From positions 504,477 through 568,476 of the forward strand of contig NZ_DS989904.1 in the NCBI RefSeq assembly GCF_000155595.1: DNA of 64,000 nt, given 5' to 3'. The stretch's first letter is position 1, and each line of letters begins with the position of its first letter. Under the pieces are notes generated by a model. The model was not told where the DNA came from and ran no database searches. It saw nothing but the letters and a program-made list of their open reading frames with translations. This DNA is from Synechococcus sp. PCC 7335 (GTDB lineage: Bacteria > Cyanobacteriota > Cyanobacteriia > Phormidesmidales > Phormidesmidaceae). The position numbers and the translations under genes are program-made. This document shows positions 1 through 64,000 of this stretch, in pieces.

Positions 1-256
1 GCTCTTCATAATGATGAACGCCTTTGACTTTTTTTAGCTCAGCTTGATCAAGGCTAAGAGAAGGCACCACCAAAATCTGCCGAGGTTGTCGATCGAACGC
101 ATCGATCGACTGCCAGCGATTCGCTAGCTGAGACTGTAAATAGTGGAAGCGGTCTCGGTCGATAGGCTTTCCATCTGAAGACTTTCCATCTGAAGGCTTT
201 CCATCTGACATTCGATTTTCCTTAGATAGTCCCACCACAGCTTCAACACTACTCAT
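1..256 (-). CDS. Putative peptide ligase PGM1-related protein, N-terminal part (runs off the window)
   Basis: An open frame starts at the ATG at 256 and continues leftwards past base 1, giving about 85 residues. The part SLSLDQAELKKVKGVHHYEE resembles, from memory, the N-terminal block of cyanobacterial proteins annotated as PGM1-related peptide ligase or carboxylate-amine ligase, where a similar VPSLSLDQ...HYEERLLF block occurs. The catalytic ATP-grasp part would lie outside the window, so function cannot be tested here. Residues about 17-31 are three copies of SDGK(P/S), produced by a 15-base tandem repeat. It lies upstream of, and in the same direction as, whatever follows to the left; sigF is the next gene on its 5' side. 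Confidence 0.6.
   Translation of the reverse strand, partial: MSSVEAVVGLSKENRMSDGKPSDGKSSDGKPIDRDRFHYLQSQLANRWQSIDAFDRQPRQILVVPSLSLDQAELKKVKGVHHYEE
166..210. repeat. 15-bp tandem repeat, three copies, inside a gene
   Basis: Units at 166-180, 181-195 and 196-210 share the core CTTTCCATCTGA. They encode SDGK(P/S) three times near the N-terminus of the partial ligase-like protein. The period is a multiple of three, so the frame is kept. Confidence 0.85.
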
Positions 257-400
257 CGCTGACTTCCTAGCCCACCCGACACTCACCTACAAAGCTTAAT
301 ATGCTCCTGTCAGCCCTTGGGCTCCTAGAAAACAAATAGACAAAAAAAATCGACGCGCTCAACCATTGACCACATCGATTCTGTTTACTTAGGAGATTTG

Positions 401-470
401 ATAACTGTGTAGCGTTAATGCCTTAGAGATAGCGTTAATGCCTTAGAGATTAAATAACTGTGTAGCGTTA
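401..470. repeat. Nested direct repeats downstream of sigF
   Basis: A 20-base unit beginning AGCGTTAATG occurs twice in tandem (411-430, 431-450). A 17-base unit ATAACTGTGTAGCGTTA occurs at 401-417 and again at 454-470. The block lies just beyond the sigF stop codon and is not coding in any convincing frame. Confidence 0.85.
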
Positions 471-485
471 AATTCAAAAGATTAA

Positions 486-1328
486 CTAGGAATCGCCCTG
501 CAGATCCTGCTGCGGCTGAAGATAAGCAATCATCTGTTCTACACCCCGCTGAATGCGCCGTGTTACTGTCATCGGACTCACGCCGATCCGCTCGGCAACT
601 TCCTTACGAGAAAGCCCTTTGAAGAAGACAAACTCAATAGCAGAGCGAGTTTTCTCTTCTAGCTGACTCATCGCTCTTTGAATCTGCTGCCGGTCCTCTT
701 CTAGAATTTGTGTTAACTGGTAGTGAACATCAGGCAAAGTATCACCGAGTGTGATGCTCGAATCAATCTGATGACAGACCGTTGCATCTAGACTTAAAGG
801 CATCCGGTTTTTGTTCGCCAGCTTGACTTGACGCCATTCTTGAACAGAAACCGTCAGCGCTTCAGCCATCTCAATATCCGAAGGTTGACGACCGTAGCGG
901 CGAATCAGCTCTGACTGACGTTTTTGACCTTCTTTTTGCAAGTCCTGCCAACGGCGGGGAATCTTGACTGTAGTGCCGCGATCGCGCAGGAAATGGAGCA
1001 TCTCACCGCGAATATAGGGAACAGCAAACGAGCTGAAAGCACAGCCCTGACCTGGATCAAACCGTTCAATAGAACGGATCAGACCGATATAGCCAATTTG
1101 CTCAAGATCTTCATAGGGCTCAGCGCACTGGTGACTGACCCGATGCGCAATCTTACGAACTAGACCCGCATTGAGCCTAACTAACTGATTACGAAGCTTA
1201 ACCGAACGATCTACCTTGTATTGCATGAGTAGTTCCATGCCACGAGATCGAAGTTGTGCAGATTTGGAAGAAGCCATATTTAATGCAGTCGAGACTGCGT
1301 TGAAGCGTGCTGCGTGAATTAGATTCAT
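486..1328 (-). CDS. sigF: RNA polymerase sigma factor SigF (group 3, sigma-B/F/G type)
   Basis: This is an alternative sigma factor that directs RNA polymerase to a special promoter class; in Synechocystis SigF controls motility and type IV pilus genes. Region 2 is clear at about residues 45-115, with DLEQIGYIGLIRSIERFDPG and the core-binding/melting segment FSSFAVPYIRGEMLHFLRDRG. A spacer region 3 follows, and region 4 with its helix-turn-helix (LSRKEVAERIGVSPMTVTRRI) lies at about 239-260. There is no region 1.1. The longest frame gives 280 residues; family members are nearer 250-260, so the Met at residue 31 (base 1238) is a good alternative start. No anti-sigma gene is adjacent. Confidence 0.92.
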   Translation of the reverse strand: MNLIHAARFNAVSTALNMASSKSAQLRSRGMELLMQYKVDRSVKLRNQLVRLNAGLVRKIAHRVSHQCAEPYEDLEQIGYIGLIRSIERFDPGQGCAFSSFAVPYIRGEMLHFLRDRGTTVKIPRRWQDLQKEGQKRQSELIRRYGRQPSDIEMAEALTVSVQEWRQVKLANKNRMPLSLDATVCHQIDSSITLGDTLPDVHYQLTQILEEDRQQIQRAMSQLEEKTRSAIEFVFFKGLSRKEVAERIGVSPMTVTRRIQRGVEQMIAYLQPQQDLQGDS

Positions 1329-1765
1329 TCTCTAGAAGCCCTTCATTTCAAACCATCGTTGAAACACGGTAGTCGAGTAGATCCTTAACAGCGGCCATAA
1401 GCGAATACACGCATTTTCCTGAGAACTGGGATTTTCGGTTAACGGCGTAGTCTTGAGTTAGCAGTCGTTCCAGGCGCTTAAAAATTAATCTGCGAATAAT
1501 TCGCTGATGTTTCGATTTATGTACGAGCGTTGCTAGGTTTCTCCATCACCTTTGTGAACGCTGCTTCGAGTCCCACAGTAATACGGAGATAGTTTGTTTT
1601 TTAGATCGTCACTAGTAGCGACAACTACGGTGTTATTGCTCGATAAAACAGTCGATACGACTAGGAAGAAATCCGTAATCGCCAGATTTTGAGTAATTCA
1701 GTACACTCTGTATATAGAAAATCTAGATCCCAAAGACCTAGATTGAAACCTTACAAAAGACCTCT
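1329..1765. other. Divergent spacer between sigF and the Bax-inhibitor gene
   Basis: The 437-base spacer separates two divergently transcribed genes and must carry both promoters. Apart from one sigma-70-like promoter candidate at 1689-1716, I see no gene, hairpin or repeat in it. Confidence 0.6.
1689..1716 (+). promoter_or_regulatory. Candidate sigma-70 promoter of the Bax-inhibitor-like gene
   Basis: TTGAGT at 1689-1694 (5 of 6 to TTGACA) is followed after 16 bases by TATATA at 1711-1716. Transcription would start near 1723, leaving a leader of about 43 bases before the ATG at 1766. This rests on motif match only. Confidence 0.4.
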
Positions 1766-2494
1766 ATGAGCAATACCAGTAACTTTCGTCAGGCTATTCG
1801 TGAGGCCCAAAGTCAATCGATAGTGGGTCCTAACGTCATTGCGAACGCTTTGCCCTACGTTGGTGGCGGCCTAATCTTGACGGCAGCCGGAACCTTTGGC
1901 GGCCTCAACGTCCTTCGAACAAACCCCGGTTTGTTCATGCCTACTTTCTTTGTGGCAATCGTGGCAGAGCTTATTCTGTTTTTTGTTGCCCGCAGCGTAG
2001 CGATGAAAGGGAACAACGGCGTTGCCCTACCGCTACTGGCCACTTACAGTCTGCTCTCCGGATATACGCTTAGCGGGTTAGTCTCTCTAGCGCTGCAAAG
2101 TAGTGGAGTGGGTATCCAAGGTGTCGGCTTTGCAGCCCTAGCTTGTGGGCTCACCTTCATTGCGGCTCGGCCGATCGGATCTAACCTGTCTGAAGAAGAC
2201 GGGATGGCACTGACTAAAACCGTCCAGCTTGGCATCATGGCTTTGCTAGTTGTGATTGTTGGTCAGTTTGTCTTTAGCTTTTTTGGTGTCTATGCACCTA
2301 ATTTTCTAGAGATTGCTATTTCAGCGATTGGCGTCTTGCTATTTGTAGGCGCAGCGGTGGTCGACTTTTTCGTGCTGCCCCGTACCTACAGCGATGACCA
2401 AGCGATCCCTGCAGCCCTATCGATGTACCTGACATACATCAACCTGTTTGTCTTTATTCTCAGACTGTTGATCGCAATCAACGGCAGAGATTAA
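1766..2494 (+). CDS. Bax inhibitor-1/YccA-family membrane protein
   Basis: The 242-residue protein is almost entirely hydrophobic and has about seven membrane-spanning segments after a polar N-terminus of some 30 residues. Its overall layout, with the repeated VGAAVVDFFVLPRTYSDDQ and AALSMYLTYINLFVFILRLL blocks near the C-terminus, fits the Bax inhibitor-1 (TMBIM/YccA) family, where a late Asp-containing helix is involved in pH-sensitive ion leak. In bacteria the family is linked to membrane proteostasis, but a specific role cannot be read from the sequence. It stands alone, divergent from sigF and 136 bases ahead of prfB. There is no clear Shine-Dalgarno sequence before the ATG. Confidence 0.8.
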   Translation: MSNTSNFRQAIREAQSQSIVGPNVIANALPYVGGGLILTAAGTFGGLNVLRTNPGLFMPTFFVAIVAELILFFVARSVAMKGNNGVALPLLATYSLLSGYTLSGLVSLALQSSGVGIQGVGFAALACGLTFIAARPIGSNLSEEDGMALTKTVQLGIMALLVVIVGQFVFSFFGVYAPNFLEIAISAIGVLLFVGAAVVDFFVLPRTYSDDQAIPAALSMYLTYINLFVFILRLLIAINGRD

Positions 2495-2630
2495 ACTATC
2501 GAAGCTGTCCTCTCATTCTTGTCTTTCATCCGCCTTAATGGACAAAGCATTCTTTAAAAAATGCTCAGAGCTGCGTTTTTAGGCGAGGTTGGTAGGCAAG
2601 GATGAGGATTCGAGTCAATGGCTTTTCTAT

Positions 2631-3756
2631 ATGTTTGATACTCTCACTCTCAAGCGGGAGCTAGAAACGCTCTCTGAGCGCCTGGGCAAAGCTCAGGAAT
2701 ATCTTTGACATTCCCGCTTTGAATGCAAAAATTAAAGACTTAGAACAACTGTCTGCACAGCCAGATTTCTGGGACGAGCAAGAAAGTGCCCAAAAGTCTC
2801 TTCAAGAATTAAATGACTATAAAGCCAACCTTGATCAAGTAGAAGGTTGGTCTACTAGCCTAGAGGATTCCGAAGCAATCCTAGAACTGCTAGATCTAGA
2901 GCAAGATGAGTCACTCCTTTTAGAAGCTGAGTCAACTGTGAATAGGCTGAGTAAGGAGCTAGATCAGTGGGAGCTACAGCAGCTACTCTCTGGGCCATAC
3001 GACAAGGCAGGTGCTGTCCTAACCATCAATGCGGGTGCGGGCGGGACCGATGCTCAAGATTGGTCCGAAATGCTGCTGCGCATGTATACCCGTTGGAGCG
3101 AACAAAATGGCTATCAGTTTAAGCTAATCGAAAAGTCGGAAGGGGATGAGGCTGGGCTGAAATCGGTCACTATGGAAGTTTATGGTCGCTACGCCTACGG
3201 CTATCTCAAAGGCGAGAAGGGAACCCATCGACTGGTGAGAATTTCGCCTTTTAATGCAAATGGGAAACGGCAAACGAGTTTTGCGGGCGTAGAGGTGATG
3301 CCGATTCTAGATCAAAAGGTGGAGTTGGACATTCCAGATAAGGATCTAGAAATCAAGACATCGCGATCAGGCGGCGCTGGGGGACAGAACGTTAACAAGG
3401 TGGAGACAGCAGTGCGAATTACGCATTTGCCCACAAGCATTTCGGTTCGCTGTACTCAAGAGCGATCGCAGCTCCAAAACAAGGAAAAGGCAATGGCGCT
3501 GCTGACCTCAAAGCTGCTAGTCATTGCGCAAGAGCAGCGAACTCAGGCGATCGCAGATATCCGTGGCGATATGGTAGAGGCGGCCTGGGGTAATCAAATT
3601 CGCAACTACGTTTTCCACCCCTATCAAATGGTCAAAGATCTGCGTACCAGCGTTGAAACCACTGCGGTTGACGATGTCATGAATGGTGATCTTGAAGCGT
3701 TCATCCAGGCCTACCTGCACCAGGAAAACCAGCTCATATTAGAAACAACTGTCTGA
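2631..3756 (+). CDS. prfB: Peptide chain release factor 2, with +1 programmed frameshift
   Basis: RF2 recognises UGA and UAA stop codons and triggers release of the finished protein. The gene begins with ATG at 2631; after 25 codons it meets an in-frame TGA at 2706-2708, and the ribosome must shift +1 (CTT TGA C) to read on to 3756, giving about 374 residues. With the shift counted, the stop-codon recognition motif SPF falls at about 205-207 and the catalytic GGQ at about 250-252, the same positions as in E. coli RF2. The frame upstream of the TGA ([19 protein letters not shown]) is the conserved N-terminus, so the TGA is not a disabling mutation. It heads a run with a DUF3285 gene, ybeY, dgkA and trpG. 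Confidence 0.95.
2695..2709 (+). promoter_or_regulatory. RF2 autoregulatory +1 frameshift site
   Basis: The slippery CTT at 2703-2705 precedes TGA C at 2706-2709, and an internal Shine-Dalgarno-like AGGA at 2695-2698 lies just upstream, the spacing known from the E. coli site. When RF2 is scarce the ribosome pauses at the TGA and slips forward one base, so RF2 level controls its own synthesis. Confidence 0.92.
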
Positions 3757-3892
3757 GCTCGAAGGAAAACCAGCTCTTTTCGAGCGCAGTATAATTGCTG
3801 AATAAATATCACTGCCTAGTAGAAAGGCAAAAGAAAGAAAAACACGAGAAAAATCCCAGCATCCAGAATTTATCCACTACCAAAGCGCCAAT

Positions 3893-4099
3893 ATGAGTAC
3901 CGAAAAGCCAGCCGTTGCAGCACCTGCAGATCAGCACTCAACCCTAGAAAATTCCCTACTAAACGAACCTGCTCCTAGCTTTATCAAGCTGGCGATGCGT
4001 AACATGGTTAAAAAAGGAGGAACATCGCTCTATCACTTCTTCCTCTCCTTTATCGGACTATTAGGACTTTTTGTGGGCTTAGCCTATCTCACTCGCTAG
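3893..4099 (+). CDS. DUF3285 small membrane protein
   Basis: This 68-residue protein has a polar, proline- and alanine-containing N-terminus, a conserved block PSFIKLAMRNMVKKGGTSLY at about residues 28-47, and one membrane helix (about 47-66). The block and its position right after prfB match the DUF3285 family, which I know only from cyanobacteria. No function is established. It sits 136 bases after prfB and 52 bases before ybeY, and the three are probably transcribed together. Confidence 0.8.
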   Translation: MSTEKPAVAAPADQHSTLENSLLNEPAPSFIKLAMRNMVKKGGTSLYHFFLSFIGLLGLFVGLAYLTR

Positions 4100-4151
4100 T
4101 GTCTTCTTGCCTAAAGATATATCAGGTGCGAGTTCGCTAGAGGTGGGCTGA

Positions 4152-4652
4152 ATGACGAAACAAACGCTCCAGGTCGAAGCTTTTGTAGACGGCAGTGCTT
4201 TGGATAGGGTGACCGAAGAGACGGGTATTGCAAACGAGCAATACATCATGTGGTTTAAGACCTGGCTGGCTGATCTTGACCCGAAGATTTCGCCGATTGG
4301 GGCTTATGAAGTCAGTTTACGACTGACCTCTGATGCAGAAATTCAACAGCTTAATAGCGATTTTCGACAGCAGGAAAAACCAACCGACGTGCTTTCTTTT
4401 GCTGCGCTAGAAACAGAGATCCCGCAGTTACAGAACGTCTATCAGCAACAGCCAGTCTATCTGGGCGATATTATTGTCTCAATAGAAACCGCCTCCCGTC
4501 AGGCAGTTGAGAATCGACACTCTCTAGAAAGGGAACTTGCTTGGCTTTGCGCTCATGGACTACTCCACCTGTTAGGCTGGGACCATCCAAACGAGGATAG
4601 ACTCACGCAGATGCTTGATCGCCAAGCCCTTTTGCTGAATCTAATCTTCTAA
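4152..4652 (+). CDS. ybeY: Endoribonuclease YbeY (rRNA maturation factor)
   Basis: YbeY is a zinc-dependent endoribonuclease needed for 16S rRNA 3'-end maturation and 70S quality control. The signature HGLLHLLGWDH is present at residues 135-145, supplying the three zinc ligands H135, H139 and H145. The KPTDVLSFAA block at about 76-85 is also typical. At 166 residues the length is normal; about 30 N-terminal residues are variable. It follows the DUF3285 gene in the conserved prfB-ybeY-dgkA-trpG neighbourhood. Confidence 0.93.
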   Translation: MTKQTLQVEAFVDGSALDRVTEETGIANEQYIMWFKTWLADLDPKISPIGAYEVSLRLTSDAEIQQLNSDFRQQEKPTDVLSFAALETEIPQLQNVYQQQPVYLGDIIVSIETASRQAVENRHSLERELAWLCAHGLLHLLGWDHPNEDRLTQMLDRQALLLNLIF

Positions 4653-4964
4653 GCTAGATTTTGCTAAATATCATTGGCTAAACATCAAAAGATTGTAGGT
4701 TTCTAGGCTGGTTTTGGTAGATTGTCTTGAAGTCGCTCAAAAGCTTTGTTGAAAGTGAGAAAGCCGTCAAAAAACTATCTATTAAAATCTAATAAAAAAC
4801 CGTATATGTAATGCTTCCTATGTAAAGTGGCTGACAAATTGGCTGACAGCGAAGATGATTAAGTTATGTTGATCTAAAACCTGGGCAACGTTAAATCGTC
4901 AGATTACTATTGTTTTCCCTCATCTATCTCAATCTACATAGACGCTAGCCGACCCCATATATTT
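4653..4964. other. Spacer ybeY-dgkA
   Basis: The 312-base spacer is AT-rich around 4770-4810. I see no gene, no convincing terminator and no strong promoter. A short direct repeat (GTGGCTGACA / TTGGCTGACA) lies near 4828-4850. Confidence 0.5.
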
Positions 4965-5597
4965 ATGTTCTCTAGTGATAGCCAGCGCTTCCAAAACGGT
5001 GCCACTCCTCCTACGGAGTATCGCAGCAACCATTTGGAGAGCGCTACTCCCTCTCACCCCAGCCTGACGACTCATGTGGAATCCACTTCAGCAGATGTCC
5101 AACCGCTTCGATCACAACAGGCTGATACAGACCAGATCAACACCAAAAGTATAGAAACCGATAAGGGAGACCTTGACAAAATAGAAATAGCTAAGCGGGC
5201 CCAGTCTTGGCAAGTCGCTCCTGACCTTTTTACTAGCTTCCGATACGCTTGGGCAGGCATTACTTACGCCTTCCAAACCCAGCGGAATTTCAGAGTTCAT
5301 AGTGGTATCGGTGTCCTAGCCATCATTCTCTGTTGGACACTTAAAGTTAGCAATCTAGAAGTGGCTGTTGTCTGCCTAACGATTGGCGCGGTCTTAGTCA
5401 TGGAAATTCTTAACACTGCCTTAGAATCTTTAGTCGATCTGACGGTGGGGCAGGCCTATCATGACCTTGCTAAAATCGCTAAGGATTGCGCTGCTGGGGC
5501 TGTCTTGATGTCGGCAATCGTTGCCTTGGCGATCGCTGTTCTTATTTTTGCACCACCGCTTTGGGCTCTTCTAGCTCCTTCTGCTCTCTCGATTTAG
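4965..5597 (+). CDS. dgkA: Diacylglycerol kinase / undecaprenol kinase family protein
   Basis: This small integral-membrane kinase family phosphorylates diacylglycerol or undecaprenol in the inner membrane. The domain covers about residues 90-200: RNFRVHSGIG at 107-116, the active-site signature MEILNTALESLVDL at 146-159, and KDCAAGAVLM at 173-182, with three membrane helices. The first 85 or so residues are polar, Ser/Thr/Gln-rich and probably disordered, longer than usual; no internal ATG just before the domain is evident, so the extension may be real. It precedes trpG by 108 bases. Confidence 0.88.
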   Translation: MFSSDSQRFQNGATPPTEYRSNHLESATPSHPSLTTHVESTSADVQPLRSQQADTDQINTKSIETDKGDLDKIEIAKRAQSWQVAPDLFTSFRYAWAGITYAFQTQRNFRVHSGIGVLAIILCWTLKVSNLEVAVVCLTIGAVLVMEILNTALESLVDLTVGQAYHDLAKIAKDCAAGAVLMSAIVALAIAVLIFAPPLWALLAPSALSI

Positions 5598-5705
5598 CTA
5601 TCTTTAGTCCGGCTCTATTCGACTACGCTTTGATTATGCTTTGTCTGACTGCATCGATGATCCAATATATAGACAGGCGAATAGATAGACAGCCGCACTA
5701 ACCTT

Positions 5706-6296
5706 ATGATCCTTGTTATAGATAACTACGATAGCTTCACTTATAATCTGGTTCAATATCTTGGTGAGCTTGGACAAAATCTAGGCATTGCTCGTGAGAT
5801 AGAAGTTTTCCGCAACGACCAAATCACGATAGAAGAAATCTCCGCTAAGCAGCCAGACGGTATCGTCATCTCACCAGGTCCAGGAACACCAGACGATGCC
5901 GGCATTTCCTTACAGATTATTGAGCAGCTAGGGCCCACTCTACCTATTCTAGGCGTTTGCTTAGGACATCAAAGTATTGGTCAGGTTTACGGCGGTAAGG
6001 TCGTTAGCGCACCAGAGCTGATGCACGGCAAGACCTCCCCTGTTCGCCACAACAGTACGGGTGTCTTTGCAGGGTTGGCCGACCCACTTACGGCTACTCG
6101 CTACCATAGCCTTGTTATTGATCCAGCCACCTGCCCAGCAGTCCTAGAAGTCACTGCTTGGGTAGAAGATGGGACCATTATGGGAATCCGCCACCGCGAC
6201 TATCCGCATATTCAAGGCGTACAGTTCCATCCAGAAAGCGTCTTGACAGAATCGGGCAAAGATCTACTGAAAAATTTCTTGAAAGACCTCACCTAG
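5706..6296 (+). CDS. trpG: Glutamine amidotransferase subunit of anthranilate / aminodeoxychorismate synthase
   Basis: The protein supplies ammonia from glutamine to the chorismate-using subunit for tryptophan or folate synthesis. It is a class I glutamine amidotransferase of 196 residues with the N-terminal [19 protein letters not shown], the oxyanion block [11 protein letters not shown] (56-66), nucleophile C85 in [10 protein letters not shown], and the remaining triad residues H175 and E177 in QFHPES. Sequence alone does not separate TrpG from PabA; many bacteria use one protein for both. The large subunit is not in the window. It closes the prfB-to-trpG run. Confidence 0.9.
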
Positions 6297-6424
6297 CACT
6301 CGAGGCCTATCCGCCCTGACAAACTGTCCTAATTCCTTAGTGCATCTAGGCACCCCATACGGCAGGATAAAAGAATAGTGATCGAAGAACAGCGATCAAA
6401 GAACAGTGTGGAAGATTGATAGAA

Positions 6425-7198
6425 ATGATGAATCGACGAAATCTCTTAAAGTACGCAGGCGCAGGGTTTCTAGGTACTGTTGGGTTAGGTCTTACTTCGA
6501 AGTATCAATCTTCTTATGCACAAACTGGCCCGCTAACGATTACAGCGCTTGGACACACTGCCTTTTTGTTTACTGGCAGTGGTAAGCGGATACTAGTCAA
6601 TCCATTCAAAGCCATTGGTTGTACAGCGGGATATGCTGAGCCCAAAGTAGCCGCTGATGTCGTGCTTACTAGCAGTCGAATGTTTGACGAAGGTTTTGTG
6701 AACAGTACCTACGACAACACACAGCTACTCGAAGAACCCGGAGACTACACGGTTGGTGTCCTAGAAGTGCAGGGTGTGAGTATGCCCCACGATCGAATCG
6801 GCGGCAGGCGATTTGGCACTAATGTCGCTTGGGCGTGGAATCAGTCGGGTATTAATGTCGTACATCTAGGGGGTGCGGCTGCGCCGATAGCGATCGAAGA
6901 TAGGATTCTGCTGGGTCGCCCGGACATATTGCTATTGCCTGTCGGCGGTGGGCCAAAAGCTTATGGACCAGAAGAAGCGGTTGAGGCAGTGCGATCGCTT
7001 AATCCCAAGATCGTTATTCCGACCCACTACCGCACTCAGGCAGCCGATGCGGACGCTTGCGATATCGTTGGTGTAGAAGACTTTATCGATCTAATGCCAG
7101 ACGTACCGGTTACTAGAGGAGACAACACGTTTTCAATCAGTCCCAGCGCGCTACCTAGTAGCGGTATGCGAATCGAAGTTTTGAGCTATGCTTTTTAA
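6425..7198 (+). CDS. Exported MBL-fold (UlaG-like) protein with a degenerate metal motif
   Basis: The protein has a twin-arginine-like leader (NRRNLLKYAGAGFLG) followed by a hydrophobic stretch and a likely cleavage point near SYAQ, so export is expected. The mature part looks like a metallo-beta-lactamase fold of the UlaG type: ITALGHTAFLF, then VVLTSSRMFDEGFV where the metal-binding HxHxDH normally stands, and later PTHYRTQ. The HxHxDH histidines are missing, so an ordinary dinuclear zinc site is doubtful. Two adjacent ATGs (6425, 6428) are possible starts; both keep the leader. It is 60 bases ahead of pepP and may share its transcript. Confidence 0.7.
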   Translation: MMNRRNLLKYAGAGFLGTVGLGLTSKYQSSYAQTGPLTITALGHTAFLFTGSGKRILVNPFKAIGCTAGYAEPKVAADVVLTSSRMFDEGFVNSTYDNTQLLEEPGDYTVGVLEVQGVSMPHDRIGGRRFGTNVAWAWNQSGINVVHLGGAAAPIAIEDRILLGRPDILLLPVGGGPKAYGPEEAVEAVRSLNPKIVIPTHYRTQAADADACDIVGVEDFIDLMPDVPVTRGDNTFSISPSALPSSGMRIEVLSYAF

Positions 7199-7258
7199 AG
7201 TTTGCTTAACACTTTAGAACTTTAGAAGAACGCTTTAGCAAGAAAGCGTCACGAACTC

Positions 7259-8614
7259 ATGCAGAGCGAGTATCATCAGCGTCGGCAGGCTGTGCTTGAA
7301 GCAATTGGTCAGGGCACGGCTATATTCTGTAGTGCCCCTACCGCTGTCATGCACAACGATGTGGACTATTTATTTCGACAAGACAGCGACTTCTTCTATC
7401 TCACAGGCTTCAACGAGCCCGATGCGGTAGCTGTACTTGCCCCCTCGCATGAGAAACACAACTTCATCCTTTTTGTAAGACCCAAGGATAAAGAGGCAGA
7501 AACTTGGAGTGGCTACCGCACTGGCGTAGACGCTGCTAAGGAAAGATACGGCGCCGATGAGGCTTACCCGATTACAGAGCTAGGGAAAAAGCTCATAGAG
7601 TATGTCCAGTCAGCGCCTAGACTTTACTACCACTTTGGCAACGACCAAGTCTTCAATCAACGCATCATTAGCCTGTGGCAGCAGCTGCTCAGGAAGATGA
7701 CAAAACAAGGTAAAGGTCCCGCCGCTATCGAAGACTCGAAGCTGTTGATGCAGCAGTTTCGTCGGATCAAAACACCCGCTGAGGTAGAGAAGATTCGGCG
7801 GGCGATCGCCATTAGCGCCGAGGCCCATCAGGTAGCCAAAGACATGGTGCGTCCTGGCGTATACGAATATGAAGTCCAAGCAGCTATCGAAAACGTCTTT
7901 CGTAGCAAAGGCGCACTGGGTCCGGCCTATCCATCAATTGTGGCTGGGGGAGAAAACGCCTGTATCTTGCACTACGTCGAAAATAACAGGGTGCTGAGAA
8001 ACGGCGATCTCATTTTGATCGACGCTGGCTGCGCTTACGACTACTACAACGCTGATATCACCCGGACTTTTCCGGTAGGCGATCGCCTCTCTAGAGAGCA
8101 AAAAATTCTCTATGAACTTGTTCTAGAAGCTCAGCTTGCGGCCATTGAGAAAGTCCAGCCTGGTCTTCCTTTTAATGCCTTTCACGATGCTGCTACCAAG
8201 GTGATTACAGCCGGACTAGTTGAGTTGGGTCTATTAGAAGGTGATGTAGACGAGCTGATCGAAGCTAAAAAGCATAAAGCCTTTTTTATGCATGGTACTG
8301 GCCACTTCCTAGGCTTAGATGTCCACGATACAGGCATTCTGCGTAATTCTGATAAAACCTGGAAGCCGTTTGAACCTGGCAACATCGTCACCGTAGAACC
8401 TGGTATCTATATTCCACCTGATTATGAACCTGACAACACACCAGATGAAGCAGGAGAGGAAAAATACCCTCAACCGCACATCGAGGACCGCTGGAAAGGT
8501 ATCGGCATTCGGATAGAAGACGATGTTTTAGTCACAGAGACGGGGCACGAAGTTTTGACAGCGGCTGTTCCCAAAACGCTAGATGATAAATTGCTTGCTA
8601 AACAGGCTGCTTAG
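7259..8614 (+). CDS. pepP: Xaa-Pro aminopeptidase (aminopeptidase P)
   Basis: The enzyme removes an N-terminal residue that precedes proline. The N-terminal creatinase-like domain spans about 1-165 and the pita-bread M24 catalytic domain about 170-440. All five metal ligands are visible: D255, D266, H349, E380 and E420, in LILIDAGCAYDYYNADITRTFP, HGTGHFLGLDVHD, VTVEPGIYIP and GIRIEDDVLVTE. At 451 residues the length is normal. No signal peptide, so it is cytoplasmic. Confidence 0.93.
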   Translation: MQSEYHQRRQAVLEAIGQGTAIFCSAPTAVMHNDVDYLFRQDSDFFYLTGFNEPDAVAVLAPSHEKHNFILFVRPKDKEAETWSGYRTGVDAAKERYGADEAYPITELGKKLIEYVQSAPRLYYHFGNDQVFNQRIISLWQQLLRKMTKQGKGPAAIEDSKLLMQQFRRIKTPAEVEKIRRAIAISAEAHQVAKDMVRPGVYEYEVQAAIENVFRSKGALGPAYPSIVAGGENACILHYVENNRVLRNGDLILIDAGCAYDYYNADITRTFPVGDRLSREQKILYELVLEAQLAAIEKVQPGLPFNAFHDAATKVITAGLVELGLLEGDVDELIEAKKHKAFFMHGTGHFLGLDVHDTGILRNSDKTWKPFEPGNIVTVEPGIYIPPDYEPDNTPDEAGEEKYPQPHIEDRWKGIGIRIEDDVLVTETGHEVLTAAVPKTLDDKLLAKQAA

Positions 8615-8649
8615 CCATATCTTTAATTCGAGATCATGCCGTTGTAAAA

Positions 8650-8973
8650 TCACGGCTTCGTAATTGGTCTGCTAAGCTGCAGTGTAAACAGGCAGGTGAT
8701 TACTCTTTCGTAAGCATCTCCTGGTACGGGTTCCTTGAAGTCACTGATTAGAACAGGTTCGCTTGTTGTATGAACTGAGAAACTGGGCAGGCTAACGCCT
8801 GAAACACCGAAAGACCACTGAACTTTATCTAGAGGGTGAGTAAAACCTTCAGAGACCAGTTGGTCTTCAAGTTGACAGAGTTTTGGATTTACAAATTGCT
8901 GACGACCCTTCACAGTATCTTTCACAGTATCTATAGCCTTAGCCACGGCTCTCGCGGTCTGTCCCATAGGCAT
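8650..8973 (-). CDS. Hypothetical protein, divergent from the amidase gene
   Basis: I do not recognise this protein. From the ATG at 8973 it would be 107 residues; an upstream GTG at 9099 extends the frame into the amidase gene and is less likely. The C-terminal half (LVSEGFTHPLDKVQWSFGV and the segment following) has a protein-like alternation of hydrophobic and polar residues, which is why I list it, but there is no motif and no Shine-Dalgarno site. A 12-base duplication at 8909-8932 gives DTVKDTVK in frame. Confidence 0.4.
   Translation of the reverse strand: MPMGQTARAVAKAIDTVKDTVKGRQQFVNPKLCQLEDQLVSEGFTHPLDKVQWSFGVSGVSLPSFSVHTTSEPVLISDFKEPVPGDAYERVITCLFTLQLSRPITKP
8909..8932. repeat. 12-bp tandem duplication
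   Basis: TTCACAGTATCT occurs twice in a row. If the minus-strand frame is coding it gives the repeat DTVK-DTVK; the period is a multiple of three. Confidence 0.85.
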
Positions 8974-9053
8974 AGAGCTAGCCAGACATCGGCGATTGTT
9001 AGCAGGTATGGCAGCGCCGCTAGTGAATTTGTTCGGTATCGAGGATCTAGATT

Positions 9054-10544
9054 GTGAGAGCAAATTCTCTACTATCTGCGCTGTCTCTGATAGGAGCACT
9101 GGTGCTTGCTTTCCCCTCAGAAGCCGCTAGACTCCAGTCCTGGCGATTCGATCCACAAAAGAACCAGCTGACGTTTACGACGGATGACAGCATTCAGCCC
9201 ACTGCTCAGCTCCTATCTAGTCCAACTAGGCTAGTTATTGACCTGCCAGGAACCACGCTTGATGAAACGCAAAACCTAGTGGTGGAAGATCCTGCGATTA
9301 AAGAAGTGCGAGCCGTTGAGTTAGACGCCGAGACCGCTCGGCTGATTGTGGAATATGAACCAGGCTATATTCTTGATCCTGACCAAGTACGGATACGCGG
9401 TGAAAGCTCACGCGAGTGGACACTGCAGCTTCCAGAGGCCACCAGCCTTGCGGCAAGTGATGTAGAAAGCAATATAGAAAGCGATATAGAAACCAAAGCA
9501 CCGACGCAAGTAACTGGCAACACGGTCAATAATCGTCCCGTTCAGGGCGCTCAGACCCGTATCCAAGGGATTGTTGCCACCGTAGACGGCTTTTTCATTC
9601 GCACTGCCGGAGAAGTGGCTGAGTTGAGGGTCGATAGATTCTCAGATGATGGGCAAAACTACATCACGCTAGAGTTAGACCAGGCAGCCATATCAATTGG
9701 CCTGACGGCCGGGCGTCTACCGGTTGAGCGCTACAGCATCGACAGTTGGCAAGTCGACCAGATATCAGCACAGCCTGCTAAGGCTCGAATCACCTTGGCA
9801 CTCGCAGAGGGCAGCCCCGATTGGGAAATCACGGCACACGAAGGCGGCATCATGGTACTACCCAAGGACGTCGCGATTACTAGTGTGCCAGATACGGGGA
9901 ATCGATCGGGGACGACCGAAGCTTATGCATCTAGATTAGCAACAGCGAATAGACAGACAGATCAAGTAGAACTTGGCTCACTACCTACTGTTCCCAACGG
10001 ACGGTTTACTGTTGTACTAGACCCTGGACATGGCGGCCGTGATCCGGGCGCAGTTGGAATTGGTGGTTTGCAGGAGAAACAGGTAGTTAACGACATCACC
10101 CCTCAGGTAGCCGCTATCTTACGCACGCAAGGTGTTAATGTCGTCGTGACTAGAGAAAGTGATTATGAGCTAGATCTAGCGCCCAGAGTACAGATTGCTG
10201 AGCGAGCAAATGCGTCTATCTTCGTTAGCATTCATGCCAATGCGATCAGCATGAGCCGCCCTGATGTCAACGGGCTAGAAACCTTCTATGCTTCGGCCGC
10301 AGGTCAACGATTGGCGAATACAGTCCATGCTAGTGTACTTGCAGAAATGGGAATGCGCGATCGCCGCGTTCGTAGCGCTCGGTTCTATGTTATCCGTCGC
10401 ACTTCTATGCCTGCTATCTTGATCGAAACAGGCTTTGTTACAGGTGTGGAAGATGCACCGAATCTAGCCGATCCAGTTTGGCGAGAGCGTATGTCTGTGG
10501 CGATCGCTAGAGGCATCCTGCTTCACCTACAGCGCGGTCTTTAA
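9054..10544 (+). CDS. amiC: N-acetylmuramoyl-L-alanine amidase with AMIN domains
   Basis: The enzyme cleaves the stem peptide from murein in the periplasm, mainly at division septa or cell-cell junctions. A signal peptide covers about residues 1-24 (cut near SEA-A). Two AMIN-like domains, which bind peptidoglycan or target the septum, cover about 25-125 and 168-270. The Amidase_3 domain covers about 317-494, with zinc ligands H326, E341 and H394 and the catalytic E458 (VVLDPGHGG, SIHANAI, ILIETGF). The start is GTG at 9054, chosen because it gives a complete signal peptide. A 12-base triple repeat at 9459-9494 encodes DVES-NIES-DIET in the linker. Confidence 0.92.
   Translation: MRANSLLSALSLIGALVLAFPSEAARLQSWRFDPQKNQLTFTTDDSIQPTAQLLSSPTRLVIDLPGTTLDETQNLVVEDPAIKEVRAVELDAETARLIVEYEPGYILDPDQVRIRGESSREWTLQLPEATSLAASDVESNIESDIETKAPTQVTGNTVNNRPVQGAQTRIQGIVATVDGFFIRTAGEVAELRVDRFSDDGQNYITLELDQAAISIGLTAGRLPVERYSIDSWQVDQISAQPAKARITLALAEGSPDWEITAHEGGIMVLPKDVAITSVPDTGNRSGTTEAYASRLATANRQTDQVELGSLPTVPNGRFTVVLDPGHGGRDPGAVGIGGLQEKQVVNDITPQVAAILRTQGVNVVVTRESDYELDLAPRVQIAERANASIFVSIHANAISMSRPDVNGLETFYASAAGQRLANTVHASVLAEMGMRDRRVRSARFYVIRRTSMPAILIETGFVTGVEDAPNLADPVWRERMSVAIARGILLHLQRGL
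9459..9494. repeat. 12-bp repeat, three copies, in the amidase linker
   Basis: Units at 9459-9470, 9471-9482 and 9483-9494 share the core ATAGAAA(G/C)C and encode D(V/I)E(S/T) repeats between the two AMIN domains. The period keeps the reading frame. Confidence 0.8.
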
Positions 10545-10628
10545 GGCGTAAGAGCCAGCTTAGGTAAGACACGGCTATCCAGGCTGACTTACCGCAGGTG
10601 ATTGCCTGATTGTCGTCACCTTGTCGGC

Positions 10629-11726
10629 CTACTTCTTCTCAGGGTGTTGAACTTCATCGCACGAAACACCCAACTTGCCAAGAAAGCGAATCATCTCATG
10701 CAATCGCCCCTGACTGCGCTGGTTGAAATATAAAGCCAAACGAGGCAAGGATGCCGTTTCGTCGTCCTGTTCGACTGAAAACGCTGACACCTCTCGAATA
10801 GTTCCTTTAGTTAAGATATCTTCGAACTTCTCGTTGAGCTGATCGACAGCATCAGCCCCTAGGGGAGCCTTTAGTCGAATGACGAGCTGATTGTCTATAT
10901 ACCGACTGGAATGATACATCCGGTAGAAGTCTTCAATCGACTTGATCGCGTCATCAATGCTGTCAGTCAGATGGTAAAGACTCGTGTCATCTGGGCTAAT
11001 CAATCCCTGGTCAAGCAGCCGGTTGCGCAAATAGTGATCCCAGCTCTTCCAATAGTCTCCACCAGGTCTATCTATCAACACTAATGGCAGCGGAGTGGCT
11101 TTGCCTGTCTGAATCAAGGTAAGTGATTCAAACGCTTCGTCTTGAGTGCCAAAGCCACCTGGAAAGAGCGCGATCGCATCGCTTTCCTTCAAGAAAAACA
11201 GCTTTCGAGTGAAAAAGTATCTAAAATCTAGCAGCTTAGTATCGCCAGTCATGGTCGGATTAGCGCCTTGCTCAAAAGGCAATTGGATATTGAGACCAAA
11301 AGAGCGATCGCGTCCTGCACCCTCATTACCCGCCTGCATGATGCCGCCCCCGGCCCCGGTCATCACCATAAAGCCTTCTTCACTCACACGACGCGCGAAT
11401 TCGACTGCCATTTGATACTCAGGGCGATCGCTCGGGGTTCTAGCCGAGCCAAAGACCGTTACCTTGCGCGTATGCCGGTAAGGGTAAAAGGCCTGAAACC
11501 CTATCTCCATATCCAGCAAAGAACGGCTCAAAATCTTCCAGTCTAGTCGCTCAGCCTCTTGCTGAGTCATCCGTACTAGCGTCTCAAAAATCTCCTCTAT
11601 CAGCGCTCCATTTTCTAGATCCGGTAGACGGCTCAAAGCATCGAGAACGTCTGAGCGAAGACTTTGGCTAGGTTGGCGGTGATGCTTCGATAAAGACTTA
11701 CCAGACTGTGAAAAAGAATTAGTCAT
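10629..11726 (-). CDS. LOG-family (TIGR00730-like) Rossmann-fold protein
   Basis: The core, about residues 85-260, carries the LOG-family features VFGSAR (91-96), VMTGAGGGIMQAGNEGA (121-137) and PGGFGTQDE (189-197). Family members hydrolyse nucleoside monophosphates (cytokinin-activating LOG enzymes) or are mis-annotated as lysine decarboxylases. At 365 residues it is much longer than plain LOG proteins of about 190; an 80-residue N-terminal part and a C-terminal part of about 100 residues are extra, as in a long cyanobacterial subgroup I recall. It is convergent with the amidase gene. Confidence 0.8.
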   Translation of the reverse strand: MTNSFSQSGKSLSKHHRQPSQSLRSDVLDALSRLPDLENGALIEEIFETLVRMTQQEAERLDWKILSRSLLDMEIGFQAFYPYRHTRKVTVFGSARTPSDRPEYQMAVEFARRVSEEGFMVMTGAGGGIMQAGNEGAGRDRSFGLNIQLPFEQGANPTMTGDTKLLDFRYFFTRKLFFLKESDAIALFPGGFGTQDEAFESLTLIQTGKATPLPLVLIDRPGGDYWKSWDHYLRNRLLDQGLISPDDTSLYHLTDSIDDAIKSIEDFYRMYHSSRYIDNQLVIRLKAPLGADAVDQLNEKFEDILTKGTIREVSAFSVEQDDETASLPRLALYFNQRSQGRLHEMIRFLGKLGVSCDEVQHPEKK

Positions 11727-11840
11727 TAGTTAACCAGAAAAGTGATAGCGGTATGGGGATGAATGCATATCCTGCGGGTTACTTAGCATACCTATACAGA
11801 GAAATTTCATACATAGAAGTTTTACCTGCATTTTTGTACT

Positions 11841-11878
11841 TCGATACAGTGACAAGCACTCGATACAGTGACAAACAC
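11841..11878. repeat. 19-bp tandem duplication
   Basis: TCGATACAGTGACAAGCAC at 11841-11859 is repeated at 11860-11878 with a single change (G to A). Confidence 0.88.
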
Positions 11879-11883
11879 TATAG

Positions 11884-11931
11884 TAGAGCCATTGATGAGT
11901 AGAGCTATTGACGGCTAGAGCTATTGATGAG
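11884..11931. repeat. 16-bp tandem repeat, three copies
   Basis: Units beginning TAGAG(C/C)(C/T)ATTGA lie at 11884-11899, 11900-11915 and 11916-11931 with a few changes between them. The block lies six bases after the previous duplication. Confidence 0.85.
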
Positions 11932-11962
11932 ATCAAAACACTTGCCAAGGGAAACTATTCAT

Positions 11963-11993
11963 TAAAAAGGGGTTCTAGCAAACGCTAGAACCC
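11963..11993 (-). terminator. Rho-independent terminator of trxA
   Basis: A perfect 10-bp stem (11970-11979 with 11984-11993, loop of 4) reads on the minus strand GGGTTCTAGC...GCTAGAACCC and is followed by CCTTTTTAA. It lies about 135 bases beyond the trxA stop codon. Confidence 0.75.
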
Positions 11994-12128
11994 AAATAGC
12001 AAAGCCAATCCATCAAGAATGCTTACCATCTAACGCTCAGAATCAGGCCTGACTCAAAACAAAGATATCTGACATCAAGCTTTGCTCTTCGACATCGAGC
12101 TTCCTGAAACCAAGCCCTACCGTGTTAG

Positions 12129-12449
12129 TTACAGATACTTTTCTAACGTATTAGCCAAAGTTGTCTTAGGAACCGCACCGACAACCATATCCACTCGCTG
12201 ACCACCCTTAAAAATCATTAGCGTCGGGATACTGCGAATACCGTATTGACTAGCAACACTAGGGTTTTCGTCTGTGTTGACCTTGACTACTTTAACTTGA
12301 CCATCATACTGCTCAGAAATTTCGTCAACAACGGGCGCTACCATTCGGCAAGGACCACACCAAGGTGCCCAAAAGTCCACCAGCACTGGTGTCTCGTTTT
12401 CCAAAACTTCTTGCTTAAATGTCGAATCTGTGACCTGTGCGGCTGACAT
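12129..12449 (-). CDS. trxA: Thioredoxin
   Basis: This is a complete 106-residue m-type thioredoxin that reduces disulfides in target proteins. The active site WCGPC places the redox cysteines at C31 and C34, preceded by LVDFWAP; the cis-proline block [13 protein letters not shown] follows at about residues 71-83. The gene lies downstream of yfr1 and guaB3, in the same orientation, the conserved cyanobacterial order, and ends before a clear terminator at 11963-11993. Confidence 0.95.
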
Positions 12450-12936
12450 TCTTAAAATCCTTAGTCACTCATGTACTCTGATCTTACCATAGCCAAAAGC
12501 TGTCCCCTTTTTTCACCCGCTACAGATTTCTTCCGTATTGAGTCTCGATTTCTTCCTTATTACATAGATCTTCGCTGTATAGGCACGCTCTAATAAAGAC
12601 TATACCTAACGTCAAAGTCCCACATATCAGAGTCGGCAACCCTAAGGAACAATACCATCAATCAAAAGGAACCGCCTAGATCAAAAGATCTAGGCGGAGT
12701 GTGGTGTGAGGAGTGAACGGAAACTTTCGTCTCCGCTTCTTTTTAATTGTAAGAGACTCTTAGAAATTTGCCATAGAGGTTCTTGGATAATCAAAGACAA
12801 GTCTTTATACTAGCCAGGCTCTGTTTAGCGTTAGCTCATATTCAGCTCGAGCTCATATCTATTATTGTGGTCAATTGTGGTTACCTTGCACTCTCAAGAT
12901 GGTTGCCATTGGATCAAACGGCCAAATACTGAGCGA
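12450..12936. other. guaB3-trxA spacer carrying yfr1
   Basis: The 487-base spacer contains the Yfr1 small RNA gene at about 12664-12736. The remaining parts hold the trxA leader (12450-12663) and the guaB3 3' flank (12737-12936), where I see no further gene. Confidence 0.7.
12664..12736 (-). ncRNA. yfr1: Cyanobacterial small RNA Yfr1
   Basis: Read on the minus strand this is a first hairpin CGGAGAC-GAAA-GTTTCCG (12735-12718), a single-stranded stretch containing the ultraconserved ACTCCTCACAC (12714-12704), and a terminator hairpin with a perfect 11-bp stem (12697-12672, loop TTTT) followed by TTCCTTTT. This two-hairpin plan and the core sequence define Yfr1, and its position between guaB and trxA is the known conserved location. 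In picocyanobacteria Yfr1 base-pairs through this core with outer-membrane porin (som) mRNAs, and in Synechococcus its loss impairs stress growth. The exact 5' end is inferred. Confidence 0.93.
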
Positions 12937-14100
12937 CTACTTACCCATGCCTAGCTGCTGAGCTTTCTGGTAAACTTTGCCCTCAGTCAGCAGCGAAGGG
13001 GCTATCACCACCTCTACTTGCTGCATCTCCTTAAGATCTTTTGCCCCCAAAGTACCCATACTGGTTTGCAAGGCGCCCAAAAAGTTGTGCGTTCCATCAT
13101 CTAGCTGAGCAGGCCCACGAAGAATTTGTTGCAAAGAGCCGGTTGTACCAACCTCGATTCGAGTACCCCGCGGTAGGACTGGACTCGGTGTTGCCATACC
13201 CCAGTGGAACCCGCGTCCAGGAGCCTCTTGAGCACGGGCGAACGGAGAACCAATCATCACCCCATCAGCACCAGAAGCAATACACTTACAGATATCGCCG
13301 CCTGTCACCAAACCGCCATCCGCGATAATTGGCACATAGCGACCTGATTCTTTCTGATAATCGTCCCTAGCAGCAGCACAGTCAGCTACAGCCGTCGCTT
13401 GTGGCACACCTACACCTAGCACGCCTCTAGAGGTACAAGCAGCGCCAGGACCAATTCCCACTAGCACCCCTGCAGCTCCCGCTTTCATCAGCTTTAGAGT
13501 GACTTCATACGTTACACAATTACCTAACAGTACCGGAATTGGCATTTCCTCACAGAAGCTAACTAGATCAAGCGGTGTGACTGCCTTAGGCGATAAGTGG
13601 TCGGTAGAAACCACTGTCGCCTGCACAAACACAAGATCTGCCCCTGCCTCAGCGACAGTTTTGCCAAACTTAACTGCGCCTGCTGGCGTTAGGCTAACAG
13701 CGGCAATACCCTCTTGAGCTTTGATCTCTTGAATGCGTTTTGTGATCAAATCAGCTCGTACTGGCTGAGCATAAAGTTCTTGCATCAATGGTACGAACTC
13801 GGTCTTACCAACAGAGGCGATCCTATCGAGAATGGGATTAGGATTGTCATAGCGGGTCTGAATCCCCTCTAGATTGAGCACACCTAACGCTCCCAACTTA
13901 GAGAGTTCAACCGCCATTTTGACATCGACGACCCCGTCCATCGCGCTGGCAATGATAGGTATCTCTCTGGTAATGCCGCCGATTTGCCAGCTAGTGTCAG
14001 CAAGCTGTGGATCTAGGGTTCTTGCCCCAGGCACCAAGGCAATTTCATCAATTCCGTATGCGCGACGCGCTGTTTTACCACGACCAATTTTAATATCCAC
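12937..14100 (-). CDS. guaB3: GuaB3-family IMP dehydrogenase-related protein
   Basis: The 387-residue TIM-barrel protein belongs to the IMP dehydrogenase/GMP reductase superfamily. The N-terminal block GRGKTARRAYGIDEIALVPG and the absence of CBS domains mark the GuaB3 type found in cyanobacteria and actinobacteria. The phosphate-binding and catalytic-loop region VGIGPGAACTSRGVLG is present, with the nucleophilic Cys. It is expected to act in guanine nucleotide metabolism; whether it serves as an IMP dehydrogenase here depends on whether another guaB exists in the genome. It lies upstream of yfr1 and trxA. Confidence 0.9.
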   Translation of the reverse strand: MDIKIGRGKTARRAYGIDEIALVPGARTLDPQLADTSWQIGGITREIPIIASAMDGVVDVKMAVELSKLGALGVLNLEGIQTRYDNPNPILDRIASVGKTEFVPLMQELYAQPVRADLITKRIQEIKAQEGIAAVSLTPAGAVKFGKTVAEAGADLVFVQATVVSTDHLSPKAVTPLDLVSFCEEMPIPVLLGNCVTYEVTLKLMKAGAAGVLVGIGPGAACTSRGVLGVGVPQATAVADCAAARDDYQKESGRYVPIIADGGLVTGGDICKCIASGADGVMIGSPFARAQEAPGRGFHWGMATPSPVLPRGTRIEVGTTGSLQQILRGPAQLDDGTHNFLGALQTSMGTLGAKDLKEMQQVEVVIAPSLLTEGKVYQKAQQLGMGK

Positions 14101-14287
14101 GTCCGTACTTGTCCCTAGGAAGCATCTAGCTAGCCTATCAAAGAAAGAATTGGATTGCGCAAGAGTGTTCGGCAGTCTTTAACTAATCTCTGGCGGTGGC
14201 TCTCAAGAGTCGCAAAGAGAGTAGCAAAGCCAGCGGGATAAACCAGTAGAATGCTTGCATCCTCTTCATTCGCTTTAATTAAACCTT

Positions 14288-15001
14288 GTGAATATTTCGT
14301 CCCTTAAGTTTTTCAAGAATCTAAGAGCAACCAACCGCCAGTTTGCGGTCATTGGGCTAGGACGCTTTGGTAGAGCAGTTTGCTTGACGCTGCACGGCAT
14401 GGGTTACGAAGTAATGGGTATAGATTCAAACGAAAGTCGAGTTGCCCAAGTATTAACTGACCAAATTGCTGCTCACGCGATTCAGTTAGACTCTACCCAG
14501 CCGTCAGCGCTGCTAGAAGCAGGCATTCCTGATTTCGATACGGTGATTGTCGCTATCGGCAACTACGTACAAGAGAGCATTATCACTACGCTTAATGTGA
14601 AGGAGGCAGGTGTGGCTAACGTGGTTGCTAAAGCGTCTTCAGAGATCCATGGCAAGCTACTCGTTAGGGTTGGCGCTGACCATGTGGTCTTTCCGGAGCA
14701 TGAAATGGGTTGTGAATTAGCCCGCTCATTGACTCGTCCTGGCATCCTAGATCGCTTTGAGCTTGATCCTGACCACAGCATCGTAGAAGTGGTGGTGCCC
14801 CAAAGTTTTGATGGTAAAACCATTATGGAGGTAGACCTGCGTAATCACTACGGTCTGACGCTGATGGCTATCAGCAAAGAAGACATGAAAGACGACCACG
14901 ATAAATTTACAATCAACCCCAGTCCAGTAACGCGACTAAAAGGTGGGAGCTTGATGGTGGTGATTGGCGATAATGCGGGCATCGATAAGCTACCGATGTA
15001 G
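14288..15001 (+). CDS. KtrA/TrkA-type potassium channel regulatory subunit
   Basis: The protein is a cytoplasmic gating ring subunit that binds nucleotides and controls a K+-translocating membrane partner. The RCK_N domain covers about residues 18-140 with the dinucleotide motif VIGLGRFGRAV and an acidic residue at the end of beta2 (MGIDSNES). A RCK_C domain covers about 150-235. The start is GTG at 14288. No membrane subunit (KtrB/TrkH) is nearby, so the partner is encoded elsewhere. The gene ends 41 bases before anmK and may be cotranscribed with it. Confidence 0.87.
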   Translation: MNISSLKFFKNLRATNRQFAVIGLGRFGRAVCLTLHGMGYEVMGIDSNESRVAQVLTDQIAAHAIQLDSTQPSALLEAGIPDFDTVIVAIGNYVQESIITTLNVKEAGVANVVAKASSEIHGKLLVRVGADHVVFPEHEMGCELARSLTRPGILDRFELDPDHSIVEVVVPQSFDGKTIMEVDLRNHYGLTLMAISKEDMKDDHDKFTINPSPVTRLKGGSLMVVIGDNAGIDKLPM

Positions 15002-15042
15002 AAGCGGCAAGATGATACGGAGATTGATGTAGAGACGAACGC

Positions 15043-16206
15043 ATGAGAATTATTGGCCTGATGAGTGGCACGTCGGTTGATGGAATCGATGCGGTGCTGA
15101 CCGAGATAACTGGCGAAGGCTATGAAATTGAGGTGGAGCTAGTCAAGGGAATTACGTATCCTTACTCAGATAATGTGCGATCGCAGATCTTAGCTATCTG
15201 TGCTAATCAGCCAGTTACCCTAATGGAGCTAGCCGCACTAGATGATGCGATCGCCCAGCAGTTCATTCAGGCAATTCGAGCACTAGAAAGTGACCTAACC
15301 TCTATTGACCTCATTGGTTCCCACGGCCAGACTTTATACCACCGCCCGCCTAGCAATAGTCAGCTTGGCTACACTCAGCAACTCGGACGCGGGGACCACA
15401 TTGCCGCTGCTACTGGCTGTATGACGATCAGCAACTTTCGCGTTGCTGATATTGCTCTAGGTGGCCAAGGAGCACCGCTCGTCCCGCTCATCGATGCCTG
15501 TTTACTTAGTCAATTAGAGAATGATGTTGCTGTTCAAAACATAGGCGGCATTGGCAACGTAACCTACCTGCCCGCTTGGGATCGAGGGGCTAAACGAGAA
15601 GATTTGAAGCCGGAATCAGCACCCAAAAATATTATGGGCTGGGATACTGGTCCGGGTAATGCACTGCTTGACTGGGCGGTAACAACGCTTTCTAATGGGG
15701 AAAAATCATACGATCAGCATGGTGAATGGGCTGCTCAGGGGAGATCAAATCAGTCATTGATAGATCAATGGCTACAGCAGTCATATTTTCAGCTAGCGCC
15801 TCCTAAGTCTACAGGCCGTGAACTATTTGGCGCAGACTATGCGCGGCAGTGTTGGCAAATAGCACGAAGCCAGAAATTAAGCCCTGAAGACTTCCTGGCG
15901 ACGCTGACCGATTTTACCGCGGCGACGGTTGAGCTGAGCTATCGGCAGTTTTTACCGCAATTACCCAAAGAGGTTCTAATTGGCGGCGGGGGCAGCCGGA
16001 ATCGCTTCTTGATGGAGTGCCTAGAGCGGCGTTTGCCAGAATGCAAGGTGCATTCAACTGATGATAGACACATAGATGCGGATTACAAAGAGGCGATCGC
16101 ATTCGCGGTCTTAGCCTACTGGCGCTGGCATGGTATTCCTAGCAACTTACCAAGTGTGACAGGAGCCTCGAGATCGTGTCTGCTTGGCGAGATCTGGGAA
16201 CCTTAA
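15043..16206 (+). CDS. anmK: Anhydro-N-acetylmuramic acid kinase
   Basis: AnmK opens and phosphorylates 1,6-anhydro-MurNAc released from murein, allowing recycling to MurNAc-6-phosphate. The N-terminal IGLMSGTSVDGIDAVL is diagnostic, followed by LIGSHGQTLYHRP (proposed catalytic Asp/sugar region), IGGIGNVTYLP, and GWDTGPGNALLDW. The 387 residues match the family length. An internal stretch near residues 180-200 (AKREDLKPESAPKN) is a small insert. Together with the amidase at 9054 it indicates active murein turnover. Confidence 0.93.
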   Translation: MRIIGLMSGTSVDGIDAVLTEITGEGYEIEVELVKGITYPYSDNVRSQILAICANQPVTLMELAALDDAIAQQFIQAIRALESDLTSIDLIGSHGQTLYHRPPSNSQLGYTQQLGRGDHIAAATGCMTISNFRVADIALGGQGAPLVPLIDACLLSQLENDVAVQNIGGIGNVTYLPAWDRGAKREDLKPESAPKNIMGWDTGPGNALLDWAVTTLSNGEKSYDQHGEWAAQGRSNQSLIDQWLQQSYFQLAPPKSTGRELFGADYARQCWQIARSQKLSPEDFLATLTDFTAATVELSYRQFLPQLPKEVLIGGGGSRNRFLMECLERRLPECKVHSTDDRHIDADYKEAIAFAVLAYWRWHGIPSNLPSVTGASRSCLLGEIWEP

Positions 16207-16236
16207 TCTCGCTACGTGGTTCAATCTCGCAGGCGC

Positions 16237-16485
16237 ATGACTACGCAAAACCGACGGTCTGCCTTTTTACCGCAGCATAGTGAGCTTGACCAAAAAGGTA
16301 GCTGGATAACGCCAGAATTATTTGTGCAACGCGATTGGGACATCAAAGATAGACTGCATCGCACTAGGTTTGAGACACGCCAAGAAGCAAGTCAACGCAG
16401 GTATTACTTCTTAGGTAGGGTAACGTCAGCTCGCTATCTCAGCAGTGCATGGAGGCAGCAACTGCCAGACAGTTGCCATGATTGA
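16237..16485 (+). CDS. Small hypothetical ORF overlapping the kinase start
   Basis: I do not recognise this 82-residue, basic, Arg/Gln-rich frame. It begins with ATG at 16237 and ends with TGA at 16483-16485, overlapping the likely kinase start ATG at 16478 by eight bases in another frame. Such overlap is typical of translational coupling and is the main reason to list it. It has no motif, signal peptide or membrane segment, and may be chance. Confidence 0.3.
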   Translation: MTTQNRRSAFLPQHSELDQKGSWITPELFVQRDWDIKDRLHRTRFETRQEASQRRYYFLGRVTSARYLSSAWRQQLPDSCHD

Positions 16486-18190
16486 TTCAAACGCTGGGCG
16501 CACAGTTTGCGATCGCTATGAACTCATAGAAACTATTGGTCAAGGCTCAATGGGCAGAGTCTACCTAGCTAGTGACTCGCTCCTAGGCGGGATACCAGTA
16601 GCTGTCAAATTTTTGTCGCAAACGCTGTTGAACGAAAACATGCGAATGCGGTTCTTACGTGAGGCAATGACCTGCGCACAGCTCGGTCAAAGGAGTATTC
16701 ACGTAGTTCGAGTCACTGATTATGGTGTCAACGAAGACGAAGTGCCCTTCTATGTGATGGAGTATCTCAAGGGTAATAACATCGGCCAAGTGATTCAAAA
16801 AAAGCCTTTACCCGTACCCCGTTTTCTTGGGTTAACCCGTCAGATTCTATTAGGCCTAAAGACAGCGCACAGCGGCATTTCAGTCGACGGCAAAGTTGTG
16901 CCTATCATTCACCGCGATATCAAACCTAGCAATATACTAGTCACCATCGACCCTTCGATAGGTGAGCTGGTTAAGATTCTTGATTTTGGAATCGCTAAGC
17001 TGCTGCAAGAGGGTGACGAGCAGACAAGCACTTTCATGGGAACGTTGGCCTACGCTTCTCCAGAGCAGATGGAAGGTCGCAAGCTAGATAATCGCTCAGA
17101 CATCTACAGTCTAGGAGTGATGATGTATCAGATGCTAGCTAGCAAGCTGCCCGTCACACCGGGTAACAATACGTTCGGGAGCTGGTACAAAGCTCATAGG
17201 CTAACAGAACCAGAGCCTTTGATCAAAGCGTATAGGATTCCTAAAGAACTTAATGATGTAGTCATGGCTTGTCTCTCAAAACGACGAGCAGATAGACCTT
17301 CGACAGTAAGCGACATCATAGAAGCACTTTCTCCTTTAGAAAAGCGCTTTGGATCTAGCTTTCAAATTTCTCAAAGAATTAGCACTACACTTTCTAAACT
17401 TCCGATTGCCCAAAGGGACAGTCCACTCCCGGTAGGAGTAACCATTGCTAGACCCCTTCTTAGCAATGAATTAGATCTTCCATCAGCGCCTACCAAAACC
17501 GCTAAAGCAGGCAATTTGCACGATGCTCTAAACCAATCACCAGAAGCTATACCTATAGATGACCTAGAAGCAGCTTCTCAGAATCACCCAAAGCCTACAC
17601 GCTCACCTAATGAACAGTTTTACCTAGAGCAAAAGTGGCCCGCTGAGATACCGATTGCACAAGTCGTTTTCCCTCGCCTTCTGAGTCAGGCAGGCGAGAC
17701 TGCGGCTACGCTGTGGGCAATGATGCCGAATGCTGAAATCGAAAAGCGTATTCGCAATACTCGTTACAACAACTTTATATGTGCTATGACACCCCATCCT
17801 ATGGTGCTATGGCTAAGTGCGTTCTACAACCGAAATGATGGTCCTCGTTGGATGCCATGCTATTTAGATCTGAAAAAAGCCACTTCTCAGGCAATTCTGT
17901 GGCAGCTTACCCAAAACCGACAGTATCAAATTCTCTTCTTCACGCTGGAATCCCCCCACCATTGCTCTCGGGTTAAAAAGTTTAATGTCGCAACTAGTCA
18001 GCTCAAGCTGCTACAAAATTGGGCAGTAAGCGCTCGTCAGACCGCATCAATTGGTAGCCCAGCAGAAACTAAAGCGCTATTGAGGCGCGAGCTAGATAAC
18101 AACTTGAAGCCTAAAGTCACGATGAATTTTGAAGCTATGCACTCCGAGAAGCAGCCTGCTATGGATGCATCCCTAAGCTTTCTTAAGTAG
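16478..18190 (+). CDS. Serine/threonine protein kinase with an unknown C-terminal domain
   Basis: A Hanks-type kinase domain covers about residues 10-280: glycine loop IGQGSMGRVYLA, catalytic Lys in VAVKFL, HRDIKPSNIL catalytic loop, metal-binding DFGIAKL, and ASPEQMEGR in place of APE. The active-site residues are all present, so it should phosphorylate Ser/Thr. No transmembrane helix is evident. After a Pro/Ser-rich linker (about 300-400) comes a C-terminal region of roughly 150 residues (AEIPIAQVVFPRLLSQAGET onward, with Trp-rich LWLSAFYNRNDGPRWMPCYLDL) that I do not recognise. The ATG at 16478 is preferred over a GTG at 16445 because the kinase domain starts soon after it. Confidence 0.88.
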   Translation: MIDSNAGRTVCDRYELIETIGQGSMGRVYLASDSLLGGIPVAVKFLSQTLLNENMRMRFLREAMTCAQLGQRSIHVVRVTDYGVNEDEVPFYVMEYLKGNNIGQVIQKKPLPVPRFLGLTRQILLGLKTAHSGISVDGKVVPIIHRDIKPSNILVTIDPSIGELVKILDFGIAKLLQEGDEQTSTFMGTLAYASPEQMEGRKLDNRSDIYSLGVMMYQMLASKLPVTPGNNTFGSWYKAHRLTEPEPLIKAYRIPKELNDVVMACLSKRRADRPSTVSDIIEALSPLEKRFGSSFQISQRISTTLSKLPIAQRDSPLPVGVTIARPLLSNELDLPSAPTKTAKAGNLHDALNQSPEAIPIDDLEAASQNHPKPTRSPNEQFYLEQKWPAEIPIAQVVFPRLLSQAGETAATLWAMMPNAEIEKRIRNTRYNNFICAMTPHPMVLWLSAFYNRNDGPRWMPCYLDLKKATSQAILWQLTQNRQYQILFFTLESPHHCSRVKKFNVATSQLKLLQNWAVSARQTASIGSPAETKALLRRELDNNLKPKVTMNFEAMHSEKQPAMDASLSFLK

Positions 18191-18239
18191 CTTAGGAATA
18201 CCTTAGGGTCAGTGGGCTATCGGTAGCTATAACAGCTTT

Positions 18240-19115
18240 CTAGCCGCCATAGCGAGGAAAATGAACGATGGGATGCCAGGAGGCTCGCAACATAGCGCTG
18301 GTGAAGCTGGGAACAGTGAGCTTTAGCAAGCCTTTGCTCTTGCCAGTGCACACAGCGATCGCACTGATATCATGCACCTCACCTGACTTCAATATCTCCT
18401 CAACAGGGCTGCCCAAGCGCACTTCGGTTTCAATCTGACTACCTAATCCTCGTAGCTGTGCAGCGACTTTTTCTAGTTTTGACTTGGCTTCTTTAGTAAG
18501 GTCACTACTAGGAATTCTTCCACCACCGTCTATCACCCAGCTTAGTAGACAAGTTTGTGTTGCACACCCTGGATCAGCTTGAATTCTGGTTTTGACTTCA
18601 TCGACTAGGTGGTCTGCGCTCTCGCTCCCGTCATAGGGTAGCAAGAGATAATCAAACATATTCTGACAGCGCTGTGCTAGCTCGCTTTCACGATAGGTAG
18701 ATAGGAGCTGAGGGCGTAGAATCAGCAAAGGAACTTGAGTTTTTTCGGCTAATGCCATTGTGGTACTACCAAATAGCCGCTCGTTGAGTACAGAGCGCGT
18801 TGGCATTCCAGAAAAGATAATGTCGGGCCGATGCTCTTTGACTGCTCGGACAATATTGTCCGACGCTCTCCCTGAAGCAACTTCAATCTTAACGGTGGTT
18901 CCATCTGGCACAGCAGATTGAGCCACCGCTAGCCGTTCACGAGCTGCCTCAACCCGCTCTTCGTCTACACAGGGAATCTCTCTAGAGGTCATCAGCGGCA
19001 CATTGTGAAAAAACACAATATGGGTCATGCAACCTTTTGATAAATCTGGCACAAAGTCGACAAAGCGCTGAAGACTATCTGTAAAGTCAGTACAAATGAG
19101 CACACGCTTGAACAT
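18240..19115 (-). CDS. Tandem universal stress protein (two UspA domains)
   Basis: The 291 residues form two UspA-like domains. The first (about 1-145) begins FKRVLICTDFTD and ends with the nucleotide-loop-like block GMPTRSVLNERLFGSTTMAL. The second (about 155-288) begins DYLLLPYDGSESADHLVDEV and ends with AVCTGKSKGLLKLTVPS, a weaker version of the ATP-binding GxxGxGx9GS/T motif. UspA proteins respond to stress and often bind ATP; target and trigger are unknown. It is convergent with the kinase gene, 49 bases apart. Confidence 0.8.
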   Translation of the reverse strand: MFKRVLICTDFTDSLQRFVDFVPDLSKGCMTHIVFFHNVPLMTSREIPCVDEERVEAARERLAVAQSAVPDGTTVKIEVASGRASDNIVRAVKEHRPDIIFSGMPTRSVLNERLFGSTTMALAEKTQVPLLILRPQLLSTYRESELAQRCQNMFDYLLLPYDGSESADHLVDEVKTRIQADPGCATQTCLLSWVIDGGGRIPSSDLTKEAKSKLEKVAAQLRGLGSQIETEVRLGSPVEEILKSGEVHDISAIAVCTGKSKGLLKLTVPSFTSAMLRASWHPIVHFPRYGG

Positions 19116-19672
19116 AGAGTCGCACCGATAAACTGCCTTGGATGGAATGTCGTCCTAGATGAAATTCCTCGATGGAATATTTAGGAGAGTCCTTAAACAC
19201 TACCACCCCTTCTAAAGATAAACCTTATCCCTTTTGAACCGGATATAGCAGTTGAAAAAGTTCGTTAAGTATCGAATCCGGCAACATGCGAGCACGAGTG
19301 GGCACCCTAAGGATGGATTGCTCTTAGACCAACTCTTTGCTTAAACCATTGCTTGCTCTATCAAACCATTACTGCTCTATAGTTAAGAAAATAGCAAGAG
19401 TTAAGAAAATAGCAAGTAAGCAGATAGCAGCCCTTGCCTTGCCAGCTACTAAGTTTCTTCTGCCAGATTTTCACCGACAGCAAGATCAGTCCATAGGATA
19501 GCGTCGGTCAGCGTAGCCAAATCAACGCTAAAAAGACATACCGTAACAAATGAGGTAATAGATAATTGCCCATATATGTGGCAAAGTTGCCTTCTAGAAG
19601 CCAACTTCTACAAGGTTGGCAAATCCCTCTGGAAAATCGTCTAGAAAGCGTTTCATCTCTCTAGAACCAGAC
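19116..19672. other. Spacer UspA gene-ABC1 kinase gene
   Basis: The 557-base spacer holds a perfect 18-bp tandem duplication (19381-19416) and, near 19595-19620, a small structure GCCAAC...GTTGGC on the minus strand beyond the ABC1 gene that lacks a T tail. I find no gene. Confidence 0.5.
19381..19416. repeat. 18-bp perfect tandem duplication
   Basis: AGTTAAGAAAATAGCAAG occurs at 19381-19398 and again at 19399-19416, without change. Confidence 0.9.
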
Positions 19673-21679
19673 CTAAGGCATTCTATCTGCTTTCTTAATT
19701 CGCATCAAAAGACGAATGAGTGTCACTCCTGATAAAACGGCGATCGCACCCATGATTAGCGCTGCCAAAGTATATTCAAATATCAGCAGCAGTGTCGCTG
19801 AGAGGGTGAACGTACCAACTAGCAAAGTGTAGCTGTTCGCTAAAGACAGATCGCTGTTGCGACGAAGAATGCGATCGCTCTCAATAGAACGAACTCTCAC
19901 CCGAATGTCACCTCGATCGAGTCGATCAAGCGTATCTTCTATACGTCTAGGCAAACTAAGCGCGGAGCTACCCACTTGCGCGGCTTGCCGACTAATCTCA
20001 CCCAAAAGACCGTTGGGCTCACCAGGCATACCATTTGTCATAAGTTCTGTCGCGTAGGGTTTAGCGGCCTCCATAAAGTTGAACTCTGGGTCAAGCCCTT
20101 TACCTACCCCTTCTAGAGTCGAAAAAGCTCGCATCACGAACGTGAACGTCGCTGGAAATCGAAATGGTTGGTCATAGGCAACCGCATATAGATCATCGCT
20201 AATCGCCGTCACCGATTGCTCCTCGAACGGCTTATCCATCATGTTATCTAGGATGTACTGAATCGAACGGCGTACCGGACCCATATCATCAATCTGAGCA
20301 AGTGCACCGAGTTCGACTAACGACTTCATGACCAAACCCGCATCCCGCTGAGCGATACCAAAAAACGTATCCATCAGCCGAGTCCGAGTGACTGCCTGAA
20401 TTTGACCCATCATGCCAAAATCGTAAAAGATGAGCGCCCCATCTGTATCAACTGCAATGTTGCCAGGGTGGGGGTCCGCATGGAAAAATCCATCTGTTAG
20501 CAGTTGGCGTAGATAAGCCTCAGCGCCTAGCCTAGCCAAACGCTTACGATCGAGTCCTGCCGACTCAAGTGCCTCGTAATGACTGATCTTAATTCCAGGC
20601 ATGTACTCTAGCGTCAGCACCTTAGGCGAAGTATATCGCCAGTAGATACGCGGTACCTTCACCCAGTCGACGCCTCTAAAATTGCGCCGAAATTTATCAC
20701 CGTTTCGGCCCTCATGTAGAAAATCGATTTCCAACCATAGCAATCGACAGCATTCTGCGTAGATACCGAGCCAATCGCGACCGCGCCCCCACTCTTTGTG
20801 ATTTTGAAAATATTCAGCAATTCCCTTCAAGATAGAAAGATCAATCTCAAAAAGTCGCGACAGCCCCGGACGCTGAATTTTAACAACAACTTCTTCTCCC
20901 GAATGCAGCTCAGCGCAATGCACTTGGCCTAAGCTAGCCGCGGCGATAGGGACAGGCTCAAAACTCTTGTACAACTCAGCCAGCGGACGGCCAAAGTCAT
21001 CTTCTATTGTGCTTTTGACCTTTTCGTAGCTGAAGGCAGGCACACGGTCTTGCAGCTTCGCCAGCTCTTCGACATATTCAATGGGGAAAAGGTCAGCTCT
21101 TGTAGAGAACAACTGACCAATCTTGATAAAAGTAGGCCCCAAGCTCAAGCAGGTTTCTCGAATCCAAACTGCCATGTCCTTACGGCGTTTGGTTTGCTTT
21201 TCAGGCGTTATCTTTCCGCCATAGCTCCAAGCTTTTCCATAGAGCCAGCGCTTTGCGAGCAGCTTCAAGACAAACGACCAAATATCTATGAATCTTTGAG
21301 GTCGTGAATAGGTGCCCTTATTCCAGCGGTAGTCACCGTCCTTGTAAGTGCTACTAATATAAGCATCAGTAGCATTTGCAGCTGACCCTTGAATGGCCAC
21401 TTCTCTAATCGATTTTGTTCTTGCGACTTCTTGCTCAGCAAGTCTTTCTTCAAGAACTGAACTAGGAACAACCGGAACCGAGTTGATAGAATGCCGCGAA
21501 GCTATGTCTTCAAGGGAAATCTTCTCCCCGGCATGACTTCCGTTGTGGGCTAAATGGTTGTGAGCTAGACGAGTGTTAGACAAATGGTCGTGGGCTATAC
21601 GAGCTTCTACGGCAGGCCGATCAGTCTGCTGCGGTGCTGTCGCTGGGCGGGGCTCACTGTCTCTGGGAACGGCGGTCAC
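19673..21679 (-). CDS. ABC1/UbiB-family atypical protein kinase
   Basis: The 668-residue protein has the ABC1 (UbiB/ADCK) kinase-like fold at about 190-450: the family-specific KxGQ block FIKIGQLFSTRADLFP, the Ala-rich loop AAASLGQVHCAEL in place of the Gly loop, catalytic Lys in VVVKIQRPG, DGFFHADPHPGN and YDFGMMGQ. Two hydrophobic helices near the C-terminus (about 612-655) suggest membrane anchoring. In cyanobacteria and plastids such proteins act in isoprenoid-quinone metabolism and photoprotection. The N-terminal 110 residues are extra, with a 10-residue degenerate repeat (IAHDHLSNTR / LAHNHLAHNG) made by a 30-base duplication. Several family members per cyanobacterial genome are usual. 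Confidence 0.88.
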   Translation of the reverse strand: MTAVPRDSEPRPATAPQQTDRPAVEARIAHDHLSNTRLAHNHLAHNGSHAGEKISLEDIASRHSINSVPVVPSSVLEERLAEQEVARTKSIREVAIQGSAANATDAYISSTYKDGDYRWNKGTYSRPQRFIDIWSFVLKLLAKRWLYGKAWSYGGKITPEKQTKRRKDMAVWIRETCLSLGPTFIKIGQLFSTRADLFPIEYVEELAKLQDRVPAFSYEKVKSTIEDDFGRPLAELYKSFEPVPIAAASLGQVHCAELHSGEEVVVKIQRPGLSRLFEIDLSILKGIAEYFQNHKEWGRGRDWLGIYAECCRLLWLEIDFLHEGRNGDKFRRNFRGVDWVKVPRIYWRYTSPKVLTLEYMPGIKISHYEALESAGLDRKRLARLGAEAYLRQLLTDGFFHADPHPGNIAVDTDGALIFYDFGMMGQIQAVTRTRLMDTFFGIAQRDAGLVMKSLVELGALAQIDDMGPVRRSIQYILDNMMDKPFEEQSVTAISDDLYAVAYDQPFRFPATFTFVMRAFSTLEGVGKGLDPEFNFMEAAKPYATELMTNGMPGEPNGLLGEISRQAAQVGSSALSLPRRIEDTLDRLDRGDIRVRVRSIESDRILRRNSDLSLANSYTLLVGTFTLSATLLLIFEYTLAALIMGAIAVLSGVTLIRLLMRIKKADRMP
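21551..21603. repeat. Degenerate 30-bp tandem repeat in the ABC1 gene
   Basis: AAATGGT(T/C)GTG(A/G)GCTA(G/T)ACGAG occurs at about 21552-21573 and 21582-21603, 30 bases apart. It encodes a His/Asn-rich 10-residue repeat in the N-terminal extension, keeping the frame. Confidence 0.75.
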
Positions 21680-21823
21680 TCAGTTTTCCTGGGCTAAAAA
21701 AAGTTTATGAGAGTAATGTTTTTAAAACTGAGTCAAGACCAACATGGTCGTACTCTGCAACATGGTAGAACAGCTTGCAGACTTAATCTAACAAATACAA
21801 CTAGAAAAGTCAGTTCAAAGAAT

Positions 21824-22141
21824 TTAGTTTTGACGATACTGCTGTATGGCAGCTCTTGCCTGCGCAATCTCAGCTCTTAAGTTGTCAATAGTCATTTGTA
21901 GATCTTCGACATCTCCGCCAGTTGTAGACCCTGTGCCGGTTGCAACGCTATCCGAAGTCACACCAGCGGCAGCCTGTTCCTGCTCCGCCCTAGCCATTAC
22001 CTCTTCAGTAAACTGGCGGAAATATTCACGCTGCTCAGCATCGAACTTTCCTAGCTTACCTAGACCGTCACTAACTAGATGCTCGGCTCTTTCACTCACA
22101 GCCGCTGCCAGCGCACGTCCTACAAAAAAAGCTTGCAGCAT
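21824..22141 (-). CDS. Conserved cyanobacterial small protein (DUF6825-like)
   Basis: The 105-residue protein starts LQAFFVGRALAAAVSERAEH, then has a charged helical region (GKLGKFDAEQREYFRQFTEE) and a C-terminal coiled-coil-like helix (LQMTIDNLRAEIAQARAAIQ) after a flexible Gly/Thr linker at about 64-77. I know this layout as a conserved cyanobacterial/plastid family, annotated as DUF6825, of unknown function. No signal peptide or membrane helix. It is 144 bases upstream of the ABC1 gene in the same orientation. Confidence 0.65.
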   Translation of the reverse strand: MLQAFFVGRALAAAVSERAEHLVSDGLGKLGKFDAEQREYFRQFTEEVMARAEQEQAAAGVTSDSVATGTGSTTGGDVEDLQMTIDNLRAEIAQARAAIQQYRQN

Positions 22142-22306
22142 TGATTCACTCAGTAAATGGGTTGCGTTTCTACCTTTGCAATTATAAACATCCTTTCGTG
22201 CTTCTCGCAGACAGAGATCAGCAAAATCATTCTTTCAGAGGATAGTACGAGCGCTGTATTGCCTTCTACTCCTCTGTCACCTCAGCTAGTTTCCAAGCGA
22301 GCACGT

Positions 22307-22831
22307 CTATTGGGAGAACGGCCTGTATTCACTATCCGGCTCATAATAGGGTTCAAAAGCAGGATCTTCGAGATCAGGAATAGTTATGTCTTGCCCATCG
22401 GAATCGAAGCTCACAGGTTCACGCAATAGCGGCCCACTACGAAGCCGCTCTAAGGGAGCTTGCATATATTGAGAAGGTCGACCAGACCTGCTAGCAAACT
22501 CATCAAAGCTACTGGGATAGTTCGTACTTTCTTGACCGATTTCAGGCGTATCGTTATGGGGTGGAGAGGCCAGTCCACTACTGCTAGGCTCTGGCAAAGT
22601 AGTCGACCAGTTTGATGAGGTAGGGAAAGTCTGTATCGGGCTAAGGAAGCTAGCATCAGGTGAGCTAGTCAGTAGGAACCGAATGACTGCGCCGCTAACG
22701 AGCCCAATCAATCCAGCCATGCCTGCGGTGATAGTCAGGGCCTGAGAAAGCGATAAGGGGCGCACATCTAACTTGTTTTTGATGACTGTGTGTGGCGCTC
22801 TTGGCTTTTGCTTGGAAGGCGATATAGACAT
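22307..22831 (-). CDS. Hypothetical single-span membrane protein, Pro/Ser-rich
   Basis: I recognise no domain. The 174 residues comprise a basic N-terminus (1-28), one membrane helix at about 29-54 (LSQALTITAGMAGLIGLVSG), then a Ser/Pro/Asp/Glu-rich tail of about 120 residues that is probably disordered and lies outside the membrane if positive-inside holds. The acidic end (DLEDPAFEPYYEPDSEY) is notable. Short, tail-anchored-like proteins of this kind are common in cyanobacteria and evolve quickly. Confidence 0.6.
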   Translation of the reverse strand: MSISPSKQKPRAPHTVIKNKLDVRPLSLSQALTITAGMAGLIGLVSGAVIRFLLTSSPDASFLSPIQTFPTSSNWSTTLPEPSSSGLASPPHNDTPEIGQESTNYPSSFDEFASRSGRPSQYMQAPLERLRSGPLLREPVSFDSDGQDITIPDLEDPAFEPYYEPDSEYRPFSQ

Positions 22832-22963
22832 GAAAATGCCTTACGTTAAACGGCTGGCTTAATGAAAGTCGTGTAAAAGATTCGATCGAGAGAAGGGCTG
22901 TGAAAGCATTCTCCGGGCATAGCTACAAGCTGACGGAATTACAAGCTGGCGTAATAAGGATGA

Positions 22964-22995
22964 CAAGATGACAAATATACAAGATGACAAATATA
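22964..22995. repeat. 16-bp perfect tandem duplication
   Basis: CAAGATGACAAATATA occurs at 22964-22979 and 22980-22995 in the spacer between the hypothetical membrane protein gene and the CCA-type enzyme gene. Confidence 0.9.
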
Positions 22996-23038
22996 AATGA
23001 TTGCGTAGCTTCGAGAACGTTCACCCAGAAACCATTAC

Positions 23039-24517
23039 CTAGAGAGAATACTGACTTAGGACATATTGTTCGGCTGATTCCTCAGTAGTGAGGGTACCGT
23101 CTAACTGCTGCTGGTGAACGTCTGCTAGGATTTTTTTGAATTGAGGACCCGGTGAGTAGCCAAGTCGTTTCAGAGTACCACCATTGATTAACGGGGATAT
23201 GAGCGCAAGATCAGTTAGGTAGAGCCAAATCGACGCGCCTAGTATGCGAGGATGGCGATCGGCCATCAGCAGTAGCTCCGCGTGTGAATGCGACTGAAAT
23301 ATCTTATACACTTTGCTACGTGAAAGAGCAGATCCGTGGACCTGTGCTTTCAACTGCGATTTCAACTGTGTCTCGCAGGCGTGAATATTGCGCAGGCGAT
23401 ACTGGCTTTGAGCACTAAGATTAAGTGAGTTAGCCACGCGATTACACCGCTCTGGGCCAAGCTGGGCAAGCATTAATTCTAGCAGCAGTATCCACCTAGG
23501 CTGGCTTACCTCAAACTTGTGTACCCACCGATCCATTCGTCGTAGCTGCTGCAACAGTCCAGGCGAGAGGGCTAAGTTCTCATCCAAACAAGCTAGCGCA
23601 CCCAGTTCATCTAGCCAAACTAAAGACTGTTCCCATCCTGATTCCTCTAATAAGTACTTCAACTCTGCTTGTAGCCGGGACTGCAAAGCAGGAACCTTTT
23701 TGTATTTGGAGCGGGATTTTTCGTATATTCCACTTTTTACAGCGCTTCGTGCAAGCTGCTGCGTTTGAGCCTCAAGATCGAAGCCTAGTCGCACCGCGAA
23801 CCTTACCGCGCGGAAGATACGAGTGGGATCTTCGATAAAGCTATCTGTATGTAGCACGCGTACTAAGCGCTGCTGTAGATCTGCTTGGCCATTAAAGATA
23901 TCGAGCAGCTGCCCTGGCTGAGAACCAGTTAGCTTTAGCGCGATCGCATTGATCGTAAAATCACGTCGATAGAGGTCTCGATAAATATCACTAGGTTCTA
24001 CTGCAGGATTCGCCGCTGGGTAAGCATAGAATTCTGTTCTGGCCGTAGCAATATCAATCTGCCAAGACTGCCACGTCAGCGTTGCTGTTTGAAACTGGCC
24101 ATGAACCTGCGCTTCTATCTCTGGGTATTCAGCTTGGATAGCCTCTGCTAAAATCACACCCGCCCCTACGGCGGTCTCATCAGCCGTATTGACTTGGTTT
24201 TCCACTACCAAATCAATATCTGTCAGAGGCAAAGAATTTTCTACTTTAGATCCTGCTCTGTCATTTCCTACTCTATTCAACAGCAAATCTCGAACGGCAC
24301 CGCCTACGATATAGAGAGACCAACCTCTTCGCGCAGAGGCCTCTGCTATCATCATTAGCACCGGCCAGATTTCTGCCATACGCTCTTTAAGCTGCTGATA
24401 CAGCTTCTCTGAGTAGTCCCTCTTCTCGCCATCTCGATCACCTCCACCTTTATTACCTAAGTGCTTTCGAGGCACATCTAAAGCCATAGCCACGTCCTGA
24501 GTTGTCCGCTTCGACAA
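23039..24517 (-). CDS. tRNA nucleotidyltransferase / poly(A) polymerase family protein
   Basis: This class II nucleotidyltransferase adds CCA (or C, A, or poly(A)) to RNA 3' ends. The head domain has LYIVGGAVRDLLL (68-80) and the metal-binding DIDLVV (100-105), then RDFTINAIAL and the neck block DPTRIFRAVRFAVRLGF. The C-terminal body (about 280-490) is helical and poorly conserved. A 45-residue charged N-terminal extension precedes the head. Some cyanobacteria split CCA and A addition between two enzymes, so the exact activity cannot be assigned from sequence. Confidence 0.85.
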   Translation of the reverse strand: MSKRTTQDVAMALDVPRKHLGNKGGGDRDGEKRDYSEKLYQQLKERMAEIWPVLMMIAEASARRGWSLYIVGGAVRDLLLNRVGNDRAGSKVENSLPLTDIDLVVENQVNTADETAVGAGVILAEAIQAEYPEIEAQVHGQFQTATLTWQSWQIDIATARTEFYAYPAANPAVEPSDIYRDLYRRDFTINAIALKLTGSQPGQLLDIFNGQADLQQRLVRVLHTDSFIEDPTRIFRAVRFAVRLGFDLEAQTQQLARSAVKSGIYEKSRSKYKKVPALQSRLQAELKYLLEESGWEQSLVWLDELGALACLDENLALSPGLLQQLRRMDRWVHKFEVSQPRWILLLELMLAQLGPERCNRVANSLNLSAQSQYRLRNIHACETQLKSQLKAQVHGSALSRSKVYKIFQSHSHAELLLMADRHPRILGASIWLYLTDLALISPLINGGTLKRLGYSPGPQFKKILADVHQQQLDGTLTTEESAEQYVLSQYSL

Positions 24518-24656
24518 GTAGATCTAGCAGTTCTTTTCATTTTTCCTAATAGGAACTTTTGCAAGGGTCCTGATTTTTGATAGCTTAGCTATATAGGATC
24601 ATCAGTGATAGCTTCTGTTGAGCCTGCTTAAATAATGTTTTGAGAGTACAAAGATC

Positions 24657-24845
24657 ATGTCTGTTATCTTCCAGCTAGCTCTGTTTGTTTTGGTGCTTTG
24701 GTCTTTCGTCATGATTGTTGGCGTACCGGTCGCGTATGCTTCACCGAGTAACTGGGACCAGTCCAAGCGTCTAATCTTCTTGGGCTCTATCGTCTGGGGT
24801 GTGCTAGTTGTCCTAGTTGGCGGGCTGAACTACCTTGTTGTTTGA
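24657..24845 (+). CDS. psbZ: Photosystem II protein PsbZ (Ycf9)
   Basis: PsbZ is a small, two-helix subunit at the edge of the photosystem II core that helps antenna and dimer organisation. The 62 residues show the diagnostic plan: helix 1 (about 3-27), the lumenal-stromal connecting block [14 protein letters not shown], and helix 2 (about 39-60) ending NYLVV. It is followed after 85 bases by ribH, an order seen in other cyanobacteria. Confidence 0.96.
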
Positions 24846-24930
24846 TCGCCCCATTGTTTGATTGATCGTAACCTCAACGCTAAATCGGCTTCGCTTTTCT
24901 TAATTTTCACCCTAAGCTCCTAAGACCCTT

Positions 24931-25482
24931 ATGGCAGTTTTCGAAGGCAATTTTACTCAGTCGAGCCATATGAAGTATGCCTTCGTGATTGGCAGATTTA
25001 ATGATTTAGTCACCACAAAGCTGCTAGCAGGTGCTCAAGACTGCTTGAAACGTCACGGTGTGAGCATCGATCCACAAGGCACTCAAGTAGATTACATTTG
25101 GGCACCTGGATGCTTCGAGATCCCGCCGCTAGCCAGACAGCTAGCACTAAGTGGAAACTACGATGCCATCATCTGTTTAGGAGCTGTAATTCGTGGTAGT
25201 ACCCCACATTTTGACTACGTTGCCGCTGAGGTTGCTAAAGGTATTGCAGCTACTAGCTTTCAGACAGGGGTACCAGTTGTTTTTGGCGTGCTCACAACAG
25301 ACACCATGCAACAGGCATTGGAAAGAGCCGGGATTAAAAGTAATTTAGGCTGGAGCTACGCTATGAGTGCATTAGAAATGGCTAGCTTGATGACACAAGT
25401 AAAGAATGGACGCCCCGCTATGAACGGGATGCTTACAGATAGGCAATCAGCTGCGCTACCGACTGCGGCAGAATCGAGCTAA
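24931..25482 (+). CDS. ribH: 6,7-dimethyl-8-ribityllumazine synthase
   Basis: RibH joins the ribitylaminouracil and dihydroxybutanone phosphate to make lumazine, the next-to-last step to riboflavin; it assembles into large shells. Motifs are [17 protein letters not shown] (substrate-binding N-terminal block), [30 protein letters not shown] with the phosphate-binding and catalytic His, and [17 protein letters not shown]. The 183-residue length includes a C-terminal tail of about 20 residues beyond the core. It lies downstream of psbZ. Confidence 0.95.
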
Positions 25483-25547
25483 CTTTAAGCATAGTAAGTC
25501 AAGCGTTAGACAAATTGATTTCAGCAGTCTAGGAGATATTTGCAGGG

Positions 25548-25576
25548 TTGACAAATGCGTCCTAATTTGCGAGATT
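25548..25576 (+). promoter_or_regulatory. Candidate promoter of tRNA-Gly
   Basis: A perfect TTGACA at 25548-25553 is followed after 17 bases by the weak -10 GAGATT (25571-25576). Initiation would fall about 17 bases before the tRNA. Only the -35 is convincing. Confidence 0.35.
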
Positions 25577-25599
25577 GGTAAAAGTCTAAAAAGGCAAGT

Positions 25600-25671
25600 G
25601 CGGGTGTAGCTCAGTGGTAGAGCGCAACCTTGCCAAGGTTGATGTCGAGAGTTCGAATCTCTTCACCCGCT
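25600..25671 (+). tRNA. tRNA-Gly (GCC)
   Basis: The 72-base cloverleaf is complete: acceptor GCGGGTG/CACCCGC (25600-25606 with 25664-25670), discriminator T at 25671, D-arm with AGCTCAGTGGTAGAGC, anticodon stem CAACC/GGTTG enclosing TTGCCAA with anticodon GCC at 25632-25634, and T-arm GAGAGTTCGAATCTC. CCA is not encoded and must be added after transcription. Confidence 0.97.
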
Positions 25672-25994
25672 TATCAGCTATTGAATCTTTAAACCTAGTT
25701 AATTGAAGCTTGGTTTCTAAAGCTTGGTCCCTTGAGCTTAGCAGCTTAATTTTAGTAGTTATCTGGGCTATTAATTAGTAGTCAAGCTAGAATTAACTGC
25801 CCAGATATGACTGTTGCATTGACTGGCGCTCAAAGTAGCTGCGCCCCACCGTAGTTGACCGTAGTTGCCCTTAGAGCCTATATGTGCTTCGTCGCTAGTA
25901 GACCATATCTGCTGTTCGCTTTGATATCTACAGTCTTAGCGATCATAGGTACACTTTATTTAACTCTACCTATTCCTATCTGGTACGACTGCTA
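25672..25994. other. Spacer tRNA-Gly to zinc-ribbon gene
   Basis: The 323-base spacer contains a large imperfect inverted repeat (25760-25807). I see no gene and no T-tract terminator. Confidence 0.55.
25760..25807. repeat. Large imperfect inverted repeat
   Basis: A 17-position stem (25760-25776 with 25791-25807) pairs at 15 positions, with two adjacent mismatches after TATCTGGGC, and has a 14-base loop. No T run follows on either strand, so it is not a standard terminator. Confidence 0.7.
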
Positions 25995-26399
25995 GTGCAT
26001 TCCAAAGAAACACAGCTACTAGATCCCAATCAAGTTTATCCATGTCCGTCCTGTAGGCAAGGGGCACTGGTGCCCATCACGCTGACTGAAGCTTGGGGAT
26101 GCGATCGCTGCAAGCAAATATTCGAGCTTCGCCCTGAGCCTAATACAATCGAGAAACTAACTACGCCCTATCCTCGTCAGCAGATCTGGCTGTGGACCGG
26201 TAAGCATTGGGTTCTAAAGAGCAGCCCGCTGAAGGACATAGTGACGGCGTTGATGGTTTGGGCTCGGCTGTTATTGTTGCCCACGCTATTTTGGGCATGT
26301 TGGACGCTACTGTCGTGGGCAGGTCTCCCCTTTCTGATCAAAGGTGCTTTAATCTTGCTGACTTTGGTAGTAATGTTTTGGTTGGTGTTGCGACGCTAG
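25995..26399 (+). CDS. Membrane protein with an N-terminal zinc ribbon
   Basis: The 134-residue protein has four cysteines in two CxxC knuckles (C17, C20, C36, C39: CPSC...CDRC), the hallmark of a zinc ribbon, then a short soluble segment with WLWTGKHWVLK, then two membrane helices at about 85-107 and 113-131. I do not know a function. The start is GTG at 25995, the first codon that includes the ribbon. Its stop lies four bases before the start of the ProA-like gene, so the two are an operon. Confidence 0.75.
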   Translation: MHSKETQLLDPNQVYPCPSCRQGALVPITLTEAWGCDRCKQIFELRPEPNTIEKLTTPYPRQQIWLWTGKHWVLKSSPLKDIVTALMVWARLLLLPTLFWACWTLLSWAGLPFLIKGALILLTLVVMFWLVLRR

Positions 26400-26403
26400 C
26401 TTA

Positions 26404-27624
26404 ATGACCCAATCTCCTTTTGATCTAAGCACTGCTCTAATAGATGTTCGGCACTCTACAGAGCAGCTAGGTGCCGATGAGCAGTGCTCTAAGGCACTCG
26501 TTGGTATGGGCAAAGCCATAGATGAAGGGTTAGATGACATTCTAGAGGCAAACACGCTAGATCTAGAGATTAGCAGAGATATGGCTGTGCCAGAGCTGGT
26601 GGCTGACTGGCTCAAGCTTACGCCGGAAAGAGTAAAGACCGCGGCGAATGTCTGTCATCGCTTAGCAGCAATGGGTGCTCCACTAGCTATTGCTACGGAC
26701 GTCGGCAGCACTCACTATAGCCAGAGTCGACCATTAGGCATTATTGGCTATATCTACGAAGCGCTGCCAGACTTAGCAGTGATTGCAGCGGGTTTATGTA
26801 TTCGCACTGGTAATGCTTTGGTCTTACGAGGAGGAAGTGAGGCTAGTCGCACCAATCAAATCATTGCCGATATCTTGCAGAGTAGCTTAGCGAAGGCGGG
26901 GCTTGCCGAGACACTCATTCTCTCAGTCGAACACACGGACGTTTCTCGCCTAGAGATGGCTCAGTGCCCAGATATTGATCTGATAATTCCACATGGTCGA
27001 CCCAGTTTGGTTGAACAAGTCATCGAAACAGCGACCATTCCAGTGATGCCCTCTAGAATGGGTAACTGCTATCTGTACTGGTCAGCAAGTGGAGAAGTAG
27101 ACCAGGTCTATCATATGATTGTAAGTAGCTATAAGGGCACACCGGACGCAGTTAATCGAGTCGAAAAGGTTGTGTTTCACGAATCACATAGCGCTACAAC
27201 GCTGACTCGCTTGTGGACGCGACTTCGAGAAGAAGGATTTGAACTCAAAGCAGACGCTGCGATCGCGCAGGCTCATAGCCTATCTGCGGCTGGGCCGCTG
27301 GACTGGGGCTCTGCCTACCTCAAACGAACCATTGCTTTTCACCAGGTTAAAGATACCGGCGAAGCGCTGCGTTGGATCAACCTCTATAGCAGTGGCCACG
27401 CCGATAGTATTGCTACTACAGACTATACCGATAGCCGTCTGTTTAGTACCCAGTGCCGTAGTACAGCGCTGTATATCAACACCTCACCCCAGTTCATTCG
27501 CAATGCAGAGCACCCGGGCGAGATAGCACTTGGTCTCTCCAATAGAAAAGGCATAGCGGGTGGACTGATTGGGATGACTTTGATGAGAGAGCGGCAGCGA
27601 ATTTTTCCCGGCAATTTCAGATAG
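26404..27624 (+). CDS. proA: Gamma-glutamyl phosphate reductase-like protein lacking the catalytic Cys
   Basis: ProA reduces gamma-glutamyl phosphate to glutamate semialdehyde in proline synthesis. The 406 residues align over the whole ALDH-like fold: RPLGIIGYIYEALPD, GLCIRTGNALVLRGGSEASRTNQ, DLIIPHGRPSLV and the C-terminal ALGLSNRKG. In E. coli ProA the nucleophile is the Cys in RPSTCNTVETLLVN; the matching segment here, at about residue 240, reads TPDAVNRVEKVVFH, with Val at the Cys position. Unless my hand alignment is off, normal thioester catalysis is not possible. It may be a divergent cyanobacterial paralogue with a true ProA elsewhere. It is coupled to the zinc-ribbon gene. Confidence 0.8.
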   Translation: MTQSPFDLSTALIDVRHSTEQLGADEQCSKALVGMGKAIDEGLDDILEANTLDLEISRDMAVPELVADWLKLTPERVKTAANVCHRLAAMGAPLAIATDVGSTHYSQSRPLGIIGYIYEALPDLAVIAAGLCIRTGNALVLRGGSEASRTNQIIADILQSSLAKAGLAETLILSVEHTDVSRLEMAQCPDIDLIIPHGRPSLVEQVIETATIPVMPSRMGNCYLYWSASGEVDQVYHMIVSSYKGTPDAVNRVEKVVFHESHSATTLTRLWTRLREEGFELKADAAIAQAHSLSAAGPLDWGSAYLKRTIAFHQVKDTGEALRWINLYSSGHADSIATTDYTDSRLFSTQCRSTALYINTSPQFIRNAEHPGEIALGLSNRKGIAGGLIGMTLMRERQRIFPGNFR

Positions 27625-27645
27625 CGATTTTTGAGTGGCAACAAC

Positions 27646-27695
27646 TAGCCCGGCCAACCAAGTAAGGATGTATGCTTACTTGGTTGGCCGGGCTA
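27646..27695. terminator. Perfect 21-bp inverted repeat between convergent genes
   Basis: TAGCCCGGCCAACCAAGTAAG (27646-27666) pairs without mismatch with 27675-27695 around an 8-base loop. It lies 21 bases after the ProA-like stop and 28 bases beyond the desaturase stop, so it probably ends both transcripts, though neither side has a T run. Confidence 0.6.
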
Positions 27696-27723
27696 AGAAT
27701 ACAACGCTAGGTACTTTTGACGA

Positions 27724-28536
27724 TTACGGCTTAGCCAGCTTGACTTTATCAGCTAGTCCAACCGCTTGAAGACTACGAATGATCATCCAGGTGACATCGA
27801 TTTCCCACCACCGCAGACCGTGTCGTGCTGAGTATTGGTAGGCGTGATGATTGTTGTGCCAACCTTCACCAAATGTACAAAGCGCCACCCACCAGCAATT
27901 AGTTGAGCGATCGCCAGATTCATAAGTACGATAGCCAAACTTGTGAGTGGCGCTATTGACGAACCAAGTGAAGTGATAGACCACAACTAACCGAACAAAG
28001 ATACCCCAAACGACAAAAGACCACCCCCCCAAAGCGTAGAGCAGTGCACCGAGGGCAATCTGTAGAACTAAGAAATACTTGTCAACCAGAATATAGACCG
28101 GGTCTGTATTGATATCCTTGGTGAACTTACGAATCTCGGATTTAGCAGGCACATCATGTAGTAGCCAGCCCATATGACTCCACCAAAATCCGCGACCAGA
28201 ATTGTGATGGTCAGCTTCTTGGTCAGAAAAAGCATGATGGTGACGATGCAAACCAATCCACTCAATCGCACCGCTTTGGCAAGATAGCGAGCCACAAAAG
28301 AGAAAGAAATACTCTAACCACTGGGGAACTCGAAAGCTACGGTGGGAAATCAGTCGATGCCATCCCAAAGTAATTCCAAGGCATCCAGTGATGAAGTAGA
28401 GTATGAAAGCTACGCCAATAGCACTCCAGCTGAAGTTAGACGGCAGCAGTGCAAACAGAGCACCAAAGTGTACGGCCACCATGAATAGGATGATAGGCCA
28501 GTTGAGAGGACGATCAGACGAGCGTGCAATAGTCAT
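27724..28536 (-). CDS. desC: Acyl-lipid/acyl-CoA delta-9-type fatty-acid desaturase
   Basis: This di-iron membrane enzyme introduces the first double bond into fatty acids, keeping membranes fluid in the cold. Three histidine boxes are intact: HRLISH (60-65), HRHHH (97-101) and HNNHH (227-231), with four hydrophobic segments between them. The 270-residue length and the LGWHRLISHRSF context fit the DesC (stearoyl, delta-9) group. The position of the double bond is inferred from the family. It is divergent from the next gene by 133 bases. Confidence 0.88.
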   Translation of the reverse strand: MTIARSSDRPLNWPIILFMVAVHFGALFALLPSNFSWSAIGVAFILYFITGCLGITLGWHRLISHRSFRVPQWLEYFFLFCGSLSCQSGAIEWIGLHRHHHAFSDQEADHHNSGRGFWWSHMGWLLHDVPAKSEIRKFTKDINTDPVYILVDKYFLVLQIALGALLYALGGWSFVVWGIFVRLVVVYHFTWFVNSATHKFGYRTYESGDRSTNCWWVALCTFGEGWHNNHHAYQYSARHGLRWWEIDVTWMIIRSLQAVGLADKVKLAKP

Positions 28537-28669
28537 TTAGAATCTCAATGCAAAAAGTTAGGGCTCAAACACTATTCAGACGATCTAGATTGCGGATCTA
28601 GCGTACTAGAGAGCAACTACAAAGAAAACAGAAATTGGGTTTGTCTAAGGGCTACTTGGAACAACACAG

Positions 28670-29947
28670 ATGAATCACTTGGACAACTCACAATCAATTT
28701 CCTCAAAGTTACTAACACTGCAATCAGAGCCTGCCTTGCTGCAAGCATTCTACAAAATTGACACTCAGGTCAAGCAGAATCTGGCGAAGGTGCTAGCCGC
28801 TTTTAGAGCCCACCGAGTAGGGACTCATCACTTTGCTAGCGTGTCAGGCTACGGTCACGATGATTTGGGTAGACAGACACTTGATCGGGTGTTTGCGCAG
28901 ATAGTAGGTGCTGAAGCAGCGGCAGTTAGGATACAGTTTGTCTCCGGCACTCACGCCATTGCTTGTGCTTTGTTCGGCGTCCTTAGGCCAGGGGATGAGA
29001 TGCTTGCGATCGCAGGAGCACCATATGACACTTTAGAAGAAGTGATTGGCACTAGGGGAAGCGGTCAAGGATCTCTTAAGGAATTTGGTGTCTGCTATCA
29101 GGAACTGTCGCTAACGCAAGCGGGTGAAGTAGATTTTGACAAGATTGCTTCCTCGATCAACGAAAAAACTAAGCTTGTCTTAATTCAGCGCTCTTGCGGC
29201 TACAGCTGGCGGCCTAGCCTTAGCATCCCCGATATTAATAAAATTATACATTTAGTTAAGCAACAAAACATTAATACAGTTTGTTTTGTAGATAACTGCT
29301 ACGGAGAATTCACTGACTCTCGAGAGCCTACGGAGGTCGGAGCTGATTTAATTGCAGGGTCATTAATTAAAAATCCAGGCGGCACTATTGCTACGACGGG
29401 TGGATATGTTGCAGGTAGAACCGATTTAGTAGAGGCAGCGGTCTGCCGGTTAACAGCGCCGGGTATTGGCACTAGTAGCGGGGCTACCTTAGGAGAAGCT
29501 CGACTGATGTATCAAGGGTTGTTCCTAGCACCACAGATGGTAGGAGAAGCGATGAAGGGAAACTACCTAATTGCAAAGACGTTTGCAGCGCTAGGCTACG
29601 AAGTGAGCCCGCCTGTATCAGCGCCTCAGCGCGAAGTGATTCAAGCCATTAAGTTGGGAACAGAGCAGAAGCTAGTGAGCTTTTGCCGAGCCATTCAAAA
29701 GCACTCCCCAATTGAGTCGTATGTCAGCCCCGTCCCGTCCGATATGCCAGGGTATGGCGATCGGCTAGTCATGGCAGGCGGATCTTTCATAGACGGCAGC
29801 ACGTCTGAGCTGTCAGCAGACGGACCTTTACGAGAGCCCTATGTCGTCTACTGTCAGGGCGGTACGCATTGGACCCACGTGGCGATCGCAATAGAAGCAG
29901 CAGCAGCGGCCGTCGGACCAGCTTCAAATGAGCCGGCTTCAGACTAG
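28670..29947 (+). CDS. PLP-dependent aluminium-resistance / methionine gamma-lyase family protein
   Basis: The 425-residue protein belongs to the aluminium-resistance family of fold-type I PLP enzymes related to cystathionine/methionine gamma-lyases. Family blocks seen are VSGYGHDDLGRQTLDRVFAQ, QFVSGTHAIACALFGVLRPG (about 86-105), the PLP-lysine region DLIAGSLIKNPGGTIATTGG, and APGIGTSSGATLGE. Its true substrate is unknown; the metal-resistance name comes from one early phenotype. It stands alone before a 724-base spacer. Confidence 0.85.
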   Translation: MNHLDNSQSISSKLLTLQSEPALLQAFYKIDTQVKQNLAKVLAAFRAHRVGTHHFASVSGYGHDDLGRQTLDRVFAQIVGAEAAAVRIQFVSGTHAIACALFGVLRPGDEMLAIAGAPYDTLEEVIGTRGSGQGSLKEFGVCYQELSLTQAGEVDFDKIASSINEKTKLVLIQRSCGYSWRPSLSIPDINKIIHLVKQQNINTVCFVDNCYGEFTDSREPTEVGADLIAGSLIKNPGGTIATTGGYVAGRTDLVEAAVCRLTAPGIGTSSGATLGEARLMYQGLFLAPQMVGEAMKGNYLIAKTFAALGYEVSPPVSAPQREVIQAIKLGTEQKLVSFCRAIQKHSPIESYVSPVPSDMPGYGDRLVMAGGSFIDGSTSELSADGPLREPYVVYCQGGTHWTHVAIAIEAAAAAVGPASNEPASD

Positions 29948-30170
29948 CGAAGAGGGCTCACGCTCAAGAGTCTACCTTCGGATATCGCTCAGATATTAAG
30001 ATATTGAACTCACAGATATCGATAGAAGGTTTACTACCGAAGGGTTGGCTCTCTATCAACTTTTCTAGCAAGTCGACCTACTAGCGGCTGGTCAGTAATA
30101 GCAGTAATACAGCCTAGAGATACAGCGCGAAGGTAGGCAATATCAGGCAATAAAATGTGTTTGGCTATCT

Positions 30171-30190
30171 ACACGTACTAACACGTACTA
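30171..30190. repeat. 10-bp perfect tandem duplication
   Basis: ACACGTACTA occurs at 30171-30180 and 30181-30190. Confidence 0.85.
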
Positions 30191-30356
30191 GAAAAACACA
30201 AAGCTTATTCGCATCTATCGGGAATGAAGGGCACCACCGTTAGATCTAATAGTTTCGTCTGCTCTGAATTACAACCTTTACGTTGCTGTGTGCAGATAGC
30301 CAATCGATACTTCAGGAACTCCATCTATAGATATACACGGGTAGTTGACAGATGCG

Positions 30357-30372
30357 TGTGATCGATCTCACC
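30357..30372. promoter_or_regulatory. Candidate CRP-like (SyCRP1-type) binding site
   Basis: TGTGA-TCGATC-TCACC matches the CRP/SyCRP1 consensus TGTGA-N6-TCACA at 9 of 10 fixed positions. A TTGACA lies just upstream (30345-30350) but has no matching -10. The start of hisG is about 300 bases downstream, so the regulated transcript is unclear. Confidence 0.4.
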
Positions 30373-30478
30373 TACACCGATTACGTACACCTTTCGTTAC
30401 ATCTGTAGGAATTCCGCTATGTGCACTTAAAGGGAGAAGGCTAAGTCTTTACCTCCACCTATGTACTGAAGCTTTTAT

Positions 30479-30505
30479 GTATCTGGTGTATCTGGTGTAT
30501 CTGGT
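30479..30505. repeat. 9-bp perfect tandem repeat, three copies
   Basis: GTATCTGGT is repeated three times (30479-30487, 30488-30496, 30497-30505) in the hisG upstream spacer. Confidence 0.9.
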
Positions 30506-30671
30506 TCTATCTAATCGCAAGATTTTTCCGCCGCTAGATGAGGTTGTGAGATATGCGTAACAACTAGCAAATTACTCCAGGCGGCCCTGATGCTGAATCA
30601 CTTGGCTTGATAGTATGTAACGTCTATAGACTTATAAATCGCCCCTTTCAAACTTTACTGCTATCTCATCT

Positions 30672-31322
30672 ATGATCACCGTTGCGCTACCGAAAGGCTC
30701 TCTGCTAAAGGAAAGTATTCAATTATTGAAAGCCGCAGGTTTGGATTTCGGTGGCTTTCTAGAAACAGGAACCCGGCAGCTTCAGCTAATGGATAGCAGC
30801 GGTCAAGCCAGAGGGCTGCTAGTCAGAGCTAAAGATGTACCAGTCTATGTAGAGTACGGGCAAGCGCAGATAGGCATCGTCGGCTACGACGTGCTCAGAG
30901 AACGGCAGCCTCGGGTCGCACAGATTGCGGACCTAGGGTTTGGTGGCTGTCATCTATCCGTTGCGGTTTCTACTGACAGCGGCTATCAATCAGCGGTGGA
31001 TTTACCGCCTCACTGTAGGGTAGCTTCTACCTTTGTTAATAGCGCTCGTCAGTATTTTCAATCTTTGGACCTAGCAGTAGAGATTGTGCCACTCTCTGGC
31101 TCGGTTGAGCTAGGTCCGATTACAGGCATGTCAGAAGCAATTGTTGATTTGGTATCAACTGGGCGCACGCTCAAAGAGAACAACTTAACTGAGCTAGAGG
31201 TGCTCTATCACAGTACGGCTCGGCTGATTGCCCATCCTTTGAGCTACCGTTTAAACCGAGACGGTCTTAGTACTCTTATCGAGCGAGTAAGAGGAGCGGC
31301 TTTAGCTAGTGCGACTGCTTAA
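30672..31322 (+). CDS. hisG: ATP phosphoribosyltransferase, short form
   Basis: HisG joins ATP and PRPP in the first step of histidine synthesis. The 216 residues begin [17 protein letters not shown], include [14 protein letters not shown], and carry the PRPP-binding block [22 protein letters not shown]-like at about 150-173 (here [20 protein letters not shown]). The protein ends soon after, without the C-terminal regulatory domain, so it is the short type that needs HisZ as regulatory subunit; hisZ is not in the window. Confidence 0.94.
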
Positions 31323-31427
31323 GTCCTCGCCTTTCCAATCGGCACTTTTACTCAGGCTTGTGCTCCATCCGACACTTCGTATCGCTTCAATTTAGTCAAC
31401 CATACCAACTTTCCTTGAGAGTCTTTC

Positions 31428-33293
31428 ATGACGTCTGCTTCTAAAAACGGGCCTAATCCGGATGCGCCTAGTCCGGATGCAAAGTACGGAAAAAAACGCA
31501 GCGTTAAGAACGACTGGCGGCTGTTTCTACGACTGTTGCCCTACATTACGCAAAATCGCTCTCAGCTGATATTGCCGCTGCTTTTGCTCGTGCCACTGTC
31601 GCTGGCCCAAGCGCTTCAGCCGGTGCTGATCGGCCAAGCTATTTCGCTCATCAAACAGGAGGACGCAGCTTGGGATATTTTTACGACGATGAGCCTACGA
31701 ACAGGGCTCAATTGGATTATTGGTGGACTGTTAGTGGCGATCGCGATTCGACTCTCTCTAGACGGCTGGCAAAGCTACCAAATTCAAAAAGTTGGACAAA
31801 ATATTACGGCTTCTATTCGCCGCGATCTGTTCGAGCATGTCACTAACTTATCAATGGGCTTCTTTGATCGGACGCCTGTAGGCCGTCTGATTACGCGGCT
31901 CACCAGCGATGTGAATGCGCTAGGCGATGTTTTCTCAACCGGCGCCATTGGCATTATTAGTGATCTGTTTTTGATCTTGGTATTGATGGGTACGATGTTG
32001 CAGCAGGAATGGCGGCTAGGCCTAATGCTGATCATCATGCTGCTGCCGATCACCACGCTGATTATTTATTTTCAGCAGCAATATCGCACGGCGAACTATA
32101 TTGCCAGGGAAGAGCTCTCGGCGCTTAATTCTAATCTACAAGAGAATATCAGCGGTATCGACGTGGTGCAGCTGTTTCGGCGCGAGCGATTTAACAGCGA
32201 GCTATTTCGCACCATTAACCAGCGCTATGTCAACGCGATCGACAAGACAATCTTTTACGATTCGGCGGTGTCTGCAACCTTAGAGTGGATAGCCTTAGCT
32301 GCGATCGCCGGTGTCCTTGCCCTAGGGGGTTATCTTGTCACTGGTAACATTATCGAGATTGGCACCCTTACCGCCTTCATCCTGTTTGCCCAAAAGCTAT
32401 TCGACCCGCTGCGTCAGTTTGCCGATAAGTTTACCGCTATCCAAGCGGGCCTGACTGCTGTTGAACGTCTCAACGACTTGATGAGCGAACCTATTGCTAT
32501 TCGCGATGCTAAAAATCCAGTAGCGCTGCCTGCTCAAACGCTAAAAGATAGCGACGTCGTGATTCCTGGTGAGATTCGATTCAAGAACGTTTCTTTTGGC
32601 TACAAAGCAGATGACTACGTACTTAAAAACCTTGATTTTACAATTCGGCCCGGCGAAAAAGTTGCCTTGGTTGGACCGACTGGCGCTGGTAAAAGTTCGA
32701 TCATTCGCCTGCTTTGCCGGCTGTATGAAGTCAGCGACGGGCAGATTTTGCTTGATGGCGTAGACATTCGAGAGATTGCTCAGCAGGATTTGCGCGATCG
32801 CATGGCGATCATCCTTCAAGACGGCTTTCTCTTTTCTGGCGATGTTACTCGCAATATCACCTTAGGCGAAGACTATCGTTTCGAGCAGGTACAACATGCG
32901 GCCGAGCAGACTAATGTCGCTAGCTTTATTGAGGCATTGCCCCAAGGATATGGCACTACGCTACGCGAACGCGGCACCAACCTTTCCGGTGGGCAAAAAC
33001 AGCTACTCGCCTTCGCTCGCGCGGCAATTCGCAATCCCGGTATCCTCGTTCTAGATGAAGCCACTGCCAACCTAGATGTGGGTACCGAAGCCACTATTCA
33101 ATCGGCCTTGGACAAGCTTCTAGAAGATCGCACGGCGATTATCATCGCGCATCGCCTTTCCACCATCCGTAACGTTGATCGCATTCTGGTGCTAAAGCAA
33201 GGTCACCTGATCGAACAGGGCAGCCACGACGAGCTGTTAAACCAGGACGGCCTCTACGCCAGCCTCTACAAATTACAGATGTTGGGTCAATAG
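31428..33293 (+). CDS. ABC exporter, fused membrane and ATPase domains
   Basis: The 621-residue half-transporter has a six-helix type IV (ABC exporter) membrane domain at about 45-350, including the coupling-helix segment FDRTPVGRLITRLTSDVNAL, and an ATPase domain at about 385-615. The ATPase has Walker A GPTGAGKSS, Q-loop ILQDGFLFSG, signature LSGGQKQ, Walker B ILVLDEATANLD and the switch His in IIIAHRLST, all intact. It should work as a homo- or heterodimer moving a lipid, peptide or drug; the substrate cannot be told. Its stop codon lies inside a 14-bp duplication. Confidence 0.9.
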   Translation: MTSASKNGPNPDAPSPDAKYGKKRSVKNDWRLFLRLLPYITQNRSQLILPLLLLVPLSLAQALQPVLIGQAISLIKQEDAAWDIFTTMSLRTGLNWIIGGLLVAIAIRLSLDGWQSYQIQKVGQNITASIRRDLFEHVTNLSMGFFDRTPVGRLITRLTSDVNALGDVFSTGAIGIISDLFLILVLMGTMLQQEWRLGLMLIIMLLPITTLIIYFQQQYRTANYIAREELSALNSNLQENISGIDVVQLFRRERFNSELFRTINQRYVNAIDKTIFYDSAVSATLEWIALAAIAGVLALGGYLVTGNIIEIGTLTAFILFAQKLFDPLRQFADKFTAIQAGLTAVERLNDLMSEPIAIRDAKNPVALPAQTLKDSDVVIPGEIRFKNVSFGYKADDYVLKNLDFTIRPGEKVALVGPTGAGKSSIIRLLCRLYEVSDGQILLDGVDIREIAQQDLRDRMAIILQDGFLFSGDVTRNITLGEDYRFEQVQHAAEQTNVASFIEALPQGYGTTLRERGTNLSGGQKQLLAFARAAIRNPGILVLDEATANLDVGTEATIQSALDKLLEDRTAIIIAHRLSTIRNVDRILVLKQGHLIEQGSHDELLNQDGLYASLYKLQMLGQ

Positions 33294-33318
33294 GGTTGAA
33301 TTAGTAGGGTTGAATTAG
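33291..33318. repeat. 14-bp perfect tandem duplication at the ABC exporter stop codon
   Basis: TAGGGTTGAATTAG occurs at 33291-33304 and 33305-33318. The first TAG is the stop codon of the ABC exporter. Confidence 0.9.
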
Positions 33319-33431
33319 CTAGTACAAGATTTATCAGCAAGATAGCCCTAATCAGCAAGATGGCTTGAGGAACGAAACCTAACATCCGATAATCAAAACA
33401 CTTTCCCATACCAATCACCACACCAATTCCG

Positions 33432-34502
33432 ATGGTCACCACAAAGCACGTCGAGTTCAACGGTTCGCAGCTATTACAGCAGCTGATCGAAAAGCGATCG
33501 CTCACCCAGGCCCAAGCCGAAGCACTGATGGACAGCTGGCTATCGGAGACCCTCTCACCTATTCTTTCTAGCGCTATCCTCACCGCTATTCAAAGCAAAG
33601 GCGTAACCGGAGATGAGCTCGCGGGTATGGCCCGCGTCTTACAAGGTCAATCCCTTGGCGGCATGTTAGTAGATCCAGACCTACCGACCCCTCGTATTGA
33701 CACCTGTGGCACAGGTGGCGACGGCTCTTCTACCTTCAATATCTCTACCGCCGTTACCTTTGTTGCCGCAGCCGCCGGTATCGCAGTGGCCAAACATGGC
33801 AATCGCTCCGCGTCTAGTAAAGTTGGATCAGCGGACGTTCTTGAAGCGCTAGGGGTGGATCTTACTGCCCCTAGTGAAAAATCAAAAGCTGCACTTAAGG
33901 AAGTCGGCGTCACTTTTCTGTTTGCCAGAGGGTGGCATCCAGCTATGAAAGCCGTGGCGCCCTTGCGCGGTGAGCTGAAAGTCCGCACTGTTTTCAATCT
34001 ACTGGGGCCGCTGGTTAATCCGTTACGGCCTACGGGCCAAGTCATCGGGGTATATCACCCTGCAGTCATCGAGCCGATGGCAACCGCACTCAAACAGCTA
34101 GGCACTCAGCAGGCAATGGTCTTGCACGGTAGAGAAACTCTAGATGAAGCAGGTCTAGGCAAACCCACAGATGTCTCAATTGTCAGTAACGGCATTGTGA
34201 CTCAAGCAGTCTTGAACCCTGAAGCGCTAGGGCTGACTCCAGCGCCTTTGTCAGATCTAAAAGGGGGAGAGCTAGAAGAAAATACCACTATCTTGCGCAA
34301 TGTATTGCAAGGCAAAGGCACCCAGGCTCAGACAGATGCCGTCGCTTTGAACGCAGCCCTAGCGCTAAAAGTAGGTGGATTAGCTGAAGGTGATACCTTC
34401 GAAACAGCCTGTGCTAACGGTGTTAGCCAAGCTCAAGAAATTATCAAAAGCGGTGCTGCCTGGGAGAAGTTAGAGCAGCTTGTTGCTTTTCTCAAAAGCT
34501 AG
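33432..34502 (+). CDS. trpD: Anthranilate phosphoribosyltransferase
   Basis: TrpD attaches phosphoribose to anthranilate, the second committed step of tryptophan synthesis. The 356 residues show an N-terminal helical domain ([20 protein letters not shown]), the PRPP loop [38 protein letters not shown], and [36 protein letters not shown], all conserved. The trpG/pabA gene is 27 kb away, so trp genes are scattered as is usual in cyanobacteria. Confidence 0.95.
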
Positions 34503-34661
34503 AATCTAAAGGGCTAGACCCACTCAGGACTTTAATAAGCTTAGGGCTATACAGGGAACGCCGATTCCACTTAGCTCTAACCCAAGGGCTGAAGCTCCCG
34601 TTGCCAGACAGCAGATGCCTTAGCCCCTCCGAAAATGGAATGTTTTTCTAGGGACGACTAG

Positions 34662-36083
34662 CTATTGAACAGCGTGCCGCTCTATCCAGCCGCGCATCTT
34701 TCCAGGGTTGAGTAAGCCGTAGGGATCGACTTTTTCCTTGAAGTTCAGTTGATTTTCATCAATAGTTTTTCGTCCGCCATCTTCGAGTACATAAGTATGC
34801 GGATTAGCGATAAATGCACCCTTTTCCTCATGGTAGCGAATGATATCGGCGAGTCTTTCTGGGGTGGTATAGCGAACGAGCTGAAGCGCAGTGGGAACAA
34901 TTCGGCCTTGCGAGCGTACATACTCTAAATGCATCATCACCTCATCGCCGAAATGCTCGTACATATGCTGCAAAAGGGTTAGATCTGGATCATAAGGGAA
35001 TACAGTTTGTAGGTAGGTTAACGTTTCATCCACGTTACGGGCATGAAGCGTCGTATGGTTCCAGCTAAATTCTGCGATCGCCGCGCCCTTACTCGCAGAC
35101 TGGGCGTCTTTCTCGTAGGTGATTTCGCCATCCCACTCTTTCGATAATGCTCTTACGGCTTCTATATCAGCCTCTGAAACAATCAGTAATACAGCCGCTT
35201 TCCCATCGGGTAGAGAGTCTTTGAGCGCATTGAAGTAGCTAGGAATGGGCCAGGCATGAATACTAATTAGCTTCTTAATGATGCCATCCGCATCACCTAA
35301 GGCCTGGCCAAACCAAGCAGCTCTCATGAACTCATCGAAGGTAACAATCATCTCAGCCCAAGGGTAAGCCGGACCAAGCGGGATTTCGAGTTCGGTGATG
35401 ATGCCGTTTGTACCATAAGCGTGACTTACTTGCTGGACGGCGTCACCGCGCAGTTCAATCACCCGCGGTGAATCTTCCATAGTGACGACTCTCACAGCCT
35501 GCACGCTGCCGCGATCTGCTAGCTGACCATACATGACCGAACCAATACCGCCACTACCACCACCAACAAATCCACCAATTGTCGCGGTTCGGTAGGTCGA
35601 AGGTGCCATTCTAATTTCCCAACCCTGAGGGCGAGTTACCCGGTCGATTGCAGCTAGCTTGGCGCCGGCCTCTACACAGGCCCGCCCGGGTGCTACTGAT
35701 TTCACAGCAGTCATGGCACTTAAATCTAAAATGACGCCACCCACCAGCGGAATGGCTTGACCGTAGTTTCCCGTACCCGCACCCCGTACAGTCAGGGGCA
35801 CTTTGGCATCGACGCAGGCTTTAGCGGCCCTAAGTACCTCAGCCTCGTTCTTAGGTCGTAAGACCAAATCGCCCACTTTATCCCCTAGTTGCTCTACTAA
35901 CACAGGGCTGAAGTAGTAGTAGTCTTTCGAAAGTTTGCCAACCTGAATGGGATCTAGCAACGTTTCGATAGGGCTCAGCGATCGAGCAAATTGCTGCCAG
36001 TCAATCGAACGGACATTGGAGTAGCGGCTAGCAAAGTCTGCTTGAGATGAGGCCTGTGAAGAGCCGTACGCTGAGGCAGTCAT
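34662..36083 (-). CDS. FAD-linked oxidase (GlcD-like)
   Basis: The 473 residues form a PCMH-type FAD-binding domain (about 60-240) with LTVRGAGTGNYGQAIPLVGG and GATIGGFVGGGSGGIGS-like glycine loop (here TATIGGFVGGGSGG), followed by a cap domain and the C-terminal NPGKMRGW, a typical FAD-oxidase ending. Related enzymes oxidise glycolate, D-lactate or other 2-hydroxy acids. No iron-sulphur partner gene is adjacent, so the substrate and electron acceptor are unknown. Confidence 0.8.
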   Translation of the reverse strand: MTASAYGSSQASSQADFASRYSNVRSIDWQQFARSLSPIETLLDPIQVGKLSKDYYYFSPVLVEQLGDKVGDLVLRPKNEAEVLRAAKACVDAKVPLTVRGAGTGNYGQAIPLVGGVILDLSAMTAVKSVAPGRACVEAGAKLAAIDRVTRPQGWEIRMAPSTYRTATIGGFVGGGSGGIGSVMYGQLADRGSVQAVRVVTMEDSPRVIELRGDAVQQVSHAYGTNGIITELEIPLGPAYPWAEMIVTFDEFMRAAWFGQALGDADGIIKKLISIHAWPIPSYFNALKDSLPDGKAAVLLIVSEADIEAVRALSKEWDGEITYEKDAQSASKGAAIAEFSWNHTTLHARNVDETLTYLQTVFPYDPDLTLLQHMYEHFGDEVMMHLEYVRSQGRIVPTALQLVRYTTPERLADIIRYHEEKGAFIANPHTYVLEDGGRKTIDENQLNFKEKVDPYGLLNPGKMRGWIERHAVQ

Positions 36084-36207
36084 AGGAATCGAAGGGATAG
36101 AAACAGCAATTTGGGAAGGGTTAAAGAATCATCAATCTTAGTCGACTCAGTAGGAACCATCCCGTAGGCTTGAAGCACATGTACCGAGGCATCAGAGGAA
36201 ACTGACA

Positions 36208-36537
36208 GTGCAGACGAACAAAGGTTTTTTTGAGAAGCTGTTTGATCTATCCTTCTCTTCATTCATCGCTCCTCAGATTGTAGGCGTTCTTTACATTCTA
36301 GGATTGCTCATTGGCGCTTTGTTTACGCTGTGGTCTGTCTTTACTGCCTTCATGGTTGCCGGATTCGTGGAGGGTGTAGGTATGCTTGTTTTTGGACTGA
36401 TTGGGCTGTTGATCTATGCCATCTTTCTAAGGGTTTCGTTGGAGAGTTTTGTTGCTATTATTCGCACTGCTGAAAGTACACGTGTTCTGGCGGAAGATGT
36501 GTTGAGCAAAAGAGGTATTGAGCAAGAGAACGGATAA
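36208..36537 (+). CDS. DUF4282 membrane protein
   Basis: The 109-residue protein starts FFEKLFDLSFSSFIAPQIVG, has two long membrane helices at about 22-48 and 51-75, and ends in a conserved amphipathic segment LRVSLESFVAIIRTAESTRVL. This pattern is that of DUF4282, widespread and uncharacterised. The start is GTG at 36208. Only 124 bases separate it from the divergent FAD oxidase gene. Confidence 0.75.
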   Translation: MQTNKGFFEKLFDLSFSSFIAPQIVGVLYILGLLIGALFTLWSVFTAFMVAGFVEGVGMLVFGLIGLLIYAIFLRVSLESFVAIIRTAESTRVLAEDVLSKRGIEQENG

Positions 36538-36672
36538 CCACTGGAACATCAAGTGACGTACTTATACGGAGTGAGAAGTAGGCACGAATTGCCAATTATT
36601 AGAAGGTAAGTAGTCGCATCGGTCTCATAGTCTACTCACGCGCTTTCTAAAAACACGCTTTTTCCTAAACTC

Positions 36673-36852
36673 ATGACACCTGTTAATCCCAACGCCAAGT
36701 TTCCAATCTGGGAATATCTCAGCCAACCTATTGGCCAAGCGAACTACACAGTGATCGTAAATCCTCGAAAGTATTGGAGACAAAGCAAGCTACGCCATAT
36801 TGAACGCTGCTGGATCACATCGTATGTACCTCAAGGTCGAACAATGCGATAG
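36673..36852 (+). CDS. Small hypothetical protein of 59 residues
   Basis: An ATG at 36673 opens a 59-codon frame ending in TAG at 36850-36852. The product starts MTPVNPNAKFPIWEYLSQPI and has a Tyr/Trp/Arg-rich middle (VNPRKYWRQSKLRHIERCW) and ends near SYVPQGR. The composition, with several Trp, Tyr and Pro in a regular pattern, looks like a real folded mini-protein; I recall similar unnamed short proteins in cyanobacteria but cannot name a family. There is no membrane helix. Confidence 0.6.
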   Translation: MTPVNPNAKFPIWEYLSQPIGQANYTVIVNPRKYWRQSKLRHIERCWITSYVPQGRTMR

Positions 36853-37010
36853 CTGTAGATTAGTGATGCTCAAGAAGCGTTGTGGTTTAGGCGAACCATA
36901 GCGCTTTTTCAATTGAGAGCGTGAGGAAAAACGGTAGTTGTGGAAGTCATGAACTAAACTCACAGCTCAATACAATCAACGCCTGAATATCTATCCCATG
37001 CACTCTTGAA

Positions 37011-39410
37011 TCATTCGATTTGAGCAGTCTGACTAAGCGCGGTTTTAGTGTTCTCCCAATCGGTAATCGTATCTTCTAGCCATAGCCAGTTTGCACTAAG
37101 TGCTTTTGCATCAAAGTCGGCGGGCGCCTGACCACGGACCTGTCGGTAAGCAGATTTAGCTTGTCCTAATAAATATTCTTTTTGAGTAGCATCGGTTTCT
37201 ATTTCTGATAGAGATAGCGACGCGATCGCAATGCCGGCATAGGCATTAAGTGCATATTCGCCAAAGGTTTTATCAGAGAAATAGGCGCCTTTGGCCGTGG
37301 CCTGTCGCTCAGCTAGCTCAACCGCTCGCTGCCAGGAGTCTAGCGCTGACTGGTTGAGGCCCTGAGCATGTTGAGCAAAGCCTAAAGCCATGACAATCTC
37401 CATCCAATCCGACTCACTTTCTAAGGCAGTTTCCCAAGCGCGCATCGCATCTTCAACAGAGTAATCGTCGCTATTCTGCTTGACGAGTTCCCAATGCGAT
37501 CGCCCCTTTAGAAAAGCAATTACAGCGTCTTTTTGCTGCGTTGGGCTAGCAGATTGAAGCGCTGCAAGTACCTCAGAAAATCGCTTTTCATCAATCAAGG
37601 ACTTTATAGCAACTGTGGCTTGATCTAGATCATTTTCAGCCAATGCAGTATCTACTCGGGTAGGTATCGGTGCCCCTGCACGCTGGGCGGGAGAGGTATT
37701 GTCTTGGTTCCTTTGCAGCCAGCTTACTGCTGTCACACTAAAGAACACCAGCAGCGCGATTGCCATCACCCCAGGGAGCGTCAAGATCTTCGTATGCAGC
37801 GTATGGCTGCGATCACGTCGTTCGCCAACTAGTTCGGGTAGTTTTTTTGATGGGCTATGAGAATCTGCCACAGGAGGGACGGTATTTGATTCTTCCTCAA
37901 AGCCAGTGAGCTTACTGCCTGCTGGCTCGCTCAAGCCATTCTGTGTCTCTCTATGCGCAGACAGTGTCGCTGCAGAAATTTCTTTCTCGTTTGTCTCGTC
38001 TGGCAAAGCCTCGGGCCAATCACTCGCGTTTTCTTGAGGTTGTAAATTGGAGTCATCTACATTAGCGGCGTCTTTAATTGCAGAAGAGGATTGGGAACGC
38101 GTAGTCGTCTCCATCCGCTTAGCCACTAAGCCTCGGAGATTTCTGCGCTCAGAGCGATTTCCTTCTAACATCCTTCCCTTTGGTGACCTATCTTCAAAGG
38201 AATCAATATGTGCATCGAGCAAGCTAGTCTCCTCTAAAGCTTCCTTTGGCTTAATTAGATCCGGATCAACTAAACAGCCATCAAACTGAGGATGCATATA
38301 GAGCGTTGGTAGTACCCAATAAAACTGATGAGACCCATAGGCAGAAATTAGCCCCTGCCGAGCTCGATTCAAACTCAAGTCAATAGCCAGACCTCTTTTC
38401 AGATTGCGATACAGCAGCTGGGTAAAAGTGATGGCCACCTGGTCAGGAATGCGTTCGGTCATCGCAATTACGGCGGGCATTCCTCGGATGACTAGCGCTT
38501 GGACCAGATTTTGCGCTTGCCAGCCATTTGCTTGAGCGCCAGAACTATGGCTACCTTGACAAGAGTTAAAGACGGCTAGCTTGATGCCGTTGTTTACGAG
38601 TAGGCCAGCCAAATCTTCACCGCTTAGTCTCTCAGTCAATCCGGTTTGACGACTGACCAAATACAGATCGCCACCAGCAGTACCTGTGCTGCTGTGGCCC
38701 GCATAGTGCAACGCCTGATAGTTCCCTCGCTCGAGCGCTTGGGTCAGTTCTGCCCGTCCAGGCTGCTCTAATATTGTCAACTGAATGTTTACAGACAAAC
38801 CATCTGCATCTGCATCAGCAATCTGAGGATGAAGCTCCGCCTGAAGGCGGTGAGCTTCTTGCCTAAGCTTCAGGCGCTCTTGATCATTGGGCGCAGCAAC
38901 AACCATCAAGATTCGCAGTCGCTGAGTCTTTTTGGTTGGTTGAACTGGCAAGCCAGAATGAAGCTGGTGGCGAATGGGAATGTAGCGCGAAAAAACAACG
39001 TCAGTACCGGCAGTCAAGGGGCGATTGCCTGCGTGTAGCGCTTCCCAAGGTAGCTGCTGAAGACGGCTATCTTTGATACCAATGCGTAGGCGCAACAGAG
39101 CCTGTCGATTTTGAGCGACGCCTTGAGCAGTGAGCCAACTATCACGTAGCTGACCTTTGAATAGTTCGTCATGAAGTGTCTGACCGAAATGAACAAGATC
39201 AGATCGAGCGGCGCTTACGCTCGGCGGCTGTCCTTCCAACAAACTCAATAGCGGATCGTGGATCAGCGCCTTAGTCTGTTCTATCCAGGAAGCTACCGGC
39301 CATTCCAGCTTTTCTTCAGCTAGCTGTACGCCTCTGGCAACCTTCTCTGTGCGTACCCAGTATTGATCGTCGCCTACGGTAGTAATGGATAGCTCAAATT
39401 CCTGTATCAC
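37011..39410 (-). CDS. CHAT-domain caspase-like protein with membrane helix and TPR-type tail
   Basis: CHAT domains are caspase-like Cys proteases (or inactive relatives) such as separase-related TPR-CHAT enzymes. Numbered from the GTG at 39410 (799 residues), an N-terminal module (1-140) precedes the CHAT domain at about 130-380, with the catalytic His in ALHYAGHSS (H239) and Cys in VFNSCQGS (C284), both present. A long disordered linker (about 385-540) leads to one membrane helix at about 544-565 and a C-terminal helical repeat region (DDYSVEDAMRAWETALESE) resembling TPRs. The GTG start is preferred over the upstream ATG at 39467 because the family begins near QEFELSIT. No obvious partner gene is adjacent. 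Confidence 0.85.
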   Translation of the reverse strand: MIQEFELSITTVGDDQYWVRTEKVARGVQLAEEKLEWPVASWIEQTKALIHDPLLSLLEGQPPSVSAARSDLVHFGQTLHDELFKGQLRDSWLTAQGVAQNRQALLRLRIGIKDSRLQQLPWEALHAGNRPLTAGTDVVFSRYIPIRHQLHSGLPVQPTKKTQRLRILMVVAAPNDQERLKLRQEAHRLQAELHPQIADADADGLSVNIQLTILEQPGRAELTQALERGNYQALHYAGHSSTGTAGGDLYLVSRQTGLTERLSGEDLAGLLVNNGIKLAVFNSCQGSHSSGAQANGWQAQNLVQALVIRGMPAVIAMTERIPDQVAITFTQLLYRNLKRGLAIDLSLNRARQGLISAYGSHQFYWVLPTLYMHPQFDGCLVDPDLIKPKEALEETSLLDAHIDSFEDRSPKGRMLEGNRSERRNLRGLVAKRMETTTRSQSSSAIKDAANVDDSNLQPQENASDWPEALPDETNEKEISAATLSAHRETQNGLSEPAGSKLTGFEEESNTVPPVADSHSPSKKLPELVGERRDRSHTLHTKILTLPGVMAIALLVFFSVTAVSWLQRNQDNTSPAQRAGAPIPTRVDTALAENDLDQATVAIKSLIDEKRFSEVLAALQSASPTQQKDAVIAFLKGRSHWELVKQNSDDYSVEDAMRAWETALESESDWMEIVMALGFAQHAQGLNQSALDSWQRAVELAERQATAKGAYFSDKTFGEYALNAYAGIAIASLSLSEIETDATQKEYLLGQAKSAYRQVRGQAPADFDAKALSANWLWLEDTITDWENTKTALSQTAQIE

Positions 39411-39467
39411 AGCTACTCTTGTCCTTTGACACTCACGCCAATGTCTTCGACAACGTTCTGTCGCCAC

Positions 39468-39876
39468 ACCTTTCCTTCAGGCACCAGCCTTCACCTACGC
39501 ATTATCGATGACGCCCTGTATCTATGCATACCAGGACATCAAAACAGCACTGATATTTCATACAAAGCATGAGCTATTTGAAGCATTGGCAATATGGAGT
39601 GGCAATCTAAGTACTACTCACAAGTTAAAAGTCACATCGTCTTTTCAAAGCCACCAGCGTCTGATCAATTTGTCAATACCGTACATAGACAAACATCTCT
39701 AGCCAGAAGTTAGGTAAATCTGAAGAGGAAAAAATGACTTGCTATCTTAAGGGACATTTGTGAGCAAAGTTTACATATATTGATAAGACTGCTTTAAAAT
39801 CCGTGAAGAGACATATAAGTTCACGTTCAATTTTTGGACTACTGACTCCTAGCTGCTTCTTTGACTAGCCGCTCCT
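39468..39876. other. Spacer CHAT gene-MFS gene
   Basis: The 409-base spacer separates divergent genes. A 64-codon frame at 39508-39702 has no protein-like features. I see no hairpin or repeat of note. Confidence 0.5.
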
Positions 39877-41535
39877 TTGAAGACTCCTTCGCACAGCACC
39901 CGATTAATCGTGACTGCAACATACGCTACGCCTCAGTATCCATTACAGTCCCAATCGGAGCCCCTGACAGATCAGCTCTTCGATCCACCAGAGGCAGTAA
40001 ACTTCTCATCGGCGCTAGGTGAAAACCTTCAGTCACTATCTACATACTCACCGCTAGCCAATGGCAGCCGCTTTTCAAAAGCGGATATCAAACAGAGTCT
40101 TAAGGCCTCAACAATGGATGGCACCCTCTCTTCTGTCTTTGAGAGCATTGTTAGAGGCGTTTTAATTAGCAACTTTCTGCTGGGATTAGGGGCAGGCGCA
40201 TTTGAGATAGGCCTGCTGAGTTCTATCCCAATGGTGGCCCATCTGCTACAGCCACTCGGGGCATATTTCTCAGAAAAGACAACAAGCCGCCACCGCTATT
40301 GTCTTTGGATCTATGGCCTTTCTAGGGTGCTATGGCTGCTGCCAGCAGTAGGTATCTTTGCCTTTACTCACGGTCGGATAGACGCACATGAGTTGACCCT
40401 ACTGACGATGGTTGTATTGGCACTCAGTAATGTTTTGGATTCAGTTGGCTGTGCGTCCTGGATGAGCTGGATGGCAGTTTTAGTACCCACTCAATTGCGA
40501 GGTCGGTACTTTAGCTTACGGCGATCGCTTGCTAGTTTGGCAGCGCTGCTGACAATTCCGGTTGGTGGTTGGCTAGTTTCTGGCTGGCTTGGCGGCGAGA
40601 TTGAGGGCTACGGCGTTGTCTTAATAGTAGCGGTGCTACTAGGATTAGGCAGTTTGGGTTTTCAATTTTGGATGCGCGATGTCAATCCACAAGCAGAAGC
40701 CAACGACCATCGGCTATCTGAGTCAGAAAACAAATTAAACAATGAATCGGAAGAGGACATCGTAAAGAGTAGAAGCAGCAAGAGTAGAAGCAGCAGATTG
40801 TTAGAGACGACAAGTGTGTTGGGCGATCGCAACTTCCTGACGCTTCTACTTTTTCTAGGAATCTGGACGTTCGGACTCAATCTCAGTGCACCTTTTTTCA
40901 ATTTCTATTTGCTCAGCAGTCTGAACATCGACGTACGCTGGGTCACTATCTACAGCAGTCTCATCTATGGCGCATTCTTTTTGACCATTATGCTATGGGG
41001 GCGCATAGCCGATCGAATTGGCAATCGCCCGGTACTGATGATCAACGGCTTTCTAATGGCTGTTCTACCCTTACTCTGGCTCTATACGGACAATAGTGTG
41101 CTATCGCTATGGTTGATTCTGCCACTGCTGCACAGCTTGCAGGGGGGAACGGTTGCCGCGCTAGATCTTTGTCTATCTAATATTCAGATGGAGCTAGCAC
41201 CTAGGGCCAAACAGTCAAATTACTTTGCGATCGCAGCAGCTGTCATCGGAGTTACAGGTGCATTAGGAGTCACTGTTGGCAGCGTTCTTGCAGAACTACC
41301 TAGCTTTGACTTACCAGCGATATTTGTCGTCTCTGGTTTAGTTCGGTTCGCTAGCCTGGTACCGCTATACTTTGTTCACGAATCTCGCGCGCTTCCAGTC
41401 AGACAGCTAGTTCAAAATCAACTGCAAAGACTACTGGGTATCATAGGCCAAACCCTATCGCCTCTTTTAGAAGCCGAAGCGACGGAAGAAACTGTATGGT
41501 TCAAGCTAGAAAGCCTAGGAATCCGACTGCGCTAG
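39877..41535 (+). CDS. MFS transporter
   Basis: The protein has about twelve membrane helices in two halves (about residues 90-270 and 315-530), with MFS-type loop motifs such as WGRIADRIGNRPVLMINGF. The substrate is unknown. The first 70 residues before SKADIKQSLKAST are not membrane-spanning; the TTG at 39877 gives the longest form, but the true start may be nearer residue 12 (GTG) or later. The cytoplasmic loop between the halves contains a tandem KSRSS-KSRSS from a 15-base duplication. Confidence 0.82.
   Translation: MKTPSHSTRLIVTATYATPQYPLQSQSEPLTDQLFDPPEAVNFSSALGENLQSLSTYSPLANGSRFSKADIKQSLKASTMDGTLSSVFESIVRGVLISNFLLGLGAGAFEIGLLSSIPMVAHLLQPLGAYFSEKTTSRHRYCLWIYGLSRVLWLLPAVGIFAFTHGRIDAHELTLLTMVVLALSNVLDSVGCASWMSWMAVLVPTQLRGRYFSLRRSLASLAALLTIPVGGWLVSGWLGGEIEGYGVVLIVAVLLGLGSLGFQFWMRDVNPQAEANDHRLSESENKLNNESEEDIVKSRSSKSRSSRLLETTSVLGDRNFLTLLLFLGIWTFGLNLSAPFFNFYLLSSLNIDVRWVTIYSSLIYGAFFLTIMLWGRIADRIGNRPVLMINGFLMAVLPLLWLYTDNSVLSLWLILPLLHSLQGGTVAALDLCLSNIQMELAPRAKQSNYFAIAAAVIGVTGALGVTVGSVLAELPSFDLPAIFVVSGLVRFASLVPLYFVHESRALPVRQLVQNQLQRLLGIIGQTLSPLLEAEATEETVWFKLESLGIRLR
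40765..40794. repeat. 15-bp perfect tandem duplication in the MFS gene
   Basis: AAGAGTAGAAGCAGC occurs at 40765-40779 and 40780-40794, encoding KSRSS twice in the central loop. The period keeps the frame. Confidence 0.9.
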
Positions 41536-41643
41536 AAAATGAACTAGGTGAGTGGCTAGGCAAGTGGCTAAGCGAGTAATTCACTACAATTTGTATGTCT
41601 AACCCAAACAGTCACCAGACAGTCATTTGTACCCTCTCGCCCT

Positions 41644-44004
41644 ATGGTTGTTGCGCTGCCTAACTCCTCTGACCCTGCTGAAATAAAAGCAGAAAGAGAC
41701 CGTCACATCCGGGTTTTGACGGACAGTCTCCGGCCTGGGCAAAGGGCGTTAGCGCAATGGCGCTCCGGTCCGCTAGCCGTTTCAGCAGTGCCCGGATCAG
41801 GCAAATCCACCGGTATGGCAGCAGGCGCGGCAATCGCGATCGCTCATCATCAGCTGCACGCGCGTAAGCAGCTCGTTCTTGTTACCTTTACTCGCTCCGC
41901 CGCGGCTAGCCTCAAAGCAAAGGTCCGCAAACACCTCAAGGATCTTCGTCTGCCACAGAATAGCTTCGTTGTTCATACCTTGCATGGGCTAGCGTTAAAC
42001 ATTGCCACCCGACACCCTGAAATCTCTAATATCAACCTTCCTAGTCTAGATTCAGACGGTACTACCCTAGTTTCTCCTACTCAAAGCCACCGACTAATTC
42101 GAATGGCTGTCGAACGGTGGATAGAGGAAAATCCCTCCATGTATCAGCAGCTGCTCGAAGGGCAAAGCTTTGACGGTGAAGAAGCTGAACGGCTCAGACG
42201 ATTGAGCGTACTACGTACGGAAGTCTTGCCGGGACTAGCCTACACCGTTATTCACGAGGCGAAAAGCTCAGGGCTGTTGCCAGATGCGCTGATGGAGATT
42301 GCTCAGAGGATGACAGTTAGGCTCGAAGAGGATGCTGTTGACTATGCTGTCGTCGTAATTGCAGCAGGGCTCTACGCGCACTATCAGACGCTGCTTTCTA
42401 GCCAAGGGCTAATCGATTATGACGATATGATCCTAGCGGCGCTGAAGACATTAGCAGAGCCCGATATTCGTCAGCTATGGCAAAGCCGGATATTCGCCAT
42501 CTTTGAAGACGAGGCTCAAGACTCTTCGCCTTTACAAACGCAGCTACTAGAAGCTTTAGCAGGGGATGCAGCTGATCCGACCAGGCCATTAAATCTAGTC
42601 CGAGTAGGCGATCCCAATCAGGCGATCAATTCGACATTCACACCCGCAGATCCTGTATTTTTCAATCAGTTTTGCGATGCTTGTGCTCAAGGGGAATCCG
42701 GTGGGAAGCTAGCGACGATTGAGCAGGCAGGTCGAAGCTGCGATCGCATCATGGCCGCAGCCAACTTTGTTCTAAGCTGGGTTAACCGCCACAGTCCTAG
42801 CGCTCCATTCCGCAGTCAGGAAATTCTACCTGTTGGTCCTGGCGATCCTCAGCCTGATGCCAATCCCGCTCCGATTGGCGGTGGCGTTGAGATCGTTAGG
42901 CCCAAGACAGTCATCAACAGTGTTCAGCAGCTAGCCAAGCGGATCAGCGCTATCTATCAGGAGAATAGCGAGCTGACGATGGCTGTACTAGTACGAGAAA
43001 GTCGGCAGGGAAAGTTCGTTCGCGAGATTCTAGAGGACCCTGAGCGGCTCGGATTCGACTTTGGTGAGACAGGAATTGAACTTTACGACGTGGGGGAGCG
43101 CGATCGCCAGAACCATGTCCCTAGAGAGATGCTCACCCTGTTACAGTTCATCGAACGGCCTCATTCTCCAGACAACATTAAGGCGGCTCTTCGTGTTCTC
43201 GTTTCACGTCAACTCATCCCCACCCAAGATCTCAATTCGCTGGCCACTAATCCCGAGCAATTTCTCTATCCAGGGCCGCTAGACGAACCACCTGATGATT
43301 CCGCAGCCCGGAAAGCCCGTCGATACTGCGCGGCGTTGATTCGTGCCAGACTCGAACTTCCTGCCTATCATCTGATCCCCTTTCTTGGCTTGACCTTGCA
43401 ATACAACCAAAGCGAACTGGCTACCGCTGATAAGCTCGCGGCACGTATAGCTCAACAGACCCTTGAAGACAGCACACTTTCGGCCATGCTAGGGGCGCTC
43501 CAAGAACTCCTAGGAAGCGAGAGCTTTCGTGCCATTGAAGCTGAGAACGCTGAACTACAGTACGCTCAACCTGGTCGGCTCACAATTATGACGATGCATA
43601 AAGCTAAAGGGTTGGACTGGGATGTTGTCTGCCTTCCATTTCTGCACAAGCGCAATATCCCCGGCGAGTCTTGGGTTCCACCACAGACGCAATTTCTAGG
43701 TAAGTTCTCGCTCGATGAAGTTGCTCGCGCCCAGCTTCGTACCTATACTCATGGCGTCTACGCCCAAGATCGTAAACCCGCTCCGATTCCTAATATTGAA
43801 GACGCTTGGCAGCAGGCCACTAACCTGAAACGAGCTGAAGAATTTCGCCTACTCTATGTCGCCATGACCCGGGCAAAAAAGCTGCTGTGGATATCAGCTG
43901 CTAAACAAGCTCCTTTCACTTGGAGCAAACCTAGTAGCTTACAGGACGCAGAGATGAGCCCTGTAATTACAGCCCTAGCTCAGACCTCTTCTGCCGTTGC
44001 CTGA
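41644..44004 (+). CDS. UvrD/Rep-type superfamily 1 DNA helicase
   Basis: The 786-residue protein has the SF1A helicase motifs: Q-like GQRALAQW, Walker A AVPGSGKST (48-56), motif Ia LVTFTRSAAASLKAKV, motif II FEDEAQDSSPLQ with DEAQ rather than DExQ variants (289-292), motif III VGDPNQAINS, motif V IMTMHKAKGLDWDVV and motif VI LLYVAMTRAKK. It should translocate 3' to 5' on single-stranded DNA. There is no nuclease domain. Its last 25 bases overlap the 3' end of the convergent GHKL ATPase gene. Confidence 0.9.
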   Translation: MVVALPNSSDPAEIKAERDRHIRVLTDSLRPGQRALAQWRSGPLAVSAVPGSGKSTGMAAGAAIAIAHHQLHARKQLVLVTFTRSAAASLKAKVRKHLKDLRLPQNSFVVHTLHGLALNIATRHPEISNINLPSLDSDGTTLVSPTQSHRLIRMAVERWIEENPSMYQQLLEGQSFDGEEAERLRRLSVLRTEVLPGLAYTVIHEAKSSGLLPDALMEIAQRMTVRLEEDAVDYAVVVIAAGLYAHYQTLLSSQGLIDYDDMILAALKTLAEPDIRQLWQSRIFAIFEDEAQDSSPLQTQLLEALAGDAADPTRPLNLVRVGDPNQAINSTFTPADPVFFNQFCDACAQGESGGKLATIEQAGRSCDRIMAAANFVLSWVNRHSPSAPFRSQEILPVGPGDPQPDANPAPIGGGVEIVRPKTVINSVQQLAKRISAIYQENSELTMAVLVRESRQGKFVREILEDPERLGFDFGETGIELYDVGERDRQNHVPREMLTLLQFIERPHSPDNIKAALRVLVSRQLIPTQDLNSLATNPEQFLYPGPLDEPPDDSAARKARRYCAALIRARLELPAYHLIPFLGLTLQYNQSELATADKLAARIAQQTLEDSTLSAMLGALQELLGSESFRAIEAENAELQYAQPGRLTIMTMHKAKGLDWDVVCLPFLHKRNIPGESWVPPQTQFLGKFSLDEVARAQLRTYTHGVYAQDRKPAPIPNIEDAWQQATNLKRAEEFRLLYVAMTRAKKLLWISAAKQAPFTWSKPSSLQDAEMSPVITALAQTSSAVA

Positions 44005-45461
44005 TCCAATACCGTCTGAAAACAGGCTTCGCCTACTGCCGAAGGAGAACAGTCCCGGTCGCCTAGCAGAAATTCTCCTACTGTTTGAATGTCTTCTAGC
44101 GGCTTAGAAAAACTGATCCGTTTAGCCTGATCGACTACGGGCGGTGAGGGTAAGTTCGGGATGTATCGCCGCTCTACCTCAAACTGGTCGGACTTCACTG
44201 ATTTCCAAACTTTTGGCGTGTTAGCTATCGCCGAACGCTCGTCAATAGCCTTCACCTGATCAAACATCGCCGCTGGGGTTTCTAGTTTGGTGCGGGTTCT
44301 TTTAGGCTTCTCCTGAGACTGCTCTGCTTTCTTAGCCGCTTTCTCAGCCTTGGTCACCTGCTTCCATTTGTTGGTATGCGAAGTAAACAGTCTTAAGCCC
44401 TCTCGCATGCGCTCTTTGACATACAAATACAGCTCAGAAGAGGCATCAATCCCTCGCTTTGTGGTAGTGATTGGCAGCTGTCTAGCGTCCTTACTTCTAA
44501 ATTCCACAATGCCCGCAATGGAAATGAACTGAGGGTGATAGCGAGGAATGCCCGTTTCTCCCCAGCCTGTCAAAATGGTTTTGTCGCTGGCGACAACCAC
44601 GCGATCATTACAGACAATTGTCCAGCCAGCATCGTCTCTTTTTGCCCGTTTGCGTTCAGAGGCTTGATCGACTTCCTGGGCGGTTGGCAGCTTTCGGCGT
44701 AGTCCAACGGCTAGCTTGACCTCAACATTTTCTCGGGTGGCTTCATAGAGGTAGGGGGCGATCGCCTCTTTGTCCCGATTCTTCACTTTGTTGAGCCCTT
44801 CCCATTGCAGCATCATCGATCTCGGCTCAATCTGCTCACCGTTGACTAAAATCTCAAACCCCTTGGTCAAGATGTAGCTGTACAGGCCCTCAATCTCACT
44901 GGCTAAATCGTCCTGAAAAGATTTGGACCCTAGCTGTCTAGCCGCCTCGTCACGCAGTTCCAAAACCTCAATTGAGGTGCCTGCCTCATCATCAGTGCGA
45001 TCAATTGTTTCTACTGGCAGATCCCAGCTATCGTCACTGATCAGCCAGTCTGGCTGAATTAGTACCTTAAACGCATCTGCATCAGTCTGAGAAAATATCT
45101 CCGCAGAACGCCCTATCTTAAAAATAGCCCGCTTCATGCCAATGCCGTAGGTGCCGATAGTAAAGATGTCGTCATCGTCATCAATTCCCTTTGGCTTGCC
45201 CATCCGAAAAGCGTAGCGCTCGGCTACTTCTAGCGGAATGCCACCACAATTGTCCTCGATTAAGAAAGAAGTATCAGACAGTTCAATGTTTGCCCAAAAG
45301 CCCTCATAGGGTCTCTCTGTCGGTTCCCTTCCCCTCGTTGTCCGCTGAATGCCGTCTATACAGTTATCTAACAGGTCCAAGATGGCGTCTTTTAGGTCTA
45401 TATCTCTAGTGAGCATATCTACAAAGAAATTCTTGGTGGGAGAGGCATCAATCAAACTCAC
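43980..45461 (-). CDS. GHKL-type ATPase (Hsp90/MutL/MORC-like N-terminal domain), function unknown
   Basis: The N-terminal third is a GHKL ATPase: N-box AILDLLDNCIDGI (26-38), G1 box EDNCGGIP (69-76) and G2 box GTYGIGMKRAIFKIG (103-117), all with the expected Asn, Asp and Gly residues. Residues about 120-330 look like a second, MutL/gyrase-like transducer domain, then a Lys-rich segment (about 365-395) and a tail of about 90 residues. There is no kinase phosphoacceptor region. I know related proteins only as generic ATP-binding proteins. The gene overlaps the 3' end of the helicase gene by 25 bases, tail to tail. Confidence 0.8.
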   Translation of the reverse strand: MSLIDASPTKNFFVDMLTRDIDLKDAILDLLDNCIDGIQRTTRGREPTERPYEGFWANIELSDTSFLIEDNCGGIPLEVAERYAFRMGKPKGIDDDDDIFTIGTYGIGMKRAIFKIGRSAEIFSQTDADAFKVLIQPDWLISDDSWDLPVETIDRTDDEAGTSIEVLELRDEAARQLGSKSFQDDLASEIEGLYSYILTKGFEILVNGEQIEPRSMMLQWEGLNKVKNRDKEAIAPYLYEATRENVEVKLAVGLRRKLPTAQEVDQASERKRAKRDDAGWTIVCNDRVVVASDKTILTGWGETGIPRYHPQFISIAGIVEFRSKDARQLPITTTKRGIDASSELYLYVKERMREGLRLFTSHTNKWKQVTKAEKAAKKAEQSQEKPKRTRTKLETPAAMFDQVKAIDERSAIANTPKVWKSVKSDQFEVERRYIPNLPSPPVVDQAKRISFSKPLEDIQTVGEFLLGDRDCSPSAVGEACFQTVLDQATAEEV

Positions 45462-45602
45462 GAAGCTAGTCCTCTATCTCTGTTCTGGCTCTGTTCTAGC
45501 AATTTCTCTCCTACCATAAGATACGAAGCACCATAGGATATACAATTTCACATCAGCTGGACCTGCTGCTACCCGAGGCAGGGATAATAATAGCTAAGAG
45601 AG

Positions 45603-46118
45603 CTATGAAAGCCTTTTCCGATAGGCCCTATCACATCGTTCGGTATCTACCTTGCTTTCTGGCTGATAGCCATTTCTTTCGTATAGTCGAACGGCTGCTT
45701 TCAGTGCTGTAGCGGTTTCGACCCAAGCTTCTAGAAACCCTGCTTTGTTCGCAGCCTGCTCTAGTTGCGATAACAAGAAACGACCAAGACCATACCCTCT
45801 AGCGTTGGGTAATAGGTACATTTTGCGAATCTCAACCGCTGTATGATCTTGTTCTATCGGATAGTAGCCACCTGTGCCGACGATCTTACGATCACGCTCC
45901 ACTACCCAGAACTCTCCACCTGTCTGCTGATAGTACTTTTCGACTTCTACCGCATCTTGATCGCTACAGCCACTGCAGTTGACTTCCCAGCCTAGACCAT
46001 ATTCCTCAAGTACCGTCTTCACAACGTTAGCAGCTTCGTCACGATCACTCGCCGTCCAGTCTCGAATCCTGAAATCTTTGAACTTCACATCCATTAGCGC
46101 TATCTCATCAGCTCCCAT
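45603..46118 (-). CDS. GNAT-family N-acetyltransferase
   Basis: The 171 residues show the GNAT fold with the acetyl-CoA-binding motif A in IRKMYLLPNARGYGLGRFLL at about 91-110 and the downstream ALKAAVRLYERNGYQ. It transfers an acetyl group to an unknown amine. The start could also be Met at residue 9 (MDVKFKDFRIRDW), which fits the family better. It lies 14 bases after miaE and is probably in the aroQ-miaE-GNAT transcript. Confidence 0.85.
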   Translation of the reverse strand: MGADEIALMDVKFKDFRIRDWTASDRDEAANVVKTVLEEYGLGWEVNCSGCSDQDAVEVEKYYQQTGGEFWVVERDRKIVGTGGYYPIEQDHTAVEIRKMYLLPNARGYGLGRFLLSQLEQAANKAGFLEAWVETATALKAAVRLYERNGYQPESKVDTERCDRAYRKRLS

Positions 46119-46132
46119 CAGCTATGTATCCG

Positions 46133-46738
46133 TCAGCTATGTACTCGGGGCTTTGGATAGAGGGTACTCAAAATCTCGCTTTCCGCTTCAGCTAACTCAG
46201 CTAAGCGCTCATTCACCAGCTCAAGATTAAAGTAAGTCGTTGCCAGTAGCCAGTAACTGCCATAGTGCCGGGCCTCCGAGGCCATCAAGGAACGATAAAA
46301 CTTCGCTAGCTGCAGATCGGAGCAATGCTCAGCTAGAAGCCCTAGTCGTTCGTGGCTACGAGCTTCAATCAAGGCTGATACCAGTAATAGATCAAGCATG
46401 CGCTCTGGCTCTTGTCTACGAACGCACTTCTTGAGACCCGCGCCATAGGGCGGCGGTGATACCGGCTGCAGAGGAATACCCCGCTTTTCTAACCAGTTGT
46501 TAACCTGATCGTAGTGACTAAGTTCTTCTTGAGCGATCGCAGTCAACTCCCGCACTAGTTCCACACTCGATGGATAGCGTGACATCATCTGAATCGCTGT
46601 TCCTGCTGCCTTACGCTCGCATTGGGCATGGTCAAGTAAAATCGTATCCATATCGGCAAGTGCTTGATCAAGCCAGGCTTGGGAAGTAGGCGTCTTCAAG
46701 AACTTGATTTTAGGCTGAACTAAACTAGCAGCGACCAT
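46133..46738 (-). CDS. miaE: tRNA-(ms2io6A)-hydroxylase MiaE
   Basis: MiaE is a di-iron ferritin-like enzyme that hydroxylates the isopentenyl group on A37 of certain tRNAs. Iron ligands are visible in the pattern E...ExxH...E...ExxH: CERKAAGTAI, AQEELSHYDQV, LIEARSHERLGLL and SEARHYGSYW. The 201-residue length is normal. It lies between aroQ (65 bases upstream) and the GNAT gene (14 bases downstream). Confidence 0.92.
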   Translation of the reverse strand: MVAASLVQPKIKFLKTPTSQAWLDQALADMDTILLDHAQCERKAAGTAIQMMSRYPSSVELVRELTAIAQEELSHYDQVNNWLEKRGIPLQPVSPPPYGAGLKKCVRRQEPERMLDLLLVSALIEARSHERLGLLAEHCSDLQLAKFYRSLMASEARHYGSYWLLATTYFNLELVNERLAELAEAESEILSTLYPKPRVHS

Positions 46739-46803
46739 AGAAGCTTTACTATTAAGATGAAGCAGATTAAGGGTTAGAACAGTTAGGACGAAACCAGCCT
46801 ATT

Positions 46804-47268
46804 CTAACTACGTTTATCGGGCTTCATTTTTTGTAGATACTTAACTAATCCTTCCAACCCCAGTCGATAGCTATCTGAGCCAAACCCGCTAATTTGACCA
46901 ATGGCTACTGGCGCAATGTATGAACGATGACGGAACCCTTCGCGCTGGTGAATATTACTCAGGTGAACTTCGACTGTGGGTAAAGCAACAGCAGCGATCG
47001 CATCTCGAATTGCCACACTAGTGTGGGTGTAGGCACCTGGATTAATCAAAATGCCTTGCTGGACATTCAGAGCAGCCTGAACCGCGTCCACCAAGGCACC
47101 TTCATGATTTGATTGAAAAAAAACTAGCGCTACACCTAATATCTCTGCAACTTGAGCAAGCTCGGAATTGATATCCTCTAAGGTCTGAGAGCCATAGATT
47201 TTAGGCTCTCTTTTTCCCAACATATTAAGGTTGGGACCATTCAATACCAAAATATTGAGCACTGACAC
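46804..47268 (-). CDS. aroQ: Type II 3-dehydroquinate dehydratase
   Basis: AroQ dehydrates 3-dehydroquinate in the shikimate pathway and forms a dodecamer. The conserved N-terminus [20 protein letters not shown] carries the mobile lid with the catalytic Arg and Tyr; [29 protein letters not shown] and [18 protein letters not shown] follow. The length of 154 residues is typical. It heads the likely aroQ-miaE-GNAT transcript. Confidence 0.95.
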
Positions 47269-47404
47269 CTAGCACTGTGAAAATATAAAGCTTTTACCGC
47301 TTGTAGGATCCTTTCATTAGACAAAGACTGGGTAGCTTAGGTTTCACTAGTAAATAGTTCTACCTTTCCCGCCTCATTGCTTTAGTTTTGATCCCCTACC
47401 TTAA

Positions 47405-47545
47405 CTAGCGGCATCTAGGTCTGCGATCATCTACAGGGATCGGAATCGGCTCATGCTCAGGCTGAGCTTGGGGCCCAAACAAAGCATCTATAACTTTGTC
47501 TACCCATTCTCTGAGCTTGTCAAGTGCCTGATCGATATAGTCCAT
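47405..47545 (-). CDS. Small conserved-looking protein of 46 residues
   Basis: An ATG at 47545 (minus strand) opens a 46-codon frame ending at 47405. The product starts with an amphipathic helix MDYIDQALDKLREWVDKVI and continues with a Pro/Glu-rich tail (QPEHEPIPIPVDDRR). I recall unnamed cyanobacterial mini-proteins with a helix followed by PEPIPIPV-like tails, which favours a real gene. Function unknown; it lies in the aroQ-cinA spacer. Confidence 0.6.
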   Translation of the reverse strand: MDYIDQALDKLREWVDKVIDALFGPQAQPEHEPIPIPVDDRRPRCR

Positions 47546-47960
47546 GAGCTAGATCGCTCCCTCTCATCTTCTTATTAATTCCATCAACTGCGACTTAGGT
47601 CACAGATGCATGAGAAAACAGATATCAGCACGCCCCACTTCTATAAAAATAAAGCTACCGCCGTGCAAAGCCGTTTTCTGGGAAAAGGCTAGCCAACGAT
47701 AACGGGATCGTCCTTGTCTGTGTACTTATGATAACTAATCCTGAGCAATGATCAAGAAAACCGTCAGCGTAATTTACGTAATCTTCCTTTTTTCTTTAGA
47801 TGTGTGATTCGAAAACATCACTATAGCCATATTGAAAGGTTCTCTTGTGAATGCTATGCATCTGCACCTGGTCTGAGTAACCATCAAATGTTTAAGCCCT
47901 TGTTTTTTTACCAGGGCTATCAAAGTAAAGTCAGAATCAAACTATAGATAGATCGCTCAT
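47546..47960. other. Spacer between the 46-aa gene and cinA
   Basis: The 415-base spacer holds weak hairpins at about 47661-47682 (AGCC-TTTT / AAAA-GGCT with a bulge) and 47895-47918 (AGCCCT / AGGGCT, 12-base loop), neither with a proper T run. No gene is evident. Confidence 0.45.
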
Positions 47961-49232
47961 CTAGCGTGTTGAATCCGGTGGTGGCTGCATCAGGCTCAAC
48001 CTCAGGAGGTTTAAGGCACTAGATGTACTCTTCTGTCGAATGAGATCGCGCGACGTCTCTGAGCCAAATAAATATTTTTCGGTCTTGATTCCCTGGGCAG
48101 AGGCTAGAGCGATGTAGACCAACCCCACCGGCTTTTCGATACTACCGCCGCCCGGACCAGCGATACCCGTAATGCTTAGTGCCCAGTCAGTACCTAGGCG
48201 ATCGCGCACCCCAAAAGCCATGGCCGCTGCCACTTCTGGGCTGACCGCACCGCAGCGAGCTAATACCGTCTCGTCTACACCTAGCAGTTGCTGCTTTATT
48301 TGATTGTCATAAGAAATCACACCGCCCCAAAAGTAGCTAGAGCTACCTGGAATGGCGGTGATCAAGCTACCTAGGCCTCCTCCAGTGCAGGATTCAGCTA
48401 CGCTTAAGGTCTCAGAGCGCGCCTTCAAGAGCTGGCCTACTACATCTGCCAGGGTCTCGTTATCCTGGCCGTAGCAGAGTGTACCTGTCATCTCTTGAAT
48501 CTTTGTAACGATTGGATCGATCAATTGGTTCGCCGCTACTACTGACTCTGCCCTAGCAGAAATTCGTAGAATGACTTCACCGCCTAGTGCATATGGAGCT
48601 ACCGTCGGGTTATCTATTGCCAAGAAGGGCTCCACTTTTTGAGCCAAAGCCGATTCGCCAATTCCCCAGAACCGTAAGATCCGGCTATGAATCACGCCCT
48701 CTGCCCAGTGACTAGATCGCAAGTAGGGGACAGCAGTCGCTTGCCACATTGGCTTCATTTCCCAAGGCACACCTGGAAATGTCATTATCGTCAGACCTGA
48801 TCTAGGTTCCCAGATCACTCCAGGTGCTGAGCCTACAGGATTAGGTAACACTTCTGCGTCCTGTGGTAACAAAGCCTGTCGCCGACTGATTTTAGTTAGT
48901 GTCTGACCACGTTTAGCAAATTTCTTTTCTAGATCAGCAACAATTTCTGCCCGTTCTACTAAGGGAGTGTCAAAGAACTCGGCTAGAGAGGCTAGGGTGA
49001 GATCGTCTGGGGTAGGACCGAGACCACCCGTCAGAATAATCAAACGAGCGCGGTCACAGGCGATCGCGACGGCCTGTTTAATCCGGGTGGGATTATCGCC
49101 TACTACCGTTTGATAGTGATGAGCGATTCCCAGACTCGCTAGCTGCTGAGCTAAATACTGAACATTACTATTCAGAATATCGCCGAGCAGTAGCTCTGTT
49201 CCCACACAAATAATTTCAGCGCTTTCGTTCAT
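47961..49232 (-). CDS. cinA: CinA-family protein (competence/damage-inducible; NMN deamidase)
   Basis: The N-terminal molybdopterin-binding-like domain (about 1-170) has ICVGTELLLGDILN, LTGGLGPTPDDLT and FPGVPWEMKPM; the C-terminal CinA domain (about 255-420) has SVAESCTGGGLGSLITAIPGSS-like blocks, SYDNQIKQQLLGV and GIAGPGGG, the NMN deamidase active region. The family acts in pyridine nucleotide salvage and is co-induced with competence in some bacteria. The ATG at 49232 gives 423 residues and starts right before AEIICVGTE; the longer frame to 49277 adds 15 unlikely residues. Confidence 0.92.
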   Translation of the reverse strand: MNESAEIICVGTELLLGDILNSNVQYLAQQLASLGIAHHYQTVVGDNPTRIKQAVAIACDRARLIILTGGLGPTPDDLTLASLAEFFDTPLVERAEIVADLEKKFAKRGQTLTKISRRQALLPQDAEVLPNPVGSAPGVIWEPRSGLTIMTFPGVPWEMKPMWQATAVPYLRSSHWAEGVIHSRILRFWGIGESALAQKVEPFLAIDNPTVAPYALGGEVILRISARAESVVAANQLIDPIVTKIQEMTGTLCYGQDNETLADVVGQLLKARSETLSVAESCTGGGLGSLITAIPGSSSYFWGGVISYDNQIKQQLLGVDETVLARCGAVSPEVAAAMAFGVRDRLGTDWALSITGIAGPGGGSIEKPVGLVYIALASAQGIKTEKYLFGSETSRDLIRQKSTSSALNLLRLSLMQPPPDSTR

Positions 49233-49395
49233 GGCATCTATCGAAAAATCTGCAGATCTAGAGGCAGCTAACATCAAATGTATAGCAAGCGCGCGAATGC
49301 ATCCCCAAAGAAGAACCTCTACCGCATGCTACACAGCCCGCAGTATAGAACTGTTCTAGCGACAGTTGGTGTCGTCAGCAGAGAGGATATCGCGT

Positions 49396-51048
49396 GTGAG
49401 TACACGTCATTGGATTAATCCGCTCACCCGCCTGGAGCAGCTACTACTAGGCGGACTACTCTTTCGCAGCATCATCGCCTATTTTTTGCCAGTTGGCTTC
49501 GATGAAGCCTATTACTTTCTCTACACCCAAAACCTGGATTGGAGCTACTTCGATCACCCGCCTGCAGTCGCAATCACAACAGGCTTAGGTATCTGGATAA
49601 CAGGTGCTGCCACACCGTTCACACTAAGACTTGGCGCGCTGGGCCTGTTCACAGCGAGCCTATGGTTGCTCTATACAACCGGGAAATGGCTGTTTGGCGC
49701 CCGGGTGGGACTGATTAGCTGTGTCATTGCCTCGCTTACTCCGCTTTTTACTCTTAGCTTCGGTATTCTCACCGCGCCAGACAACGCCCTGATTTTTTTC
49801 TGGAGCCTGGCGCTTAGTCTTTGCGCTTGCGAGTTCTTTGCAAACGACTCTTCGAATCATCCTGGCAGCTACTGCCCTAGCGCCAAGATTGTGCTCATTG
49901 CGATCGCCATTGGACTAGCTTGTCTGAGCAAATATCACGGTTTTCTCCTTGGGCTCAGCTTGGTGGGTTTCTGCTTGACTAGTCGGCCCCATAGAGCCGT
50001 CTTTAAATCAAAATGGTTAGCCTACGGCTGCTTAGCTTTTGGGGTCACGCTGTTTCCGCTGCTGTATTGGAATGCTAGTCACGATTGGATTTCATTTCAG
50101 TTTCAGCTCGGCGATCGCTTCTTAGAATATGGAGATAGCAGCAACAGCTATTCGTTGAGTCTATTGCTGGGTACTGTACTTGCTCAGATTGGCTATGTGT
50201 TCCCTAGTATGGCACTCCCACTGTGGTGGGCGATCATAAAAGCGCTACTTAGCCAGTTATCTTTTCGTAAGGCAGCCCTTCACACTAGTAAGTTGGCCAT
50301 CCAAGAGCAGATAACCAATAGCAAAGTCAGCTTTCTCCTCTGGAGTGGATTACCTGTTGCTTTCGGATTCACACTGATAGGGGGAGCCACTCACACTTTT
50401 CCCGCTTGGCCTGCACCTGGGCTCTGGAGCCTCGTAATTTTGCTTGCTTACGCGGCCTCAAATTGGACGCAGACAAAAGTACGCTGCTGGCTGATGACTT
50501 CAGCCTGGACGATAGGCATATTGCTGATGTTTGCGCTGACTCATATCACGCTAGGCACGCTGCAAAAGCCGAGTGAGTATGCCCTCCTAGGGGGCATTGT
50601 CTCAATCGAGCATGACCCCTCTACAGAACTCATAGATGCGATGCAGCTACGCCGACTATTGAGTAGCTCTGACGAATTTAGAGAAGCGATCACAAGTGTT
50701 GATTTTGTCCTTACAGCAGAATATTGGCTAAGCGGCTATCTCGCCCTCGCGATGCCAAAAGACGCTCATTTGCCAGTTAGCAGCTTTACTAGCGATCCGC
50801 GAGGACACGCCTTCTGGTCCGAGCCAGAACAGTGGATAGGCAAGGACGCCCTGTTCGTCAGTTTAGACAGGAATTCTCGTAGGGAAGAAGTAGAGGCGAT
50901 CGCCCCTTACTTTTCTAGCCTCACTCTACTTACACAAATCGCCACCAAACGCGGCGGCGAAATCTCGGAAACTTTTTATCTATACAGCGCTAGAAACCTA
51001 CGCCAGCCCTACCCGTTTCCCTATGGACCTAACAAGAGAGGCAGCTAA
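49396..51048 (+). CDS. GT39-family (ArnT-like) membrane glycosyltransferase
   Basis: The family transfers sugars from polyprenyl-phosphate donors on the outer face of the membrane. The first loop has the catalytic acidic motif GFDEAYYFLYTQNLDWSYFDHPP with the DE pair and DHPP, followed by about ten or more membrane helices and a soluble C-terminal part of about 120 residues. The GTG at 49396 is preferred over TTG at 49366. The acceptor is unknown. It is convergent with the WecA-like gene, 41 bases apart, and both use polyprenyl-phosphate substrates. Confidence 0.85.
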   Translation: MSTRHWINPLTRLEQLLLGGLLFRSIIAYFLPVGFDEAYYFLYTQNLDWSYFDHPPAVAITTGLGIWITGAATPFTLRLGALGLFTASLWLLYTTGKWLFGARVGLISCVIASLTPLFTLSFGILTAPDNALIFFWSLALSLCACEFFANDSSNHPGSYCPSAKIVLIAIAIGLACLSKYHGFLLGLSLVGFCLTSRPHRAVFKSKWLAYGCLAFGVTLFPLLYWNASHDWISFQFQLGDRFLEYGDSSNSYSLSLLLGTVLAQIGYVFPSMALPLWWAIIKALLSQLSFRKAALHTSKLAIQEQITNSKVSFLLWSGLPVAFGFTLIGGATHTFPAWPAPGLWSLVILLAYAASNWTQTKVRCWLMTSAWTIGILLMFALTHITLGTLQKPSEYALLGGIVSIEHDPSTELIDAMQLRRLLSSSDEFREAITSVDFVLTAEYWLSGYLALAMPKDAHLPVSSFTSDPRGHAFWSEPEQWIGKDALFVSLDRNSRREEVEAIAPYFSSLTLLTQIATKRGGEISETFYLYSARNLRQPYPFPYGPNKRGS

Positions 51049-51089
51049 AGCAAACGATTAGTTTTCCATATTTAATTTTTCATAAATGG

Positions 51090-52148
51090 CTACTTTGCCA
51101 ACCGCACTGCTTTCCAGCCCGTATAACTCAGCAGCGCCGTCGACGCGAATACAAAGGGAATGCCTGCTCTTAAACCAGAAAATGCCATTGCCAAACTACC
51201 CACCCACAGCGCCAGCACATAGATAAACATCACTGTGAACCGATGAGAGAATCCAGCATTGAGCAGACGGTGGTGCAAATGACGCTTGTCCGCAACAAAG
51301 GGAGACAGTCCCTGCCGTAACCGTAGCAAAATCACAGCAGACATATCCAAAATTGGCACTGCTAACGTTAGAGAAGGCAACAGTACCGCTACGGTCGTCA
51401 CCCCTTTTACCAGCCCAATAACACCTACACCTGCTAACGTAAAGCCAATAAAATAAGCACCGCCATCGCCCATAAATATCTGAGCCGGATTGAAGTTGTA
51501 GCGTAAGAAAGCCAAGGAACCACCCGCTAAGGCCGCTGCAATCAATGCCGCTGCAGGCTGCCCCATATACAGACTCACAACCATCATCACGACAGCAGCA
51601 ATCCCAGAGACACCGGCCGCTAAGCCATCCAAGCCATCGATCCAATTAATCGCATTGGCCATACCAACCAACCAGAATATGGTAACTACCAGACTCAACC
51701 AAGCTGGCAGTTGAGTGATCCCAATAAAAGGAATCGTCAGAAAGCGAATATCAACGCCTACCCACCAAGCAACTGAGGCCACTGCAGACTGCATAATCAA
51801 ACGGCTAATCGGTGATAGACCAAACAAGTCATCAATCAAGCCGATCAAGAAGAAGGCTAGGCCGCCTAATGTGACCCCCCAAACCGAATATTCAGCAACG
51901 CGTACTAGCGGCTCACCGTCGCTACCAAGGAAACCACCCGCGCCCCACACCGACAGCAATGCCACCAAAACGCCGACAAAAATAGAGACACCACCTAAGC
52001 GCACCATCGGCTGACTGTGGACTTTTCGAGCCCCAGGCAAATCCACTCTACCGCTGGCAAGACCGGCCTTTCTAACAAGCGGTGTTAGGCATAAAACAAC
52101 GACAGCAGAAAGAACAAAAGCAAGCAGATGGTAAAACGAGAATCCCAT
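51090..52148 (-). CDS. WecA/MraY-family polyprenyl-phosphate sugar-1-phosphate transferase
   Basis: The enzyme starts cell-surface polysaccharide synthesis by moving a sugar-1-phosphate (probably GlcNAc-1-P) onto undecaprenyl phosphate. The 352 residues have about ten membrane helices with family loops: RKVHSQPMVRLGG (41-53), IGLIDDLFGL with the Mg-binding DD, NAINWIDGLDGLAAG, FNPAQIFMGDGGAYFIG and the sugar-recognising DKRHLHHRLLNAG. The HLHHRL form points to the WecA/TagO side rather than MraY. Confidence 0.9.
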   Translation of the reverse strand: MGFSFYHLLAFVLSAVVVLCLTPLVRKAGLASGRVDLPGARKVHSQPMVRLGGVSIFVGVLVALLSVWGAGGFLGSDGEPLVRVAEYSVWGVTLGGLAFFLIGLIDDLFGLSPISRLIMQSAVASVAWWVGVDIRFLTIPFIGITQLPAWLSLVVTIFWLVGMANAINWIDGLDGLAAGVSGIAAVVMMVVSLYMGQPAAALIAAALAGGSLAFLRYNFNPAQIFMGDGGAYFIGFTLAGVGVIGLVKGVTTVAVLLPSLTLAVPILDMSAVILLRLRQGLSPFVADKRHLHHRLLNAGFSHRFTVMFIYVLALWVGSLAMAFSGLRAGIPFVFASTALLSYTGWKAVRLAK

Positions 52149-52503
52149 CGGAAGGAGGAGGTAGGGTGGGCAGAGTTCAAAGATAAGTACTTTTCAAGGG
52201 TAGATGCTTAAAACAAAGCCGCTGGTGAAAGGATGGGCGATTAGCGACACCATTATCTAACAAAACAAAAATCAGCGAATTCACCTGTCAATTTATCATC
52301 GTATTGATCTTTGAGCGACCGTAAGAAAGCCTCTAATTTTCTAGATCTTCCCCAAAGTCGGTTTGGTAGATTGTGCTTGCATTAGACAGTTTGTGCCTGG
52401 ACTAATATGTGCCTGGACTAAATAGTAATGTCCAAGCTTAGAATTACTAACACTTCAGATATTGAGTATCGCCGGTATCAGTATCGCTAGATATTAGTAA
52501 CAC
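52149..52503. other. Spacer WecA-like gene-glyA
   Basis: The 355-base spacer holds a 16-bp-period duplication (52392-52421) and imperfect copies of AGTGTTACTAATA-like sequence (minus strand) at about 52445 and 52497. No gene is evident. Confidence 0.5.
52392..52421. repeat. Duplication with 16-bp period
   Basis: TGTGCCTGGACTAA occurs at 52392-52405 and 52408-52421, separated by two bases. Confidence 0.85.
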
Positions 52504-53787
52504 TTAAACCAAAGCTGGCTCGGGCGATCGCAGATGAGGATACAGCGGAAAGCGATCACACAAATCCGCTACTCGCTGCTGGCAGTCTGATTCCACATTG
52601 CTATCATCAGGGCTCAGCAGCCTATCAGCAATGATGTCGGCAATCTCTTCAAACTCCACCTCGCCCATGCCTCGCGTCGTCATTGCAGGCGTACCTAAAC
52701 GCAGTCCGCTAGTAACAAATGGAGACTCTGGATCAAAAGGAACCGTATTTTTGTTAGCTGTAATATTCACCTCGCTGACCAAAGCATCTGCGATCTTGCC
52801 GGTCATTCCTATAGAACGAAGATCTACTAGCACCAAATGATTGTCTGTACCATCAGAAACCACCTTGATACCCCGCTTTTGCAGCTGCGCAGCTAACGTC
52901 TGAGCATTTTTGATCACCTGCCCACAATAGGTCTTAAACTCGGGCTGTAGCGCCTCGCCAAAGGCAACCGCTTTAGCCGCGATCACATGTTCTAATGGCC
53001 CGCCTTGACTACCTGGGAAGACAGCTTTATCGAACTTTTTACCTAAGTCCGCATCGCGAGTCATGATCAACCCGCCGCGAGGTCCACGTAGCGTTTTGTG
53101 AGTGGTCGTGGTGACTACATCACAATGAGGTAGTGGATTGGGATGATGACCGGTTGCGACTAGCCCAGCAATATGGGCAATATCAGCCATCAGATACGCA
53201 CCAACTTCATCGGCGATCGCCCTAAACTTTTCAAAGTGTATCGTCCGAGGATAGGCTGAATACCCACAGATGATCAGCTTAGGCTGGTGTTCTACGGCTA
53301 TTTGACGAATTTCATCAAAATCCAGCTGTTCGCTCTCCCGATTCACGCCGTACTGAACTACGTTGAACCATTTACCCGAGTAATTCACGGGCGAGCCATG
53401 CGTCAGATGACCACCGTGAGACAAATCCATCCCTAGAATCGTATCACCTGGCTCTAGCAGAGCTAAAAACACGGCAAAGTTCGCTTGTGCGCCAGAGTGA
53501 GGCTGAACATTTGCATGAGCGGCCCCGAACAGAGCCTTTACTCGCTCAATAGCTAGATGCTCCGCTTGATCAACAAACTCGCAACCACCGTAGTAACGTT
53601 TGTTTGGCAGTCCTTCAGCGTACTTATTTGTCAGCACAGAGCCCTGAGCTGCCATTACCGCTGGAGAGGTGAAATTCTCACTAGCAATCAGCTCTAGATG
53701 AGTCTGCTGACGGTTCAATTCTCTATCAATAATCGCGGCCAGTTCTGGGTCGCTCTGCTGCAAAAAGTCTACGTTAGACTGTCTCAT
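52504..53787 (-). CDS. glyA: Serine hydroxymethyltransferase
   Basis: GlyA interconverts serine and glycine with tetrahydrofolate, the main source of one-carbon units; in cyanobacteria it also serves photorespiratory metabolism. From the ATG at 53787 it has 427 residues, the usual length; an upstream in-frame ATG at 53841 adds 18 unlikely residues. Key parts are [33 protein letters not shown], and the PLP lysine in [15 protein letters not shown] (K231), with [14 protein letters not shown] near the C-terminus. Confidence 0.96.
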
Positions 53788-54233
53788 CAATTTCCCTTCA
53801 ATCCACTCTATTTTTTGTATGCAAGCCTGACATGAATACACTCACGCAGTTGTATTAAAACGATTCAGCTAGTCACCTTGATAAGATTTTTATGATAGCT
53901 CGCCGCAAACATCGAGCCATCAACAAATCTCGAAGAAATTCTATAAGGAAAGAGAATAAAAGTGGGTAGATAGATTCAATAGATTACTTAACAAATTCCC
54001 AAAAGGACAAAGGGCTACTGTGTCTTGTCTCTATTTGCAGCTCAAAACGCCATTGCTACAAGAGAAATTGAGGTTCGCCTCAAAATGTAACGCTTTGAAA
54101 CATATAATAAGAAGATTATGCATTGCCTAGCCACGTTTTGGAAACAACGATTCCCTGCTGGCGATCGCAATCGCAGGACGCTTTGGGCTGACTCGTCCAA
54201 CGACTATTGTTCATTTTCCAGTTTGAGGCATTG
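53788..54233. other. Divergent spacer glyA-crtB
   Basis: The 446-base spacer carries both promoters. I see no clear gene; a 25-codon basic frame near 53891 is too short and unsupported. A HIP1-type GCGATCGC lies near 54161. Confidence 0.5.
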
Positions 54234-55169
54234 ATGCTGCAGCTGACCCATCCTTCAACGACCCTTACGCCTAAGTTTGTATCGCTCCAAGAGTCCTACG
54301 AACAATGTCGTCAAATCACGGCTGAGTGCTCCAAGACGTTCTATATGGGAACGTTGCTCATGCCTGAAGCCAAGCGCAGGGCGATCTGGGCGATCTATGT
54401 TTGGTGCCGTCGAACCGATGAACTGGTAGACGGACCGCAGGCGAAGTTTACAACAGAAAGCACTTTAGACCACTGGGAATCTACGTTAGAAAGTCTGTTC
54501 TCTGGCCATGCGAAAGATAACTTAGACGTCGCTATGGTTGACACTCTAGAGCGCTACGAACTAGACATTCAGCCTTTTCGAGATATGATCGATGGCCAGA
54601 GAATGGATCTCTATCGCTCTCGCTACACAACTTTTGAAGAACTAAAGCTTTACTGCTATCGAGTAGCAGGCACAGTCGGTCTGATGTCGACCGTAGTAAT
54701 GGGGATGGATACTGAGATTAATGCCTCGCCTTGGATGTGTTCGAATCCAGCAAGTCCTCCTATTCCCGAAGCCGTTTCGTTGGGAATAGCAAACCAGCTA
54801 ACCAACATTCTTAGAGACGTAGGCGAAGACGCCAGAAGGGGCCGCATCTACTTGCCGCTAGAAGATTTAGAACTATTTGACTACACCCAAGAAGATCTCT
54901 TGAAAGGGGTGATAGATGATCGATGGCGAGCGCTCATGCGATTTCAGATCCAAAGAGCACTTAAGTACTATCAAGAGGCAGAAAGTGGAATCAGCCGTCT
55001 ACATCCAGATGCTCGCTGGCCTGTGTGGACGGCCTTAATGCTATACAGAAAAATTTTGGACGTTATCGTCGAGAATGATTACGACGTCTTTAATCGCCGT
55101 GCATACGTCTCTAAGGCTCGCAAGCTACTCTACCTACCTCAGGCGCTGGTGCGATCGCAGATCTCTTGA
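54234..55169 (+). CDS. crtB: Phytoene synthase
   Basis: CrtB condenses two geranylgeranyl diphosphates to phytoene, the first committed carotenoid step. The 311 residues contain both aspartate-rich motifs for Mg-diphosphate binding, RRTDELVDGP and NQLTNILRDVGEDARRGRIYLP, and the DMIDGQRMDL block. The ATG at 54234 is chosen over an upstream in-frame codon at 54207, as it matches family N-termini. The phytoene desaturase gene crtP, next to crtB in many cyanobacteria, is not adjacent here. Confidence 0.95.
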   Translation: MLQLTHPSTTLTPKFVSLQESYEQCRQITAECSKTFYMGTLLMPEAKRRAIWAIYVWCRRTDELVDGPQAKFTTESTLDHWESTLESLFSGHAKDNLDVAMVDTLERYELDIQPFRDMIDGQRMDLYRSRYTTFEELKLYCYRVAGTVGLMSTVVMGMDTEINASPWMCSNPASPPIPEAVSLGIANQLTNILRDVGEDARRGRIYLPLEDLELFDYTQEDLLKGVIDDRWRALMRFQIQRALKYYQEAESGISRLHPDARWPVWTALMLYRKILDVIVENDYDVFNRRAYVSKARKLLYLPQALVRSQIS

Positions 55170-55482
55170 GAAGACAAGTAAGATAACAAGTTGCTACGAA
55201 GAAAAGACAGCGCTGTCATGCGTACAGTCTGTCTTTACTATAAAATCAGCTATTCCTTACTATAGAGTTAGCTATATAGTCGCTTAAGAGCTACATAGCA
55301 GCTATCTCGTACTATTTCACCTTATTGCAGCGCAGCAGCGTGGATGAACCACCAGCAGGTGACCCACCAAGAGAAACAGCAAGCTGAACGACTCGCAGTG
55401 CCTATATGGCTATCGAACAAGCCTAAAGAGCACTGCAAATCAAAGCCACCACTAATGAACTTGCTAAAGCTATAGCGGGTGC
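55170..55482. other. Spacer crtB-RRM gene
   Basis: The 313-base spacer between convergent genes has no terminator with a T run. A 42-codon Gln/Glu-rich frame at about 55344 might be a decayed gene end but lacks support. Confidence 0.45.
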
Positions 55483-55926
55483 TTAAGAAGCAGTTGTCTG
55501 TGCGGCTAGCATTTCTTTGAGCTTAGCTAAGTCCTGTGCCCAACGAGGATCAGGGCCAGCATCAGCAGTTTGACTTTCCGCCACCACGACGTTGTTACCA
55601 CCGCGTTTGCCACCGCTTTTCTTCTGACGACGCTGAGGGCTATTCTCACCGCGAGAACCTTCGGTTTCTTTTTCTGTGCGTGGCATTGCCTTTTCCACTT
55701 TCAAGGTGGCATCTTGCAAAGTAAACCCGTTGTACTTCTCAACAAGCGCATCTGCTGTCGTATCGTCTTTAGCCGTCACAAAGCCGAATCCGCGACATTT
55801 ACCGGTCTTACGATCTGAGATCAGCTTAACTGAAACCAGATTGTCACTATCTTCAGTGAAAATAGCCTCGAATTCTTCGCGCTCAAGGCTCCGTGGCAAG
55901 TTGCCAAAGTACAAACGAACTGACAT
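55483..55926 (-). CDS. RRM-type RNA-binding protein (cyanobacterial Rbp)
   Basis: A single RRM covers about residues 1-82, with RNP2 LYFGNL (5-10) and RNP1 KCRGFGFV (43-50) intact, followed by a tail of 65 residues rich in Arg, Lys, Gly and Glu. Cyanobacterial Rbp proteins with Gly-rich tails are often cold-induced and bind mRNA; some guide photosynthetic mRNAs to thylakoids. This one has a longer, more polar tail than the small types. The leader is AT-rich, and its Shine-Dalgarno-like GAGGG lies in the loop of a possible GAGT/ACTC hairpin. Confidence 0.9.
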   Translation of the reverse strand: MSVRLYFGNLPRSLEREEFEAIFTEDSDNLVSVKLISDRKTGKCRGFGFVTAKDDTTADALVEKYNGFTLQDATLKVEKAMPRTEKETEGSRGENSPQRRQKKSGGKRGGNNVVVAESQTADAGPDPRWAQDLAKLKEMLAAQTTAS

Positions 55927-55990
55927 GTGAGTATAACCCTCTAACTCTTTTAACTTTTTAAAAAACTTTCATTCAATAGATAAGCTTTAC

Positions 55991-56032
55991 AACCACCGCA
56001 AAGCAGGGTCGAACCACCGCAAAGCAGGGTCG
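55991..56032. repeat. 21-bp perfect tandem duplication
   Basis: A 21-base unit beginning AACCACCGCAAAGCAGGG occurs at 55991-56011 and 56012-56032, upstream of the RRM gene. Confidence 0.92.
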
Positions 56033-56648
56033 TCAGTACACTTAGCTAGTACAAACATGGGGCCAGCAGAAACATGGGAGACCCTTTTTATCACACTGTT
56101 TGTTTCCAAAAGAGCAGCTATCTCTCTGAGTCAACCGCTCAAAGCTCCTAAAGAAACCTTCGCTTTGACTGCTGCGAAAGCCTAAAAAACCGCCTAAACG
56201 CAATATGAAAAGACCAGCCTCTATCTAGAATGCAATTACAACTCAACAGAAGTAGCCAAGCTCCTGTTCTCGATGCAGCCATAGCGTAAATTCTGCTGCT
56301 CATCCTTTGGTTTTTTGACAGCTGATTTTCCAAACAGTTGCCTGATCAAGAGTAGAGCTAGCATGTAAGCTACGTAGCTAGTTTCTTACTTAGCCATTAT
56401 TAAAATATCACGATGTCAGGTACCGAACCAATTTATCAAGATAACTTACAGCCTCGGTGAGATAAGGGCTTACGGCAGAACGCCTCTATTTTCATGAGCA
56501 TTTCGTTCTCAGAAATAGAATAAAAGTAGTCTCAATGCTTATTTCGCTAGAAGCTAAAGAGCTAACTCCATCTAGGTCAGGTTTGGTCAATTGCAATATA
56601 TAGCTATCTGCACTCTGCGCGATTACTTGGGTGGGTAGACAATAAACA

Positions 56649-56673
56649 GCCAGCCGTTAAATAAACGACTGGC
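56649..56673 (-). terminator. Candidate terminator hairpin
   Basis: GCCAGCCGTT (56649-56658) pairs with 56664-56673 at 9 of 10 positions around a 5-base loop. On the minus strand it is followed by TGTTTATT, so it could end transcripts reading out of the M48-like gene, 235 bases upstream. Confidence 0.45.
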
Positions 56674-56771
56674 CTAGTTGCTGTGTTGAGAGTAGGAGAA
56701 CCCGTGCCTAACACCAGATGTGCGCGATCTCTAGACCGCTTACTCACCTAGTCAATAGACAAAACAAGCTC

Positions 56772-56810
56772 TTGCGAACGAATGTAGCACTCTTTGCCTA
56801 GTGTTCGCAA
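56772..56810. repeat. 8-bp inverted repeat downstream of the M48-like gene
   Basis: TTGCGAAC (56772-56779) and GTTCGCAA (56803-56810) are separated by 23 bases. It lies about 100 bases beyond the M48-like stop. The long loop makes a role as terminator doubtful. Confidence 0.4.
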
Positions 56811-56907
56811 CATTTCTTTATATTGGTGTCGTCTGATCGACGTACGCCGTGGTAACACAGCTTTATCAAAAGCTTCGCTTCTGCATGGGTGTGGCACTAC
56901 TTTGTAG

Positions 56908-59379
56908 CTAATGACCTTGTAGTAAAAGCCACAGTCCTAATCCAGTAGTGGTGGTGGCAAGGAGAAGTGAATAGATTGGATGGGCAGCCTGAAGCATCCT
57001 ATTATTGCTTAACCTAATCTGATGAATATCGACCCAGGGCTGAATACCTCGGCGAAACCAGCCTGTAACCTGTACCGACTCGCCTTTGGTCATCCAGAAA
57101 GATTTTGGTCTGTTCAGGAGGTTACCTAAGGGTCCGATTGAAGAAAAAAAATGGAGTTTGACTAAGCCGCAAGATGTCTGTATACAAAGGTCTTGGCCAA
57201 GCCAGTTAGCCAGGCCGGGCCTACTTCGCAAAGTGCCGGTAAGCCTGACTGGCAGACTATCTATGGGCAAAAGCTTAGGGTGAGATATCCAATTGGATAC
57301 GGGATGGCTAGAAAGGGAACAACCCGCGGATGAATGGCCAGAGGCTATTGAAGAAAGCTCTCTAGAAGAAGGTAAGTCTGGGAAGAAACGATTAATCCGC
57401 AGGAGGATGCCTACTCCAGTTCCTATTAGCAAACAGCATTGGAAAAGACCAGTGTCTTGATACATCCAATCGAGTACCGGCCATTTAAGCGCATAGGCGA
57501 TCGCGCCAATTCCCCAAAGCACTATGCCCGTGACTAGCCCTAATACTAGCCCGCAGTATGGCGTTCCCTGCTTGAAAAGTCTTTTCCACGCTTGCTTTGA
57601 TAGTGCATGCCGTTTGCGATAGGAATTGTCGAACGAGATCTCTGGTGTGAGTTTCCAGTGTTTGGCATAGGCGGTGAGTGTGCATAGGCGATCGCCTAGC
57701 GGTGGCTGCGAATTCAAAAAGCCCATCCAGTTTCGTAATGGGTTTTTGGTATCCCAGGCAAATAAGTCAGCTAGAGGAAGATGACCATATAGGTGCTGCC
57801 TAAAGAGATCGGCACAAACAGGCATCAGTAAAGATAGGCTTTCGATCCAACTTGGCGTATAGCCTTGCTGCTCTATAGCATCAGCTAAACCAAAAGAGAG
57901 TTTGGTAAGTGCTCTAATTAGACCATTAGGATTACCAGTAATTTCGGTAGCAAAGCGATCGCCATAATAAGTTCGTACCCTAGCTAACCATAGCCCTGGC
58001 ACACGCACTAGCCAAAAGAGTGCATAGCTCACATTGGCAATCGTCCCGGCTACCCACCTTAGCAACAGGCCGCGTTTGTTTCCCCACAGGGCTAGCTGCC
58101 AATACGTCTGATGAAGGATCTGCAGTAGCAGAGCGTGAACGGTGAGTAGCGGCCAGTGCCCGCTTTTCCAATGAGATAGCTCGTAGGCAAATAAAGTGGC
58201 AAGCTCATCTTTTTCTAGGGTAGAGAGCAATCCGTCTGAGACGACTAACCTCGCATTGCGAGGTAGCCAACCGTAAGAGAAAATCAGCGGAATAGTTGTC
58301 GGCAGCTTCCACAAGCGCGGCAGCTTCCACCGACGCTGCCGACAGTATTGACTGATTAGGCGAGCAGCTTCGGGCGAGTAAGTGCGTAGCTGACTAACCA
58401 ATAGCGGTTGACTATCTGCGTAGCAACGTAAATAGAGATCCCATAGCCATGGAGAAGCAATCGTAATCGCGAACAAAACAATGAGCAAAGGCCAAGTGAT
58501 CTCCTCAAAGAGGTCAGGCAGCTGCCAGACGCCGAATGGTAGTCTCTCGTCGAGGAATGATAGACAGCTATTAAGGAGTGCTGCAGCTCTATGAATAAGA
58601 AAGCGTAGGAGAAAGTAGAGAGCGATCGCACTTCCAAGTTGAGCTATCCATAGCTGTGATTGCTTAATCCGTCCTAGCGATCGCCCTTTATCTAGCCGAC
58701 CAGCATAAATCCATAGACAGTCTTTTGTAGGATTTAGCTCGCCTGTTACTTCTGTCTGGTCTACCTCCTGCATTATTTCGTTGTTGAGATAGGCATAATG
58801 GAACATCGAAACTCGATTAGGTGTTTCGGCGTTAGGTGCTTCAACATTAGGTGCTTCAACAACAGTCGCTGAAGAAACAGTGGGTTCTATTGTTTCATCA
58901 AGCGGGCTAGGCGGCATCTTCGTAGAACTAGTCGGGCCAACAGCGCCTTCTACCGCTGAAGAGTTTGAGTTGACAGCTTGTGAATCAGAGGCAATCGGTT
59001 GAAAGCCACTTTTGAGCTCACAGCTAGAGCACTCAGGCTTAGAAGCATCATCTGACGTAGCCATTTGAATGGCCAGCTGGCGATCAATCTGACGATTAAT
59101 ATTGATCAATGCCAACTCTGACCACTTTCGCGCTGCAGGCATCGACGTTGTTTGTATAATCCTTTGACATAGTGCTTTAGCTTTAGTCCATTGCTTCTGA
59201 GCGATGTAGACTCGCACTAAACCTAGGTTTGCTTTCGTGTAATAGGTCCGACTTCCCATCTTTGTAAGTCGAACAAACAAAGAAGTAGCCTGCTCGTAGT
59301 CGCCCTTTTGATAAGCAGCGATACCCATCTGAAATACTTTTTCTAAATCCGTTGCAGACGCTGGCATAAAAGCTGTCAT
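56908..59379 (-). CDS. M48-family peptidase homologue with degenerate zinc motif and TPR N-terminus
   Basis: From the ATG at 59379 the product has 823 residues. Residues about 10-105 are TPR-like (GIAAYQKGDYEQATSLFVRL), then a low-complexity linker with VEAPN repeats, membrane helices at about 245-270 and 295-320, and an M48/HtpX-like core at about 330-560. The expected zinc motif HExxH reads YELSH (Y399, H403), with TAC for His at 58185-58183, and the third-ligand region reads RTYYGDRFATEITGNP instead of a glutamate-containing ExxAD. If read correctly, it cannot bind zinc in the usual way. A hydrophobic C-terminal part with one last helix follows. Confidence 0.8.
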   Translation of the reverse strand: MTAFMPASATDLEKVFQMGIAAYQKGDYEQATSLFVRLTKMGSRTYYTKANLGLVRVYIAQKQWTKAKALCQRIIQTTSMPAARKWSELALININRQIDRQLAIQMATSDDASKPECSSCELKSGFQPIASDSQAVNSNSSAVEGAVGPTSSTKMPPSPLDETIEPTVSSATVVEAPNVEAPNAETPNRVSMFHYAYLNNEIMQEVDQTEVTGELNPTKDCLWIYAGRLDKGRSLGRIKQSQLWIAQLGSAIALYFLLRFLIHRAAALLNSCLSFLDERLPFGVWQLPDLFEEITWPLLIVLFAITIASPWLWDLYLRCYADSQPLLVSQLRTYSPEAARLISQYCRQRRWKLPRLWKLPTTIPLIFSYGWLPRNARLVVSDGLLSTLEKDELATLFAYELSHWKSGHWPLLTVHALLLQILHQTYWQLALWGNKRGLLLRWVAGTIANVSYALFWLVRVPGLWLARVRTYYGDRFATEITGNPNGLIRALTKLSFGLADAIEQQGYTPSWIESLSLLMPVCADLFRQHLYGHLPLADLFAWDTKNPLRNWMGFLNSQPPLGDRLCTLTAYAKHWKLTPEISFDNSYRKRHALSKQAWKRLFKQGTPYCGLVLGLVTGIVLWGIGAIAYALKWPVLDWMYQDTGLFQCCLLIGTGVGILLRINRFFPDLPSSRELSSIASGHSSAGCSLSSHPVSNWISHPKLLPIDSLPVRLTGTLRSRPGLANWLGQDLCIQTSCGLVKLHFFSSIGPLGNLLNRPKSFWMTKGESVQVTGWFRRGIQPWVDIHQIRLSNNRMLQAAHPIYSLLLATTTTGLGLWLLLQGH
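58817..58861. repeat. 15-bp tandem repeat, three copies, in the M48-like gene
   Basis: Units at 58817-58831, 58832-58846 and 58847-58861 (core TTAGGTGCTTCAACA on the plus strand; last two identical) encode VEAPN-VEAPN-AETPN in the linker. The period keeps the frame. Confidence 0.9.
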
Positions 59380-59509
59380 GAATAGGAACTCTGGCGTAAG
59401 GGTACGCAGGTTCTCAGAAAATCTAACTTCCGTGCCATGCCACACCACTACCGCTTACTATTAAGAAACGGTTAACAATCCTTCACAAACTTAGTTTCTT
59501 CTAGTCTTA

Positions 59510-60265
59510 ATGTCCGACGTCTTACTCTTAGTTCTGCTCTCGTCTATCAGTTTTACGGCCTGGTTCACCAGCATGTTGGTAGGCGGTGGCAGTTCACTGA
59601 TTTTGATTCCATTAGTGACTCTGCTGTTGGGAGCTGCTTCAGTCGCCCCTGTACTGACTATTGGTAGCATCATAGGCAATGTCCAGCGGAGCGTTCTGTT
59701 GTGGCAGCATATCGACTGGAAACTAACGCTTTGGCAATTGCCCGGTGTGACAGCTGGTTCTCTGGTGGGTGCTTACGCCTTCACAAAAATACGGGCGGAA
59801 GGGCTGCAGTTTTTTATTGCGATCGCCCTTGTCTATATGATGGTTCACTCTTTGCTTAGTCACCGTATACAAATGCCCGCTATCAGCATCAGAGCATGGC
59901 ACTTTTTACCTTTAGGATTTTTCAGTGCAATTGTTTCTGGCTTAGTCGGCAGTACCGGGCCGCTGCTAAACCCTGCCTACCTCAACTATGGATTAGAAAA
60001 GGAGCGGATGATTGCTACTCGCTCAGCCGGATTCACGCTCACGCACACAATCAAGATTATTGCTTACTCAGTCTTAGGCGTCTTCTCACCTGCGCTTATC
60101 GGCTATGGCTTAGTAGTTGGCTGTGCGGCCCTTCCGGCAAATTGGCTAGGGCACAAGGTTCTAGAAAAAATGAGTCCAGAGCAGTTTCAAGTAGCTGCGG
60201 TCAGCTTCGTTGGATTAAGTGGCGTATGGATGCTCTGGCAACAGCGGGCGTTCTTTATTCATTAG
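59510..60265 (+). CDS. TauE/SafE-family sulfite/organic anion exporter
   Basis: The 251 residues form eight or so membrane helices with the two family repeats: FTAWFTSMLVGGGSSLILIP (first half) and GFFSAIVSGLVGSTGPLLNP (second half). TauE/SafE (DUF81) permeases move sulfite, sulfoacetate or related anions; the substrate cannot be told here. The gene is divergent from the M48-like gene with a short intergenic distance, and is not in an obvious sulphur operon. Confidence 0.85.
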   Translation: MSDVLLLVLLSSISFTAWFTSMLVGGGSSLILIPLVTLLLGAASVAPVLTIGSIIGNVQRSVLLWQHIDWKLTLWQLPGVTAGSLVGAYAFTKIRAEGLQFFIAIALVYMMVHSLLSHRIQMPAISIRAWHFLPLGFFSAIVSGLVGSTGPLLNPAYLNYGLEKERMIATRSAGFTLTHTIKIIAYSVLGVFSPALIGYGLVVGCAALPANWLGHKVLEKMSPEQFQVAAVSFVGLSGVWMLWQQRAFFIH

Positions 60266-60438
60266 GGATTTGTACGTTAGCACCGCCCCATCACTCCCAA
60301 AACCTCAACAAAATGCACCGGGCTCAACCTACTATCCCAGCTGTTGAGTCGCTTAAGACAGATAGATCCATCAACGAAAACTATTTTCTGGCAGCGCGCA
60401 AATTGACTAGCAAGTTTCATATGGCATTAGGGCAGCTG

Positions 60439-61704
60439 CTAACTGTCCGAGTCCAGAATGGTTTCAACCAGTGAGTAAAGACTGTCTTCACTCTCACCTT
60501 CCATCTGTCTCGTTTTCAAATCGATCAAGCCGTGGGCTAGCGTTTCGGCCTGCTTCTTGTAGCGACTATTGGCGCAGAGCAAATCGATAAAAACTTCTTG
60601 TTCTACCTGTGAACGGCTAGCATCTTCTGATACATGAGAGATATAGCCGTCTTCTTCTACGTCATAGCGCAGCAAAAATATTAGCGCGTTACAGCGTTCT
60701 TGAAGCTGCCTTTGTAGTTGACTGGTGTCTAGTTCGAGACGATCAAAGCCCACAGTGCCAGTAATGCGTAGCTCTATGATGGGTTGCTGATCGGGAATGA
60801 TTTGTTTCGAATTGATCGCTTTTTCGATGATAGCGATCGCGCCTTCTTCCACCGATTCAATCGCATCTTGACTGCGCAGCTTCTGCTGCAATCGGACAAT
60901 TGGCCGCTGATGATAATCCGTCTTCAGCTCTGCCCTAATCGTTCCTTCTTGGTCAATCTCGACTAGATAGGCCCCCCGCTCAAACTGGCTTTCCTCAACG
61001 TTATTCGCCTCTATTGAGCCTGGATTGAAGATCCAATTCTCCTCGCAGTAGTTCTTGTGAATGTGACCTAGCGCCAAATAATCCACACCTGCCTTCTTCA
61101 GCGGCAGCACTTCGCTATAGCGCAAAGCCCCAGAATATCTGGCAATCTGCCCTTCTAGTCCATGGTGAAATAGCAATACAGACGGCCCCTCAGCCTCTGG
61201 CAGCTCATCCATCGCCGCTGCAATCTGCTCAATTGCCCTTGGCGCCGCTGCCCCATACCAGCTAGAGCCCAGCACCCGAACGCCGCAGTCTAAATCAATG
61301 TATCCACCCCGCTGCCGCTCTTCATCCCAAGGTGAATAAAAGGGCTCACCCGAGTTCACATCCCCAGGCTCCAGCAGCTTTAGCAATCCCCAATCGGACA
61401 AGTAGCGTAGCCAGCTAGACTTCGTTCCATAGGGCGCATTATCGTGATTACCCTCGATTGCCAGCACCGGAATACTGGCATCCTTCAAGACTTGAAAGCA
61501 GAGTTGTGCCTGATTCAAGATCGCCGGCTTGATATTGCGATGCTCAAACAGATCGCCGCCGATGATCACAAAATCTACCCGCTCGCCCACCGCATATTTC
61601 TCTAGAACGTCCTTGAACGAGTAGAAAAAATCTAGGGTTCTTGGTTTGCTGTCGTAGCGATCAAACCCGAGATGAATATCGGACACATGCAAAAACTTAG
61701 CCAT
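60439..61704 (-). CDS. sbcD: DNA repair exonuclease SbcD-like protein (Mre11 type)
   Basis: SbcD is the nuclease subunit that, with the SbcC ATPase, opens DNA hairpins and blocked ends. The calcineurin-like metallophosphoesterase core (about residues 1-245) has all metal motifs: HVSDIHLGF (5-13), VIIGGDLFEH, LAIEGNHDNAP, LLFHHGLEG and LALGHIHKNY. A capping domain of about 170 residues follows. The partner sbcC is not adjacent, so a stand-alone Mre11-like phosphoesterase remains possible. Confidence 0.85.
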   Translation of the reverse strand: MAKFLHVSDIHLGFDRYDSKPRTLDFFYSFKDVLEKYAVGERVDFVIIGGDLFEHRNIKPAILNQAQLCFQVLKDASIPVLAIEGNHDNAPYGTKSSWLRYLSDWGLLKLLEPGDVNSGEPFYSPWDEERQRGGYIDLDCGVRVLGSSWYGAAAPRAIEQIAAAMDELPEAEGPSVLLFHHGLEGQIARYSGALRYSEVLPLKKAGVDYLALGHIHKNYCEENWIFNPGSIEANNVEESQFERGAYLVEIDQEGTIRAELKTDYHQRPIVRLQQKLRSQDAIESVEEGAIAIIEKAINSKQIIPDQQPIIELRITGTVGFDRLELDTSQLQRQLQERCNALIFLLRYDVEEDGYISHVSEDASRSQVEQEVFIDLLCANSRYKKQAETLAHGLIDLKTRQMEGESEDSLYSLVETILDSDS

Positions 61705-61770
61705 AGGCGCGGTTGATCAAAACATCTATAAATCGTGCTTTTCGTATTTCGTGGGTCTCTACTCCAACCA

Positions 61771-62622
61771 CTACTCCTTTACACAAGGAGAATTAGTAAG
61801 AGCGTCCGACGAGAGACTATAGAATTTATCGCTATAAATATAACGTCCGTACCACTTTCCCACTCTCTGCCCCTCAATCAACGGTTGGCGAAACTGACGG
61901 CACGCTGCTCTCAAGTCAGATTCTTCCAGCGCTTTAGTCAAAGCGCTACAAACAATATCTTCGACCTGAAATATACGATCAGGCTGAGACTTCATGACTT
62001 CAGTGGCAATCTCTTCTACAGATAGGCTAGCAAACTCTGGCCGAAGAAACTCCGGCCATACTACGTTCTGCTCACGGGCTGTCCAAACCTTTGCCGTTTG
62101 GTGCCAATAGGCCGCATCGGAAGAGCGTTGCTTGATGATTTCATCTGGAGCTAGCTCTGCTGGCCAGAATGATAACTTATAGAAATCAACCGGCTCCTCA
62201 TCTACGAGCGTATCGACATTGCGTCCTTCATCCATACTTCGAGCACAGTAACGCACACGATACGGGCCAGACACAAGCGGAATGCAACAAACACACTCAC
62301 CATACCAGTCTTGCAAATGAACCCCTTCGTTCGCCGCAATTTCATCAACATAAAAAGGTGCTTCTACAACATCTTCCCAGTCAGCTGTGTCATTCGGCTG
62401 CGCATTTAAAACTTCAACACTTAGCCAAACGTCTCCCGTATGCAGACCCGTGTGAAGGAAAATTATTCTAGGAGTGGCCGTACCACAAAGGCCATTTTCT
62501 TGGTTAATCAGGCAATCAGCTATATCACCATCCCACTCACCAATATCACCCGCGAACACGTACGCTTGGCCATAGTGAACTGACAGCTTACCGTCGAATA
62601 TCTTTGATGGAGAAGAGCTCAT
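61771..62622 (-). CDS. Protein of unknown function, actinobacterial-type family
   Basis: The 283 residues have a block plan I associate with proteins common in Streptomyces and relatives: VHYGQAYVFAGD (15-26), NGLCGTATPRIIFLHTGLHT, a W...VVEAPF segment, GPYRVRYCARSMDEGR and SFWPAELAPDEIIKQRSSDAAYWHQ. In actinobacteria these often occur near polymorphic toxin or immunity genes, but that link is from memory and no toxin gene is nearby. A C-terminal part of about 85 residues (FLRPEFASLSVEEIATEVMK) looks like a separate helical module. No signal peptide. Confidence 0.65.
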   Translation of the reverse strand: MSSSPSKIFDGKLSVHYGQAYVFAGDIGEWDGDIADCLINQENGLCGTATPRIIFLHTGLHTGDVWLSVEVLNAQPNDTADWEDVVEAPFYVDEIAANEGVHLQDWYGECVCCIPLVSGPYRVRYCARSMDEGRNVDTLVDEEPVDFYKLSFWPAELAPDEIIKQRSSDAAYWHQTAKVWTAREQNVVWPEFLRPEFASLSVEEIATEVMKSQPDRIFQVEDIVCSALTKALEESDLRAACRQFRQPLIEGQRVGKWYGRYIYSDKFYSLSSDALTNSPCVKE

Positions 62623-62706
62623 CGGCCAGCACTTAGATCAAATAGCATGTTTGTACTATGAATATCGTAGCAGAAAGCCCTTCGCGCGTATCTCTCAGAA
62701 GATCTA

Positions 62707-63810
62707 CTACACGGCTTCAGTCGTAGAAGCCGCTAATTCTTCCAGGCGCTCTTGCTGATCTTGCGAAATACAGGTTTGAACGACAGTTTCAATATCGCCT
62801 TCTAACACAGCAGGCAGCGAAAAGTTCTGATTGAGTCGGTGGTCAGTCACTCGATTGTCTTTGTAGTTGTAGGTGCGAATTTTCTCAGAGCGAGAACCAG
62901 AGCCGACTTGAGACTTTCGCATGGAGCTGATTTCGTCTTTTTGCTCTTGTAGCTTCATTTCGTACAGCTTGGCTCGCAAGATTTGCATAGCACGTTCTCT
63001 GTTTTGCAGCTGCGATCGCTCTTCCGTACAAAACACCCGAATCCCAGTCGGCTTATGAATTAAATCAACCGCCGTCTCTACCTTGTTCACATTCTGACCA
63101 CCCGCACCGCCAGAGCGCGCTGTCGTCATCACGATCTCTTTCGGATCGATATGAATCTCTACATCATCTACCTCCGGCATCACTGCCACGGTCGCTGTAG
63201 AGGTATGCACTCGTCCGCCCGACTCTGTCAACGGCACGCGCTGCACCCGATGCACACCCGACTCAAACTTCAGCTTGCTGTAGACCTGATTCCCCTGAAT
63301 CTCCACAATGGCTTCCTTCACGCCACCCATATCAGCCCGTGACTCGCTGAGTAGATTCGCTTTCCAGCCCTGGCCTTCGGCATATCGGCTGTATAATCGC
63401 AGCAAATCCCCTGCCCAGATACCGGCTTCATCACCACCAGTACCGGCACGAATCTCTAACATGATGTTCTTATCGTCGTTGGGATCGCGGGGCAGTAATA
63501 AAATCTTCAGCCGCTTTTCCAAAGCTGCCAAAGACTCCTCTAGCTCAGTGACTTCCATCGCTGCCATCTCCTTCATCTCAGAATCGCTGGCAGCTTCTTT
63601 GTAAACTTCTCTAGCACCCGCAAGTTCTCCGTCAGTCTCTTGCCACTGATGGTAGGTTTGTACAGTTTCTTCAAGCGAGGCTCGCATCTTGGCGATCTTT
63701 TGAAACTCATCTGGATCTTTGGCAACATCCGGGTCGGCCATTCGTCGGGTGAGTTCTCCAAACGTCTCCTCTACCGACTCTAACTTTTGTAATAAATAAG
63801 ATTCAGCCAT
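62707..63810 (-). CDS. prfA: Peptide chain release factor 1
   Basis: RF1 reads UAG and UAA and releases the finished protein. From the ATG at 63810 it has 367 residues (a Met five codons upstream is also possible). The stop-recognition tripeptide PxT is PLT (193-195) in [18 protein letters not shown], and the catalytic GGQ is at 237-239 in [18 protein letters not shown], with a normal C-terminal domain. Unlike prfB there is no frameshift. It follows the end of a probable rpmE gene in the same orientation. Confidence 0.96.
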
Positions 63811-63967
63811 AGCGTTAGTCGTCAAACGGAGTGATTTTAGAGGTGATTCTAGAGTAGACTGAGCAAAAATTAGGGCTAGAGACTAAGTTGCAAAAAAATA
63901 TCCGAGCAATCTAGACTCAGGACATAGCTGAGGTGCGATCGCTCGGAAATATAAAAACTTAAGAACG

Positions 63968-64000
63968 CTAAGCTTCAGCGTCGCCTTCAGTTGTTTCTGT
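63968..64000 (-). CDS. rpmE: C-terminal end of a gene upstream of prfA, probably ribosomal protein L31
   Basis: Only the last ten codons are inside the window (TETTEGDAEA then TAG at 63970-63968). The sequence itself is too short to identify. The assignment rests on the common cyanobacterial order rpsI-rpmE-prfA and on the acidic tails often seen on cyanobacterial L31. Confidence 0.4.
   Translation of the reverse strand, partial: TETTEGDAEA

Follow-up and report, generated by a model that had tools for sequence, protein, structure and literature searches.

On the minus strand of the window, the whole 64,000-nucleotide stretch that was analysed, the spacer between guaB (IMP dehydrogenase family; 12937..14100, upstream) and trxA (thioredoxin; 12129..12449, downstream) contained the gene of the small RNA Yfr1, with its RNA body at 12670..12737 (-). 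The gene was recognized by its match to the Rfam model RF01116, by its fold, and as the sole over-threshold copy in the genome. The match ran from 12736 to 12670 (-) and covered model positions 1-59, all 59 of them, with a score of 52.7 bits (E 1.4e-7 in the window) against a gathering score of 38 bits. Yfr1 had been named in the initial annotation, with a covariance-model search as its check, and this search bore the identity out. The interval given there, 12664-12736, holds the element, except that the predicted 5' stem begins one base beyond it, at 12737.

Structure of the Yfr1 RNA

Read along the minus strand from 12737 to 12670, the RNA consisted of a 5' hairpin, a linker, and a terminator hairpin with its tail. 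The 5' hairpin (12716..12737), which was also present in relatives, paired AGCGGAGAC with GTTTCCGTT over 9 bp beneath a GAAA loop, within the 6-10 bp taken as typical of Yfr1. The linker contained the unpaired core ACTCCTCACAC (12704..12714), the presumed target-pairing seed. The 3' hairpin (12672..12697) paired CCGCCTAGATC with GATCTAGGCGG over 11 bp around a TTTT loop and was followed by the tail TTCCTTTT; a GC-rich stem followed by U residues is of the Rho-independent terminator type. The tail 3' of the terminator, TTCCTTTTGA, had no unbroken run of U, and GGTTCCT was the common terminator tail in the relatives too. The core, the GAAA-capped hairpin and the perfect 11-bp terminator stem, which the initial annotation had placed on this strand, were all present.

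Structure prediction for 12737-12670 (-) gave exactly two hairpins and an open linker, with a free energy of -33.2 kcal/mol (z = -6.8), whereas shuffled sequences averaged -13.1 kcal/mol (sd 2.95) and none of 200 was equally stable. The linker of this fold was unpaired over 18 nt, within the 16-20 nt taken as typical, and contained the exact ACUCCUCACAC.

A likely promoter, ATGGCA - 17 nt - TACAAT, was found at 12746..12774 (-). Its -10 box (12751-12746) ended 9 nt before the start of the Rfam match, and most relatives had TACAAT or TAGAAT at about the same distance from yfr1. The 5' end of the RNA would be expected near 12739-12737. In members of the same family, (G/A)TGGCA (12769-12774 (-) in the window) was observed about 17-20 nt upstream of the -10 box, at the position where TTGACA is expected.

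Conservation and covariation

The 11-mer was identical in 56 of 56 sequences, and in 55 of the 56 it was followed by CA. The stems of yfr1 covaried across the 55 relatives while the 11-mer remained unchanged: 91.7% of the stem cells were paired, and two-sided changes were counted in 94 cells. Shuffles gave 36.9 such cells (sd 8.8), and sliding the partner strand gave no more than 18. The covariation score was 0.271 versus 0.176. Most of the covariation came from compensatory changes in the terminator, while the 5' stem was nearly fixed in sequence. Terminator stems of 10-11 bp were common among the relatives.

The 5' stem departed from this in a single genus of the family (L054-L056, about 2000-2075 (+); L051). 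There the near-invariant stem GCGGAGAC/GTTTCCGT was swapped for a different helix, for example CTCAAACA/TGTTTGAG, and the core was identical.

Genomic location

The initial annotation had described the guaB-trxA spacer as a conserved location, and the order guaB-yfr1-trxA on one strand agreed with the published one; guaB adjoins yfr1 in 25 of 31 genomes and trxA in 27 of 31 (Voss et al. 2007, PMC2190773). Among our 56 loci (55 relatives and the window), guaB was upstream in 44, trxA was downstream in 41, and both were present in 31, always on the yfr1 strand; some contigs end too early for the neighbours to be judged. The location is a frequent trait of Yfr1, and not an obligatory one.

With co-directional genes on both sides and a terminator hairpin at its end, the element could also be read as merely the terminator of guaB or a part of the trxA leader, acting in cis with no free small RNA. 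We regard this reading as very improbable. Within the DNA fetched, the 11-mer and the 5' hairpin were kept at 12 loci without guaB and at 15 without trxA, and most relatives had a -10 box belonging to yfr1 itself. Pairing of the core with the trxA and guaB leaders was no better than with shuffles, and on this ground cis action on either gene was rejected. Moreover, northern blots show orthologs as distinct RNAs 54-69 nt long (PMC2190773).

Copy number and occurrence

The RF01116 search of the 6.0-Mb genome (11 contigs) returned one over-threshold copy; the runner-up scored 16.6 bits, which is at chance level, and no second, better Yfr1 was found on the 11 contigs. A single further exact 11-mer of this genome, at C1:2787678, was rejected as a second copy, as it fell within the 3' end of a reading frame on the opposite strand and its fold was not that of Yfr1.

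Yfr10/Syr5-type RNAs bear the same motif (PMC6778093), and the element might on that account be one of these RNAs, sharing the 11-mer and no orthology with Yfr1. This possibility is more remote still than action in cis, since the match to RF01116 was full-length and both the hairpins and the location were conserved, whereas Yfr10 has neither conserved structure nor synteny according to its authors (PMC6778093). The other exact 11-mer of the genome has no Yfr1-like fold. The feature is Yfr1, with the published location and the published anatomy.

An over-threshold match was obtained in 56 of the 58 genomes searched, this one included, and among 14 control genomes solely in the cyanobacterium Synechococcus elongatus, which fits a cyanobacterial origin of the window. 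The two genomes in which the RF01116 search found no match were G033, which is 61% complete, and G043, which consists of 720 contigs and is rated 95% complete; the missing gene reflects either loss, which in G043 would be recent, or an assembly gap. Exact 11-mers in both were rejected as Yfr1 because their folds were nothing like it, and one of those in G043 was the opposite-strand reading of a porin target site. G043 (L129-L131) has no Yfr1 match, yet it retained GTGTGTGAGGAGT upstream of a porin gene.

Complementary sites at envelope protein genes

Porin mRNAs of the same genome had been proposed as the targets to be sought. The sole OprB-family porin found (PF04966 plus an SLH domain) has a start region that reads AGTGTGAGGAATAAGAGAAAAAATG, and its site GTGTGAGGA (C1:758041-758064 (-), equal to L084:2045-2065 (-)) contained 9 nt perfectly complementary to UCCUCACAC of the Yfr1 core and ended 12 nt before the ATG. 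The predicted duplex of this site with Yfr1 had an energy of -16.2 kcal/mol, which 1% of 300 shuffles matched. A second site belonged to a TonB-dependent receptor with an AMIN domain, GTGTGAGGAGAAATG (C1:3239069-3239083 (-), L093), where GTGTGAGGAG, 10 nt complementary to Yfr1, lay 2 nt before the ATG in this genome.

The strict pattern, GTGTGAGGA with an ATG 2-14 nt downstream, occurred seven times in the genome and not once in the reversed control. Two of the seven, those of the porin and the TonB-dependent receptor, were at starts of long frames, and this genome-wide search found no long frame behind the other five. The looser pattern TGRGGAGT...ATG was not enriched, with 21 matches versus 20 in the control.

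The complementary sites at porin starts were conserved in relatives. A start could be read in 15 porin-like genes, including that of this genome. In the 28 nt preceding a start codon, 14 of them had at least 8 complementary nt and 12 had at least 9, the best of several candidate starts being taken per gene for porins and controls alike. None of the 79 control starts (41 trxA and 38 guaB) had such a site, and none exceeded 5 complementary nt. The porin site is partly an ordinary Shine-Dalgarno sequence; ribosome binding by itself could account for the conservation of its GAGGA part, but explains the GTGT half less easily. Repression of envelope mRNAs by Yfr1 through such sites is, for this organism, a prediction.

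A candidate partner RNA

A match to Cyano-1 (RF01701), which we take to be the Yfr2 family, was found at C1:1820147 (L060:1501-1571, (+)) with 40.3 bits, 0.7 bits under the cut-off of 41, and the genome yielded no further Cyano-1 match. The 5' part of this RNA carried GTGTGAGGAG, which is complementary to Yfr1, and the predicted duplex of the two RNAs reached -20.5 kcal/mol, which none of 300 shuffles equalled.

Discussion

In published work, the Yfr1 11-mer pairs with the start regions of mRNAs and mostly represses them; 10 of 11 targets assayed in E. coli were down, and the effect is weaker when CCUC is mutated (PMC6974561). Yfr2, itself a binding partner of Yfr1, competes with the Yfr1 targets (PMC6778093). 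By analogy with this kind of work in Prochlorococcus and Nostoc, yfr1 would be expressed here from its own promoter as an RNA of about 70 nt ending at its own terminator hairpin, and the two hairpins would keep open the linker that contains the invariant ACUCCUCACAC. This segment would base-pair with GUGUGAGGA(GU) at the ribosome-binding sites of envelope-protein mRNAs, most likely those of the SLH/OprB porin and the TonB-dependent receptor, and lower their translation, and a Yfr2-type RNA with GUGUGAGGAG could bind Yfr1 and free the targets. The locus is almost certainly a cyanobacterial yfr1 gene, and the mechanism with the best support is the one already published, in which a trans-acting antisense RNA would act on envelope mRNAs and be titrated by Yfr2.

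Yfr1 in this place is already known, and the find is an ordinary, well-supported one because Yfr1 lies in its usual place and the genome has matching start sites at the porin and the TonB-dependent receptor. It adds one more ortholog of a well-described RNA, cleanly annotated, where a pipeline limited to proteins would miss it. The part worth passing on is the conserved porin leader. SLH/OprB porins of many genera share the conserved leader GGTGTGAGGA immediately upstream of the start codon. It is therefore reasonably probable that the Yfr1 core is kept invariant largely by pairing with this repeated porin leader, together with the leader of the TonB receptor, and is tuned by Yfr2. If true, target findings made in single species would widen to a broadly conserved porin switch. 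Since complementary sites are conserved at the starts of porin genes, the reason for the constancy of the Yfr1 11-mer becomes testable.

Like the Yfr1 described in 2007 (RF01116; Voss et al. 2007, PMC2190773), the element carries the invariant ACUCCUCACAC in an open linker flanked by two hairpins, has a 3' terminator and a single over-threshold copy, and follows guaB and precedes trxA on the same strand. The sole departure from that description is the terminator stem, 11 bp here versus 6-9 bp. The Cyano-1 RNA (RF01701) is a partner of Yfr1 and no relative, since its GUGUGAGGAG complements the Yfr1 core, but its sequence and structure are different and its locus is elsewhere in the genome. Yfr10/Syr5-type RNAs (PMC6778093) have the same 11-mer as this element but lack conserved hairpins and a conserved gene neighbourhood, both of which are present here.
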